In this document: positions 1-48,967 of the stretch, in pieces | How positions within the stretch are numbered: position 1 is the stretch's first letter | How the letters are laid out: each line of letters opens with the position of its first letter | NCBI GenBank assembly: GCA_011389735.1 | Contig: JAABTS010000023.1 | Location: forward strand, 1 to 48,967 | Origin: Desulfobacteraceae bacterium | GTDB lineage: Bacteria; Desulfobacterota; Desulfobacteria; Desulfobacterales; JAABTS01 | Reading direction: 5' to 3' | Length of the DNA stretch: 48,967 nt | Translations under genes and position numbers: made by a program | The notes under the pieces: generated by a model | Databases searched by the model: none | The model's input: only the letters and a program-made list of their open reading frames with translations | Told to the model about the DNA's origin: nothing

Positions 1-22
1 GATTCGGCTTGACCGCTAAACG

Positions 23-126
23 GCTACAAGGATTGAATATAAGAAAGGATTATAAAAAAGGATGCTCGAACGGAGCAAGGCCCAATCCTTTCTTATAAAT
101 CCTTTTTTATACAAAATCCTTGTAGC
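23..126. repeat. Inverted-repeat element (GCTACAAGGATT ends)
   Basis: The left end GCTACAAGGATT is repeated exactly as its reverse complement at the right end (about 115-126). Both arms continue with two units of a TAA-n-AAAGGAT motif, so the whole segment can fold into a long imperfect hairpin around a short GC-rich tip (about 62-90). No coding potential is visible. The flanks do not show a clear target duplication. It resembles a small non-autonomous element, but with one copy in the window this is only inferred. Confidence 0.55.
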
Positions 127-155
127 TATCGCAAAAACTTAAATATCAGGCAATA

Positions 156-378
156 TATAGCTTTTCAGACAATTAATTTCAATGCGTTGTCGGCCCGGAG
201 TATACTAATTTTATTATGTTAAATGTTGAATGTTAAATGTTGAATGTTGAATGTTGAAAGCGAGTCCCCCATTTAGCATTTAACATTCAGCATTCAACAT
301 AGATAATTCAGCATTCAACACAAAATGCAACTATCCCGGGCCTGCCGCCTTGTGAAATTTAATTCCTGAAAAACTATA
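156..378. repeat. R1 palindromic element, copy A, with an AATGTTGAATG-type interior
   Basis: The outer parts match the R1 family: TATAGCTTTTCAGA at the left, a GTCGGCCCGG block, then CCCGGGCCTGCCGCC and a tail ending in CTATA at the right. Between the arms, about 213-336, sits an A/T-rich block of tandem AATGTTGAATG-like units and their inverted counterparts. The same interior, shorter, is in copy B at 1670-1851 at the same point of R1. This copy lies just past the 3' end of the transporter gene. Confidence 0.75.
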
Positions 379-487
379 GTTCAGGTTGCACCGCGATTTA
401 CAAAATCGTGCTACATTCAGACCGGACGATATACAAGCAAGACCGGGAAATTGGGAATACGCCCGAATCATTTAAATCCGGCGGTCG

Positions 488-1573
488 TCAACTGGCTTCC
501 GCCGCCGGATTCGATTCGTTTTTGTTAAACCGGTTGTACAAAGCTTTCAAGACCGCGTTCACCAGCGTCGCCAGGGGAATGGCGAAAAACAGGCCCCAAA
601 TTCCCCACATGCCCCCAAACATTAGAACCGCGACAATGATTGCGACAGGATGTAAATTTACGACACCGGACAACAGGAGGGGAACCAGAAGGTTGCCGTC
701 CAGGGCCTGGATAATGGTGTAGGCGATAAAGACAATCAGCAATTCCTTGCCCCATCCCCACTGAAAATAGGCTATGAGTGTCACCGGGATGTATATGACG
801 GTGGCGCCGATATACGGCACCAGCACCGACAGTCCTACAAACAGGGATATCAGCATGGCGAAATTGAGCCCCAAAAATTTGAATGTAAAATAACTGGCCC
901 CCCAGATGATCAGGATTTCCCAGAGTTTTCCCCTGATATAATTTGATATCTGACGATTCAGATCCCGCCATACCTCGGTCGCCATAGCACGGTTTTCCGG
1001 TAGGAAATTAGCGACCCAGGCTATTATCAACGCCTTATCCTTGAGGAAAAAAAAGACCATCAACGGCACCAGAATAAAATAAACGAGTATGGTGATGGCG
1101 CCTTTGACCCAGGACATGAGCAAGGTTATGGATTTGTTTCCGAATTTGGTAAGTTCGTTTGTCACCGAATCTATAATTTGCCTGAGCTGTGTTTCCGATA
1201 TGTAATCCGGATATTTTTGAGGCAACCGGAAAAGCCCTCCTTGAACTTTTTTTATGTTTTCAGGCAGATATTGTATAAGCTGGTCTATTTGTTTCACCAG
1301 CATCGGCAGCATGACCAGAATAATTAACAGCAAACACGCCATAAAAAGAATGAAAACAATCAGCACCGCCCCAAGGTGGGGAATTTTCAGATTCGTCAGC
1401 CTGTTAACCATGCCGTCGAGTAAATACGCGATGACTACAGAGGCGAATACAGGCGTCAAAACCGGACCGAATTTAAAAACGAGCAGAAAACCGGCAATCA
1501 GCATAACCCCCAGAATAATCACCTGCGGGTCTGAAAAGTAACGGTTCATCCAGGATTTAAAAAGGTCGATCAT
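488..1573 (-). CDS. AI-2E family transporter (PerM/TqsA-type)
   Basis: This 361-aa polytopic membrane protein belongs to the AI-2E family. Members carry out export or ion-coupled transport; the family includes TqsA, linked to autoinducer-2 export, and Na+/H+ antiporters. Hydrophobic segments are visible at about residues 14-50, 62-90, 155-185 and across 215-345, with the soluble linker at 95-150 typical of the family. The length is close to the usual 350-360. The start ATG follows immediately after an R1-type region without a strong ribosome binding site. The gene is isolated, with R1 copies A and B flanking it in direct orientation. A paralog lies at 7942-9018. Substrate cannot be told from sequence. 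Confidence 0.85.
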   Translation of the reverse strand: MIDLFKSWMNRYFSDPQVIILGVMLIAGFLLVFKFGPVLTPVFASVVIAYLLDGMVNRLTNLKIPHLGAVLIVFILFMACLLLIILVMLPMLVKQIDQLIQYLPENIKKVQGGLFRLPQKYPDYISETQLRQIIDSVTNELTKFGNKSITLLMSWVKGAITILVYFILVPLMVFFFLKDKALIIAWVANFLPENRAMATEVWRDLNRQISNYIRGKLWEILIIWGASYFTFKFLGLNFAMLISLFVGLSVLVPYIGATVIYIPVTLIAYFQWGWGKELLIVFIAYTIIQALDGNLLVPLLLSGVVNLHPVAIIVAVLMFGGMWGIWGLFFAIPLATLVNAVLKALYNRFNKNESNPAAEAS

Positions 1574-1618
1574 TTTTATATGGCTACTCCCAAGCGCAAA
1601 ATCGTTTTCATTGTTTTA

Positions 1619-1669
1619 TAGCTTTCCGGAAATCAAAGTTCAATGTGTTGTCGGTCCGGGATATACGAA
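1619..1669. repeat. R1 half-element
   Basis: One R1 arm only (AGCTTTCCGGAAATCAAA followed by a GTCGGTCCGGGATATACGAA-like stretch) abuts the complete copy B. It looks like an R1 cut at its centre when the next copy arrived or recombined. No gene is here. Confidence 0.6.
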
Positions 1670-1851
1670 TATAGCTTTTCAGATAATTAATTTCACCGCG
1701 TTGCCGGCCCGGTGATATACAAATTTAATTATGTTGAATGTGAGTCGCCCCATTTAGCATTCAACATAAATATAAATAATTCAGCATACAATACAAAATG
1801 CAACTATCCCGAGCCCGTCGCCTTGTGAAATTTAATTTCTGAAAACCTATA
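1670..1851. repeat. R1 palindromic element, copy B, with an AATGTTGAATG-type interior
   Basis: It has the same architecture as copy A: R1 arms surround an A/T-rich AATGTTGAATG/CATTCAACAT interior, here shorter. The right arm ends TGAAAACCTATA and runs into the last codons of pgk, whose TAG stop (complement at 1847-1849) lies inside the TATAG terminus of the element. Orientation is the same as copy A, so the two copies are direct repeats about 1.5 kb apart. Confidence 0.75.
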
Positions 1852-3022
1852 TAAGCGCCGCAACCCCCGGAAGAGTTTTACCTTCCATAAGCTCCAGGAA
1901 AGCTCCGCCGCCGGTTGAAATATAGGTGATTTTCCGGGCGTCGTCGGAACCATGCACTGCGGCGTCCGTATCGCCGCCGCCGATGATGGTCAGCGCCCCG
2001 GAGTTCGCCATGTCCTTGAGTATATTCATGGTTCCGCTGCTGAACGCCGGGATTTCGAAAACACCCATAGGGCCGTTCCATACAATGGTTCCGGCTTCAT
2101 TCAGGGCTCTGGCGTACATCGCCGATGTTTCGGGGCCGATATCCAATATCATCATATCGGAAGGCGTATCGTTTATTGAAACCCGACGGATGTCGGCGCC
2201 GGGATCGATCCGGTCGGCGACCACGGCGTCCACCGGGAGCAAAAATTCAACGCCTTTTTCTTTGGCCTTCCGTATAATGGATCCGGCCGTTTCGATCAGG
2301 TCTTCTTCCACTTTGGATTGGCCTACGTCCACTCCCCGGGATTTCAAAAAGGTGTTCGCCATGGCGCCGCCGATAATCAATTTATCCACGCGGTTCAGCA
2401 GGTTTTCGACCGCTCCGAGTTTCGAGGACACCTTGGCTCCGCCGATAATCGCAACCAGGGGTCGCTTTGGGGTTTTCACCGCATTATTGAAATAGTCGAT
2501 TTCTTTTTTCAATAAAAAGCCAGCCACTGAAACCGGCGCCGCTTTGACAACACCTTCCACGGATGCGTGGGCGCGATGCGACACGGCGAATGCGTCGTTT
2601 ACGTAGATATCACAGTTTTCCGCAAGCCGGGCCGCGAAATCCGGGTCGTTTTTTTCTTCCCCTGGATAGAATCTCAGATTTTCCAGAAGAATCACATCGC
2701 CGCCGCTCATCTGTTCAACCGCCTGTTTAACGCTTTCACCGATACAATCATCAAGCATCCGTACCGGTTTTTCGAGCAATTCTTCCAGCCGCGCCGCAAC
2801 CGGGGAAAGGCTGAATTGGGGCGCCGGTTTTCCTTTGGGGCGCCCCAGGTGGGACATAATGATCAATTTGGCCCCTCCTTCCACAAGATGTTTCAGCGTC
2901 GGCAAAACCGCTCGAATCCGCGAATCTTCGGACACTTCCTGTTTGTCGTTCAAGGGGACGTTAAAATCCACCCGCACCAGAACTCGCTTATCCTTTATGG
3001 ATACATCAGCTATCGTTTTCAT
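1847..3022 (-). CDS. pgk: Phosphoglycerate kinase
   Basis: It catalyses 1,3-bisphosphoglycerate + ADP to 3-phosphoglycerate + ATP in cytosolic glycolysis/gluconeogenesis. The 391 aa fit the bacterial family (about 387-397). Visible signatures are the N-terminal RVDFNVPLN block at residues 17-25, SHLGRPKG, the GGAKVSSKL hinge region and the C-terminal GGGDTDAAV nucleotide loop. It is the last gene of an apparent operon radC - 94-aa protein - pgk, with an 11-nt gap to its upstream neighbour. The start has an upstream AGGAGC-type ribosome binding site. The final codons read ALI-stop, and the TAG stop is supplied by the end of an R1 element, so the native C-terminus may have been altered by one or a few residues. 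Confidence 0.97.
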   Translation of the reverse strand: MKTIADVSIKDKRVLVRVDFNVPLNDKQEVSEDSRIRAVLPTLKHLVEGGAKLIIMSHLGRPKGKPAPQFSLSPVAARLEELLEKPVRMLDDCIGESVKQAVEQMSGGDVILLENLRFYPGEEKNDPDFAARLAENCDIYVNDAFAVSHRAHASVEGVVKAAPVSVAGFLLKKEIDYFNNAVKTPKRPLVAIIGGAKVSSKLGAVENLLNRVDKLIIGGAMANTFLKSRGVDVGQSKVEEDLIETAGSIIRKAKEKGVEFLLPVDAVVADRIDPGADIRRVSINDTPSDMMILDIGPETSAMYARALNEAGTIVWNGPMGVFEIPAFSSGTMNILKDMANSGALTIIGGGDTDAAVHGSDDARKITYISTGGGAFLELMEGKTLPGVAALI

Positions 3023-3033
3023 GGCCTGCTCCT

Positions 3034-3318
3034 TTATTTTTTCGGTTTGTCGCCCATCTTCCGTTTTTTATGAATCCGTTTTTTTCTTGACCATCGTTCA
3101 AAAAAGCCGATCATCCCGGATTCGAAGGCTCTGTCCACATGTTCGTCTTCAGCTTTGAGGCCGTCTTTTCCCGCCATGGCCGTTCTCAGGCATTCGGTTT
3201 TGTAACGGCAGTCGAAACAGGTGGTCGGCGTGTGTCTGAGCCCGTCGTCTTCATCGATCGGAAAGACTATGTCGAGTACTCCGTAACAGTCCGGGGGGGT
3301 GCTATTCGATTCGGTCAT
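3034..3318 (-). CDS. Small cysteine-motif protein, unknown function
   Basis: This 94-aa soluble protein is not assigned to a named family. Four cysteines (C11, C34, C37, C43) form a C-x22-C-x2-C-x5-C arrangement that could bind zinc or an Fe-S cluster. The C-terminal 25 residues are strongly basic (WSRKKRIHKKRKMGDKPKK), which suggests nucleic-acid contact. It sits tightly between radC (20-nt gap) and pgk (11-nt gap), so it is probably co-transcribed and real. I see no signal peptide or membrane segment. Metal or nucleic-acid binding is inference only. Confidence 0.7.
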   Translation of the reverse strand: MTESNSTPPDCYGVLDIVFPIDEDDGLRHTPTTCFDCRYKTECLRTAMAGKDGLKAEDEHVDRAFESGMIGFFERWSRKKRIHKKRKMGDKPKK

Positions 3319-3338
3319 AAGGTCATTATCCCGTCCGG

Positions 3339-4073
3339 CTATCTGAATTGCCCGCTTTGTTGGCTGAAATCACGATTCATTCTTTCGATATATCCTTCGT
3401 CCGCAAAGCTGAAATAGCGGTTTTCTCCGATGACCAGATGTTCATGAACCGTGATGCCCATATACCGGCAGGCGAAAACCAGTTGGCGCGTGACCGCGAT
3501 ATCCTCCGGAGACGGATGTGGATCGCCCGAAGGATGATTGTGAGAAAAAATAAGGGCCGCCGCGTTGTTTTGCAGCGCCGCCTGGATGACTTCTCTGGGG
3601 TAAACGGCGCTGGCCGTCAGGGTTCCGACGAAAAGGTCCTCGGTTTTCAGGACGCGATTCTTCGCATCCAGATAGATCACCTTGAAATACTCCCTGTTTT
3701 TATTGGTCATGTTCAGGTAGAGATAATCGAACAGCTCCTTGGAATTGTTCACGGAAATTTTTTTCTGAAGAATTCGTTTTTCGAGATATCGATCGGCCAC
3801 GGCCTTGATCAATCGGACGCCGATGGCGTTTGCTTCGCCGACGCCTTTAATCTTGGTCAGTTCATGGGAAGACGCCTCCAAAACCCCCTGAAGCGATCCG
3901 AATCGTTCGATAGCCTGTTTTGCCGATTCCTTGCAGTCTCGGCGCGGAGTCGCCAGAGCTAAAAGCAATTCGATGACTTCGTAGTCTTGAAATCCTTCCA
4001 ATCCCGACGACAGGAATCTGTCCCTCAAGCGCCGCCGGTGTCCCGATCCTTTATGTTCCTTTACTTCGGTCAT
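3339..4073 (-). CDS. radC: RadC family protein (JAB/MPN metalloprotease fold)
   Basis: RadC/YicR proteins have an N-terminal helix-hairpin-helix-like region and a C-terminal JAB1/MPN domain; their exact biochemical role is unsettled despite the DNA-repair name. Here the metal motif is clear in the C-terminal third (HNHPSGDPHPSPED), with the upstream Glu in the REVIQAAL segment. I choose the start at 4073 (MTEVKEHKGSGHRRR), giving 244 aa as usual for the family. The reading frame stays open upstream to 4187, but those 38 codons lie largely inside an R2 mobile element (4099-4273) and read like translated repeat. It heads the radC - 94-aa - pgk group. Confidence 0.88.
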   Translation of the reverse strand: MTEVKEHKGSGHRRRLRDRFLSSGLEGFQDYEVIELLLALATPRRDCKESAKQAIERFGSLQGVLEASSHELTKIKGVGEANAIGVRLIKAVADRYLEKRILQKKISVNNSKELFDYLYLNMTNKNREYFKVIYLDAKNRVLKTEDLFVGTLTASAVYPREVIQAALQNNAAALIFSHNHPSGDPHPSPEDIAVTRQLVFACRYMGITVHEHLVIGENRYFSFADEGYIERMNRDFSQQSGQFR

Positions 4074-4098
4074 TGCATTGGTTGTCCATGAAATTTCG

Positions 4099-4273
4099 GG
4101 GCTTGATTTTAATTTCGGCCATAGTTTCTCGGGTTGCTCCGGAGCGCCAAAGCCGGAGACCGGCGCTTCGTAAGTCGCGGGTTGCAAACCCGCTCAGAGC
4201 AAGAGACCCGCTCAGAGGGGGTTTGCAACCCCCGGCTTACCCCGGCGCTCCGGCCGATCTTGGAACCAGGCCC
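4099..4273. mobile_element. R2 non-autonomous element, copy a (175 bp)
   Basis: The left end GGGCTTGATTTTAATTTCGG and the complement of the right end GGGCCTGGTTCCAAGATCGG form imperfect terminal inverted repeats. The flanks are AAATTTCG (4091-4098) and GAATTTCG (4274-4281), a 7/8 match at the size expected for an 8-bp target duplication. The interior holds inverted GC-rich units (GCGGGTTGCAAACCCGC and GGGGGTTTGCAACCCCC) and repeated GACCCGCTCAGAG motifs. It separates gpsA from radC. It encodes no protein and is interpreted as a MITE. Confidence 0.85.
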
Positions 4274-4298
4274 GAATTTCGTAAACGCCGCCGGTTTT

Positions 4299-5333
4299 TC
4301 AATAAGCGTTAAATTCATGTTTTAAATCGCGAGTCATCAAGCGCTTCAACGACTCTCGGGGCGATGCGTCATTATATAGAATGTTATAAATTTCATGGGA
4401 TATGGGCATTTCAATTCCGAGTTGATTCGACAGGTTAAAAAGGGATTGGGCTGTCTTGACCCCTTCCGCCACCATCCGCATTTCAGAAACGATTTCCCGG
4501 GGTTTTTTCCCCTCGCCGATTTTTTTCCCCACAGTGTAGTTACGGCTTAAAGGCCCGGTGCATGTCAGCACGAGATCCCCTACCCCGGCCAGGCCGGCGA
4601 AGGTTTTCGAGTCGGCGCCCAGTTTGACGCCCATTCGACGTATTTCCGCGAGCCCGCGTGTAATGAGCGCCGCTCTGGTGTTCAGGCCCAGCCCCAGGCC
4701 GTCGATAACTCCCGCCGCGATGGCGATAACGTTTTTGACCGAGCCCCCGAGTTCTACGCCGATAACGTCCTCGCTTGTGTACACCCGGAACGTGGGGGAC
4801 GCAAACACGTGTTGAACAAAAAGCGCCGTATCAATATTTTTGGACGCCGCAGTTACCGCCGTGGCGGACCCGGCGGCCACTTCCCTGGCGAAACTCGGGC
4901 CCGACAGCACAGCGAAACGTCCGCTTTCAACCTCGGGAAGCGTTTCCGAAATAATTCCGGAAATGGTCTTCAGGGTCACATTTTCAATCCCTTTGGAAGC
5001 GGATACGACAATCGATTCAGGTGGAATCCGGCCGGCCATTTGACTTGTGACTTCCCTCATCACATGCGATGGAACCACGATGAGGATCATCGCTTTTCCG
5101 GCGATAACGCTGTTTAAGTCACAAGACGGGGTAAGCTTTTCGTTCAGCTTGAATCCCGGTAAATAGATTTCATTTTCCCGTTTCTCGATAATCTGCCGGC
5201 GCACTTCCTCTTCGAAAGTCCAGAGATCCACCTGGAATCCTTTGTCCGCCAGAAGAGCCGCCAGAGCCGTCCCCCAGCTCCCGGCGCCGGCGACACCGAT
5301 TTTGATATCATTTTTTTCGTTTTGTTTGTTCAT
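4299..5333 (-). CDS. gpsA: NAD(P)-dependent glycerol-3-phosphate dehydrogenase
   Basis: It reduces dihydroxyacetone phosphate to sn-glycerol-3-phosphate for phospholipid synthesis, in the cytosol. The 344 aa fit the family (about 335-345). The N-terminal Rossmann loop GAGSWGTALAALLADKG is at about residues 16-32; the SASKGIE and LSGPSFAREVA blocks and the catalytic-Lys segment GGSVKNVIAIAAG follow. The gene begins 12 nt after gyrA on the same strand, so co-transcription with gyrA is likely. Its 3' end lies only 18 nt from the target duplication of the R2 element. Confidence 0.96.
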   Translation of the reverse strand: MNKQNEKNDIKIGVAGAGSWGTALAALLADKGFQVDLWTFEEEVRRQIIEKRENEIYLPGFKLNEKLTPSCDLNSVIAGKAMILIVVPSHVMREVTSQMAGRIPPESIVVSASKGIENVTLKTISGIISETLPEVESGRFAVLSGPSFAREVAAGSATAVTAASKNIDTALFVQHVFASPTFRVYTSEDVIGVELGGSVKNVIAIAAGVIDGLGLGLNTRAALITRGLAEIRRMGVKLGADSKTFAGLAGVGDLVLTCTGPLSRNYTVGKKIGEGKKPREIVSEMRMVAEGVKTAQSLFNLSNQLGIEMPISHEIYNILYNDASPRESLKRLMTRDLKHEFNAY

Positions 5334-5345
5334 ACAATATCCATA

Positions 5346-7919
5346 TCATTTCGTATCGTCATCCGTATCGTCATCAGCGTCGCCATCCATATCCTCATCC
5401 GTATCGTCATCAGAATCGGTTTCGGACGGGCCGTCCGTTTCAGAATCCGTAACGATCTCCATTTCCGGATCGGCTACCACGTCTTCAAATTCATCATCGA
5501 CTTTTTCCGCCAGGCGGGCGGCGCCCACCACCCATTCGCTCGGCTCCATACCGATCAATTTAACGCCCTGCGTATTCCGACTGATGACTTTGATGCCCCT
5601 GATGAGCATACGGATAATTTTGCCGATATTGGTCATCAGCATCAGATCGTCGTCCTCGTCGACCATCGCGATTGCGACCACATTGCCGTTCCTCTCGCTG
5701 GTTTTTATGGTGATAACCCCTTTGCCGCCGCGTTTCTGGATCGGGTATTCATCTATGGATGTTCGTTTTCCGTAGCCGTTCTCGGTTACGGCCAGCAGAG
5801 TCTGGCCTTCGCTGAACACTTCCATACCCACAAGGTGATCCCCGTCGGCAAGATTCATACCTTTTACGCCTTGAGCTACCCTGCCGGTCGGACGGACGTC
5901 GGTTTCGTTGAAACGTATCGACATTCCTTTGAACGTTCCCAAAAAGACATTCATGGCTCCATCGGTGATCCGGGCGGAGATCAGCTCATCGTCGGGAGTC
6001 AGGTTCAATGCGATGATGCCCCGTGCCCTCGGACGGCTGTAGGCCATGAGATCCGTCCGCTTGACCAGTCCTTTCCGGGTCGCCATGATAATATAATGAT
6101 TCGGCGTGAACTCAGGAACGTTCAAAACCGTCGTCAAACGCTCGTCTTGTTCGAAATTGAGCAGATTGACAATGGCCTTGCCCAAACTGGCGCGGCTGGC
6201 CTGAGGAATTTCATATACCTTGCACCAGTAAACCTTGCCCCGGTTGGTGAAAAACAGAAAGGTGTGATGGGTGGACGCCACGAACAGGAGATTGACGAAA
6301 TCTTCATCCTTGGTGCCCATGGCGGTTTTACCTTTTCCGCCGCGCTGCTGGCTTTGATAAAGAGTTATGGGATTTCGTTTGATGTACCCGCTGTTGGTGA
6401 TGGTTACCACCATGTCCTCTTCCGCGATCATGTCCTCCATCGTGATTTCGGAGCTGGTTTCGACAATTTGGGTTCGACGTTCGTCACCGAACTGAGACCG
6501 CATTTCCGCCAATTCCTCTTTGATGATATTCAAAACAAGCTGCTCGCTGGCCAGGATTTCCTTGTACCACTTAATATCGGCCAGAACTTTCTGATAATCT
6601 TCTATTATTTTTTCCTGCTCCAGGCCGGTCAACCTGTGGAGCCGCATATCCAGTATGGCCTGAGCCTGAACGGGCGTCAGTTCGAAAGATTCCACCAGGC
6701 GGTCTTTGGCCTCTTTCGGCGTTGTCGAAGCCCGTATCATGGCGACAACGGCGTCGAGATTGTCAAGGGCGATTTTCAAGCCTTCCAGAATATGGGCCTT
6801 TTCCTCGGCTTTCCTCAGATCGTATCGGGTTCTTCGGACAATTATCTGTACTCGATGCTGGATGAAATGTTCCAGAAGTTCTTTGAGATTGAAAAGCTGG
6901 GGCCGATTTTGAGACACCGCCAGAAAAATGATCCCGAAACTGGTTTCCATCTGGGTGCTTTTGTACAATTGATTCATCAGGACTTCCGCCATCTGGTCCT
7001 TTTTCAACCCTATGGCGATTCTCATCCCCCGCCTGTCGGATTCATCCCGGACATATTTGACGCCTTCAATATGCTTCTCTTTTATCAACAAATCTATTTT
7101 CTCGATCAGTTTCGCTTTGTTCACCTGGTAAGGCAGTTCCGTAATCGCTATAACATCGCCCCCGGTGTATTTATCTTTTTCTATGTCCGCTTTGGCGCGG
7201 ACTCGAATGATCCCCCGGCCTGTATTATAAGCAGACCGGATGCCTTCCTTACCGTAAATTGTGCCGTAAGTGGGAAAATCGGGTCCCGGAATGAATCGAA
7301 TCAATTCTTCACAGGGGACGGCGGGATTATCGATAATATGGATGAGGGCGTCGATTACTTCGGAAAGGTTGTGCGGCGGAATGTTGGTCGCCATGCCGAC
7401 GGCGATACCGGATGATCCGTTTACCAAAAGAGACGGTATTTTGGCCGGCAAAACGGTCGGTTCGGTCAGGGATTCATCGTAGTTCGCCACAAAATCAACC
7501 GTTTCCTTGTCAAGATCCTCGATCATGGCGTGCGCAATACGCATCATCCGGATTTCGGTATATCGCATGGCCGCAGGGGGATCTCCATCAATCGAGCCAA
7601 AGTTGCCCTGTCCGTCCACAAACGGATATCTCAAGGAAAAATTCTGAGCCATTCGAACGATCGTATCGTAAACCGCGCTGTCTCCATGCGGGTGATACTT
7701 ACCGATGACGTCGCCGACGATTCTGGCTGACTTTTTATACGGTTTGTTCCAATCGTTTCCCAGTTCCCGCATGGCGTATAAAATGCGTCTGTGCACCGGC
7801 TTCAGGCCGTCCCGGATATCCGGAAGCGCCCGGCCGATGATGACGCTCATGGCGTAATCCAGATAGGATTTTTTCATTTCCGATTCAATACTGATTTCGC
7901 GCGAATGTTCTATAGTCAT
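5346..7919 (-). CDS. gyrA: DNA gyrase subunit A
   Basis: This is the breakage-reunion subunit of the GyrA2GyrB2 type II topoisomerase, which introduces negative supercoils. It has 857 aa. The catalytic tyrosine is Y120 in AAMRYTE. The quinolone-resistance region [17 protein letters not shown] has Ser81 and Asp85, the usual sensitive-type residues. The C-terminal beta-pinwheel carries the GyrA box QRGGKG near residue 525 and a second QKRGGKG near 727. The last approximately 35 residues are a low-complexity Asp/Glu/Ser/Thr tail, encoded by a GTCATC-rich DNA repeat; acidic tails are known to modulate DNA wrapping in some gyrases. It lies 22 nt after an AI-2E-family gene and 12 nt before gpsA. 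Confidence 0.98.
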
Positions 7920-7941
7920 AGAATGTTTCCTGATTGTTATT

Positions 7942-9018
7942 TTAATCGATAACCTGTTTGGGCTCCACGATCACCTGGTAACTGGAATGGTAAATTTCCG
8001 TCAGCGTCAAAAAGAAGGTGACGATAAGAGGCCCATAAATAATTCCGATAACACCAAAAATTTTAAGTCCCCCGATGAGCGAAAGAAAGACTAAAAGCGG
8101 GTGCATCTGGATGCGTTTGCCGACCAGCCTTGGTTTGAAAAGATACTCGACGCCGCCGGACAACAATATATAAAAAACGAGAAAAAGTATTCCTTCGAGG
8201 AATTTTCCCTGAATGCAAAGGTAGATGGACGCCGGAATGAATACCAGGCCGATCCCGATGATCGGCAGAAACGCCAGCAAAGACATGATAACGCCCCACA
8301 TAAACGCCGATGTGAAACCGAAAAGCCAAAAAACACCGCCTCCGATAATTCCCTGTATCAATCCGCAAAATCCGTTCCCGATCAGAACGGCCCCGGCCAT
8401 TTCTTTGAACTTTTCGATTAAAATATTGTCCTGTTCTTCGGGCAGAGGCGACAGATCCGCAATAAAAGAAATCAGCCGGTCCGCGTCGATTAAAAGATAA
8501 TAAATGATCAAGAGCATGAAAAAAAAATTTACAAAGAATTTGAGTACGTTGGTTCCAATCTGGTTGGCCTGGTCGAACAGGACTTTCCCGACCGCCTTTC
8601 CAATCTGAGGAATTTCTCGATTAAGCTGTTCGCCGGTTATTGAAACGTTGAAGGCGGATAGCCTCCGGTTGATGATTTCAATAAACTCGCTTTGTTTCAT
8701 CAAACTTCGAATATGATCCTTGCCTACCGATTCCCTGGCTCTGACGAATAAATCATAGGCCTCGTTGGTCAAAATTCCGACAAAGGAAACCGTAGGAGTG
8801 AACAAAACGATAAATATGATTACACATGTGCATAATGACGCGATGGACGGTTTGAGTTTTATTGACAAATATTTATAAAACGGTCTGAATACGCCCGTCA
8901 CGACCGACGCCAGAACGATGATGGCGACAAAAGGGAAAAACAGCCATCCCAGCAAAAGGGATGAGATAATAAAAAGCAGTAAAAAAAACAGAAAAATGTT
9001 CCGGGTCGAATTGGTCAT
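7942..9018 (-). CDS. AI-2E family transporter, second paralog
   Basis: This 358-aa polytopic inner-membrane protein is of the same family as the gene at 488-1573 but clearly divergent from it. Hydrophobic segments occur at about residues 8-45, 62-85, 155-180 and through 210-340, with the soluble region at 90-150. The C-terminal segments [21 protein letters not shown] and [11 protein letters not shown] are typical of the family. It precedes gyrA by 22 nt, so it is probably the first gene of an AI-2E - gyrA - gpsA transcription unit. An R2 element lies about 130 bp upstream and may sit within or near the promoter. Substrate unknown. Confidence 0.85.
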
Positions 9019-9148
9019 CGTTCACAATTCCTTGTATCCCGAAAATGATTTCATCGGATTTCGCATTGGTTTTTGAACTCTATATTTTCGGGCGTCCGAA
9101 CCGGGTGATGGATTGACGAAATATGCGGCCGAAAAAAAAATCGAAGAC

Positions 9149-9295
9149 GGGCTTGATTCCATTTCCGGCCAATATTTTTTCACCGTAAAGGCGCAAAGAA
9201 CGTAAAACATTTAATTTATTTAACCTTTGCGAACTCTGCGTCTCCGCGGTGAGATTATTCAACCGGCGGTCTTGGCCGAAGTTAGAACCAAGCCC
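9149..9295. mobile_element. R2 non-autonomous element, copy b (147 bp), different interior
   Basis: The left end GGGCTTGATTCCATTTCCGG and the complement of the right end GGGCTTGGTTCTAACTTCGG match the R2 termini. The flanks are TCGAAGAC at 9141-9148 and TCGAAGAC at 9296-9303, an exact 8-bp duplication. The interior differs from copies a and c: it holds an inverted repeat of CACCGTAAAGGCGCAAAG type against CTTTGCG...CTCCGCGGTG, a motif I know as a common dispersed repeat in several bacterial genomes. No ORF of note is carried. It lies about 130 bp upstream of the AI-2E/gyrA unit. Confidence 0.9.
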
Positions 9296-9330
9296 TCGAA
9301 GACGACGCTTCCGATAAACAGGCTCAATGT

Positions 9331-9368
9331 AAAACCGGCATTAAGTCCTTGACTCGACGCCGGTTTTT
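9331..9368. terminator. Terminator-like hairpin
   Basis: Stem AAAACCGGC (9331-9339) pairs with GCCGGTTTT (9359-9367), with one further T after it and a 19-nt loop. No gene reads into it on the plus strand, and on the minus strand it lies between the 51-aa gene and the AI-2E gene, so its role is uncertain. Confidence 0.3.
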
Positions 9369-9473
9369 ATCCTGGACACCGCCCGTCCGTAAACCGCTTT
9401 CAATTCAACAGGGCCGTTTTAATTATTTGGGGACGGATTCTACATTTCCGCCCGGGAACTTCTTAATCGGGTT

Positions 9474-9613
9474 TATAGCCTTTCAGATATTAAATTTCAG
9501 TTCGTTATACAGGTTTTCAGAAATTAAATTTCACAAGGCGGCAGGCCCGGGATCATACTATTCGTATATCCAGGGCCGACAACGCAGTGAAATTTGATTT
9601 CTGGAAGGCTATA
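9474..9613. repeat. R1 half-element followed by complete R1 copy C
   Basis: A truncated arm (9474-9505) is followed by a full 108-bp copy at 9506-9613, starting TATACAGGTTTTCAGAAATT and ending TCTGGAAGGCTATA. The arms pair through GCAGGCCCGGGAT and TATCCAGGGCCGAC around a short centre. The rest of the 9019-9707 gap shows nothing coding. Confidence 0.8.
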
Positions 9614-9707
9614 GATCGGAGATATACGACTTGTATTATCTCCACCCCCTATCCTTTATGCCGGACCCGCCGGGTCGTTGAGCGAAACGGCCTGTATCCG
9701 CAGAGTT

Positions 9708-9863
9708 CTATTTTGCGATAACGCCGCCCGCTGCAAGTGCAAGCGCCCCTTCGAAAACGAATACCGACACCCATCCACCGAAAATTGCGTAAATAAGCCC
9801 GCCGCCGACAATCGCCGGTACTCCGCAGACCACCAATATCCCTAACTTTCTGCTGATTTCCAT
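9708..9863 (-). CDS. 51-aa hydrophobic membrane peptide, unknown function
   Basis: The reading frame starts MEISRKLGILVVCGVPAIVG and ends at a TAG after GGVIAK. An AAGGAGT ribosome binding site stands 7 nt before the ATG, which is the main support for this being a real gene. Two hydrophobic, Gly/Ala-rich segments (about residues 7-28 and 31-49) suggest a small inner-membrane hairpin protein. It is isolated, with R1 elements on both sides; the promoter would have to lie in or next to the R1 copy at 9879. Function unknown. Confidence 0.6.
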   Translation of the reverse strand: MEISRKLGILVVCGVPAIVGGGLIYAIFGGWVSVFVFEGALALAAGGVIAK

Positions 9864-9878
9864 ATGTCTTGACTCCTT

Positions 9879-10160
9879 ATTACAGGTTTTCAGAATTTAC
9901 AAGTTTTCAGAAATTAGTGCTTGAACGAAAAGCCGCAAAATAAGTCTCTGACGGGCTTGTAAACCGCGTGTCCCCCTCGTGGCCAATGGGGATTGCAAAT
10001 CCCCTGAGAGCGTGAAGAGCGGGAAGAGCTAAGAAGGCTTTCGTTCAGTCGTAAATAATATTTTCACAATGCGGCAGGTCTTATATCAAACCATTCTTAT
10101 ATCCAGCCTAATATCCGGGGCCGGCGACACAGCATAATTTGATTTCCGCAGGCCTGAATC
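9879..10160. repeat. R1 element, copy D, split by an R3 insertion
   Basis: R1 left-arm sequence (CAGGTTTTCAGAATTTAC, then a second start AAGTTTTCAGAAATTA) is interrupted at 9919 and resumes at 10053 with AATATTTTCACAATGCGGCAGG, continuing through GGGGCCGGCGACACAGC to the diverged end near 10160. Removing 9919-10052 restores a recognisable R1. The remainder of the gap to 10275 shows no gene. Confidence 0.65.
9919..10052. mobile_element. R3 non-autonomous element, copy a (134 bp)
   Basis: The left end GCTTGAACGAAAAGCCGC and the complement of the right end ACGACTGAACGAAAGCC share the core TGAACGAAA. The interior contains GGGGATTGCAAATCCCC and a degenerate GACGGGCTTGTAAACCGCG, as in other R3 copies. 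Flanks AAATTAGT and AAATAATA are a degraded 8-bp match. It interrupts R1 copy D. Confidence 0.65.
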
Positions 10161-10275
10161 ATCCTGTTTATCAACAACCGGACGTCAAGTAAAGGAAAAA
10201 ACCGATGGCTCCATAGCCTTCCGGAAAATAAATCGCACTGTATTGACGGCCGCCGGCGGTCAAATTAATCGATCC

Positions 10276-11562
10276 TTACTTTTCGATAATCATGGCCATG
10301 CCCATGCCGCCGCCGATACACATGGTGATCAATCCCGTATTGTATCCTTTTCTTTTCATTTGATGGATTCCCGTGACCATCTGACGGGCTCCGGTGCATC
10401 CGATTGGATGGCCGAGAGAAATTCCGCTTCCCAGTTCGTTGGGCCGTTCGGTGTCGATTCCGAGTTCCCGCATACAGCCGATCGCCTGAGACGCAAAGGC
10501 TTCGTTCAATTCGATCATGTCGATATCGTCGATGCTCATACCGGTTTTTGCCAATACTTTTCGAACCGCCGGCACTGGCCCGAGGCCCATGTAGGCGGGA
10601 TCGAGGCCGCCGGACGCAAACGCTTTAACTTTGGCCCAGGTTTCAATTCCCAGTTCTCTGGCCTTTGATTCAGACATCAGCAAAACCGCAGCCGCAGCGT
10701 CATTGATTCCGGAGGCGTTGCCGGCCGTGACCGTTCCGTCCTTTCGAAAAGCCGGTCTCAATTTAGCCATTTTTTCCATACTGGTTTCCATGGGACGTTC
10801 GTCCGTGTTTATAACCACGTCGCCTTTTCTCGATTTAATCGTGATCGGCACGATTTCCTCTTTGAACACGCCGTCTTTGACAGCGCCGAATGCGCGTTGA
10901 TGGCTTAAAACGCCCAGTTGATCCTGTTCCTCGCGGCTGACGCCATACATGTCGGCGATATTTTCCGCCGTGATTCCCATATGATATCCGTAAAAAATTT
11001 CATACAGTCCGTCAAAGACCATCAGATCCATGATCTCGCCCATCCCCGTCAGTTCCATTCGATGTCCCCACCGGGCCTTGGGAAGCGCCATCGGAGCAAG
11101 GCTCATACATTCCATGCCGCCCGCCAGAATGACATCCGACTGGCCGGTCATGATCGATTGGGCGCCTAAAGCGATCGCCTTGAGGCCCGATCCGCAGACT
11201 TTATTGATTGTGAACGCGGGTGTTTCCTTGGGAATTCCGGCGCGCACGATCGCCTGTCGGGTCGGATTTTGACCCTGGCCGGCCTGAAGCACATTTCCCA
11301 TGATGACTTCGTCAACGGCCACGGGCGGTTTGGATTCATCCCAGTCGGCGTATTGCTTTTCGAGGTCGATCAATCCCTGATCCTTGAGCTTGTCCGGGAT
11401 GGTTCCCAGGGTGTTGTTGTCGATCACGGGTCGAAGGCCGCACCGTTTCAAAACATCTTTCAATACGGCGGCCCCCATGTCAATGACCGGAACGCTTTTA
11501 AAACCTCCGCCGAAAGCGCCGATAGCCGTCCTGGCTCCTCCCACGATTACCACTTCGTTCAT
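10276..11562 (-). CDS. Thiolase family protein (acetyl-CoA C-acetyltransferase)
   Basis: Thiolases interconvert acetoacetyl-CoA and acetyl-CoA, or cleave 3-ketoacyl-CoA in beta-oxidation. The catalytic set is complete: C123 in NKVCGSG, H385 in LGHPIGCTGAR, and C415 in MCIGGGMG. The length is 428 aa against about 392 for standard members; the excess is a 34-residue insertion at about 41-80, between the first helix and the segment that leads to the nucleophile. An AAAGGGGGT ribosome binding site precedes the ATG. The gene stands alone, with no hydratase or dehydrogenase genes beside it. Direction (biosynthetic or degradative) cannot be decided here; an acyl-CoA synthetase elsewhere in the window would fit fatty-acid use. 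Confidence 0.92.
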   Translation of the reverse strand: MNEVVIVGGARTAIGAFGGGFKSVPVIDMGAAVLKDVLKRCGLRPVIDNNTLGTIPDKLKDQGLIDLEKQYADWDESKPPVAVDEVIMGNVLQAGQGQNPTRQAIVRAGIPKETPAFTINKVCGSGLKAIALGAQSIMTGQSDVILAGGMECMSLAPMALPKARWGHRMELTGMGEIMDLMVFDGLYEIFYGYHMGITAENIADMYGVSREEQDQLGVLSHQRAFGAVKDGVFKEEIVPITIKSRKGDVVINTDERPMETSMEKMAKLRPAFRKDGTVTAGNASGINDAAAAVLLMSESKARELGIETWAKVKAFASGGLDPAYMGLGPVPAVRKVLAKTGMSIDDIDMIELNEAFASQAIGCMRELGIDTERPNELGSGISLGHPIGCTGARQMVTGIHQMKRKGYNTGLITMCIGGGMGMAMIIEK

Positions 11563-11759
11563 TCATACCCCCTTTTTAAGGTGTTGATCACGGCTTTCCC
11601 TCTTTACATTCGGCGGGAAAGCCTATATAAGTACCTGTACGATAAAAAAAGGATACTACCACAAAAAACATCCATTGGTCAATCTCAGAACCGCATCGGA
11701 TTGAAAAAAATCATGCATCGACCCAATAAAATAAACAGACGACACTTTTTTAAGCGAAC

Positions 11760-12524
11760 ATGTGTTTAATATTGTTTTCTTATTCGGATAGGCCGGATTA
11801 CAAGCTCATACTTGCGGCGAATCGCGACGAATTTTACCATCGCCCGACAGCTCCCCTGGATTTCTGGGAAGACGCCCGAAATGTTCTTGGGGGCAGGGAT
11901 CTCGAACGTAAGGGTACGTGGCTCGGCGTTTCCGGTCAGGGGCGATTGGCGGCGGTGACCAATTACCGGGAACCGGCGGCGGAAAACGCTGAGCTTTCCA
12001 GAGGCGCCTTGATATCCGATTATCTAACCGGTTCCGAAACTCCGAATGTTTATCTTGACCGGCTTTGCAATAACAGCGCCCTTTACGGCGGATTCAACCT
12101 TGTTTTGGGCGATTCATCCGGAATGTATCATTTTTCGAATCGTGAAAACGTCGTTCGGAAACTGGAACCCGGCCTTTACGGATTGAGCAATCGTCTTTTG
12201 GATACGCCCTGGCCGAAAGTGGTCAAGGGCAAGGAAACGTTTTCCCGGATTCTGGAAAAACCGGAGATCGACGTTGAAGCCGTTTTCACCATGCTGAATG
12301 ATACGACGTATCCGGATGACGGGGAACTTCCGGACACGGGCGTCGGGCCGGAATGGGAGCGGATGCTGTCTCCGCTGTTCATAAAAAGTCCGATCTACGG
12401 AACACGGTCTTCATCGGTAGTGTTGATCGATCGTCGGGACAGGATAGTTTTTTATGAACGGCGCTATGCGCCGGGAACGGGTGAACCACTGGAAACACGG
12501 CGTATGACGATTGGCATGGATTAG
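11760..12524 (+). CDS. NRDE family protein (TANGO2-like)
   Basis: This 254-aa protein opens MCLILFSYSDRP and has the eponymous NRDE motif in AANRDEFYHRPT at about residues 20-31. Cys2 right after the initiator Met is typical of this Ntn-hydrolase-like family, whose biochemical role is not settled (the eukaryotic relative TANGO2 is linked to haem and lipid handling). Further conserved segments are GTWLGVSGQGRLAAVTNYR and YGLSNRLLDTPWPK. There is no clear Shine-Dalgarno, but the Met-Cys start decides the initiation site. Its TAG stop overlaps the stop of the convergent gene at 12521. Confidence 0.88.
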   Translation: MCLILFSYSDRPDYKLILAANRDEFYHRPTAPLDFWEDARNVLGGRDLERKGTWLGVSGQGRLAAVTNYREPAAENAELSRGALISDYLTGSETPNVYLDRLCNNSALYGGFNLVLGDSSGMYHFSNRENVVRKLEPGLYGLSNRLLDTPWPKVVKGKETFSRILEKPEIDVEAVFTMLNDTTYPDDGELPDTGVGPEWERMLSPLFIKSPIYGTRSSSVVLIDRRDRIVFYERRYAPGTGEPLETRRMTIGMD

Positions 12525-13450
12525 TCTTTTTTCAATTCGGTTCTGTTTCGGCCTTTTTTCTTGGCGTCGTTTAACGCTTCACCGGCTCCGGCGATCATCT
12601 CTTCGATCGTTTCATCGGAACTTTTGATTTCAGCTATTCCGATACTGATGGTGAATGTGATTTCCTTGTCGTCGAATTCCACTTTGAAATCCTCGATTGA
12701 TTTCCTGAGACGTTCAGCCAGTTTGAAAGCGCCCGGGCCGTCGGTTTCAGGGAGTAAAAGCACGAATTCTTCGCCTCCGTATCGCGCCATTAAGTCCGTT
12801 TTTCGCAAAATCGTCCCTGCATTTTCAGCCAAAACCATTAAAACTTCATCTCCCGCCAGATGTCCGTATGAATCATTGAGCTGTTTGAAATGGTCGATAT
12901 CGATAATCACCACGGATAATTTACGGTTGTAGCGGCCCGCCCTTTCAAGCTCCAGTATCGCCTGTTCGAAAAAGTACCGTCTGCTGTAAACGCCCGTCAG
13001 ATAATCCGTAATAGAGAGCCGTTTCATTTCATTGGAGTAATTGTCGATTTCCCGAGCGTAATGGTTCAGTCTTTTATCGGCGTCGAGCAAACGAGCGCCG
13101 ATACGAATTCGGCTGTTCAACATCGCCGTGTTGACCGGCTTGGGTATAAAATCACAGGCGCCGCCGTCAAGCGCTTTCATAATGGCTTCATCCGTCCTGT
13201 TTTCGCTAAGCAAAATCGTATAAATAAACGGCACATTGCCGGATTCGACGATTCGCTTGCATATATCGGCGCCTTCCATTTCAGGCAGAGTCCAGTTAAT
13301 CAATGCAATTTTCGGAGGGGCTTCCATGTAAAGCTGTTTCATCGCTTCCTTGGCGGTTCCAGCCTCGACCACATCGTAGCCCCATTTGTGAAGCCGGTCA
13401 CTCAAAGCCGCTCTCACACCCTTATCATCATCCGCAACCAGAATTTTCAT
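12521..13450 (-). CDS. REC-GGDEF protein (diguanylate cyclase) with a substituted phospho-acceptor
   Basis: The 309 aa contain a receiver domain (residues 1-120), a linker, and a GGDEF domain (about 145-305) that would make cyclic di-GMP. The active loop is YGGEEFVLLLPE, and an RxxD inhibitory site (RKTD) stands five residues before it, so an active, feedback-inhibited cyclase is predicted. The receiver keeps the acidic cluster D7-D9 and the Lys of FIPKPVN, but the usual phospho-acceptor Asp is Asn52 (codon AAC) in ALINWTLPEMEG. Phosphorylation at that site is therefore not expected. GAGG six nt before ATG supports the start. No histidine kinase gene is adjacent. Confidence 0.92.
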   Translation of the reverse strand: MKILVADDDKGVRAALSDRLHKWGYDVVEAGTAKEAMKQLYMEAPPKIALINWTLPEMEGADICKRIVESGNVPFIYTILLSENRTDEAIMKALDGGACDFIPKPVNTAMLNSRIRIGARLLDADKRLNHYAREIDNYSNEMKRLSITDYLTGVYSRRYFFEQAILELERAGRYNRKLSVVIIDIDHFKQLNDSYGHLAGDEVLMVLAENAGTILRKTDLMARYGGEEFVLLLPETDGPGAFKLAERLRKSIEDFKVEFDDKEITFTISIGIAEIKSSDETIEEMIAGAGEALNDAKKKGRNRTELKKD

Positions 13451-13497
13451 TTGAACCTCTTTGACCTTCTTTTTCGATTCCGTATCCTAATTATATG

Positions 13498-13624
13498 ATG
13501 GCTGAACGAAAGCTTCATCACGCTTCCGGAGGATTTGCAATCCCCGTTGGCCCGTTGGCCACGAGAGAAAACACGCGGGTTACAAACCCGCTCAGAGCCA
13601 TATTTTGCGGCTTTTGGTTCAAGC
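13498..13624. mobile_element. R3 non-autonomous element, copy b (127 bp)
   Basis: The left end GGCTGAACGAAAGC and the complement of the right end GCTTGAACCAAAAGCCGC define R3. Inside are GGATTTGCAATCCCC and GCGGGTTACAAACCCGC inverted units followed by CTCAGAGCC. Flanks ATTATATG and ACTATACA differ by three transitions only, a possible worn 8-bp duplication. The right flank is the TATA end of R1 copy E. Confidence 0.7.
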
Positions 13625-13626
13625 AC

Positions 13627-13734
13627 TATACAGGTTTTCAGATATTACAATTCAGAAGTATAGAGGGAAGATATAATACTGTTCGTGTATCTCCTCCGAT
13701 AACGCCCTGAAATTCAATTTCTGAAAACCCGTAG
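13627..13734. repeat. R1 element, copy E (variant centre)
   Basis: It starts TATACAGGTTTTCAGATATT and ends CTGAAAACCCGTAG. The centre differs from the main R1 type: GAAGATATAATACTGTTCGT paired against TATCTCCTCCGATAACGCC, as in copy F, so E and F form a sub-family. Confidence 0.7.
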
Positions 13735-13764
13735 ATTGCCGAACTCAATTGCGTAAAGGCCATA

Positions 13765-14619
13765 TCAATCGCCATAGAAATCAGGATAGAGCTTTTTCGC
13801 GCAATCCGGACAAATTCCATGACTGAAATCCGCTTCCGAATGATCCCGGATGTAAGATTCGAGCCGGCTCCAACAGCCTTTGTCATCCCGAATTTTCTTG
13901 CAGGAAGAACATATCGGCAGATACCCCCGCAAAATTTTAAGCTCCGATGTTCTTCGCTCGACCTTTTTTTCGAGCATCTCATTAAGCATGATGTTTTTTT
14001 TCAGTTCTTCCTGAGTCGTAACCAGAGCCTTTTCAGTGATCATGCTATTCATATACGATAAACCCAGCAGGATGATCATCGCAATAACCGTGTTCAATGT
14101 TCCGGATAAAAGAAAAAATTCCTTTTCGGGCGAAATCGACGCGGAAGCAATGAGATGAAGTCCGCCGACCAGCCCTAAAAAAAGAACGAACAGCGCCAGC
14201 AGAGCTTTTCGAGTCCCAAACATGGCGGTGAAGGCAATAGCGCTGAAAATTAGCGTAAAGAAATTATTGGTTCCGGTCTCGATTTGAGAATTGATCTTGA
14301 CGACCCCGCCGAAGATCGTTAATACGGCGACGATGACTATATCCAGACCGGCTGCGAGTTTGAACCTCCCTTTGCAGATCAAGATCAGGTTACCGACCAG
14401 CATGAACAGAAACATCGTATCCACGGCAATCATCAGGATGGATTCGCCGGGATCGTTGCGATGGATATTGATGGCGATATAAAACGGGACGATCGGAATC
14501 AGAAGGATATGCATCCATAGCAACACCTTAGCCTTTTGCTCGACAACAAAGGATTGGCCGGCGTAAGGAGATAAACAGCGGTGATGGATTTTTTGAACTA
14601 TCGTCGCCATGTTTTTCAT
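13765..14619 (-). CDS. Six-TM protein with coiled coil and CxxC/CxxC tail
   Basis: The 284 aa comprise six hydrophobic segments (about residues 30-50, 58-80, 87-107, 117-134, 138-160, 170-193), a coiled-coil stretch (194-230) and a Cys-rich tail. The tail begins LPICSSCKKIRDDKGCW and ends HGICPDCAKKLYPDF; C237/C240 and C270/C273 could bind one zinc. I know this tail mainly from the C-terminal ends of sensor kinases and response regulators of sulfate-reducing Desulfobacterota, but here no kinase, PAS or receiver domain is present. A signalling role is inferred; the mechanism is unknown. It is a single gene, bracketed by R1 copies E and F. Confidence 0.8.
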   Translation of the reverse strand: MKNMATIVQKIHHRCLSPYAGQSFVVEQKAKVLLWMHILLIPIVPFYIAINIHRNDPGESILMIAVDTMFLFMLVGNLILICKGRFKLAAGLDIVIVAVLTIFGGVVKINSQIETGTNNFFTLIFSAIAFTAMFGTRKALLALFVLFLGLVGGLHLIASASISPEKEFFLLSGTLNTVIAMIILLGLSYMNSMITEKALVTTQEELKKNIMLNEMLEKKVERRTSELKILRGYLPICSSCKKIRDDKGCWSRLESYIRDHSEADFSHGICPDCAKKLYPDFYGD

Positions 14620-14628
14620 CCACGATTA

Positions 14629-14735
14629 TTACAGGTTTTCAGATATTACATTTCAGAAGGATAGAAGGAGGAGGTAATACAAGTCGTATATCTCCGACCG
14701 ATAACGCACTGAAATTAAATATCTGAAAGCATGTA
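14629..14735. repeat. R1 element, copy F (variant centre)
   Basis: It spans from TATTACAGGTTTTCAGATAT to ATATCTGAAAGCATGTA and has the E-type centre (GGAGGAGGTAATACAAG against CGTATATCTCCGACCGATAA). It lies directly upstream of the six-TM gene and may overlap its promoter or leader. Confidence 0.7.
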
Positions 14736-14841
14736 TTTCCGCCGGTTTTTGGTTGTCGAACGCCTTCAGGCCGACCTGGTCCAATTTCGGCCGGCTTAAA
14801 GGAACCACGAAGTACATGAAAACAATTTCATAAACATTTTT

Positions 14842-14988
14842 GGCATCCTTCATTTCTTGTTTACAGTTTCGTCAAAATCGGGATCGGGATCGAGATCAAG
14901 ATCGAAATCGTAATAATTCGATACAGACGCCGATTTCGATACCGATTTGGGAAGTGTAAACTATTTATCAGCATTTATGAAAGACGCC
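14842..14988. mobile_element. R4 non-autonomous element, copy a (147 bp)
   Basis: Ends are GGCATCCTTCAT...GTTTACAG on the left and, in complement, GGCGTCTTTCAT...GTTTACAC on the right. Flanks ACATTTTT and ACATCTTG match at 6 of 8 positions. The interior has GGGATC-type hexamers (some mutated to GAGATC, AAGATC) followed by TAATAATTCGATAC. It is nearly identical to copy b at 28105-28258 outside the hexamer array. No coding potential. The rest of the gap 14620-15091 holds R1 copy F and nothing else recognisable. Confidence 0.8.
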
Positions 14989-15091
14989 ACATCTTGCGTA
15001 TATTTCATGGCGGCGTTTTGAAATATAAGCGGCCGGTTTTTGAACTAAACCCCCTTCAGGCTATCGGAAATTTAATTTAAGTATGGCCGTA

Positions 15092-15349
15092 TCATGCTCT
15101 AAAGGCGCTCCATCTTCCGTTACGTTCGGCCATTTCGACAATTTCGTCAACAGTTAATTCGCTGTTTTGAGTCGAAGAAACAACGAAGTTGATAACGGCC
15201 CCCACGCCCAGAAGCGATATCATCGCGCCCAGAAAGAGCGCAATGAGCCCTCCGGCGCAACCGGCGATAGCCCCCGCGCCCACAAGAAAGATGAGGAGCC
15301 CTGTCACGAACGAGATGAGCCCGGCGATTAAAATAAGAATTCGTATCAT
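15092..15349 (-). CDS. Small membrane protein, unknown function
   Basis: This 85-aa protein starts MIRILILIAGLISFVTG, with AGGAG eight nt before the ATG. The frame extends upstream to 15418, but those codons lie in R1-derived sequence and lack a ribosome binding site, so the internal Met is preferred. Two long hydrophobic Gly/Ala-rich segments (about 3-24 and 27-56) form a probable transmembrane hairpin. The soluble C-terminus reads LTVDEIVEMAERNGRWSAFRA. It may be co-transcribed with the large SIS gene 98 nt upstream. Family not recognised. Confidence 0.7.
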   Translation of the reverse strand: MIRILILIAGLISFVTGLLIFLVGAGAIAGCAGGLIALFLGAMISLLGVGAVINFVVSSTQNSELTVDEIVEMAERNGRWSAFRA

Positions 15350-15377
15350 AAGGTGTTCTCCTAAAAAATCAGGTACG

Positions 15378-15447
15378 GTTATCGGTTTTAAGAAATTATA
15401 AATCTCACAATTCCGCACAGGCGCGGGATACAGGTTTTAAGATATAT
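15378..15447. repeat. R1 fragments
   Basis: Two short R1-like pieces are visible: ATCGGTTTTAAGAAATTATAAATCTCACAA, worn, and CAGGCGCGGGATACAGGTTTTAAGATATA at the 3' edge of the SIS gene. They are strongly diverged, so boundaries are approximate. Confidence 0.4.
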
Positions 15448-18400
15448 TTACGCGCCTTTTGATTTTGATTGATCTTCCACGATGTATTCTCCTATCTTTT
15501 CCGCTGATTTTCCGAATAAATCGTCTATTGTAACAAATTCGATAAAACGATCATTCCAGGCGACCGAATTTTCCTGCACAATGTTTTTGATATGTTCGTA
15601 TTTCCCGCCGAGCGCCTTGATTTTTTCCTGTAAGGAGGCTTCTTTGTTCAGGTCGATATTCAAAAGGAGCAGGTGTTCGATAATATTCGGAGTGTCGGCG
15701 TTCGTGGAAATGATCGGAATAATCAGAATACTCCGTTCGTCCCGCCTGCCTTTTCCTATATATACATTTCCCTGACGAACGATGATTCGTTTCGTCCCCT
15801 TGAGCTGGTTGTCCTGTTCGACGCGGGAAGGAATCGACGCCAATGTTCCGGTTTTTTTCAGGATATGAATGCGTGTCTCATCCGTGGCGTCGCCTAGCAA
15901 ATTGAGTCCGGAAATCTGATACAAAATGCTGCCGTTGATACTTGAAATGATTTTCTGAAGATTTCGGATGACAATCACATTGTTGGTCGTTAATTGCGAT
16001 TCCGATATATCGTGTTCGTGCAAGGCGTCGAACAGAACGCCCTCGAATTTTTCGGCGATCCGGCTGGTTCCCACGGTCACTGTTTTTGCCTGATGCTTGA
16101 TGGCGTCCACGGGTCTTGACATGCGGTTGACGATTTCGCTCACCGTTTCGAGAAGTTTGTTCAGCATGTTCGTGGCCGTACCCTTGATTCCGAAATCAAG
16201 TTCAAAATCGGCCACGGGCAATCGCCCCGAAAGGTATTTTAACAAAAGCGTCAAATCCGCCACAAGAGCAACGGATGAAGAAAACCGGTCCCGGCCGAAT
16301 TTCTTCTTGAATTCATTGTAAAACGCCACCATTTTTTCCCGGAAAGTCTTTTCCAGTACCAGTTCATATATGTCCATACCGTTTTCGGTGTATTCGGATA
16401 CGGCGTTGCGCACTTCCTCCCGGAAATCGTACATGAATTTGGACCCTTCGTTTATGGCGAGGGCGGCGTAGTATCCCCAGATATGGCCCACCAGGGTGTT
16501 GAGGATCGGCGCCAGATGTTCGCTGACCACGGGCACGTGGAATATACTTTCGGCGTAAGGCGCAAATCGGTATTCTCCTTCATTGGCGATTACGACGGGC
16601 GTGGCGTTATGAGCGTGAAAAATCGCAGTATCCTTGACTATATCCCCGATCACCGTATCTCGCGTTCCGGCCGCGCAAACGATAATCAGCGGCTCGGACG
16701 ACAGGTCGATATGCTTTTTATCCTCCACGTAATCAGATGATATGGTTTTGTAGCAGAGTTCGCTCAATTTAATCCGGATTTCGTCTGCGGACGCCTTGTT
16801 GGGACCGCTCCCCACCGCCGCCCAGTATAATTTCGACGGTGAAAGACCCGCGGCCGACGCCTCAATGTCCGGTTTCAGAGTCAGGATTTTCCGCATGTAG
16901 CCGGGAATTCGCAGAAGGGTTTGCAATTCCCCGGTAACAAAAAGATTATCCCGTTTTCCGGTCAATTGGGCCAGATATAGCCCTAGCAAGGCTCCAGCCA
17001 CGATCTGTGAATAAAAGGCTTTCGTGGAGGCCACGGACATTTCCACATCACGCCCGCTGCTCGTGTAAAGAACGCCGTCGGTTTTGAATGTGATATCCGA
17101 ATCCCTACGGTTGACGATTGAAATCGTATAGGCTCCCAGCTCTTTAACCATGTCGATGCTTCGATTCGTATCCGTGGTTGTGCCGGACTGGGAAATAGCC
17201 ACGACAAGCGTGTCGCTCATTTTCGGGGATTCCAGATCTTCGATCAAGTTGAATCCGGACAGCTCGGACGCTTTGTAAGCCGTAATCAGGAGATTTGGAT
17301 CTCTCATATAATAGGTCATGATATTGGCGCACGCCAGCGCGGCCACACCGGCGGTACCCTGGCCGATAAACAGAATCTTGCGAATTTTGTTTTCGGAAAA
17401 AGCCTTCTCGATGGATTCCGGAACGATGGATTCGTCCAGCATTACCTGATATCGGCCTTCCTTGATTTTCCATCGGTTTTGAAGCGTTTTTTCAACGGAA
17501 GCCGGGGATTCTGATATTTCCTTGAGAAAATAATGCGGAAAATGCTGGCGGTCGATATCTCTAGACGTTATTCGGGTGCGCTTGATATCTTCGACTCCAA
17601 AAGTCAAGGGAGTCCCGTCATAATACATGGCTTTGACACCGTTCAATCCTCCTCGGGAATTTTGATCCAAAATTACGATCTGCCCGGATGTCAATCCGTT
17701 TTTTCCATTGAACTGCTTTTCTCCGTCCAGCTTCAGGTATTCATCCGTGTCTTCCACAAACCCGTACACTTCGGACGCAGGCATATAATGATCCTTCGCC
17801 ATGCCCACAAAAATTGCCTGTCCGCCGCCTTTCTGAGCCAGAAACACTTTTCCCGGTTCAAGGTCGGTGCTCATGGATATGGCGTGCGAACCTTCAAAGC
17901 TGTTCACCGCCAGCCGAAACGATTCGGTCACATCATGGCCCTGCTTCAAATAATACTCGATTTTCAAGGGAATTATTTTGGTGTCCGTCGTTATCTCGCC
18001 AGAAATTTTAAAACCTTCTTTTTCAAGATTTTCCCGGATCGACACATAATTATCGATATCGCCGTTCAAGCAGACATAGATCATTCCTTTTGGCCATACC
18101 GGGAGGGCTTCGAGAGCGTCCGACGGATTGAACAAATCGCCGGCCGCATTGTCCACAGGGTGGCAGTTGGGTTCCGTGATGGCGCCGATCGACGCCCATC
18201 GGGTATGAGAAGACACGATATTGGAAATATTGGGAAAAGCGACGAGGGTTTGGAATATGGGATCTTCGTTGATTTGATTGCGGATAAAGGCGACATTGTC
18301 GCCCAGGCTTCCAATTCCGGCGGCGACCTTATAAGCAATAGATACGGAAACCGTTCCGTTTTCAATCTCTCTGATTCCAATACAGCCGTTTAACAGAACG

Positions 18401-19200
18401 TCCTTGCCGGTCCTGCTTCGCAATGCGTCCAGATGGTTTTCGCGGCTCAACGTCAAAAGAAATTGCTGAAATTCGTCCCGGCCAAGGAGAACGAGTAGTG
18501 ATATTCCGGCGGAATCCCGGCCTCTGACCTCAAGCCGGTCTATACTGTTCAGCACTGAATTGATTTTTTTGAACAGGATCAGATTCGGTTCCGGAAAACT
18601 CGTCGGCGCTATCCCGTTCATAAGATTTAGAATTTTATGAATATTGGCTTCTATCTCCGTATTGAGACACCATGCGGCGTCTTTGAGATTTTCGATAGAC
18701 GCCGCGATTTGTTCGGCCGGCCCCACTTCGATATTTCCGATATGCTTATTGACAAAGGCCGTTCGATTGTCGGCGATACGGGCGATACGATCCGCCAAAG
18801 CAGGAATTTCATCCCTTAACGACTGATTTTCCAGAATTCGAATGAACCAATGGTCCCGCTTGAGTGAGCGGACTCCCGTCAATAACTCACCGGTTCCGTT
18901 TATGAACTCCATGTCCTGGGTTGTCTGAAGAATTGACAAGTCGTTTGACGGCTGCGCCTCTTCGATGTCGGACACCATCTTTTTCAAAGCGTCGATCTCG
19001 ATGTATTCTTCACGAGAATCCGAAGGCTTAAAGGTTATGACACAGGCCATGCCGCAATAAAAAGAGATCGGCCGGTAGGGGAATAAGATAATCGACCGGC
19101 ATGGTGCGTGTGAAGGATGCTTTCCAATATATAGATTATAACGAAAACACGACTTGAAAATATGCAGCAGCTTTTTCCAGCGCCAGGGAGTGTGCGGCAT
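15448..19200 (-). CDS. Giant GlmS-like SIS-domain protein
   Basis: The 1250 aa are about twice the length of glucosamine-6-phosphate synthase (about 610), which makes GlcN-6-P from fructose-6-P and glutamine. GlmS-like motifs appear in order: RLEVRGRDSAG (222-232), HTRWASIG (near 331), a first SIS domain with AISQSGTTTDTN (near 667) and VASTKAF (near 721), and a second SIS domain ending near 935. About 150 residues are inserted before RGRDSAG and about 300 follow the second SIS domain. The start at 19200 has an excellent AAAGGAG site, which leaves a 48-residue leader before C49-G50-M-A-C-V-I, the stretch resembling the GlmS N-terminal CGIVG. The alternative start M51 has no ribosome binding site. 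The C-terminal catalytic Lys segment of GlmS is not recognisable. Amidotransferase activity is uncertain. Confidence 0.8.
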   Translation of the reverse strand: MPHTPWRWKKLLHIFKSCFRYNLYIGKHPSHAPCRSIILFPYRPISFYCGMACVITFKPSDSREEYIEIDALKKMVSDIEEAQPSNDLSILQTTQDMEFINGTGELLTGVRSLKRDHWFIRILENQSLRDEIPALADRIARIADNRTAFVNKHIGNIEVGPAEQIAASIENLKDAAWCLNTEIEANIHKILNLMNGIAPTSFPEPNLILFKKINSVLNSIDRLEVRGRDSAGISLLVLLGRDEFQQFLLTLSRENHLDALRSRTGKDVLLNGCIGIREIENGTVSVSIAYKVAAGIGSLGDNVAFIRNQINEDPIFQTLVAFPNISNIVSSHTRWASIGAITEPNCHPVDNAAGDLFNPSDALEALPVWPKGMIYVCLNGDIDNYVSIRENLEKEGFKISGEITTDTKIIPLKIEYYLKQGHDVTESFRLAVNSFEGSHAISMSTDLEPGKVFLAQKGGGQAIFVGMAKDHYMPASEVYGFVEDTDEYLKLDGEKQFNGKNGLTSGQIVILDQNSRGGLNGVKAMYYDGTPLTFGVEDIKRTRITSRDIDRQHFPHYFLKEISESPASVEKTLQNRWKIKEGRYQVMLDESIVPESIEKAFSENKIRKILFIGQGTAGVAALACANIMTYYMRDPNLLITAYKASELSGFNLIEDLESPKMSDTLVVAISQSGTTTDTNRSIDMVKELGAYTISIVNRRDSDITFKTDGVLYTSSGRDVEMSVASTKAFYSQIVAGALLGLYLAQLTGKRDNLFVTGELQTLLRIPGYMRKILTLKPDIEASAAGLSPSKLYWAAVGSGPNKASADEIRIKLSELCYKTISSDYVEDKKHIDLSSEPLIIVCAAGTRDTVIGDIVKDTAIFHAHNATPVVIANEGEYRFAPYAESIFHVPVVSEHLAPILNTLVGHIWGYYAALAINEGSKFMYDFREEVRNAVSEYTENGMDIYELVLEKTFREKMVAFYNEFKKKFGRDRFSSSVALVADLTLLLKYLSGRLPVADFELDFGIKGTATNMLNKLLETVSEIVNRMSRPVDAIKHQAKTVTVGTSRIAEKFEGVLFDALHEHDISESQLTTNNVIVIRNLQKIISSINGSILYQISGLNLLGDATDETRIHILKKTGTLASIPSRVEQDNQLKGTKRIIVRQGNVYIGKGRRDERSILIIPIISTNADTPNIIEHLLLLNIDLNKEASLQEKIKALGGKYEHIKNIVQENSVAWNDRFIEFVTIDDLFGKSAEKIGEYIVEDQSKSKGA

Positions 19201-19217
19201 TTAATTCTCCTTTACGT

Positions 19218-19489
19218 TTACATGGATTTTCAGCAATTATATTTCAGAAAGCCTGCGGTAGGAGATATGGTCTTCCAGAAATCAAATTCCACTGAGTTGT
19301 CGGCCCGGAATATACGAATATAGTATGATCCCGGCCCCGCCCCCTTGAAAAAATTCAATTTCTGAAAACCTGAAATGCAAATTTTATATTCCCGACCGAT
19401 AAAATCCTGAAATTTAATGTCTGAAAGGCGATATTCATATATTCCGCGCAGCCTGCAACACATTGGAATTCCATTTCCGGAAGGCTATA
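19218..19489. repeat. Nested R1 elements (copy H cluster)
   Basis: An outer E/F-type R1 begins TGGATTTTCAGCAATTATAT and ends AATGTCTGAAAGGCGATA (about 19431). Its centre is interrupted by a main-type R1 at about 19267-19372 (GTCTTCCAGAAATCAAATTC to CAATTTCTGAAAACCTG). A further half-element ending CATTTCCGGAAGGCTATA follows to 19489. The cluster fills the gap between the PBP and SIS genes. Confidence 0.65.
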
Positions 19490-19531
19490 ATAAAGCGCGG
19501 ACACGGTCCGGAGTATTCCGGCTCCGGAGCA

Positions 19532-20869
19532 TTATTCCTTCACAAGGCCGCCGTTTTGTAAATTCGTCGCATGTTGTGCAAAATACCGTTGAATGGCCTT
19601 TTGAGCGTACCACCCCGCTCGTTTGCCGATATATTGATCATGCGCCACCACGACGGATAAAGCTATTTTTTCAACGCCTTCGTTTTCCGATGCGAAACCT
19701 GCAAACCAGTCGTATCTGATCCCTTCATGAACACGGCTCAATATGCTGCCGCTCTTTCCTCCGATTGCCAGCCGCGACAACACCGGATCTTTATGAGCGT
19801 TTCTGAAAAACCTCCGAAATGTCCCGGATTCGACTGCGGCCGTCATCAGTTGTCGCAGCATTTTGGCGGACTGAGCAGTCATGGCTCGATTCAAAGGATT
19901 CGACCGGGCGTTATAGATGGTTTTTCTGCTTGAATCCTTGACCTGATCTACAATCGTGGGGCTTATAAGCCATCCGCCGTTTACGACGGCGCCGGCGATC
20001 ATGGCCGCGTGAAGCGGGGTGATTAACGTCCGCCGATTGAAACCGCATGCGACTTCGGCCCAGTTATAAGGATCATCGTCGATTTCCATGACGCTTTTAG
20101 TGAACGGTATTTCCAAAGGAATTTCCCGGTTGAATCCAAACGCCTCAGCGTGTTGCTCCAATAAACTTTTTCCAACGTGATGAAGACCGATTTGGCCGAA
20201 CACCGGATTGATGGATTGGGCGAAGGAGTCTTCCAGGCTGACGGTAACCGTTTTGCGATGGGATTTTTTCTTCAACTGGGATTTGTACAAAGTATATTTG
20301 CCGCCCGGAAACCGGAATTCGGTTTCCGGCTTGAAATTACAATTTTCGATAGCCGCCGTGGCTGTAACGATTTTAAAAACACTCGCCGCCGGCAATGCGA
20401 CCGACATACATACATTAGTTTCCGGATCTTGTTTATCATAGCTGACCATGGACAGGATTCTGCCCGAATAGGGATCGAGCATGACAATGGAAATGTATCT
20501 GGACGTATCGCGATCCAGAATGTTTAGCAGGTAAGTTTGCAGATCCGGCAGGATACTTGTCGCCAGAGTGATTTTTTCATCCCCTCGCCGGCCTTCGATC
20601 TCTTGGCTCCGGAGGTTGACGGGGGAAGGGGCGGCCAGACGGGCGAGCAGACCGTCCTTCTCGGCGATGATTCTCCGATGTTCCTCGGAAACAATTTCAT
20701 CGGGAACTGAAGGCTGATGCACAGCGATTCCCAAACCGCTCATCAGCCCGGCGACCATCATCCAAAGGATAAACAACACGCCGCCGATTTTTAGGCTCCA
20801 GCGGATTTTTCCCCTTATTCCTCTATTAGATTCAATCCGTTTTGTTCGAAGACGCTTTCGCCCAATCAT
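19532..20869 (-). CDS. Penicillin-binding transpeptidase-domain protein
   Basis: This 445-aa, membrane-anchored D,D-transpeptidase-like protein would cross-link peptidoglycan in the periplasm. One hydrophobic anchor lies at about residues 27-50 after a basic N-terminus. The penicillin-binding motifs are S163-V-F-K, S219-I-N, and GGKSGS near residue 373. There is no glycosyltransferase (GT51) domain and no obvious PASTA or dimerisation domain, so it is a short class B-like protein rather than a complete PBP2 or PBP3. Its ATG overlaps the metG stop by 4 nt, so it is translated from the same message. Confidence 0.88.
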   Translation of the reverse strand: MIGRKRLRTKRIESNRGIRGKIRWSLKIGGVLFILWMMVAGLMSGLGIAVHQPSVPDEIVSEEHRRIIAEKDGLLARLAAPSPVNLRSQEIEGRRGDEKITLATSILPDLQTYLLNILDRDTSRYISIVMLDPYSGRILSMVSYDKQDPETNVCMSVALPAASVFKIVTATAAIENCNFKPETEFRFPGGKYTLYKSQLKKKSHRKTVTVSLEDSFAQSINPVFGQIGLHHVGKSLLEQHAEAFGFNREIPLEIPFTKSVMEIDDDPYNWAEVACGFNRRTLITPLHAAMIAGAVVNGGWLISPTIVDQVKDSSRKTIYNARSNPLNRAMTAQSAKMLRQLMTAAVESGTFRRFFRNAHKDPVLSRLAIGGKSGSILSRVHEGIRYDWFAGFASENEGVEKIALSVVVAHDQYIGKRAGWYAQKAIQRYFAQHATNLQNGGLVKE

Positions 20870-22806
20870 TTTACGATCGTTCCGGATTTAATGGGTTTAT
20901 CGATTGTTGAAACCAATACTTTTTTATCGTCCACAGCAGCCAGAATCATGCCTTCGGACATGATCCCCATAAGCTTGACGGGCTTTAAATTGACCACCAT
21001 AATGACCTGTTTCCCAACGATTTCATCGGGCGTGTAACTTCCTGCAATACCAGCCACCACCGTGCGCTTTTCGCCGATATCGACTTCTAACTTGAGCAGC
21101 TTTTTCGCCCGGGGGACCGGTTCCGCAGTAAGCACCGTCGCCACCCGTAGATCGGCCCTGGCGAATTCGTCGATGGCGATTTGAGGTTTCAATGGCGGTA
21201 CGACGCCTGTTTCACCGGTTTCTTCGGCGTTATCGGCTTCATCCGAAAAGGATTTGATTTCGCAGCGGGGAAAGAGCGTCGCCGCCTTTGGGATTTCCGT
21301 ACCCGGCGCCATATATTTCCAGGTTCTCAATTTATCAATGGTGTCGAATTCATGTTTTGCGTCCATCCCGAGCTGTTTTCTCATCTCCAGAGAGGATTCG
21401 GGCATGAACGGATACAATAGCCCCGAAACGACTCGTAATCCTTCAAGCAGATCATAGATCACCGTCGCCAACTGGGTTCGGTTCGATTTTTTCTTGGCCA
21501 GTTCCCACGGAGCCATAAGATCGATATATTTGTTCATACTGCTGACCAATTCCCAGATGGAAGAGATCGCTTTGTGAAATGCAAAGTTTTCCATCGCCGA
21601 TTCAAATGCGCTGATTGCATTGGCCGCATCCGACTTCAAACCGCCGGAATCGAATTGCTGAAGCTCTTCCTCGGTCTCGGTGTCAAGGTTGGGAATAACC
21701 CCTTTGAAATATTTGTGGGTCATCGTGATCACTCGTTTAAACAAATTCCCCAGATCGTTGGCCAGGTCGGAATTGTTTCTTTGAATCAGCGTTTCTTCAT
21801 CGAAATTGGAATCCAGCCCGAACGCCATTTCCCTCATTAGAAAAAACCGGAACACGTCGAGCCCGTATATGTTTTTCAGATCGAGCGGTTCGGCGACGTT
21901 GCCGAGGGTTTTGGACATTTTTTGATGGTTTACGTTCCAATATCCATGAACATTCAAGTGTTTATATAGCGGAATTCCGGCCGCCTTGAGCATGATGGGC
22001 CAGTAAATTCCGTGCGGCTTGAGGATATCCTTGGCCACGATATGCTGAACGGACGACCAGTATTTGTGATATAATTCGCCGTCGGGATAGTTCAGCGCCG
22101 AAACGTAATTCAAAAGGGCGTCGAACCATACATAGGTGACATAGTCCTTGTCAAAGGGAAGGGTGATTCCCCACTTCAGCCTTGATTTGGGCCTGGATAT
22201 GCACAGATCCTCGAGCGGCTCCCGGAGAAACGCCAGAACTTCGTTACGATACCGTTCCGGCCGGATGAAATCCGGATGTTTGTGAATATGATCGATAAGC
22301 CAATCCTGATATCGACTCATCTTGAAAAAATAATTGGATTCCTTGATGGTTTCCGGAGCCATTTCGTGATCCGGGCATTTGCCGTCGACCAGTTCCCGTT
22401 CCGTATAAAACCGTTCGCATCCGAAACAATACATGCCTTCGTATTCGCTGAAATAAATATCCCCGGAATCCCAAATTTTTTGAAGCACATGTTCGACCAC
22501 GGCGATATGCTCTGCGTCCGTCGTCCGGATGAACCGGTCATATTTGATATTCAATTCCGGCCACAACGCCCGAAACATATCGCTGATTTTATCCACATAA
22601 ACCCTTGGACTGACGTTCTCTTTCCGGGCGGCCCGGATAATTTTATCTCCGTGTTCGTCGGTTCCCGTCAAAAAAAAGGAATCCAGCCCCTGCATCTCCT
22701 TGAAACGCCGGGCTACGTCCCCGACAATCGTGGTGTATGCATGACCCAGATGAGGTTTTGCGTTTACATAATATATTGGTGTTGTAATATAGAAAGTTTC
22801 AACCAT
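20866..22806 (-). CDS. metG: Methionyl-tRNA synthetase
   Basis: It charges tRNA-Met. The 646 aa have the class I HIGH-type motif HLGHAYT near the N-terminus, a zinc-knuckle region (CFGCERFYTEREL...KCPDH), KMSKTLGNV, the anticodon-binding helical domain, and a C-terminal Trbp111-like tRNA-binding domain (FARADLRVATVL...KPVKLMGIMSEGM). The ATG at 22806 follows AGGAG by 5 nt; a GTG two codons earlier overlaps that site and is less likely. It lies between ricT (upstream, 42-nt gap) and the PBP gene (4-nt overlap). Confidence 0.97.
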   Translation of the reverse strand: MVETFYITTPIYYVNAKPHLGHAYTTIVGDVARRFKEMQGLDSFFLTGTDEHGDKIIRAARKENVSPRVYVDKISDMFRALWPELNIKYDRFIRTTDAEHIAVVEHVLQKIWDSGDIYFSEYEGMYCFGCERFYTERELVDGKCPDHEMAPETIKESNYFFKMSRYQDWLIDHIHKHPDFIRPERYRNEVLAFLREPLEDLCISRPKSRLKWGITLPFDKDYVTYVWFDALLNYVSALNYPDGELYHKYWSSVQHIVAKDILKPHGIYWPIMLKAAGIPLYKHLNVHGYWNVNHQKMSKTLGNVAEPLDLKNIYGLDVFRFFLMREMAFGLDSNFDEETLIQRNNSDLANDLGNLFKRVITMTHKYFKGVIPNLDTETEEELQQFDSGGLKSDAANAISAFESAMENFAFHKAISSIWELVSSMNKYIDLMAPWELAKKKSNRTQLATVIYDLLEGLRVVSGLLYPFMPESSLEMRKQLGMDAKHEFDTIDKLRTWKYMAPGTEIPKAATLFPRCEIKSFSDEADNAEETGETGVVPPLKPQIAIDEFARADLRVATVLTAEPVPRAKKLLKLEVDIGEKRTVVAGIAGSYTPDEIVGKQVIMVVNLKPVKLMGIMSEGMILAAVDDKKVLVSTIDKPIKSGTIVK

Positions 22807-22848
22807 ATTCACTCCTGAATGAATGTCCTGTTCAATGCCGGTTTGATT

Positions 22849-23646
22849 TCAGCTTTTAACTGCGATTTCATCCAATTTAACTTCGATTTCATGGCCATCC
22901 TCCTTTTTGATCCCGATTTTATTGCCGATCACATTGTGCCGGATGACCTTTCCTTCACAATTTGCGATTTTAACACGTTTCCCGATTTTCGGAAATTCCT
23001 TTTTTAAAATTTTGTAGGTCTCGTTTTCAAACGTCAAGCAACACATCAACCTGCCGCACAAACCCGATATTTTTGTCGGGTTTAAGGACAGGTTCTGTTC
23101 TTTCGCCATTCGAATGGAAACCGGGTCGAATTTTTCCAGAAACTGCGAACAGCAGATCATACGGCCGCATCGCCCGATTCCGCCGCACATTTTGGCCTGG
23201 TTTCGGATACCCACCTGTCTCATTTCAATACGAATCCGGTACTCCTTGACCAGCATTTTTACAAGCTGGCGAAAATCGACCCGGCCTTCAGCCGTGAAAT
23301 AAAATGTCAGCTTTGTGGAATCAAAGGTGCTTTCCACGCTGAACAAATTCATTTTCAGGTTCAATTGTTGGATACATTCAAGGCAAAATTCCTGAGCCGC
23401 TTTTTCGACTTCCAAATTTTTGTCCAATTGACTGAAATCGTTTTCATTTGCAAGTCGATGCACTTTTTTCAGCGGGATCTTCGGCTCTTCTTCAATGACC
23501 TCGGGCGGCGTCACAATAATGCCGAAACTGAGGCCGTTTTCAGTTTCGACAATAACCGAATCCCCCAATTTCAATACAAAAAGACCCGCGTCGAAATTGT
23601 AAACTTTGCCGGCGGGTTTAAAGCGCACGCCTACGATTTTGTACAT
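22849..23646 (-). CDS. ricT: PSP1-domain protein, RicT/YaaT family
   Basis: This 265-aa cytosolic protein has the cysteine clusters CGGIGRCGRMICC and SGLCGRLMCCL in the C-terminal half. In Bacillus RicT such cysteines take part in Fe-S cluster binding within the RicA-RicF-RicT complex, which affects mRNA processing; the role in Proteobacteria is not established. The N-terminal part, with the GVRFKPAGKVYNFDA start, is the PSP1 domain. It starts 5 nt after the holB stop and precedes metG, an order I know as conserved. No ricA or ricF gene is nearby. Confidence 0.9.
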   Translation of the reverse strand: MYKIVGVRFKPAGKVYNFDAGLFVLKLGDSVIVETENGLSFGIIVTPPEVIEEEPKIPLKKVHRLANENDFSQLDKNLEVEKAAQEFCLECIQQLNLKMNLFSVESTFDSTKLTFYFTAEGRVDFRQLVKMLVKEYRIRIEMRQVGIRNQAKMCGGIGRCGRMICCSQFLEKFDPVSIRMAKEQNLSLNPTKISGLCGRLMCCLTFENETYKILKKEFPKIGKRVKIANCEGKVIRHNVIGNKIGIKKEDGHEIEVKLDEIAVKS

Positions 23647-23651
23647 TTACT

Positions 23652-24746
23652 TCACCCGGTTTTTGAGAATTGAATCAACATGGTTTCGACCGTCAATCTT
23701 GGATTGGCGTTGCTCAGAATCGCCCGGCGAGCCGATTCCACAGCCCGAATCCGGCTCAGAAGTTTATCTGTCGCCTCATCCACGGATAGTCGACGAATTT
23801 TCTCGGCGGCGTCATAATTGATGATTTTATGAGGTATGTACTTCCCGATCAAAACGTCTCTCAACCACATATACAATATATCGAGATCTTCGGCAAGCAT
23901 ATCCTTGTTTTTGGAGATTTTTTCCGCGAAGGCGAAAATAAGGGGCAAGTTCTTTTTTGATCCGGCGTCTCCCAGCCCGCTGTTTTCAACCAGCCAGTCT
24001 CTCCGGACGGTCTGTTTCAGAAAAGCTCCCGCGTCCGAAAGTTCAAAGGCCCTGGAAAACGCTCCGCCGGCGGCCAGTGAAATCGCTTTGGCCTTTTCCC
24101 CGGACGCCCGGTTCGTATCGATAAGCATTTTTTCAATACAATCGTTTGGAATGGGATTGAAGTGGAAATGCTGACATCGGGAAACGATTGTGGGCAAAAG
24201 GTCCGATTTTTGACCGGCCGTCAATATCAAGAAAGTTCTTTCGGGGGGCTCCTCGAGCATTTTTAGAAAGGAATTGGCGGCCTCGGCGTTCATATGCTGG
24301 ACGTTCGTTATGATCACGAATCGCCGCATAGCCTCATAAGGCCGCATGTCCAACGAAGATAAAAGATCTCGAATACGGTCGATACGGATATAGCGCCCGG
24401 ACGGTTCAACGATATGAATATCCGGATGATTTCCGGTTTTTATTTTTCTGCATGGTTTACATACTCCGCAGGGCCGCACGAATGAATCCGAAACCGGTAA
24501 CGACCGGTTTTCGCTGTCCCGGAGGCCGGAATCCGTGGCGGGATTATCCTGTGAAACGCAATTGCAAGCCATAGCGAACGACAAAGCCGCGCTTCGTTTG
24601 CCGGCGCCCTCGATTCCGGTAAAAAGGATTGCATGAGGGATGGATTCCTTTTCAAGAATCCCGGCGAGAAATCGATAGGCTTTCTGTCCATAATGAACAG
24701 CCGCGTCAGGAGTAATGACGGGAATCGGCTCGAACCCTTTCTTCAA
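23652..24746 (-). CDS. holB: DNA polymerase III subunit delta-prime
   Basis: This 364-aa clamp-loader AAA+ subunit has the Walker A loop TGIEGAGKRSAALSF at about 43-57, a zinc-type Cys cluster (CGVCKPCRK preceded by CNC), the segment FLKMLEEPPERTFLILTA and the SRC motif in PTIVSRCQHFHF. The initiation codon is TTG, 13 nt after the IHF/HU stop and without a visible Shine-Dalgarno, so translation is probably coupled to the upstream gene. It is followed by ricT with a 5-nt gap. Confidence 0.93.
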   Translation of the reverse strand: MKKGFEPIPVITPDAAVHYGQKAYRFLAGILEKESIPHAILFTGIEGAGKRSAALSFAMACNCVSQDNPATDSGLRDSENRSLPVSDSFVRPCGVCKPCRKIKTGNHPDIHIVEPSGRYIRIDRIRDLLSSLDMRPYEAMRRFVIITNVQHMNAEAANSFLKMLEEPPERTFLILTAGQKSDLLPTIVSRCQHFHFNPIPNDCIEKMLIDTNRASGEKAKAISLAAGGAFSRAFELSDAGAFLKQTVRRDWLVENSGLGDAGSKKNLPLIFAFAEKISKNKDMLAEDLDILYMWLRDVLIGKYIPHKIINYDAAEKIRRLSVDEATDKLLSRIRAVESARRAILSNANPRLTVETMLIQFSKTG

Positions 24747-24759
24747 TCGATCGGATAAA

Positions 24760-25035
24760 TTAATAATCCACTCTTTCCTTCAGTTCCTTACCGCATTTAA
24801 AAAACGGAAGCTTTTTAGGCGTGATAGTCACCTTGTCGCCGGTTTTTGGGTTCCTGCCGGTGTAGCTTTTATAGTGTTTCACATAAAAACTGCACAGCCC
24901 TCTGATTTCTACACGATCTCCCTGAGCGAGCGCATCGGCCATGTTTTCAAAAAAGATTTCAACGACCTGAGCGGCCTCGGCTTTTGAAATATTCGCCTTG
25001 CTCTTCAGTGAGGAAATTAATTCCAATTTGTTCAT
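24760..25035 (-). CDS. IHF/HU family DNA-bending protein
   Basis: This 91-aa nucleoid protein has the family signature GRNPKTGDKVTITPKKLPFFKCGKELKERV and the central VEIRGLCSFYVKHYKSYTGRNP. The IEIRG(F)GSF-like segment and the TGRNPKTG arm resemble the IHF beta subunit more than HU, though a Cys replaces the usual Gly. IHF bends DNA sharply at specific sites and works as a heterodimer. An AAAGGAG site stands 5 nt before the ATG. A consensus-like promoter lies between it and the NusG-like gene. Confidence 0.92.
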   Translation of the reverse strand: MNKLELISSLKSKANISKAEAAQVVEIFFENMADALAQGDRVEIRGLCSFYVKHYKSYTGRNPKTGDKVTITPKKLPFFKCGKELKERVDY

Positions 25036-25090
25036 AACAGCTCCTTTACAATTCCGTTAGAGGCGCCACCACGTTCCGCGCATTTGATTC

Positions 25091-25118
25091 ATACTAACAT
25101 AATTCCATAAGATGTCAA
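25091..25118 (-). promoter_or_regulatory. Predicted sigma-70 promoter for the IHF-holB-ricT-metG-PBP genes
   Basis: On the minus strand TTGACA (25113-25118) and TAGTAT (25091-25096) are separated by 16 nt. The -35 hexamer is perfect and the -10 matches 4 of 6. It lies in the 87-nt gap after the NusG-like gene, so the downstream genes can be expressed apart from lptD. Confidence 0.55.
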
Positions 25119-25122
25119 GATG

Positions 25123-25650
25123 TTATGACAATATTTCAGGTAAAATTTCAATATCGTCCTCCTCGACTTCCACAGCGGCGAACCGGCCCAAGGCCTGAAT
25201 ATAAACGACCACGCGGCCTTTTCCCTGATACCGAAGGAACACCCCGGTCACTCCGGTGAAAGGGCCGTTTATGACAATAATACTATTGCCTTTGCGAAAA
25301 CGGGAGCCCGTCACAACCGGCATATCCGTGGACACCATAATCCTGAGCGATTCAATGTGATTTTCAGGCACCGGCACCGGTCCGTGAGACGTTCCGATAA
25401 TTCGAACGGCCCCGATCGTTTTTAAAATTTCAAGATGTTCCGTTGGTTGAAGATCGCTCTTGACAAATACATAGCCCGGGAAAAGCGGCTGGTGTATCAT
25501 CAATTTCCGGTCTTTACGCTTGCTTTTGACTCTGACTTTGGGTGTAAACACTTCCAGTTTTTTTTTTCGAAGGCGTTCATCCACAACATTTTCGAAACGG
25601 CTTCGGGTGTGCAACACCCACCATGAAGGTTCATATTGATTAGTCGTCAT
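25123..25650 (-). CDS. NusG-family specialised paralog (RfaH/UpxY-like)
   Basis: The 175 aa consist of an NGN domain (about 8-105, WWVLHTRSRFENVVDERLRKK and PLFPGYVFVKSD) and a KOW domain (about 115-170, KGNSIIVINGPFTGVTGVFLR). NusG-family proteins bind elongating RNA polymerase; paralogs such as RfaH, LoaP and UpxY are dedicated to antitermination of long, often surface-polysaccharide, operons. Divergence from housekeeping NusG and the absence of secE/rplK neighbours argue for a specialised paralog. Its ATG overlaps the lptD stop by 4 nt, which ties it to outer-membrane biogenesis. The target operon is unknown; I did not find an ops-like element here. Confidence 0.88.
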   Translation of the reverse strand: MTTNQYEPSWWVLHTRSRFENVVDERLRKKKLEVFTPKVRVKSKRKDRKLMIHQPLFPGYVFVKSDLQPTEHLEILKTIGAVRIIGTSHGPVPVPENHIESLRIMVSTDMPVVTGSRFRKGNSIIVINGPFTGVTGVFLRYQGKGRVVVYIQALGRFAAVEVEEDDIEILPEILS

Positions 25651-27878
25651 TGTGATCCGCTGATTTCCCCCAATCCGGTTAACGAAATAACAAATTCATA
25701 TTTATGATCGTCGTCCTCCCTTGTGTGCGCCAATCCAATCGACCAGCAGCCTGATACATAATCAAAACCCAGCATATTCCGAATTTCTCTGTCTTTTGCG
25801 ATGTTGCATTCATATCCCCCTTTTACGGTTATCCGCCGGCCCAGTTTCAAGCTTGCGGCCGCCGTCAAATATTCATTCAGATTGTCGGAGTATCGATATT
25901 CCAGAAGATAATTGTCCCCGCGAGCGCTTTTAAATCCGAAAAGAACATTACCGAATGCAAATTCACCTTTATCGTGAGACCACCCGGCGTCCCCGGATAC
26001 GACCACGCCCTCCGCCGGCGCAGCCCCCAATTCGATTTCCAGGGGCTTGAACCGGTTCGATTCGTTTTTATCATCCTCCAGATCGACGCTTTGAGAGAGT
26101 TTGAACCGCAGCGTTTTTCGGCCCGCAATATTCAATGCGCCGGGGCTTTTTTCCCATATCCTTAAACCGTTTTCAAGGCTGAAAGCCAGTTCGTTAACCT
26201 TGCCGGCCCTGTCGGACGGATCGAAATACGGAAAATCGTCTTCTCCGGAATCGGGAACATAGGTGTAATCGATTTGAGGCCGTATGGTGTGAATCGTTTG
26301 ATTCTCATCGGAACTGTTTGCGGTGTAAACCTTGTAAAGTTCCGAAAATGCGCCGATTGAATATTCAAACGTTTCCCGGTTTTCCTGCTTATTGTCTCCC
26401 TCAACGGTTTTATCGATGAACCAGATCCGCTCCCGGGCCGCAACCGAGGATTCGACCGTGAAATATTTGTCGAATTTCAACGGCAGTGTCAGCATCGGAG
26501 CGATGTCCAACCGGTGGGCTCGTCTTTCGGTTTCACTGTAAAAACGGTCGTACAGGAATTCCGTTGAAAAAAACAGAGGTGAACCGGCGATCGGCCGTTT
26601 AATCCCCTTGATCGTTATATAAGGCGCTTTATGAATCATATCCTCGCCGCGGCCGTCCGATTCCAGATCCCTTGCATCATCATACCATTTGATCCCCGAA
26701 TGGACGCCGTGACCGAAAAGCCCGCCCGAAACATTGAATCGGTTTTCTCTAATATACGCGTCTTCATCGTCGATTCCCCTCGAAAACGTTTTCTCAAAGT
26801 AGGATCGCGTATCTTCGAGCCCGTTATATCCTCCGGAGAAATCTCTAAGATAATCCTGATCGCTCATGATGTCGATATCGATTCCGGCTATAAATTCGCC
26901 GGGAAGGGCCTGGTCGTGTTTCATCCTGAACCAGTAGCGGTCGTCGTTTAGACGCGGAAGCTCGTCATGACCGTATCCCCACTCGGATGATCCGCCGTCG
27001 GTTTTATCGTCTTTCAAATAATCGAACATAAAGGCGCCTTGAGAAAACCGGCTCAATTTATACCGGCATTCGACGCCCGCCTTGACTCCTCTGCGGGTCA
27101 TGGCGTTCAGATAAAAGGTTGCGTCCGAGTGATCATTGACCGCCCAGAAAAAAGGGATGTCGAAGTAGATTCCTTTTCTGCCCGAATGGCCTATCCGGGG
27201 GACTAAAAAGCCGCTCTGCCGCTTGCGTTTGGCCGGAAACAAAAAATACGGCGTGTACAGTACAGGCGCGTTTTTGATTCGAAACATGGCGTGGCGGATC
27301 GTTCCGTAGCCTTCGATGGTCAAATCGAGCCGCTTTCCGGTGATTCGCCAGTCGGGATTCTCTCCCTCACATGACGTAACACCGATGTTTTCGGCCTCAA
27401 AGGTGTTCTCACCTGTCTTTTGAAATTTTTCAGCGGTTATTACAAACCAGGGATCATTCATGTAAATCTTTCCGTCTGAAATGACGCCGGTCTCATCCTT
27501 TATATGGAGGATCATTTCGCTTCCTTTTAATACGTTTGATTCCGATTCGACAACCACGTTCCCCACCGCATGGATCATTTCCATTTTTTGGTCGTACCGC
27601 AGGATGTCTGAAACTAATTGAAAGTTTTCATGATTCACCTTTACATGACCGGATGCGATAAATTGTCCCGTTTTTGCGTCGTATTGCATTTCATCCGCTG
27701 AAAGCTGAAGCGGTTGTGAAGATCCCTTGAACAGTTCCGGGATGGGATCTCCAGCCTCCGACGGGCCTGCAACGGCCAAAACCGCCAAAACGAATATCCG
27801 GCTCAGAATCCGTGTAATCAGCGATATATACAATCGATTGTGATTTTTGAAAGTTTGACGATTTGGGTCGGCCATCAT
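25647..27878 (-). CDS. lptD: LPS-assembly protein LptD
   Basis: This 743-aa outer-membrane beta-barrel protein inserts lipopolysaccharide into the outer leaflet together with LptE. A signal sequence is visible (hydrophobic segment about 26-41, ending PSEAG). The N-terminal OstA/LptA-like beta-jellyroll runs from about 55 to 170 (LQLSADEMQYDAKTGQFIASGHVKV). The rest is the barrel, rich in alternating aromatic strands (RKRQSGFLVPRIGHSG, YFDIPFFWAVNDHSD). It has few cysteines compared with the four-Cys E. coli protein. Two ATGs are adjacent; AGGA stands just upstream. It heads a transcription unit with the NusG paralog. The 27879-28104 gap upstream shows no other feature. Confidence 0.93.
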   Translation of the reverse strand: MMADPNRQTFKNHNRLYISLITRILSRIFVLAVLAVAGPSEAGDPIPELFKGSSQPLQLSADEMQYDAKTGQFIASGHVKVNHENFQLVSDILRYDQKMEMIHAVGNVVVESESNVLKGSEMILHIKDETGVISDGKIYMNDPWFVITAEKFQKTGENTFEAENIGVTSCEGENPDWRITGKRLDLTIEGYGTIRHAMFRIKNAPVLYTPYFLFPAKRKRQSGFLVPRIGHSGRKGIYFDIPFFWAVNDHSDATFYLNAMTRRGVKAGVECRYKLSRFSQGAFMFDYLKDDKTDGGSSEWGYGHDELPRLNDDRYWFRMKHDQALPGEFIAGIDIDIMSDQDYLRDFSGGYNGLEDTRSYFEKTFSRGIDDEDAYIRENRFNVSGGLFGHGVHSGIKWYDDARDLESDGRGEDMIHKAPYITIKGIKRPIAGSPLFFSTEFLYDRFYSETERRAHRLDIAPMLTLPLKFDKYFTVESSVAARERIWFIDKTVEGDNKQENRETFEYSIGAFSELYKVYTANSSDENQTIHTIRPQIDYTYVPDSGEDDFPYFDPSDRAGKVNELAFSLENGLRIWEKSPGALNIAGRKTLRFKLSQSVDLEDDKNESNRFKPLEIELGAAPAEGVVVSGDAGWSHDKGEFAFGNVLFGFKSARGDNYLLEYRYSDNLNEYLTAAASLKLGRRITVKGGYECNIAKDREIRNMLGFDYVSGCWSIGLAHTREDDDHKYEFVISLTGLGEISGSQ

Positions 27879-28104
27879 ATCCTGAAAGAGAAAAGCCGGC
27901 GGTCAATCCGGCGTGCAACAACTGGTTCGGTTCTTTAAACTTTATCGGCGGCGAAGCCCTTTTCGACTCGGCCTGAACCTGTAATTTCGGTTGCCGAAAA
28001 TTCAAATTCCAAATAGCCATATCATTTTTTTGTAATTGTTACAATCATATTGATTTGCTCAACTGGAAAGATGGTGTTTATCTTTGTTCCGGACTGGAAA
28101 TGTC

Positions 28105-28258
28105 GGCATCCTTCATTATTTTGTTTACAGTTTCATCAAAATCAAAATCGGGATCGGGATCGGGATCGGGATCGGGATCGTAATAATTCGATACCGACGC
28201 CGATTTCGATACCGATTTGGGAAGTGTAAACTATTTATCAGCATTTATGAAAGATGCC
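28105..28258. mobile_element. R4 non-autonomous element, copy b (154 bp)
   Basis: Ends GGCATCCTTCATTA...GTTTACAG and, in complement, GGCATCTTTCATAAA...GTTTACAC form broken terminal inverted repeats. The flanks are GAAATGTC at 28097-28104 and GAAATGTC at 28259-28266, an exact 8-bp target duplication. The interior has an uninterrupted run of GGGATC hexamers (five units), then an inverted ATTCGATACCGA-type part. It sits in the divergent intergenic region between lptD and the acyl-CoA synthetase gene. Confidence 0.9.
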
Positions 28259-28317
28259 GAAATGTCGACCAAAAACCCCGGTCTTTCGATAATTGATATG
28301 GAAATGTCTTTTTTTGT

Positions 28318-28345
28318 TTGACAGGGGTGCAAGTTCTGTTATCTT
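28318..28345 (+). promoter_or_regulatory. Predicted sigma-70 promoter for the acyl-CoA synthetase
   Basis: TTGACA (28318-28323) and TATCTT (28340-28345) are 16 nt apart, 52 nt after the R4 duplication and about 60 nt upstream of the ATG. An AAGGAGG site lies within the leader. Confidence 0.6.
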
Positions 28346-28403
28346 AAAGGGCTATTTTGACAAGAATCATCTTTTTTAACTTTTTAAGGAGGACAAACAG
28401 GGG

Positions 28404-30191
28404 ATGAAAGATTACAAAAGCATTCATGAATTGTTAATGGATACGGTCAGAAGCAGACCGAATCAAACCGCCTGGAAATGGTTTATCGATGAAGAAAACC
28501 TGGTGTCGGTCAGTTGGAAAGACTTTTACGAACTCGTTCGCAAAGTTTCAAAAAGCCTGATCGCCCTTGACGTTCAGAAGGACGACAAAGTCAATATTAT
28601 CAGCAACACCTGCTATCGATGGGTTGTGTCGGATTTGGGAATAACCTCGATAGGGGCCGTCACCGTGGGGATCTACCAATCGAACCTGCCCAATGATTGC
28701 AAATATATCATCAATCATTCCGATGCGGTCGTCATTTTTGCGGAAAACATGCTTCAGCTCAAAAAACTGCTCGAAATCAGAAATGAAATTCCCAATATCC
28801 GAAAAGTGGTGCTTTTCAATGATTCATATCCGGAAGACGATTGGGTGGTTACCTTCGATGATTTTCTTGAATTGGGTAAGGATGTTTCCGACGAGGAACT
28901 CGACAAGCGAATAGGATCGCTTCAGCCTGACGATCTGGCCGGCATCGTTTATACGTCGGGAACGACCGGAGTGCCCAAAGGCGCCATGCTCACACACGAC
29001 AACATCACCTTCACGGCGCAGTCGGTGAAAGAATGCGGTCAATTCCGGGAGGGGGATACAATGTTCCTGTTTCTGCCGCTGGCCCATGTGTTCGCCCGCA
29101 CCTGCACCTATTCCGCTATCATTGTAGGAACGACCACCGTATTCGCCCGGGGCATGGACACCCTGATCGATGATTTCAAGGTCGCGAAACCCGATTGGTT
29201 CGTCAGCGTGCCGCGAATATTCGAAAAAGTTTATTCCAAAGTGAAAAGCACGGTCGAATCCAAAGGCGGCGTTGCCTTGAAAATTTTTAACTGGGCTTTT
29301 TCGGTCGGCGATGAGGTTGTTGAACGCCGGATGCAGAACAAATCCCCGTCTTTTTTTACGGGCATTAAATACAAAATCGCGCATAAACTGGTGTTTCACA
29401 AGCTTCATGATGCGCTCGGAGGTCGTGTGAGATGGTGTATCAGCGGCGCCGCGCCCTTGAACCCGGAAATCGCGAAATTCTTTCATTCAGCCGGAATACA
29501 GGTTCTGGAAGGAATAGGAATGACGGAAAACACGTCCTTTACCAATGTCAACCGGTATGGAAAATGCCGGATCGGAACCGTCGGCGCGCCAGGGCCGGGG
29601 ATCGAGCAAAAAATCGCGGATGACGGAGAGATTCTTTTTCGCGGAAGAAACGTCATGAAAGGCTATTATAAAATGCCTGAAGAGACCGCTGAAACCATAG
29701 ACAAGGACGGATGGCTCTTGACCGGAGATTTGGGACAAATTGACGAAGACGGATTTTTGAGTGTGACGGGCCGGAAAAAAGAGCTGATTATAACTGCGGG
29801 CGGCAAAAATATCGCTCCGGCGCCTATCGAAGGCGTCATCGCCACCTCGAAATATGTCAATCAGGTTTGTGTGATCGGCGATCAGAAAAAATATCTGTCC
29901 GCTCTGATCACCCTGGATCTCGAAAATATTCAAGAATACGCCGATCAGCATGGAATAAGCTACCAAAAACCCGAAGATCTCGTATTTGACAAGGAAGTAT
30001 ACAAGCTGATCGAGAAGGAAGTGATCGAAAAAAACAAAGCCTTTGCGTCATATGAGAGTATCAAGAAAATTACGATCGTACCGGAATTCACGATCGAAAA
30101 CGGTCTTTTGACGCCCACCATGAAACTCAAGAAAAACAAGGCCTTTGAAAAATTCAACACCGAAATTGAATCCATGTATCCCACGGAATGA
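28404..30191 (+). CDS. Long-chain acyl-CoA synthetase (AMP-forming)
   Basis: This 595-aa ANL-superfamily enzyme activates fatty acids to acyl-CoA through an acyl-adenylate. The P-loop motif is YTSGTTGVPKGAMLTHDN (about 179-196). The adenylate-binding segment is GIGMTENTSFTN, followed by GDLGQIDEDGFLSVTGRKKELIITAGGKNIAP with the hinge and C-terminal Lys region. The type with a bulky N-terminal segment (COG1022-like) is common in sulfate reducers. An AAGGAGG site lies 13 nt before the ATG, slightly far. A strong palindrome follows its stop. It could act with the thiolase at 10276 in fatty-acid oxidation, though the two are not linked. Confidence 0.93.
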   Translation: MKDYKSIHELLMDTVRSRPNQTAWKWFIDEENLVSVSWKDFYELVRKVSKSLIALDVQKDDKVNIISNTCYRWVVSDLGITSIGAVTVGIYQSNLPNDCKYIINHSDAVVIFAENMLQLKKLLEIRNEIPNIRKVVLFNDSYPEDDWVVTFDDFLELGKDVSDEELDKRIGSLQPDDLAGIVYTSGTTGVPKGAMLTHDNITFTAQSVKECGQFREGDTMFLFLPLAHVFARTCTYSAIIVGTTTVFARGMDTLIDDFKVAKPDWFVSVPRIFEKVYSKVKSTVESKGGVALKIFNWAFSVGDEVVERRMQNKSPSFFTGIKYKIAHKLVFHKLHDALGGRVRWCISGAAPLNPEIAKFFHSAGIQVLEGIGMTENTSFTNVNRYGKCRIGTVGAPGPGIEQKIADDGEILFRGRNVMKGYYKMPEETAETIDKDGWLLTGDLGQIDEDGFLSVTGRKKELIITAGGKNIAPAPIEGVIATSKYVNQVCVIGDQKKYLSALITLDLENIQEYADQHGISYQKPEDLVFDKEVYKLIEKEVIEKNKAFASYESIKKITIVPEFTIENGLLTPTMKLKKNKAFEKFNTEIESMYPTE

Positions 30192-30273
30192 CAGTCTGTT
30201 GGTTAAACCTCCGGTTTTCAAACGGCCGGAATGTTTACCGGATTCATAAACATTTTGATGTGACGCTTCCGAA

Positions 30274-30309
30274 TTTCAAACCGCCGCGCCCAGGCGAGGC
30301 GGTTTGAAA
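30274..30309 (+). terminator. Hairpin after the acyl-CoA synthetase
   Basis: Perfect 12-bp stem TTTCAAACCGCC (30274-30285) / GGCGGTTTGAAA (30298-30309) with a 12-nt loop, placed between fatty-acid gene and uvrB. The A/T ends of the stem give a short T-run on either strand, so it may work as a terminator. Confidence 0.6.
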
Positions 30310-30359
30310 TTTCGGGGGTCGTAGGATTAACGCAAAACCACCGAACAGCCTATTTTTCC

Positions 30360-32366
30360 ATGCCTTCCAATGAAACAACATTCAATCTGAACGCTGAATT
30401 CGTCCCTCAAGGGGATCAGCCTCAGGCTATAGAAGTCCTGACCCGAAATCTCCAGGAGCGCAGGGCGCATAATGTCATTCTGGGCGTCACGGGGTCGGGG
30501 AAAACATTCACGATGGCCAACGTGATACGAAAATGCGGGAAACCCACCCTGGTGATCGCTCCCAATAAAACTCTGGCGGCTCAACTCTATAACGAATTCA
30601 AATCCTTGTTCCCGGATAACGCCGTCGAGTATTTTGTCAGCTATTATGATTATTATCAACCGGAAGCCTATATACCCGCCAGTGATACATATATTCAGAA
30701 AGATTCGTCGATCAATGAACTGATTGATAAAATGCGGCATTCCGCGACGCGTTCGGTGCTTTCCCGGAAAGACGTGATTGTGGTCGCCAGCGTGTCCTGT
30801 ATTTACGGACTCGGGGCTCCGGAAGACTACCTGGCCATGCGCGTGAAGCTTCAAAACGAGGCGGCCCTTGACAGAGACGCCCTTCTTGCGGATCTGGTCG
30901 CCATGCATTATGAACGTAATGACATAGATTTTCATCGGGGCGTATTCCGGGTAAGAGGGGACCGGGTTGAAATATTTCCCGCTTATGAGGAAGACAAAGC
31001 GGTTCGGATCGACTTTTTCGGGGATGAAATTGAAGCTGTTTCTGAAATCGATCCGCTTCGGGGCAATGTAATCCGTCGTTTGGATGATGTCACCATTTTC
31101 CCGGCAAGCCATTACGTGGTTCAGAAACGCACTCTGAGAACGGCGGTTGATGGCGTCTTGCAGGAACTCAAGGAACGGGTCGCCTATTTCAGGGACGAAG
31201 GCAAATTGATCGAAGCTCAGCGGATTGAAGAAAGAACCAATTTCGATGTCGAAATGATGCTCGAAATCGGCTATTGCAACGGTATCGAAAACTATTCGCG
31301 CCATCTGACAGGCCGGAAACCCGGCCAACCGCCGCCGACTTTGCTCGATTATTATCCGGACGATTTTCTGGTCTTTATCGATGAAAGCCATATCGCCGTG
31401 CCTCAGCTAAGGGCCATGTACCGCGGAGACCGATCCCGAAAAGAAACTCTTGTTAAATTCGGATTCAGACTGCCGTCCGCTTTGGATAACCGGCCGCTGC
31501 AATTTGAGGAATTTACACAGCGAACGGCTCAGGTGGTTTACGTTTCGGCAACCCCGGCGGAATATGAGCTGGACCAGTCAAAGAGCGCCGTGGTCGAGCA
31601 AATCGTCAGGCCGACAGGGCTTCTCGATCCTGAAATCGAAGTCCGGGCCGCGGGAAATCAGGTGGACGATCTTTTGGAGGAAATCCGGCTTCGCACCGAC
31701 AAAAAGGAACGGGTTCTCGTCACCACCCTGACAAAGCGGATGGCCGAGGATCTGACCGATTATTATTCGGATCTCGGTGTCCAGGTAAAATATCTTCACT
31801 CGGACATCACCACCCTGGAACGTATGGAAATCATCAGGGATTTAAGATCTGGCGAGTTTGACGTGTTGATCGGAATCAACCTGCTCCGGGAAGGACTCGA
31901 TATCCCTGAAGTTTCCCTTGTGGCCATCATGGATGCGGACAAGGAAGGTTTTTTACGATCCGCGAGATCCCTGATTCAGACCTGCGGAAGAGCCGCCAGA
32001 AACGTTCATGGAAAAGTGATCATGTACGCCGACAAGATCACACAGGCCATGCGACACGCCATCGACGAAACCGAACGAAGGCGAAAAATCCAGGAAGACT
32101 TTAACCGGCGGCATCATATCACTCCGACAACTATCAAAAAAAGTCTCGCCTCCGCATTCGAATACCTCTACCATAAAAACGATCCCGAAATGCAAAGCGT
32201 TGCGGAAAATGTTTCCGAATACGCAAGCCCTCAAGAAGTCGAAAAACAAATCAGGGCTCTGGAAGGGGAAATGAAGCAGGCCGCCAAAACGCTATCCTTT
32301 GAAAAAGCCGCTGAAATCCGTGATAAAATTATCGCCTTAAAAAAACTTCAAATCTTTGAGTGTTGA
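30360..32366 (+). CDS. uvrB: UvrABC system protein B
   Basis: This nucleotide-excision-repair helicase-like subunit verifies damage after UvrA loading and recruits UvrC. The 668 aa are the standard length. Walker [15 protein letters not shown] lies near residue 39; the beta-hairpin region [18 protein letters not shown], the helicase motifs ([44 protein letters not shown]) and the C-terminal UVR domain ([27 protein letters not shown]) are present. The ribosome binding site is weak; a second ATG is three codons downstream. It is a single gene between the terminator-like hairpin and an R1 copy. Confidence 0.97.
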
Positions 32367-32430
32367 TTTTTTACGATATTTATCCCATAATAGGCGAAAA
32401 AGGCCGGCAAACGGGTCAGGGATGTTGATG

Positions 32431-32536
32431 CTGTAGCTTTTCAGAGATAAATTTCACAGGGCGTCGGGCCGGGGATAATACTGTTCGTGGATCCCGCGCT
32501 TAGAACGCAGCGAAATTTTATTTCCGGAATAACCTA
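32431..32536. repeat. R1 element, copy I
   Basis: About 106 bp, from TGTAGCTTTTCAGAGATAAA to TTTCCGGAATAACCTA, with centre GGGATAATACTGTTCGTGGATCCC-like. It lies between uvrB and the SiaC-like gene, 40 nt before the latter's start, so it may be part of its leader. Confidence 0.75.
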
Positions 32537-32576
32537 AACTGTTCTTGAGTGCTTCCGTGTCGTGAGGAGGGATATA

Positions 32577-32963
32577 ATGGAAAATTTACTGATCGAGGCC
32601 ACAGAAGAAACACCTGAAATTAAGTTTGACTGTAAACGCAATCTGCTTGAAATATCGGGGAAATCATATCCGGAAAATACGTCTGATTTTTATAAGCCGG
32701 TTTTTACCTGGCTCAAGAGATATTTAAGATCGTCCGACAACATGAAAGTCACGGTGAACATAGCTCTTTTATACTTTAACAGCGGCACTTCAAGAGTGCT
32801 GATGGATTTTTGCGATATATTGGACGAAGCGGCGACCTTCGGTTCCAAAATCACTCTTAATTGGATTCATGAAGAGGATGACGAAGATTCCATAGATTTC
32901 GCCGATTTGCTTCAGGAAGATTTCAAGCTCCTGAGACTGAACTTAATCGAAAAAGAGCTATAG
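32577..32963 (+). CDS. SiaC-like protein (DUF1987)
   Basis: This 128-aa soluble protein belongs to the DUF1987/SiaC family. In Pseudomonas aeruginosa SiaC is phosphorylated by the SiaB kinase, dephosphorylated by the PP2C protein SiaA, and activates the diguanylate cyclase SiaD. The family core LYFNSGTSRVLMDFCDILDEA (about 65-85) holds T71/S72, at the place of the reported phospho-site. The ATG at 32577 follows GAGGAGGG; the frame opens five codons earlier without support. No siaA, siaB or cyclase gene is adjacent. The TAG stop is formed by the start of R1 copy J. Confidence 0.8.
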   Translation: MENLLIEATEETPEIKFDCKRNLLEISGKSYPENTSDFYKPVFTWLKRYLRSSDNMKVTVNIALLYFNSGTSRVLMDFCDILDEAATFGSKITLNWIHEEDDEDSIDFADLLQEDFKLLRLNLIEKEL

Positions 32964-33238
32964 CCTTCCGGAAATCAAATTTGGGCTTGGTTCTAAGATC
33001 GGCCGGAGCCCATAAGCCGGGGGTTGCAAACTCCCTCTGAGCGGGTCTCTTGCTCTGAGCGGGTTTGTAACCCGCGACTTACGAAGCGCGGTCTCCGGCT
33101 TTGGCGCTCCAACCCGAGAAATTATGGCCGAAATTAGAACCAAGCCCTCAAATTTCACTGCGTTGTAGGTACTGGATATACGCAATAGTATGATCCCGGG
33201 CCCGCCGCATTGTGAAATTTAATTACCGGGAGACGATA
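32959..33238. repeat. R1 element, copy J, split by an R2 insertion
   Basis: The left R1 part TATAGCCTTCCGGAAATCAA and the right part CAAATTTCACTGCGTTGTAGG...GGGAGACGATA are separated by an R2 element at 32983-33147. Deleting the R2 plus one TCAAATTT copy restores a normal R1. The left end donates the stop codon of the SiaC-like gene. Confidence 0.8.
32983..33147. mobile_element. R2 non-autonomous element, copy c (165 bp)
   Basis: The left end GGGCTTGGTTCTAAGATCGG and the complement of the right end GGGCTTGGTTCTAATTTCGG agree at 18 of 20 positions. The flanks are TCAAATTT (32975-32982) and TCAAATTT (33148-33155), an exact 8-bp duplication within R1. The interior matches copy a in the opposite orientation: GGGGGTTGCAAACTCCC, CTCTGAGCGGGT twice, GCGGGTTTGTAACCCGC, then GGTCTCCGGCTTTGGCGCTCC. 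Confidence 0.92.
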
Positions 33239-33287
33239 TCCTGTTTGAAAATCGATAGAGCTTAATACATTTAAAAAAAGGAGGATC

Positions 33288-35111
33288 ATGCAAAACGGTT
33301 ATTACCGGAGCGCGGCGATTTTGTTCATTCCATTTATTATCACCGTTTCAGCCTTTTCGGCGGCGGCTCCGCCGGCCGATATCGAATGGACCACCAATGA
33401 CGCCGACAAGGCGTATTCGTCGCCGGATGCAAAGACCGGCGGCGAATTTAATATCGGAATACTCAGCTTTCCGATGACCTTTAGAACCGTAGGCCCCGAT
33501 TCCAACGGGAGTTTTCGAAGCGCCATCCTAGACAATCAGCTTTCCCTCATCAACATTCATCCGAACACGATGAATATCATCCCGGAACTGGCGACGCACT
33601 GGGCCTTCGGAAAAGACAAAAAAACCATGTATTTCAAGTTGAATAAGGATGCGCGATGGTCTGACGGCGAACCCGTGACGGCCGACGATTTCCTGTATAC
33701 GCTCGAATTCATGAGATCAAGGCATATCGTTGCGCCCTGGTATAACGACTACTATACCAACGAGATAGATAAGGTCGTCAAATATGACGACAATACGATC
33801 GCCGTCGTCGCGAAAAGGCCGGGCCCGGATCTGCATCTGAAACTCGGTGTCCACCCGACCCCCGAGCATTATTACAAGGAACTGAATAAAGATTTCGTAA
33901 GAACCTATAATTGGAAGATCGCGCCGAATACAGGGCCCTACATTATATCCGATTTTAAAAAAGGCAAATATATCGCTTTCGAACGGAAAAAAAACTGGTG
34001 GGCCAGAGATCTGAGGTTCTTCAAACACCGGTTCAATGCGGACAAAGTCGTATACACCGTGATCAGAGATTACAATCTGATGTGGGAACATTTTAAAAAA
34101 GGAAAACTGGATATGTTTCCTGTCACCCTTCCAAAATATTGGCATGAGAAAACAAAGACCGACGTATTTGAAAAGGGCTATGTAAATCGTATCTGGTTTT
34201 TCAACGATACGGAGCAATCCGCCCAGGGCCTGTGGATGAATCAGGATGCTCCCGTATTCGCCGACAAGAACGTCCGCTATGCTTTCGCCCACGCAATGAA
34301 CATCGAAAAGGTGATCCGGAGGGTTTTACGGAATGATTATTTTCGCCTCGAACACGGTTTCATGGGCTATGGGCCGTATACCAACCCCGATATTCGCGCC
34401 CGGCGCTTCGATATCGAGAAAGTCGATCATTACATGAAAGCGGCGGGCTGGACCAGAGGTCCGGACGGGATATGGCAAAAAGACCGAATGCGGTTTTCAG
34501 TACGTGTGGTCTACAGTATCGACGAACACACTCCGAGGCTCGTAGTTCTGAAGCAGGAGGCGAGACGCGCCGGCGTCGAACTGCGTCTTCAGAAAATGGA
34601 CCCGTCCACGACCTTCAAAAAAATCCTTGAAAAAAAACATGACGTGGCCTGGATGGGCTGGAGCACCTCGCTGCGGCCTCAATATTGGGAACACTTTCAT
34701 TCCGTAAACGCCCACAAGCCGCAGACGAACAATATCACCAATACGGATGATCCCGAGATGGACAAACTGATTGAAAGCTATCGCGGTTCATTCGATGCAG
34801 ACGAGAGAATCCGTTTGTCGAAGCGTATTCAAGAAAAAATTTATGATATTTGCCCTTTCATCCCGACATTCATGGTTCCTTATGTCCGGCAGGCTTACTG
34901 GAGATGGTGGCGTCTTCCGTCGCCGCCGGGATCCCGGAGGACGAAGGACCTTTTTGATCCTTTTAACGCGGCTTACGGAGGGCTTTTCTGGAGCGACGGG
35001 GAGATTATGCGGGAAACAAAGGGCGCCATGAAAAAAGGCAAAGGGTTTTCACCGGTTATCGACGTCGATACGACCTATAAAATAAAGACCTTACGCGCCT
35101 TAGACAAGTAA
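33288..35111 (+). CDS. Periplasmic peptide-binding protein (solute-binding protein family 5)
   Basis: This 607-aa extracellular binding protein of the peptide/nickel ABC transporter family has a Sec signal (hydrophobic about 8-26, SAFSAAAPP) and no lipobox Cys. The family pattern DARWSDGEPVTADDFLYTLEF is at about 123-143, with further conserved segments NTGPYIISDFKKGKYIAFERKKNWW and DKNVRYAFAHAMNIEKVI. It is closest in feel to YejA-type oligopeptide binders. AAAGGAGG stands just before the ATG. No permease or ATPase genes are adjacent, so it is an orphan component; the ligand is unknown. Confidence 0.88.
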   Translation: MQNGYYRSAAILFIPFIITVSAFSAAAPPADIEWTTNDADKAYSSPDAKTGGEFNIGILSFPMTFRTVGPDSNGSFRSAILDNQLSLINIHPNTMNIIPELATHWAFGKDKKTMYFKLNKDARWSDGEPVTADDFLYTLEFMRSRHIVAPWYNDYYTNEIDKVVKYDDNTIAVVAKRPGPDLHLKLGVHPTPEHYYKELNKDFVRTYNWKIAPNTGPYIISDFKKGKYIAFERKKNWWARDLRFFKHRFNADKVVYTVIRDYNLMWEHFKKGKLDMFPVTLPKYWHEKTKTDVFEKGYVNRIWFFNDTEQSAQGLWMNQDAPVFADKNVRYAFAHAMNIEKVIRRVLRNDYFRLEHGFMGYGPYTNPDIRARRFDIEKVDHYMKAAGWTRGPDGIWQKDRMRFSVRVVYSIDEHTPRLVVLKQEARRAGVELRLQKMDPSTTFKKILEKKHDVAWMGWSTSLRPQYWEHFHSVNAHKPQTNNITNTDDPEMDKLIESYRGSFDADERIRLSKRIQEKIYDICPFIPTFMVPYVRQAYWRWWRLPSPPGSRRTKDLFDPFNAAYGGLFWSDGEIMRETKGAMKKGKGFSPVIDVDTTYKIKTLRALDK

Positions 35112-35127
35112 ACGATCCCTTTGACTG

Positions 35128-35424
35128 TTGGATTTCAACATCGGTCACGGTGCTGTCGGAGGCAAGGTTATAGACCGATGCCATCAGGGATTCGTCGCCT
35201 CCGGACTCGGAACTCGAATCCTGAACGGTAAAAACGCGGAAGATATTCCGGTGGTGGATCAAGGCGCCCGCCGCTACATTTTTGACTACCGGAAACTACG
35301 GAAGTTCAATATTTCCCTGAACGCTCTTCCCGGGGACGGCAAAATTATCAATCGACCCGCTATTACGGAGGGTATCGAAGCCCTGTTCCTCAATAAATGC
35401 AAACAAAAGAGGGTTTCATTATAA
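35128..35424 (+). pseudogene. Remnant of an ABC_sub_bind-type ligand-binding protein
   Basis: The frame reads GHGAVGGKVIDRCHQGF, then LGTRILNGKNAEDIPVV, then YIFDYRKLRKFNISLNALP and IINRP. This order is what I know from the C-terminal end of ABC_sub_bind (PF04392-type) proteins, often the N-terminal sensor part of kinases in this lineage. Only about 90 residues remain, with no start codon of quality, no ribosome binding site and no upstream two thirds of the fold. It lies directly after the peptide-binding gene. I read it as a degraded gene fragment. The rest of the gap to 35489 shows nothing. Confidence 0.6.
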
Positions 35425-35489
35425 TCATCTCGAAAAGAACGAATTTCCCCGCCTTATTGAAAAGTTGAAATGCTTGTGATCGCACAAGA

Positions 35490-36479
35490 CTATGAGGGTA
35501 AGTCCCGAGCCGATTTGAGTTTCGCCGTGTCCCTTTTGCCGGCGATGACGGAGGCGGCGACACCCACGAAAAGAATTGTTCCGATGATGCTCAATGAAAT
35601 TTGTGTTGGTATTGGATAAGAATGCGACAGGATCATTTTGACGCCGACGTAAGCCAGAACAAACACCAGGCTCATTTTCAGATAACGGAATTTGTCGATT
35701 AACGCCGCCAGCGCAAAATATAGAGACCGCAAACCAAGAATCGCGAATATATTGGATGTAAACACAATAAACGGATCGGTGGTGACTGCAAAAATGGCGG
35801 GAATGGAATCGATTGCAAACAATACGTCGGAGCCTTCAATAACCAGAAGAACTAAAAACAAAGGCGTGATCGCCCATTTTTGATCGATTTTCGAAAAAAA
35901 CCGCTGCCCCTCGAAATTTTCGGTGACGGGTAAGAATTTTTTTGACAGCCTGATTAAAATGCTGTTTTGCAAATCGATATTGTCATGCCGGGTGATAAGC
36001 ATCTTGATTGCCGTAGCGATTAAAAAACCGCCGAAAACATAAATCATCCAATCAAATTTTTGAATTAACGCCGTTCCGGAAAAAATCATTATCCCCCGCA
36101 TGATCAAGGCGCCCAGAATACCCCAGAAAAGAACACGGTGCTGATACATGGCGGGAACTTTGAAATAGGCGAATATCATGGCGATTACGAAAATATTGTC
36201 CAGGCTTAAAGATTTTTCGATGATGTACCCGGTGAAAAAAATCATCGCAGCTTCACCGCCGGATTTTACGGATGCTTCGGAAAGTCCGACACCCAGCCAG
36301 TTATCTCGATACGCATAAAAGATAAAAACATTGAACAGAAGCGACAAAAATATCCAGAAAATAGTCCACAGTATGGCTTCTCTTGCTTCAATAACTTTAT
36401 TCCGACGATGGAACACTCCGAGGTCCAAAAAAAGCAAAAAGAGAATTAAAATTACAAACAGCGCCCAAGGAAGAAACAT
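35490..36479 (-). CDS. TerC family membrane protein (Alx-like)
   Basis: This 329-aa protein has about nine transmembrane segments. TerC/Alx members are linked to metal (Mn2+) export and tellurite resistance. Characteristic segments are FLDLGVFHRRN near residue 20, SLDNIFVIAMIFAYFKVP, the GxxxD-rich LLVIEGSDVLFAIDSIPAIFAV and the C-terminal LIDKFRYLKMSLVFVLAYVGVKM. The start at 36479 (MFLPWALFVILI) follows AAAGGTG; the frame extends 18 codons upstream without support. No yybP-ykoY-like leader was recognised upstream. Single gene. Confidence 0.9.
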   Translation of the reverse strand: MFLPWALFVILILFLLFLDLGVFHRRNKVIEAREAILWTIFWIFLSLLFNVFIFYAYRDNWLGVGLSEASVKSGGEAAMIFFTGYIIEKSLSLDNIFVIAMIFAYFKVPAMYQHRVLFWGILGALIMRGIMIFSGTALIQKFDWMIYVFGGFLIATAIKMLITRHDNIDLQNSILIRLSKKFLPVTENFEGQRFFSKIDQKWAITPLFLVLLVIEGSDVLFAIDSIPAIFAVTTDPFIVFTSNIFAILGLRSLYFALAALIDKFRYLKMSLVFVLAYVGVKMILSHSYPIPTQISLSIIGTILFVGVAASVIAGKRDTAKLKSARDLPS

Positions 36480-36556
36480 GTATTCACCTTTCTGAAAAGC
36501 CCATAACAAAAATATGCAATACGGCGTTTCCATTTTCGAGTTTCATAATAACGGTG

Positions 36557-36586
36557 AGCCTATCTCAAAGCGCGATGGGAAGTCAA
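36557..36586 (-). promoter_or_regulatory. Possible sigma-70 promoter for terC-like gene
   Basis: Minus-strand TTGACT (36581-36586) and TAGGCT (36557-36562) with an 18-nt spacer, about 80 nt upstream of the start. Hexamers match 5/6 and 3/6, so this is tentative. Confidence 0.35.
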
Positions 36587-36640
36587 GGGAAGATAGCGCC
36601 CGGTTTTCCTACCCGTTCAGAGTGCTTTCTGATCGAAAAA

Positions 36641-36694
36641 ACAGTTCGATCCCAGGCCTGTCGCATTGTGAAACGTAATTCCTGAAAACCTGTA
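36641..36694. repeat. R1 half-element, copy K
   Basis: Only the right arm is present: CGATCCCAGGCCTGTCGCATTG followed by GTGAAACGTAATTCCTGAAAACCTGTAG. The left arm is missing. The following 36695-36885 stretch is A/T-rich with a weak promoter-like TTGCAA (36740-36745), 16 nt, TAACAT (36762-36767) upstream of the 81-aa gene. Confidence 0.55.
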
Positions 36695-36885
36695 GGAAAC
36701 TGATTTGATTGCCGTTTTCAAGAAATACCGTTTTAAATATTGCAAATTCCATAAATTATGGTAACATAAAGGCCGTTCATGCGAAGAAACAAGTATATAA
36801 AAGTCAATTGATATAGAAATCAGGTGGATATAGACATCTTTGGCGGCCGATATGATCAAGAGAAACGGCGTGGAGAAAACAAAAA

Positions 36886-37131
36886 ATGATGCAAACCATA
36901 AAAATTCATATTTCAAGACCGGGGAAAGCAGAACCGGACACCAAGGTCACCATTCCTCTCCCAATGCTGAAAATTTCCGAACGGCTTCTTCCAGTGAAGA
37001 TAAAACAATCCCTGGATGCTGAAGGCGTCAAAATTACGGAGCTTGAAGCATTCGCCGGCCATAAAGGTCCAAAAGGGCCGGTCATCGAAATTGAAAATCC
37101 AAATGAAAAAATTTCTATTCTGGTGGAATAA
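36886..37131 (+). CDS. Small conserved-looking protein, unknown function
   Basis: The 81 aa read MMQTIKIHISRPGKAEPDTK at the start and end PVIEIENPNEKISILVE. The pattern beta strand - IPLPMLKISERLLPVKIKQSL - EGVKITEL - beta hairpin resembles short domains I associate with small bacterial proteins of unknown role. There is no signal peptide or membrane segment. GGAG lies 11-14 nt before the two tandem ATGs. It is isolated between R1 copies K and L. Function unknown. Confidence 0.55.
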   Translation: MMQTIKIHISRPGKAEPDTKVTIPLPMLKISERLLPVKIKQSLDAEGVKITELEAFAGHKGPKGPVIEIENPNEKISILVE

Positions 37132-37236
37132 AAACAATATTGCAATCCGGCGGATTTCGAAAACATCAACGAATTTCGTAAATCCTTATAAATGCCGGGG
37201 GAATGAATTCTTATTACATAATTTGAGAAGCTGTAA

Positions 37237-37346
37237 TAGACCGGGCTTTCAGAATTTAGATTTCATAAGACGATAAATTCGGGATTATACGATTCGGGTC
37301 TTTCTGAGCTGACGACACAATGAAATTTAATTTCCGGAAGACTGTA
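37237..37346. repeat. R1 element, copy L
   Basis: A diverged full-length copy: CGGGCTTTCAGAATTTAGAT at the left, GAAATTTAATTTCCGGAAGACTGTA at the right, and a centre TCGGGATTATACGATTCGGG. It stands between the 81-aa gene and the lipoprotein gene. Confidence 0.65.
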
Positions 37347-37393
37347 TCGAGTTTAGAATATACAAATCGATGTTTGACGAAAGGGGTAAGCTC

Positions 37394-37888
37394 ATGACAA
37401 GAATGTGGAAAAATAGAGATGTTTTCGTTGTAATTGGAGTGTTAGCGATCATGTGCCTGGCTGTTTCCGGATGCTATGTATCATCGGGGCAGAGCAAATA
37501 TGCATCGTCGTCATCAGGATCAAAAAGTTCAAAGCCTAAAGGCCCCAAGCCGGTTTATCATGATTTCGGCGATGTATTGATTCCAGGCGAGATGCAAGTG
37601 GAAAAGAGGTCTTCCTTTATATATAGAACTCCCGGCTTTTCAGCCGGCGTATTGTCGCTCAAAGGGCGGGTCGATATGAATTCGCTCGTGACCTTTTTCG
37701 ACTCGAACATGCCTAAAGACGGGTGGCGCCCCGTCAGTTCTTTCAGATCTCCGCGAACGATCATGCTTTTCAATAAAGATAACCGATGGTGCGTAATCGG
37801 CATTACTGAACGGGAATTCAGCACAATCGCCGAAATATGGGTTTCCCCGACCATGAATCCGATGGAAGAAGAAGGGTTGTTGAGATAG
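37394..37888 (+). CDS. Predicted lipoprotein
   Basis: The 164-aa protein has a signal sequence with lipobox LAVSGC; the lipid-carrying Cys is about residue 27, followed by a Ser/Lys/Gly-rich linker. The globular part reads YHDFGDVLIPGEMQVEKRSSFIYRTPGFSAG, then LFNKDNRWCVIGITE and a IAEIWVSP strand. I recognise this as a conserved lipoprotein type in sulfate-reducing Desulfobacterota but know of no assigned function. The ATG at 37394 follows AAAGGGG by 7 nt; the frame opens eight codons earlier. The residue after Cys is Tyr, so it is probably sorted to the outer membrane. Confidence 0.75.
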   Translation: MTRMWKNRDVFVVIGVLAIMCLAVSGCYVSSGQSKYASSSSGSKSSKPKGPKPVYHDFGDVLIPGEMQVEKRSSFIYRTPGFSAGVLSLKGRVDMNSLVTFFDSNMPKDGWRPVSSFRSPRTIMLFNKDNRWCVIGITEREFSTIAEIWVSPTMNPMEEEGLLR

Positions 37889-37917
37889 ACCGCCGCCGAA
37901 CCGGTGAGATTTACCGT

Positions 37918-37982
37918 GAAAAACCGGTTTGAAAGCCTCTTTACCGGTTTTCGATTCCCATGCCGTGGTTTTTCAAACCACG
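37918..37982 (+). terminator. Two consecutive hairpins after the lipoprotein gene
   Basis: First stem AAAACCGGT (37920-37928) / ACCGGTTTT (37943-37951). Second stem CGTGGTTT (37964-37971) / AAACCACG (37975-37982) with a 3-nt loop. They follow the stop by about 30 nt. The first ends in a T-run and is the better terminator candidate. Confidence 0.45.
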
Positions 37983-38131
37983 AATCAAATTCGGGTATAG
38001 GGAAAACGTTCAAAACAGTGCTGAAAACTTCGTTACCGGCCTCCAAACACTAACACCTGGAAGGCTATATATTTTTCATGACACGGGATGATCGATGACG
38101 ATCACGGCCGTTTATCGGGAATAAATAAATC

Positions 38132-39343
38132 ATGTATGGGATAATTAGAGGCAAATCCGTCATTTTAGGCGTTTGTGGAGGCATCGCCGCCTATAAAAGC
38201 GCGGAAATTCTTCGTTTGCTAAAAAAACACGGAGCGAACGTCCGGGTACTGGCCACTCGGAACGCTCTTCATTTTATCGGCCGGCATACGCTTCAAGCTT
38301 TGTCCGAGAATCCCATTCTGGTAGACTTGTTCGATGAAGGACCGGACGCCTCCATCAAACATATCCGGTGGGCGCAGGAGGCGGATCTGGTTGTCGTGGC
38401 GCCTGCGACCGCCAATCTTATCGGCAAATTCGCGAACGGAATCGCCGACGATGCATTGACCACCCTTTTGCTTGCAACGGATTGCCCGATTGTCATCGCT
38501 CCTTCCATGAACACCAAAATGTATGAAAACGCGGCGACCCGGCGGAATCTGGAACAGCTTGAAAAAGACGGCCGATGGATCATGCCCCCCGGTTCGGGGG
38601 CGCTCGCCTGTGGAACGTCAGGCGCCGGAAGGCTGCCGGAGCCGGCGGAAATAATCGATTACACAGTCGATGTGTTCACTCCCAAAACCCTTGCCGGAAA
38701 GCGGGTCCTGGTGACAGCGGGTCCGACTCTTGAGCCGATTGATCCCGTCAGGTTTATCGGCAATCCTTCGTCCGGCAAAATGGGCGTGGCGGCCGCCCGG
38801 GCCGCAGCGCACAGAGGCGCCGATGTGACACTGGTCTTGGGCCCGTCCAACATTCCCGATCCTCCGGAAAAAAGCATTTCAGTCATTCGAATAAAAACCG
38901 CCCTGGAAATGCGGGCTGCTGTTCTGGACCACTTCGACGACGTACAAATTGTTGTCAAGGCGGCGGCGGTCGGGGATTACAGGCCGGTTTCGCCTCGGGA
39001 ACATAAAATCAAAAAAATTGACGATCAGTTGACGCTGGTGCTTGAAAAAAATCCCGATATTCTGATGGAGCTTGGAAAACTCAAGAAGGATCAGATACTG
39101 GTCGGGTTTGCGGCGGAAACACAATTTTTGGAGCAACACGCCGCAGATAAAATGAATCAGAAGAATCTGGACATGATCGCCGGAAATATTGTGGGACTGC
39201 CGTCTTCAGGATTTTCTTCGGATACGAACCAGGTCACCTTTTTTTACCGTGACGGAACAAGTGAAACCCCTCCTTTGATGGAAAAATACGAACTCGCCCA
39301 CCTCCTTTTCGAACGGATCGAGCGCCGATTGCATGTCACATGA
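38132..39343 (+). CDS. coaBC: Bifunctional phosphopantothenoylcysteine decarboxylase / phosphopantothenate-cysteine ligase
   Basis: It carries out two steps of coenzyme A synthesis: CTP-dependent joining of phosphopantothenate with cysteine (CoaB) and FMN-dependent decarboxylation (CoaC). The CoaC part (1-180) has the GVCGGIAAYKSAEILR start, the His of IKHIRWAQEADLVVVAPATAN, the PSMNTKMYEN substrate clamp and a Cys in GSGALACGTSGAGRLPEP. The CoaB part (190-403) begins RVLVTAGPTLEPIDPVRFIGNPSSGKMG. The 403 aa are standard. Its stop overlaps the following glycosylase start (ATGA). Confidence 0.96.
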   Translation: MYGIIRGKSVILGVCGGIAAYKSAEILRLLKKHGANVRVLATRNALHFIGRHTLQALSENPILVDLFDEGPDASIKHIRWAQEADLVVVAPATANLIGKFANGIADDALTTLLLATDCPIVIAPSMNTKMYENAATRRNLEQLEKDGRWIMPPGSGALACGTSGAGRLPEPAEIIDYTVDVFTPKTLAGKRVLVTAGPTLEPIDPVRFIGNPSSGKMGVAAARAAAHRGADVTLVLGPSNIPDPPEKSISVIRIKTALEMRAAVLDHFDDVQIVVKAAAVGDYRPVSPREHKIKKIDDQLTLVLEKNPDILMELGKLKKDQILVGFAAETQFLEQHAADKMNQKNLDMIAGNIVGLPSSGFSSDTNQVTFFYRDGTSETPPLMEKYELAHLLFERIERRLHVT

Positions 39344-40038
39344 ATGAAAATTCCCCGCATTGCCTGGCCGATGATATCATCGCTTACCTTCGGTTTTTAT
39401 CTGAATCAGGCGTTAAGCATGTTGACTGTTCTCCTGAAAACATCAAGCGGATGGAACAATGGGGAAAAGCCTTTTTCCCGGTCCGGGAAAGCCTCGCCGT
39501 CATCCGCAACGAGGTTGAAAACTGCAGGCGGTGCAATCTTTACAAGGAACGACGGCGAACTGTGTTCGGCGCTGGCGATTCAAAGGCCAGGCTTGTTTTT
39601 GTCGGAGAAGCGCCGGGTCGGGAGGAAGATATCCAGGGCGAACCCTTTGTCGGAGATGCGGGCGTCTTATTGACCAAAATTATCGAGGCCATGAATCTCA
39701 CCCGGGACCAGGTGTATATTTCAAACGTCGTAAAATGCCGGCCTCCGAACAATCGAAATCCGTTGCCTGATGAAATCAGCGCGTGTTCCAAATTTTTAAG
39801 GCGCCAGTTGAAAGTGATCAGGCCGGAATTTATTTGCGCCCTTGGAGCGGTGGCGGCACGGTCGATTCTTGATGTCAAAGCTCCCATATCTCAATTGAGA
39901 GGGCGTTTTCATACGTTTATGGGCATAAAGGTCATGCCGACTTATCATCCGGCGGCGCTGCTCAGAAACCCTCAATTGAAACGGGATGTATGGGAAGACG
40001 TCAAAAAATTGATGGCCGGCTACGAATCGCAGGTATAA
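39340..40038 (+). CDS. Uracil-DNA glycosylase, family 4
   Basis: This 232-aa 4Fe-4S glycosylase removes uracil from DNA. The likely cluster ligands are C62, C65, C133 and C149 (NCRRCNLYKERRRTVFG, VVKCRPPNNRNP, ISACSKFL). The active-site motif GEAPGREEDIQGEPFVGDAG is at 89-108, and the C-terminal motif is MPTYHPAALLRNP. The first 45 residues are an N-terminal extension common in such proteins. It is translationally coupled to coaBC by the 4-nt overlap. Confidence 0.93.
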   Translation: MNENSPHCLADDIIAYLRFLSESGVKHVDCSPENIKRMEQWGKAFFPVRESLAVIRNEVENCRRCNLYKERRRTVFGAGDSKARLVFVGEAPGREEDIQGEPFVGDAGVLLTKIIEAMNLTRDQVYISNVVKCRPPNNRNPLPDEISACSKFLRRQLKVIRPEFICALGAVAARSILDVKAPISQLRGRFHTFMGIKVMPTYHPAALLRNPQLKRDVWEDVKKLMAGYESQV

Positions 40039-40146
40039 CGTTAAGACGCATGTTCAAAACATCGGAGGGAAACTATGTAACGCACTGAAATCAGGCATCG
40101 GAACCGTGGTTCATTAAAAAATCGTGAATCGGTCAATGATTTCATG

Positions 40147-40176
40147 TTGACAGATCATTTTAATATGCTTTATGAT
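40147..40176 (+). promoter_or_regulatory. Predicted sigma-70 promoter
   Basis: Perfect TTGACA (40147-40152), 18-nt spacer, TATGAT (40171-40176, 5 of 6). It would start transcription about 115 nt before the Rho_N-like gene. A 29-codon frame (ATG at 40192, TGA at 40279-40281) lies in that leader; it lacks a ribosome binding site. Otherwise the 40039-40299 gap shows nothing. Confidence 0.6.
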
Positions 40177-40299
40177 TCCCAGCTTTAGCGGATGATCCGG
40201 AATTATCGGATCAAAATGGAAAAATATGGCGGAGATAAAGACTTCGCAAAGGATTTTGATTATATTCAGTATTGTTTTTGAAAGGAGCAGCAGCCGAAA

Positions 40300-40623
40300 A
40301 TGGGTGGCAAAAAGAAAGAAACAAAGGAAAAACCTCTGGAAAAAATGACTTCAAAGGAATTACGGGAACTTGCGTTTGAAATTCCCGAAATCAGCGGAGT
40401 CCACGGCATGAACAAGGCAGAGCTGATCGTTGAAATCAAGACGGCGAAAGGCATTCCCTTCGAGAAGGCCCGGAGTTCCGGATCTGTACGTGAAATTAAA
40501 AAGAAAATCAAAGAATTGAGAATTCGGAAGGAAGCGGCGGTCAATGACGAAAACACGAAAATGGCCGGAATTTTGAAGCGTCGGATCACCAAATTGAAAA
40601 AGAAGACGCGCAGGTTTGCCTGA
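40300..40623 (+). CDS. Small Rho_N/SAP-like domain protein
   Basis: The 107-aa protein is strongly basic. Residues 14-51 (KMTSKELRELAFEIPEISGVHGMNKAELIVEIKTAKGI) have the helix-extended-helix pattern of the Rho N-terminal/SAP family, a nucleic-acid-binding fold. The second half is a basic helical stretch (VREIKKKIKELRIRKEAAV...RRITKLKKKTRR), likely coiled coil. A GAAAGGAG site stands 12 nt upstream. RNA or DNA binding is inferred from fold and charge. It precedes the HAD gene by 36 nt and may share its transcript. Confidence 0.72.
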   Translation: MGGKKKETKEKPLEKMTSKELRELAFEIPEISGVHGMNKAELIVEIKTAKGIPFEKARSSGSVREIKKKIKELRIRKEAAVNDENTKMAGILKRRITKLKKKTRRFA

Positions 40624-40659
40624 TGCTTTTCCGGAAAGACTGATGAGGGAACCCCGGTT

Positions 40660-41256
40660 TTGAAAAGTCCAAACGATAATCCCGTTCGGATTGATCCAAG
40701 AACAATCGGATTCGATATCGACGGCGTGATTGCGGACACCATGACCCTTTTTTTGAGCATCGCCGCAAAAGAGTTCAACGTGAATCATATTCAGTATGAG
40801 GATATTACCAGTTATTCGTTGAATGAATGCCTCGATATTGATGACGATATCCTTGACGCCGTTATCGAACGGCTGCTTTCCGGACGGTATGACCAGTCCT
40901 TGACGCCGATTGACGGCGCTGCTGAAGTGCTGAAGAGGCTGGGGGAAGAATACGGACCCGTCCGGCTGGTGACGGCTCGTCCGGCGCCGGAATATATCCA
41001 TAAATGGATTTTAAATATTGCGCCTTTGCCGCCTTCGGCGATCGATCTGGTCGCCACAGGCGCTTTCGAAGCCAAAGCAGAAGTGTTACGAGAGCGAGGG
41101 GTCGCCTGGTTTGTGGAAGACAGGCTTGAAACATGTTATCATCTAGAAGAAAACGGAATTTCTCCGATTCTTTTCAAACAGCCCTGGAACCGGCGCAACC
41201 ATTTATTTCATGAAGTCGATTCATGGAAGGCGCTGGAATCGATGATCGCATTTTAA
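40660..41256 (+). CDS. HAD-superfamily phosphatase (5'-nucleotidase-like)
   Basis: The 198 aa have the HAD nucleophile motif FDIDGVIADT at about residues 18-27, a Thr motif in RLVTARPAPEYIHKWI (about 101-116), and the acidic motif WFVEDRLETCYHLEENG near 150-165. This pattern fits small 5'(3')-deoxyribonucleotidase or YqfW-like members; the substrate is not determinable. Initiation is at TTG (GAGGGA about 10 nt upstream), since an upstream ATG runs into a stop. It lies just after the Rho_N-like gene. Confidence 0.82.
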   Translation: MKSPNDNPVRIDPRTIGFDIDGVIADTMTLFLSIAAKEFNVNHIQYEDITSYSLNECLDIDDDILDAVIERLLSGRYDQSLTPIDGAAEVLKRLGEEYGPVRLVTARPAPEYIHKWILNIAPLPPSAIDLVATGAFEAKAEVLRERGVAWFVEDRLETCYHLEENGISPILFKQPWNRRNHLFHEVDSWKALESMIAF

Positions 41257-41484
41257 TCTCGACGGCTGTTGAATCGCGCGATTCTTTTTCGCTCCATATA
41301 TTATCACTGTCGATTATTATCACGCGATGTTCGGATTTTTTTGGAAATTGGTTGAAATCCAGGGCGAAAAAATAATTTGACCAACGGTTACCGCTACAGT
41401 TTTTTTTAGAAACTACATTGGTTGCCAACGCGATCGTTGAGTGAATCAGTAAAAACTCGAGCATCGAGCATAAGGATTATCGAT

Positions 41485-42015
41485 ATGGCATTTCACGGGA
41501 CAACCATACTGGCGATAAAACATAACGACGTTATCGCCATGGCCGGAGACGGTCAGGTCACCATGAACACTACAATCGTGAAGCATCACGCCAGAAAAGT
41601 CCGGAAAATTTTTAACGACAGTATTCTGGTCGGATTCGCGGGGGTCACCGCCGACGCCATGACCCTCACCGAAAGGCTCGATGAAAAGCTTAAACGTTTC
41701 AACGGCAATCTCGAACGAGCGGCGGTCGAGCTGGGGAAAGACTGGCGGACGGATAAATATTTGAGACGTCTGGAAGCCGTTATGATCGCCTCCGACAAGA
41801 ATCGCATGTTTCTTATTTCCGGAAACGGCGATGTGATTGAACCGGACGAAACGGTTATCGGCATCGGTTCGGGCGGCATGGGAGCTCAGGCGGCGGCTAT
41901 GGCCCTGATCCGCCATACCGGTCTGAACGCTGTGGAAATCGTTCGGGAGGCGATGGCTATCGCGTCGTCTCTGTGTATTTACACCAACAGTGAAATCAAT
42001 GTCGAATCGCTATAG
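41485..42015 (+). CDS. hslV: ATP-dependent protease subunit HslV
   Basis: This proteasome-like peptidase of the HslUV complex has 176 aa. The N-terminus MAFHGTTILAIKHNDVIAMAGDGQVTM puts the catalytic Thr at residue 6, after a short propeptide as in many bacteria. KVRKIFNDSILVGFAGVTADAMTL and the C-terminal ICIYTN-type LCIYTNSEINVE are conserved. The ATG at 41485 follows AAGGA; the frame opens 21 codons earlier. The TAG stop is part of the R1 copy N terminus. hslU follows after an unusually long 227-nt gap. Confidence 0.94.
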   Translation: MAFHGTTILAIKHNDVIAMAGDGQVTMNTTIVKHHARKVRKIFNDSILVGFAGVTADAMTLTERLDEKLKRFNGNLERAAVELGKDWRTDKYLRRLEAVMIASDKNRMFLISGNGDVIEPDETVIGIGSGGMGAQAAAMALIRHTGLNAVEIVREAMAIASSLCIYTNSEINVESL

Positions 42016-42116
42016 GGTTGCAGAGATTGAATTTAACCAAACTGCGGCTCTGGGATCATGCAATTCATATATCCCGGGCCGACAGGACAGAGAAATTTAA
42101 TTTCCGGAAGGCAATA
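42011..42116. repeat. R1 element, copy N, between hslV and hslU
   Basis: 106 bp from TATAGGGTTGCAGAGATTGA to TTTCCGGAAGGCAATA, with arms meeting at CTGGGATCATGCAATTCATATATCCCGGGCC. It begins within the stop codon of hslV and fills half of the hslV-hslU gap. Confidence 0.8.
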
Positions 42117-42242
42117 AAAAAAATAAAACGCCGTTGCACCCGTCATACTGACGCTAAAGCTCGGTAAAACCGATTTATTACAGGATTCCAACCCGCTGAA
42201 CAATCGATAAAGAGAATTAACAACCAACAACCGGGAGCCTTG

Positions 42243-43616
42243 ATGAGTGATTTAAAACCTTCTGAAATTGTCACGGAGCTTGATAAATATATTATAGGGC
42301 AGGGAAAAGCCAAGCGGTCCGTATCCATTGCCCTTAGAAACCGCTGGCGGCGGCGCAAAGCGCCGGAAGCGCTGAGAGATGAAATCGCTCCCAAAAACAT
42401 CATTTTGATCGGACCGACGGGCGTCGGTAAGACCGAAATCGCACGGCGGCTTTCAAAACTTACCGATTCCCCTTTTATCAAAGTCGAAGCGTCGAAATTT
42501 ACGGAAGTAGGATATGTGGGACGTGATGTGGAATCCATGATACGTGATCTGCTTGAACTTACCGTGAATATGTTGAAAGTGAGGGAGTATGAAGCCATCC
42601 AACCCCAAGCGGCCCAAATCGCCGAGGAGCGGATGCTGGATTTGCTGCTCCCTAAATCAAGAGAGGAACGGGAGTCGGAGCAGAGCGAACAGGCCGAACC
42701 GGCCCTTGAATTGATTGAAGAGTCCGGCGACCATTCCGGGGCGACTCGTGAAAAGCTTCGGAAAATGCTTCGAAACGGTAAGATGGACAATCGATATGTG
42801 GATCTGGACGTTTCGGAAAAATCCATGCCTGTGGTGGAAATATTTTCCAATGTCGGCATGGAAGAAATGGGACTCAATTTCAAGGACATGTTCAGCGGCA
42901 TCCTGCCTAAAAACACCAAACGGCGAAAGGTGAAAGTTCCTGAAGCCCTGGAGATAATGACGCAAGAGGAAGCCCAGAATCTTGTCGATGTCGATAAAGT
43001 GGTCAATCAGGCCATCGAAAAAGTCGAACAATCCGGAATAATCTTTCTGGATGAAATCGACAAAATCGCAGGCGGTTCAGGAGGCCACAGCCCTGATGTT
43101 TCCCGGGAAGGGGTTCAGCGCGACCTGTTGCCAATCGTCGAAGGATCGACGGTCATGACAAAATACGGCCCTGTAAAAACAGATCATGTTCTTTTTATCG
43201 CGTCCGGCGCGTTTCACATGATCAAACCTTCCGATTTGATTCCCGAGCTTCAGGGGCGGTTCCCGATCCGCGTCGAGCTGGATTCCCTGGGCAAGGACGA
43301 ATTTGTCAGAATTCTGCAGGAACCTCAAAACGCGCTTCTTCTCCAGTACATTGCGCTTTTGGAGACCGAAGGGGTCATCATTAAATTCGAAAAGGACGCC
43401 GTAGACAGAATCGCCCATATCGCCGAGGAGGTCAATAACATGACGGAAAATATCGGCGCAAGACGGCTCCACACCCTGATGGAATGTCTTCTGGAAGATA
43501 TTCTTTTCGAAGCCCCTGATATAAAGGAAAAGCGGATTACCATCGACGGAGCCTATGTCGATAACAGATTGCAGGATATCAAGAGTAATGAAGATCTGAG
43601 CCGGTATATTTTATAG
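42243..43616 (+). CDS. hslU: ATP-dependent protease ATPase subunit HslU
   Basis: This 457-aa AAA+ unfoldase feeds substrates into HslV. Walker [16 protein letters not shown] lies near residue 57; the pore motif is GYVGRDVE, Walker [17 protein letters not shown], and sensor [19 protein letters not shown] is C-terminal. The intermediate (I) domain spans about 110-230. The ATG at 42243 follows GGGAG; a TTG one codon earlier is open but unnecessary. It precedes argB by 42 nt and could be read through into the arg genes. Confidence 0.96.
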
Positions 43617-43658
43617 AATAGGGCCGGTTCTGCCGGCGCTGAATCGAGGTCTCCCGAT

Positions 43659-44531
43659 ATGACCAGTGTTGCGGATATTCTTATCGAATCGCTTCCGTAT
43701 ATTCGTCGTTTTTACGGACTCACCGTTGTAGTCAAATACGGCGGCCACGCCATGGTGGATGAAAAACTGAAAGAGGATTTCGCCCGGGACGTTACGCTTC
43801 TAAAGTTCATCGGAATCAATCCCGTGGTGGTTCACGGCGGAGGCCCTCAGATCAATCGGGTGCTTGATCGAATGGGCGTCCGGCCCACGTTTGTCAGGGG
43901 AATGAGAATGACGGACGAAGAGACCATGGACGTGGTGGAAATGGTGCTGGGCGGTAAAGTCAATAAGGCCATTGTCGCTCAAATTAACAGCAACGGCGGG
44001 CATGCGGTCGGCCTCAGCGGTAAGGACGGGGGGCTTATCCTGGCGGAAAAAATGCATATCACCGTTCAGGAAAACAGGGACACTCCGCCTGAAATTATCG
44101 ATCCGGGCCTTGTCGGACGGGTTAAAAACATCAAAACGGATATTATCCACACTCTGATTCAGAACAACTTTATCCCGGTCATCGCCCCGGTGGGAGCCGG
44201 CGCATCGGGGGAAACCTACAACATCAACGCCGATCTGGTCGCCGCGAACATTGCGGGCGCTCTATCCGCATCCCGGCTGATTTTGATGACCGATGTGGAC
44301 GGTGTACTGGACGCACATGGCGATTTGATCACATCCGTGGAGGCGGGCGATATGAAGGCCATGATCGAAGCGGACGTCATTACCGGAGGAATGATTCCAA
44401 AGGTCGAATACGCCTTCGAAGCCCTTGCGCATGGAGTGGAAAAAGTTCATATTATCAACGGAAAAAGATCCCATGCGCTGCTGCTCGAGCTGTTTACGGA
44501 CAGTGGTATTGGAACGGAGATCAAGGCATGA
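43659..44531 (+). CDS. argB: Acetylglutamate kinase
   Basis: It phosphorylates N-acetylglutamate in arginine synthesis. The 290 aa show VVKYGGHAM near residue 21, [22 protein letters not shown], and the C-terminal [40 protein letters not shown]. The short basic-hydrophobic N-terminal helix ([20 protein letters not shown]) is typical of the arginine-feedback-inhibited hexameric type. It overlaps argD by 4 nt. Confidence 0.96.
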
Positions 44532-45733
44532 TTGAAATGATGAAGCGGGCGGAAAAAGTTCTGGCTGCGACCTACAAACGGTTCCCGGTGGTTGTCACCG
44601 AAGGTAAAGGCGCTGAATTATGGGACGGCTCCGGGAAAAAATATCTCGATTTCGTATCGGGAATCGCCGTGTGCAATATCGGCCACGCCCATCCTCGAAT
44701 AGCCGAAGTTCTGGCAAAGCAGGCGAACACCTTGCTGCATGTGTCCAACCTCTATTATACGGTTCCTCAAATCGAACTGGCCGAATGGCTTGTTGATAGA
44801 AGCTTTGCGGACCGCGTTTTTTTCTGCAACAGCGGAGCCGAAGCCAATGAAGCGGCGATCAAGCTGGCCCGCCGGTATTACAAGAAAAAAGCGACGCCTT
44901 CCCGGTATCGGATTGTGTCCATGAAAAAATCGTTCCATGGAAGGACGATGGCCACATTATCGGCGACCGGGCAAAAAAAAATTCGAGAGGGGTATGATCC
45001 GGTGCTTCAAGGGTTTGATTACGCCGAATTCAATGATATCAAGTCCCTGGAAGATACGATATGTCCTGAAACATGCGCGGTCATGCTCGAACCAATTCAA
45101 GGCGAAGGCGGAATCATATGTCCGGATAAAGACTATTTGAAAGCCGTGTCTGAAATTTGCCGTAAACGGGATTTACTTTTGATTTTCGACGAGGTTCAAA
45201 CCGGTTTGGGAAGAACGGGAGCGCTGTTCGCCTATGAACATTTCGATGTGACACCGGACATTATGACCCTTGCCAAAGCGTTGGGCGCCGGCCTGCCGAT
45301 CGGCGCTATGCTGGCGACCGAAAAAATCGCTTCGGCCTTTGACGCCGGATCTCACGCCACCACTTTCGGCGGCGGGCCGGCCATTACCGCGGCGGCTTTG
45401 GAAAACTTGAAAATTATCGAGGAAACCGGCCTTTCGGAAAACTCCCGGATTTTGGGCGAATATTTCAAAGCCCGGTTGCTCGAACTCAAGGACCGGTACG
45501 GCCGTTATATTGTCGATGTCAGAGGCGTAGGGCTTTTGACGGGGATGAAACTCAAAATCAGTGGGGATCCCATTGTCCGAGCGGCAATGGAAAAAGGGTT
45601 CCTCATCAATTGTATTCAGGAAGCAATACTTCGATTCGCTCCGCCATTGATTATCGGCGAAAAAGAAATCGACGCGTTGCTGGCCTGTCTGGACGCCGTA
45701 TTCAGCTCGATTTCAACGGAAGATGTTTCATGA
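44528..45733 (+). CDS. argD: Acetylornithine aminotransferase
   Basis: This PLP enzyme of 401 aa makes N-acetylornithine from N-acetylglutamate semialdehyde. Signatures are [35 protein letters not shown], the [20 protein letters not shown] aspartate motif and the PLP-Lys segment [17 protein letters not shown]. It is coupled to argB. A class III aminotransferase of other specificity is possible from sequence alone, but the arg context settles it. argF, which usually follows, is not here. Confidence 0.95.
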
Positions 45734-45737
45734 ATGT

Positions 45738-45799
45738 GTCCGCCGGAAATTCAATTCCATTGTTGTCGGCCCGGAATATACGATTTCTGAAAACCTGTA
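45738..45799. repeat. R1 element with internal deletion, copy O
   Basis: An arm CCGGAAATTCAATTCCATTG...GTCGGCCCGGAATATACG joins directly to the tip of the other arm (ATTTCTGAAAACCTGTAG). It lies between argD and argG, where argF would be expected. Confidence 0.65.
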
Positions 45800-45830
45800 G
45801 CTAAAGTTAAAAAGGATTCCATAAAACAAA

Positions 45831-47033
45831 ATGGCTCAAAAATTGAACAAAGTGGTGCTGGCGTATTCCGGAGGCCTGGATACATCCGTTATTTTACGGT
45901 GGTTGATCGAAACCTATGATTGTCAAGTGATCGCGTTTTCAGCGGATATCGGCCAGGAGGAGGAACTGGCCAGTGTCCGGGAGAACGCGTTGGCGACCGG
46001 CGCGTCAGACGTGTATATCGAAGATTTAAGAGAAATTTTTGTCAAGGATTACGTCTTCCCTGCTTTTCGCGCCAATGCGATTTATGAAGGAGAATATCTG
46101 CTGGGGACATCTCTGGCGAGACCGCTGATCGCGAAAAAACAGATTGAAATAGCCCACGCTGAAGGCGCTGACGCAGTTAGCCACGGCGCCACGGGCAAGG
46201 GCAACGATCAGGTGAGGTTTGAACTGAGCTATCTGGCGCTCGATCCTTCCATTCTAATCATCGCTCCCTGGAGGGAATGGGATTTGAATTCCCGGACTCA
46301 GTTGATCGATTATGCGAAGAAGCACGGAATTCCGGTTCCCGCGTCGCGGGCCAAACCTTACAGTACGGATCGCAATTTGCTCCATATCAGCTATGAAGGC
46401 GGTATCCTGGAAGATCCCTGGATTCGGCCGCCCGATGATATCTATACGCTGACCACATCCCCCCTGGATGCTCCCGATGAGCCGGAAGTCATTGAAATCA
46501 CATTTAAACAGGGCGACCCTTGCGCAATAGACGATACTCCTCTGTCACCGGCCGACCTGCTAAAACAGCTAAATGTAATTGGCGGACGCCACGGCGTGGG
46601 CCGTGCGGATATCGTGGAAAACCGTTACGTCGGCATGAAATCTAGAGGGGTTTATGAAACGCCGGGGGGAACCGTGTTGCGGAAAGCGCACATGGCCCTG
46701 GAATCGATCACCCTGGATCGGGAAGTCATGCATCTGAGAGATTCATTGATACCGAAATATTCAGAACTGATTTATTACGGGTTCTGGTTTTCCCCTGAAA
46801 TGAAGCTGATGCAGAACATGATCGACATGACCCAGGCCAGGGTGTCCGGAGTCGTTCGGGTGGAACTTTATAAGGGCAATTGCGGAATTCTGGGGCGTAA
46901 ATCGGACAATTCCATTTACAATGCGGATTTCGCGACTTTTGAAGAAGATCATGTTTACAACCAAAAGGACGCTGAGGGTTTTATTCGTCTGAATGCGCTC
47001 AGATTGCGTATTCAAAAAATGTTGCTGAGTTAA
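45831..47033 (+). CDS. argG: Argininosuccinate synthase
   Basis: It condenses citrulline and aspartate with ATP. The 400 aa begin [19 protein letters not shown] (PP-loop nucleotide motif), followed by [33 protein letters not shown] and the [24 protein letters not shown]-type stretch. An AAAAGGA stands about 13 nt before the ATG. It is separated from argD by 97 nt and from argH by an R1 copy, an R3 element and the MORN gene. Confidence 0.97.
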
Positions 47034-47041
47034 TAGGGTGT

Positions 47042-47147
47042 TATAGGTTTTCAGAGATTACATTTCACAAGGCGACAGGCCCGGGACAATACCGTTCGTA
47101 TATCCCGGGCCGACAACCCAATGAAATTCAATTTCCGGCAAACTATA
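47042..47147. repeat. R1 element, copy P (near-consensus, 106 bp)
   Basis: One of the best-preserved copies: TATAGGTTTTCAGAGATTAC at the left, TTCAATTTCCGGCAAACTATA at the right, with the inner stem GGCCCGGGA (47078 region) pairing with TCCCGGGCC around ATACCGTTCGTA. The right TATA end forms part of the target duplication of the adjoining R3 element. Confidence 0.85.
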
Positions 47148-47149
47148 TA

Positions 47150-47268
47150 GCGGCTGAACGAAAACCCTCTTACGCTTCCAGGGGATTTGCAATCCCCGTT
47201 GGCCGCGAGAGGGGACGCGCGGGTTACAAACCCGCTCAGAGCCGTATTGTGAATCTTTTCGTTCAAGC
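47150..47268. mobile_element. R3 non-autonomous element, copy c (119 bp)
   Basis: Ends GCGGCTGAACGAAAAC and, in complement, GCTTGAACGAAAAGA. The flanks are ACTATATA (47142-47149) and ACTATATA (47269-47276), an exact 8-bp duplication lying over the right terminus of R1 copy P. The interior contains GGGGATTTGCAATCCCC and GCGGGTTACAAACCCGC, then CTCAGAGCC. Confidence 0.85.
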
Positions 47269-47307
47269 ACTATATAATTTTGTTTCCCAAACGAAAGGAG
47301 GGTATTC

Positions 47308-48303
47308 ATGAACCTGTTGAAACGTATCGTGGTATTATCCCTCTGTTTATTTCCGGTTGTCTCCCATGCGGAATGCACCAGAGGCGACTGTGTAAACGGA
47401 AAAGGAACTTATCTTCATCTGGACGGTTCCAAATACGAAGGGGAATTCAAGAACGACAAGTATCATGGACAGGGCGTATACACGCACAACGACGGGGCTG
47501 TATATAAAGGCGGATTCCGTGATGGAAAGTATGACGGACGCGGAGTGTTTACCGATACCGACGGCTCCAAATATGAAGGTGAATTCAAAGACGGGAGATA
47601 CCACGGGCAGGGAACCTTCAGCCATCCGGACGGTTCCAGCTACACCGGTGAATTCAAGAACGGAGAATACAGCGGACAGGGGACTTTCATTCACGCCGAC
47701 GGATCGAAATACGAAGGCGATTACCTGAACGGGAAGTACAATGGATTCGGAACCTTTACCTATCGTGACGGATCGAAATATACGGGCCAGTTCAAAGACG
47801 GTAAATTCAACGGCAAGGGAAAGTTCGTTTATGAGGACGGGTCGAAATATGAAGGAGGGTTTGTCGACGGCGTGTATGAAGGCCGGGGCGTATTTACCAT
47901 GTCCGACGGATCGAAATACGAGGGTGAGTTCGAAAACGGCAAATATAACGGCCAGGGCGTGTTTACCATGTCCGACGGATCGAAATATTTCGGCGGTTTT
48001 AAGGACGGGCTCTATGACGGCCGGGGAACGTATATTCACGCGGACGGTTCGAAATACGAAGGCGAATTCCGCAACGGAGAATATAACGGTCAGGGAACTT
48101 TTACCTTCCCTGACGGATCGATTTACGTCGGAGAATTCCGGAATGGTGAATTCCACGGCAAGGGGCTTTTCCGCCATTCGGACGGTTCGAAATACGAAGG
48201 CGATTTCAGGGACGGAAAATATAACGGTCGCGGCGTATTTATTCATTCGGACGGCTCCCGGGTCGAAGGATGGTTCAAAGACGGCGCCTACATTGAACAA
48301 TAA
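47308..48303 (+). CDS. Secreted MORN-repeat protein
   Basis: The 331 aa have a Sec signal (MNLLKRIVVLSLCLFPVVSHA, cleavage likely after SHA) and then 13 tandem 23-residue MORN repeats of the form YxGxGxFxxxDGSKYEGEFxxG, filling the mature protein. MORN repeats form elongated beta-hairpin sheets; some bind lipids or other proteins. No other domain is present. AAAGGAGG stands 6 nt before the ATG. It lies between argG and argH, 14 nt before the latter, so it shares or replaces an arg-operon position. A periplasmic or surface role is inferred; no link to arginine is evident. Confidence 0.9.
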   Translation: MNLLKRIVVLSLCLFPVVSHAECTRGDCVNGKGTYLHLDGSKYEGEFKNDKYHGQGVYTHNDGAVYKGGFRDGKYDGRGVFTDTDGSKYEGEFKDGRYHGQGTFSHPDGSSYTGEFKNGEYSGQGTFIHADGSKYEGDYLNGKYNGFGTFTYRDGSKYTGQFKDGKFNGKGKFVYEDGSKYEGGFVDGVYEGRGVFTMSDGSKYEGEFENGKYNGQGVFTMSDGSKYFGGFKDGLYDGRGTYIHADGSKYEGEFRNGEYNGQGTFTFPDGSIYVGEFRNGEFHGKGLFRHSDGSKYEGDFRDGKYNGRGVFIHSDGSRVEGWFKDGAYIEQ

Positions 48304-48317
48304 TTGGTTTCAGCACC

Positions 48318-48967
48318 ATGACGGATAAAAAACTCTGGAGCGGCAGGTTCAGCGGAAGCACCGAGACGGTGGTCGAATCCTTCACCGCTTCCATCGATTA
48401 TGATAAAGCTTTATATCAATACGATATCGACGGCAGCGTCGCTCATTGCAAAATGCTCGCCAGGCAGGCAATTATCTCCGATAAGGATGCGGACGCCATT
48501 ATCGGCGGGTTGGAGACCATCCGACGGGAAATTGAACAAAACCGGTTTCAATACGATAACAAGCTGGAAGATATTCATATGCATATCGAATCCAGACTTG
48601 CGGAAATTATCGGTCCCGCCGCCTTGAAACTTCACACCGCACGAAGCCGGAACGACCAGATAGCGCTGGATATCCGCTTGTATCTTCGGGACGAGTCCCA
48701 CCGGATTATAGCGCTTTTGACCGGGCTTAGAAAAGTTTTCGTGGCCTGGGCCAAAAACCATCCGGACGTGGTGGCGCCGGGATACACCCATCTTCAACGC
48801 GCCCAGCCCGTTCTGATGGCCCATCATTTTATGGCCTATTATGAAATGTTCACTAGAGATCAGGAGAGATTTACCGAAGGCTTGAAGCGGATTAACGTGT
48901 TTCCCCTGGGAAGCGCGGCCCTGGCCGGAACCACCTACCCGATCGACCGGGCTTACGCCGCAGGACT
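48318..48967 (+). CDS. argH: Argininosuccinate lyase (5' part, runs off the window)
   Basis: This enzyme splits argininosuccinate into arginine and fumarate. The 216 visible codons begin MTDKKLWSGRFSGSTE and continue without a stop to the window edge. Family signatures are LHTARSRNDQIALDIRL, GYTHLQRAQPVLMAHH (with the catalytic His) and FPLGSAALAGTTYPIDR. It starts 14 nt after the MORN gene stop, with no strong Shine-Dalgarno, so translation may be coupled to that gene. About half of the usual 460 aa is present. Confidence 0.95.
   Translation, partial: MTDKKLWSGRFSGSTETVVESFTASIDYDKALYQYDIDGSVAHCKMLARQAIISDKDADAIIGGLETIRREIEQNRFQYDNKLEDIHMHIESRLAEIIGPAALKLHTARSRNDQIALDIRLYLRDESHRIIALLTGLRKVFVAWAKNHPDVVAPGYTHLQRAQPVLMAHHFMAYYEMFTRDQERFTEGLKRINVFPLGSAALAGTTYPIDRAYAAG

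Follow-up and report, generated by a model that had tools for sequence, protein, structure and literature searches.

Glucosamine-6-phosphate synthase (GlmS) is commonly seen as a Met-Cys-Gly enzyme whose sole maturation is removal of the Met, and amidotransferases of this class require the Cys at the mature N-terminus. The window analyzed here, a stretch of 48,967 nucleotides from a Desulfobacteraceae bacterium, encodes a GlmS-like protein in which this Cys is residue 49. How could such a protein work as a glutamine-dependent enzyme? The first-pass annotation proposed either that a propeptide is removed, or that glutaminase activity has been lost and the SIS domains serve another sugar phosphate.

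An expanded relative of GlmS

The open reading frame is real and conserved, and its product is an expanded relative of GlmS. The coordinates and the 1250-residue frame first given for it are borne out, and the gene is encoded on the minus strand, a point that had gone unmentioned. Its features are as follows.

15448..19200, minus strand: whole gene, expanded GlmS, 1250 aa (reading frame and profile matches)
19207..19212, minus strand: AAGGAG ribosome-binding site ahead of the ATG (sequence; 6-base match)
19057..19200, minus strand: leader, residues 1-48, putative propeptide (conservation, alignment register)
19078..19134, minus strand: leader core, residues 23-41 (LYIGKHPSHAPCRSIILFP), ungapped relative to Cys49, Pro41 at position -8 (Pro-8 in 67/67 leadered rows)
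19054..19056, minus strand: Cys49, counterpart of GlmS Cys1 (invariant, 74/74 aligned rows)
18586..19023, minus strand: mainly helical insertion in the glutaminase domain, about residues 60-205 (GlmS comparison and predicted structure)
18505..18525, minus strand: RGRDSAG, residues 226-232, GlmS Arg26 region (sequence and alignment)
18184..18207, minus strand: HTRWASIG, residues 332-339, GlmS Arg73/Trp74 (sequence and alignment)
18049..18066, minus strand: NGDIDN, residues 379-384, GlmS Asn98/Gly99 (sequence and alignment)
16447..17556, minus strand: isomerase domain, two SIS subdomains, about residues 549-918 (Pfam and structure alignment)
16117..16446, minus strand: helical insertion between isomerase and catalytic tail, residues 919-1028 (GlmS comparison and predicted structure)
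16072..16116, minus strand: GlmS catalytic tail (AKTVTV; Lys1039 = Lys603), residues 1029-1043, internal here (alignment)
15451..16071, minus strand: C-terminal domain, residues 1044-1250 (no Pfam family; weak GAF/PAS-like fold at about 1086-1184)

The start that places 48 residues ahead of CGMACVI is upheld by a stop codon directly before the ATG, by AAGGAG six bases before it, and by the fact that this ATG is the only ATG, GTG or TTG in frame upstream of Cys49. At gathering scores, Rfam had 0 matches in the window, hence no RNA element over the start. A PHROGs search matched solely families of unknown function.

Both glutaminase motifs reported at first pass lie where expected, and the SIS domains reported with them score 54.9 bits in Pfam (cut-off 25), beside GATase_6 at 28.3 (cut-off 27) and GATase_7 at 25.4 (cut-off 25). 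The predicted structure superposes on human GFAT1 (6r4j_B; Z 32.9, 574 residues, rmsd 4.8), E. coli GlmS (1jxa_A; Z 32.5, 561 residues, rmsd 5.2) and, for the glutaminase part, 1xff_B (Z 27.1, 230 aligned, rmsd 1.7). Domain order, fold, main catalytic residues and the catalytic tail AK[ST]VTV are thus common to the long form and to canonical GlmS/GFAT (TIGR01135; 1jxa, human GFAT1 6r4e). However, canonical GlmS has 609 residues with the Cys right after the initiator Met, and the window protein reaches neither curated GlmS cut-off (215.9 bits versus 418.05 for NCBIfam TIGR01135, and 238.5 versus 381 for a second).

The added length is distributed differently from what was first described. The insertion of about 150 residues in the glutaminase part is confirmed by the spacing from Cys49 to Arg226 (177 residues versus 25 in E. 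coli GlmS, +152). A further expansion separates Arg226 from Arg334 (108 versus 47, +61). The roughly 300 further residues are present in amount but do not all lie at the end: about 110 are inserted before the catalytic tail (HQAKTVTVG aligned with RNLAKSVTVE) and about 205 follow it. The insertions at about 60-205 and 919-1028 and the extension beyond the tail set the long form apart from canonical GlmS.

The leader and the active site

Among relatives, the best 80 of 163 loci were fetched. Five end at a contig end before the Cys (L042, L058, L061, L073 and L086), and a motif search located the Cys in the window and in 75/75 loci that reach this place. The 74-row alignment comprises the window and 73 of these loci; L024 and L070, in which the leader motif is visible but the locus is cut off ahead of a start, were left out. 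Cys49 is invariant in all 74 rows. Homologs that start at the equivalent of Met51 and lack the Cys, an arrangement the first-pass annotation had set against a propeptide, are absent from the 75 loci.

A leader in fixed register is present in 67/74 rows, without insertions or deletions from -26 to the Cys. Its layout is a variable stretch, about 19 conserved residues that close with FP, and a further seven up to Cys49. The remaining 7/74 rows form a single clade and start with Met-Cys-Gly. Desulfosarcina has the leadered form and Desulfonema the leaderless one. Because the leader is conserved up to the Cys and the leaderless proteins start at Met-Cys-Gly, both forms would yield the same mature N-terminus. 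Residue -1 is variable, which leaves no obvious protease site and is neutral with respect to self-cleavage. The leader codons have a coding-type pattern, with 36 and 30 stops in the two shifted frames. An enrichment of 69% versus 11% for the starts is biased upward, because starts were picked partly by their ribosome-site match. Beyond the alignment, the long-form match starts inside the leader in 42/48 other genomes, and a leader was seen in 13/18 hand-picked distant members. Judged by these sequences, the leader is a conserved element rather than a misannotated start.

Searches of the PDB sequences with 25 of the 67 leaders returned nothing at E ≤ 5, and Pfam gave no family, just two single-member matches (E 0.13 and 0.37). 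The predicted structure models one helix and two strands in the leader at moderate confidence, with residues 46-49 below pLDDT 50. The N-terminal part of the window leader looks amphipathic and basic.

The residues that carry catalysis in GlmS are retained. Fifteen positions with a role in GlmS catalysis or binding show no variation in 74/74 rows: the equivalents of Cys1, Arg26, Arg73, Trp74, Asn98, Gly99, Asp123, Gln348, Ser349, Thr352, Ser401, Lys485, Glu488, His504 and Lys603. The glutamine-site set of class II (Ntn) amidotransferases (Cys, Arg, Asn-Gly, Asp) is therefore complete in every row, and the isomerase residues Lys485, Glu488, His504 and Lys603 are kept together with the SIS part. 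Departures at the substrate site are Ser303 to Ala and Thr76 to Ser in 74/74 rows, and His77 is never His. The residue numbers and roles given here are those of E. coli GlmS, and PMC7000685 agrees with them in part.

Of the two explanations first offered, removal of a propeptide is thus favored by the invariant Cys49, the fixed register and the Met-Cys-Gly starts, whereas loss of glutaminase activity is unlikely given an invariant glutaminase site. It is also improbable, though the best placed of the alternatives, that the leader is retained as a folded segment at the N-terminus and has a structural or targeting role, the glutaminase being inactive or replaced by free ammonia. The conserved leader residues, the predicted helix and strands, and the amphipathic, basic N-terminal part would suit such a role. 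However, the glutaminase residues do not vary, and the leaderless relatives have the equivalent Cys at their start, which indicates that their fold does not need a leader.

Relation to canonical GlmS

In the genome of the window no GlmS passes the curated cut-off, which answers the earlier question of a canonical glmS elsewhere; glmM is present over cut-off. In the phylum sample, 75 genomes lack GlmS over cut-off (394 less 319; the list was drawn from best E-values weaker than 1e-130). Of these 75, 49 carry the long form (the window's own genome and 48/74 others), compared with 0/64 tested genomes that have GlmS over cut-off. One 60-genome test set consisted of 59 canonical-GlmS genomes and G312, a long-form genome. 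Both forms are missing in 26/75, which shows that the pathway can be lacking or overlooked; in two of the 75, G177 and G182, canonical GlmS is in two pieces, which may be merely broken or split genes. In G330, the long gene has been reduced by deletion to a stub and a canonical glmS sits on an inserted stretch, one case of natural replacement of the long form. A rooted tree places the long family, enzymes of about 1200 residues, as a clade separate from canonical GlmS; it does not resolve the family's base and carries a long-branch warning on the canonical GlmS of G330 (L138). In the genomes tested, the long form thus appears to take the place of canonical GlmS across part of the phylum.

Genes upstream in many loci are of lipopolysaccharide-sugar type (KdsB; Fe-ADH and DegT-type enzymes). 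The DegT-type and Fe-ADH-type families, which we take to be KdnA and KdnB, were each found in one representative.

Still less probable than a retained leader is that the enzyme acts on a different sugar phosphate or forms an amino sugar other than glucosamine-6-phosphate. The scores under the curated cut-offs, the Ser303 to Ala change in all rows and the lipopolysaccharide-sugar-type genes would fit this, but mutual exclusion with canonical GlmS in the tested genomes, the replacement in G330 and retention of Lys485, Glu488, His504 and Lys603 speak against it. The first-pass suggestion of another use for the SIS domains therefore fits poorly with invariant isomerase residues and with the replacement of canonical GlmS across genomes. 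Finally, a misassigned start or assembly error, with the real protein beginning directly before Cys49, can be dismissed: leaderless relatives exist and 16/67 leadered rows have some start codon in the last five codons before the Cys, but codon -1 is a start codon in 0/67, the window has no candidate between -48 and Cys49, and the leader is conserved as protein, in fixed register and with coding-type codons.

Proposed maturation and possible control

We favor, with a probability of roughly three in four, a functional, lineage-specific GlmS: the translated precursor would lose its leader, probably by autocatalysis, and Cys49 would be freed. The leader would be cut directly before Cys49, most likely by Cys49 itself, by analogy with propeptide-bearing PurF, exposing the free α-amino group that glutaminase activity needs. 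Ammonia would then move to the isomerase site, and the long form would turn glutamine and fructose-6-phosphate into glucosamine-6-phosphate, the entry point to UDP-GlcNAc, peptidoglycan and lipid A.

In propeptide-bearing PurF, the leader is removed by the Cys itself. PurF (GPRATase) of the B. subtilis type is likewise a class II amidotransferase with a peptide encoded ahead of the catalytic Cys. However, its propeptide has about 10 residues, compared to a leader of about 48 with its own conserved motif, and it carries a phosphoribosyltransferase domain where the long GlmS has SIS; no phosphoribosyltransferase family is among the matches of the window protein at E ≤ 1. The window's genome also encodes a PurF, with 10 residues ahead of CGVFG. 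The glutamate synthase large subunit (GltB) has a longer propeptide ahead of its amidotransferase Cys, but its synthase part is unrelated to the long GlmS. Among the literature matches listed, no paper addressed a GlmS propeptide or a long GlmS, as judged by title and abstract start.

The C-terminal domain of about 205 residues may be regulatory and probably modulates activity. Using 36 rows, residues 1044-1250 matched no Pfam family (five single-member matches, E 0.016 or weaker), and Foldseek gave no match at E ≤ 0.001. The best structural match is 3ci6_A (Z 7.8, 83 aligned, rmsd 3.5), and most of the top 50 VIA rows are GAF, PAS or LOV domains, a likeness of the model that is suggestive only. 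Feedback control of GFAT has been described in eukaryotic enzymes and is not known from prokaryotic ones. We speculate, tentatively, that the essential GlmS of the whole lineage is a zymogen in which the leader holds the glutaminase inactive until self-cleavage, with a sensor-like C-terminal domain giving feedback control. If so, feedback of the kind described for eukaryotic GFAT would reside in a domain right after the catalytic tail.

Many sulfate reducers and their relatives seem to start their cell-wall amino sugar with an enzyme of double size and a leader over the catalytic cysteine. Because these proteins score below curated cut-offs, automatic annotation could call such bacteria GlmS-less. 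With a leader conserved ahead of the Cys across a bacterial lineage, in an enzyme of twice the usual size, the long GlmS makes it possible to test propeptide maturation within the amino-sugar pathway, together with a possible added control domain.

A long GlmS form with a conserved leader

The open reading frame examined here is as follows:

Window 15448-19200, minus strand: long GlmS gene, 1250 residues

The glutaminase motifs named in the first-pass annotation fall at residues 226-232 and 332-339, and structure comparison aligns the isomerase part over about residues 549-918. The SIS and GATase_6/7 domains pass Pfam cut-offs, and GlmS and GFAT are the closest solved structures by sequence. 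Both NCBIfam GlmS models give strong E-values with scores below the curated thresholds (TIGR01135, 215.9 bits vs 418.05; NF001484, 238.5 bits vs 381). By the curated model the long GlmS is a sister clade, not a canonical TIGR01135 member, and it probably works like GlmS. The original description of an oversized GlmS-like protein with a leader before the catalytic Cys is confirmed.

The sequence AAGGAG lies 6 bases upstream of the start ATG, which is immediately preceded by a stop codon. This ATG is the sole ATG, GTG, or TTG codon ahead of Cys49, the equivalent of GlmS Cys1; the next Met, residue 51, comes after it. Because no other start codon precedes Cys49, an N-terminus at this residue could arise only via processing, barring an unusual start codon.

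We retrieved the best 80 of 163 relatives that turned up in a scan of genome contigs; record titles list Desulfobacteria, Thermodesulfobacteriota, unclassified (delta-)proteobacterial genomes, and Olavius worm symbionts. Among these best 80, the catalytic Cys is invariant in all 75 loci that reach it (the other five end at a contig edge); 68 of the 75 have the leader motif, and the remaining seven begin with Met-Cys-Gly. We aligned 73 loci with the window protein, omitting L024 and L070, whose starts lie beyond the contig. The leader is present in 67 of the 74 rows, with no gaps between position -26 (counted back from Cys49) and the Cys. Position -8 is Pro in 67/67 leadered rows and position -9 is Phe (58) or Leu (9), while Gly occupies -23 in 57 and Tyr occupies -25 in 50. 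Mean pairwise identity is 12% over -45 to -28 and 37% over -27 to -1, vs 59% for the whole protein; the leader sequence upstream of the conserved part is hardly conserved. Residue 53 of the window protein (19042-19044), four after the catalytic Cys, is itself Cys, where 62 of the 67 leadered rows have Gly and four have Ala.

The leader is protein-coding. Pairwise differences at the three codon positions over -27 to -1 in leadered rows (0.485, 0.374, and 0.665) follow the pattern of a constrained protein, and the shifted frames of this segment contain 36 and 30 stops. Over -45 to -28 the values are flat (0.713, 0.651, and 0.728). Codon -1 is a start codon in 0/67 leadered rows, and any start codon occurs within the last five codons before the Cys in 16/67.

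Proposed leader removal and the active site

As one review outlines this enzyme class (PMC9140057), the N-terminal Cys is preceded by a small number of residues that are removed autocatalytically. The long GlmS fits that outline, with a leader that is much longer and has its own conserved core at a fixed distance to the bond. We propose that the leader would be removed by self-cleavage. The constant Cys and the ungapped leader support the propeptide reading put forward initially. The PurF of the same genome (contig C2, locus L101) has 10 residues ahead of CGVFG, a short propeptide of known kind.

The alternative offered at the outset, that glutaminase activity was lost and the SIS domains serve another sugar phosphate, is not supported by the alignment. 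Fifteen positions (E. coli numbering) are invariant in 74/74 rows: the equivalents of Cys1, Arg26, Arg73, Trp74, Asn98, Gly99, Asp123, Gln348, Ser349, Thr352, Ser401, Lys485, Glu488, His504, and Lys603. Three others count against a plain GlmS reading: the Ser303 equivalent is Ala and that of Thr76 is Ser in 74/74 rows, and His77 is replaced by Val (67), Ile (4), Met (2), or Phe (1). The Ser347 equivalent is Ser in 66 rows and Thr in eight, and at the Arg599 position Lys (68 rows) outnumbers Arg (six).

Predicted structure and gene setting

An AlphaFold2 model of residues 1-1200 (mean pLDDT 81.4) matches human GFAT1 (6r4j_B; Z 32.9, 574 residues, 4.8 Å) and E. coli GlmS (1jxa_A; Z 32.5, 561 residues, 5.2 Å). 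Its insertions at 60-205 and 919-1028 are mostly helix, and the alignment places about 60 additional residues ahead of HTRWASIG. The tail AK[TS][VI][TS][VI] is kept in 39/39 long rows examined and is followed by about 205 residues. For this C-terminal domain (pLDDT 91.5), no Pfam family was found and Foldseek gave no significant match; a VIA comparison with GAF domains reached Z 7.8 (3ci6_A, 83 residues, 3.5 Å), in the range where chance arrangements occur. The domain may control the enzyme. UDP-GlcNAc feedback inhibition is presented in PMC7000685 as what mainly sets eukaryotic GFAT apart from the prokaryotic enzyme.

A second relative in the same genome (L100; contig C396:814-6234, minus strand) encodes 1807 aa beginning MCGIIAYFG. 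Parts of it resemble the glutaminase and SIS domains (the Pfam SIS score, 23.6 bits, is slightly under the cut-off of 25). After its RAKSVTIS tail come about 750 residues that in places show weak similarity to the C-terminal domain of the window protein (hmmsearch 8.9e-10). Among 60 genomes searched, this type occurs only here; in G086 the canonical GlmS matches weakly and in part.

The gene setting is one of envelope sugar and cell wall genes. Upstream in the window lie a penicillin-binding transpeptidase gene (nearest), metG, and a PSP1 gene. Across 73 loci (same strand, frames of at least 130 aa ending within 600 bases), the nearest upstream gene encodes an Fe-ADH-type enzyme in 26, a transpeptidase in 14, KdsB in 13, MetG in four, and a DegT-type aminotransferase in three; two other clustered genes occur once each, eight are unclustered, one locus has none, and two are cut off. 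We scanned a single representative of each of four clusters (Fe-ADH, transpeptidase, KdsB, and DegT), and only KdsB passed a curated cut-off; the MetG cluster was named by likeness to the window's gene. Examples with Fe-ADH-type/DegT-type genes or kdsB directly upstream are L041:2169-4467 and L039:3-791. These upstream genes, present in many loci, resemble an 8-amino-Kdo set (KdnA/KdnB).

Leader history and the probable interchange of long and canonical GlmS

In a quick tree built from the bodies stripped of the leader and rooted at the midpoint, the seven leaderless rows group as a single clade (SH-aLRT 99; one change) within the leadered rows. When canonical GlmS serves as outgroup, in a tree that carries a long-branch warning, the long family is a single clade (support 100) whose base is a polytomy of three branches. 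The first consists of four members of family f62, all leaderless and about 1140 aa long, the second 12 rows (11 leadered, G170 leaderless), and the third, which includes the window, 23 rows (19 leadered, four leaderless). Distant members hand-picked from 18 genomes are leadered in 13 cases and leaderless in five. Long-form matches start inside the leader in 42 of 48 other genomes and behind it in six (G151, G170, G379, G095, G309, and G291). Together, these distributions indicate that the leader is an early feature of the family, with at least two losses; the f62 group may have lost it or never had it.

No protein exceeds the GlmS cut-off in the window's genome (97% complete). There, glmM was found; bifunctional GlmU gave none over cut-off, only partial model matches on several contigs. 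Across the phylum, 319/394 genomes have GlmS over cut-off, and the 75 without were identified from best E-values. The long form occurs in the window's genome and in 48 of the other 74. The remaining 26 (e.g., G174), some >95% complete, have neither, and at least two (G177 and G182) have canonical GlmS in pieces. No long form was found in 64 tested genomes with canonical GlmS (59 plus five), with G330 counted separately.

The long gene is intact in G068 and G347, congeners of G330. At the same locus in G330, only the leader and first few residues past the Cys remain, the reading frame terminates 25 residues from the Cys, and ~3.5 kb is absent between flanks of 87-94% identity. Its canonical glmS lies on a ~3.7-kb stretch; in both congeners the matching flanks are ~70-80 bases apart at that place. 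Outside glmS, this stretch partly matches other places in these genomes (the swap loci are L142 and L144). The simplest reading is that in G330 canonical GlmS took over the long form's job.
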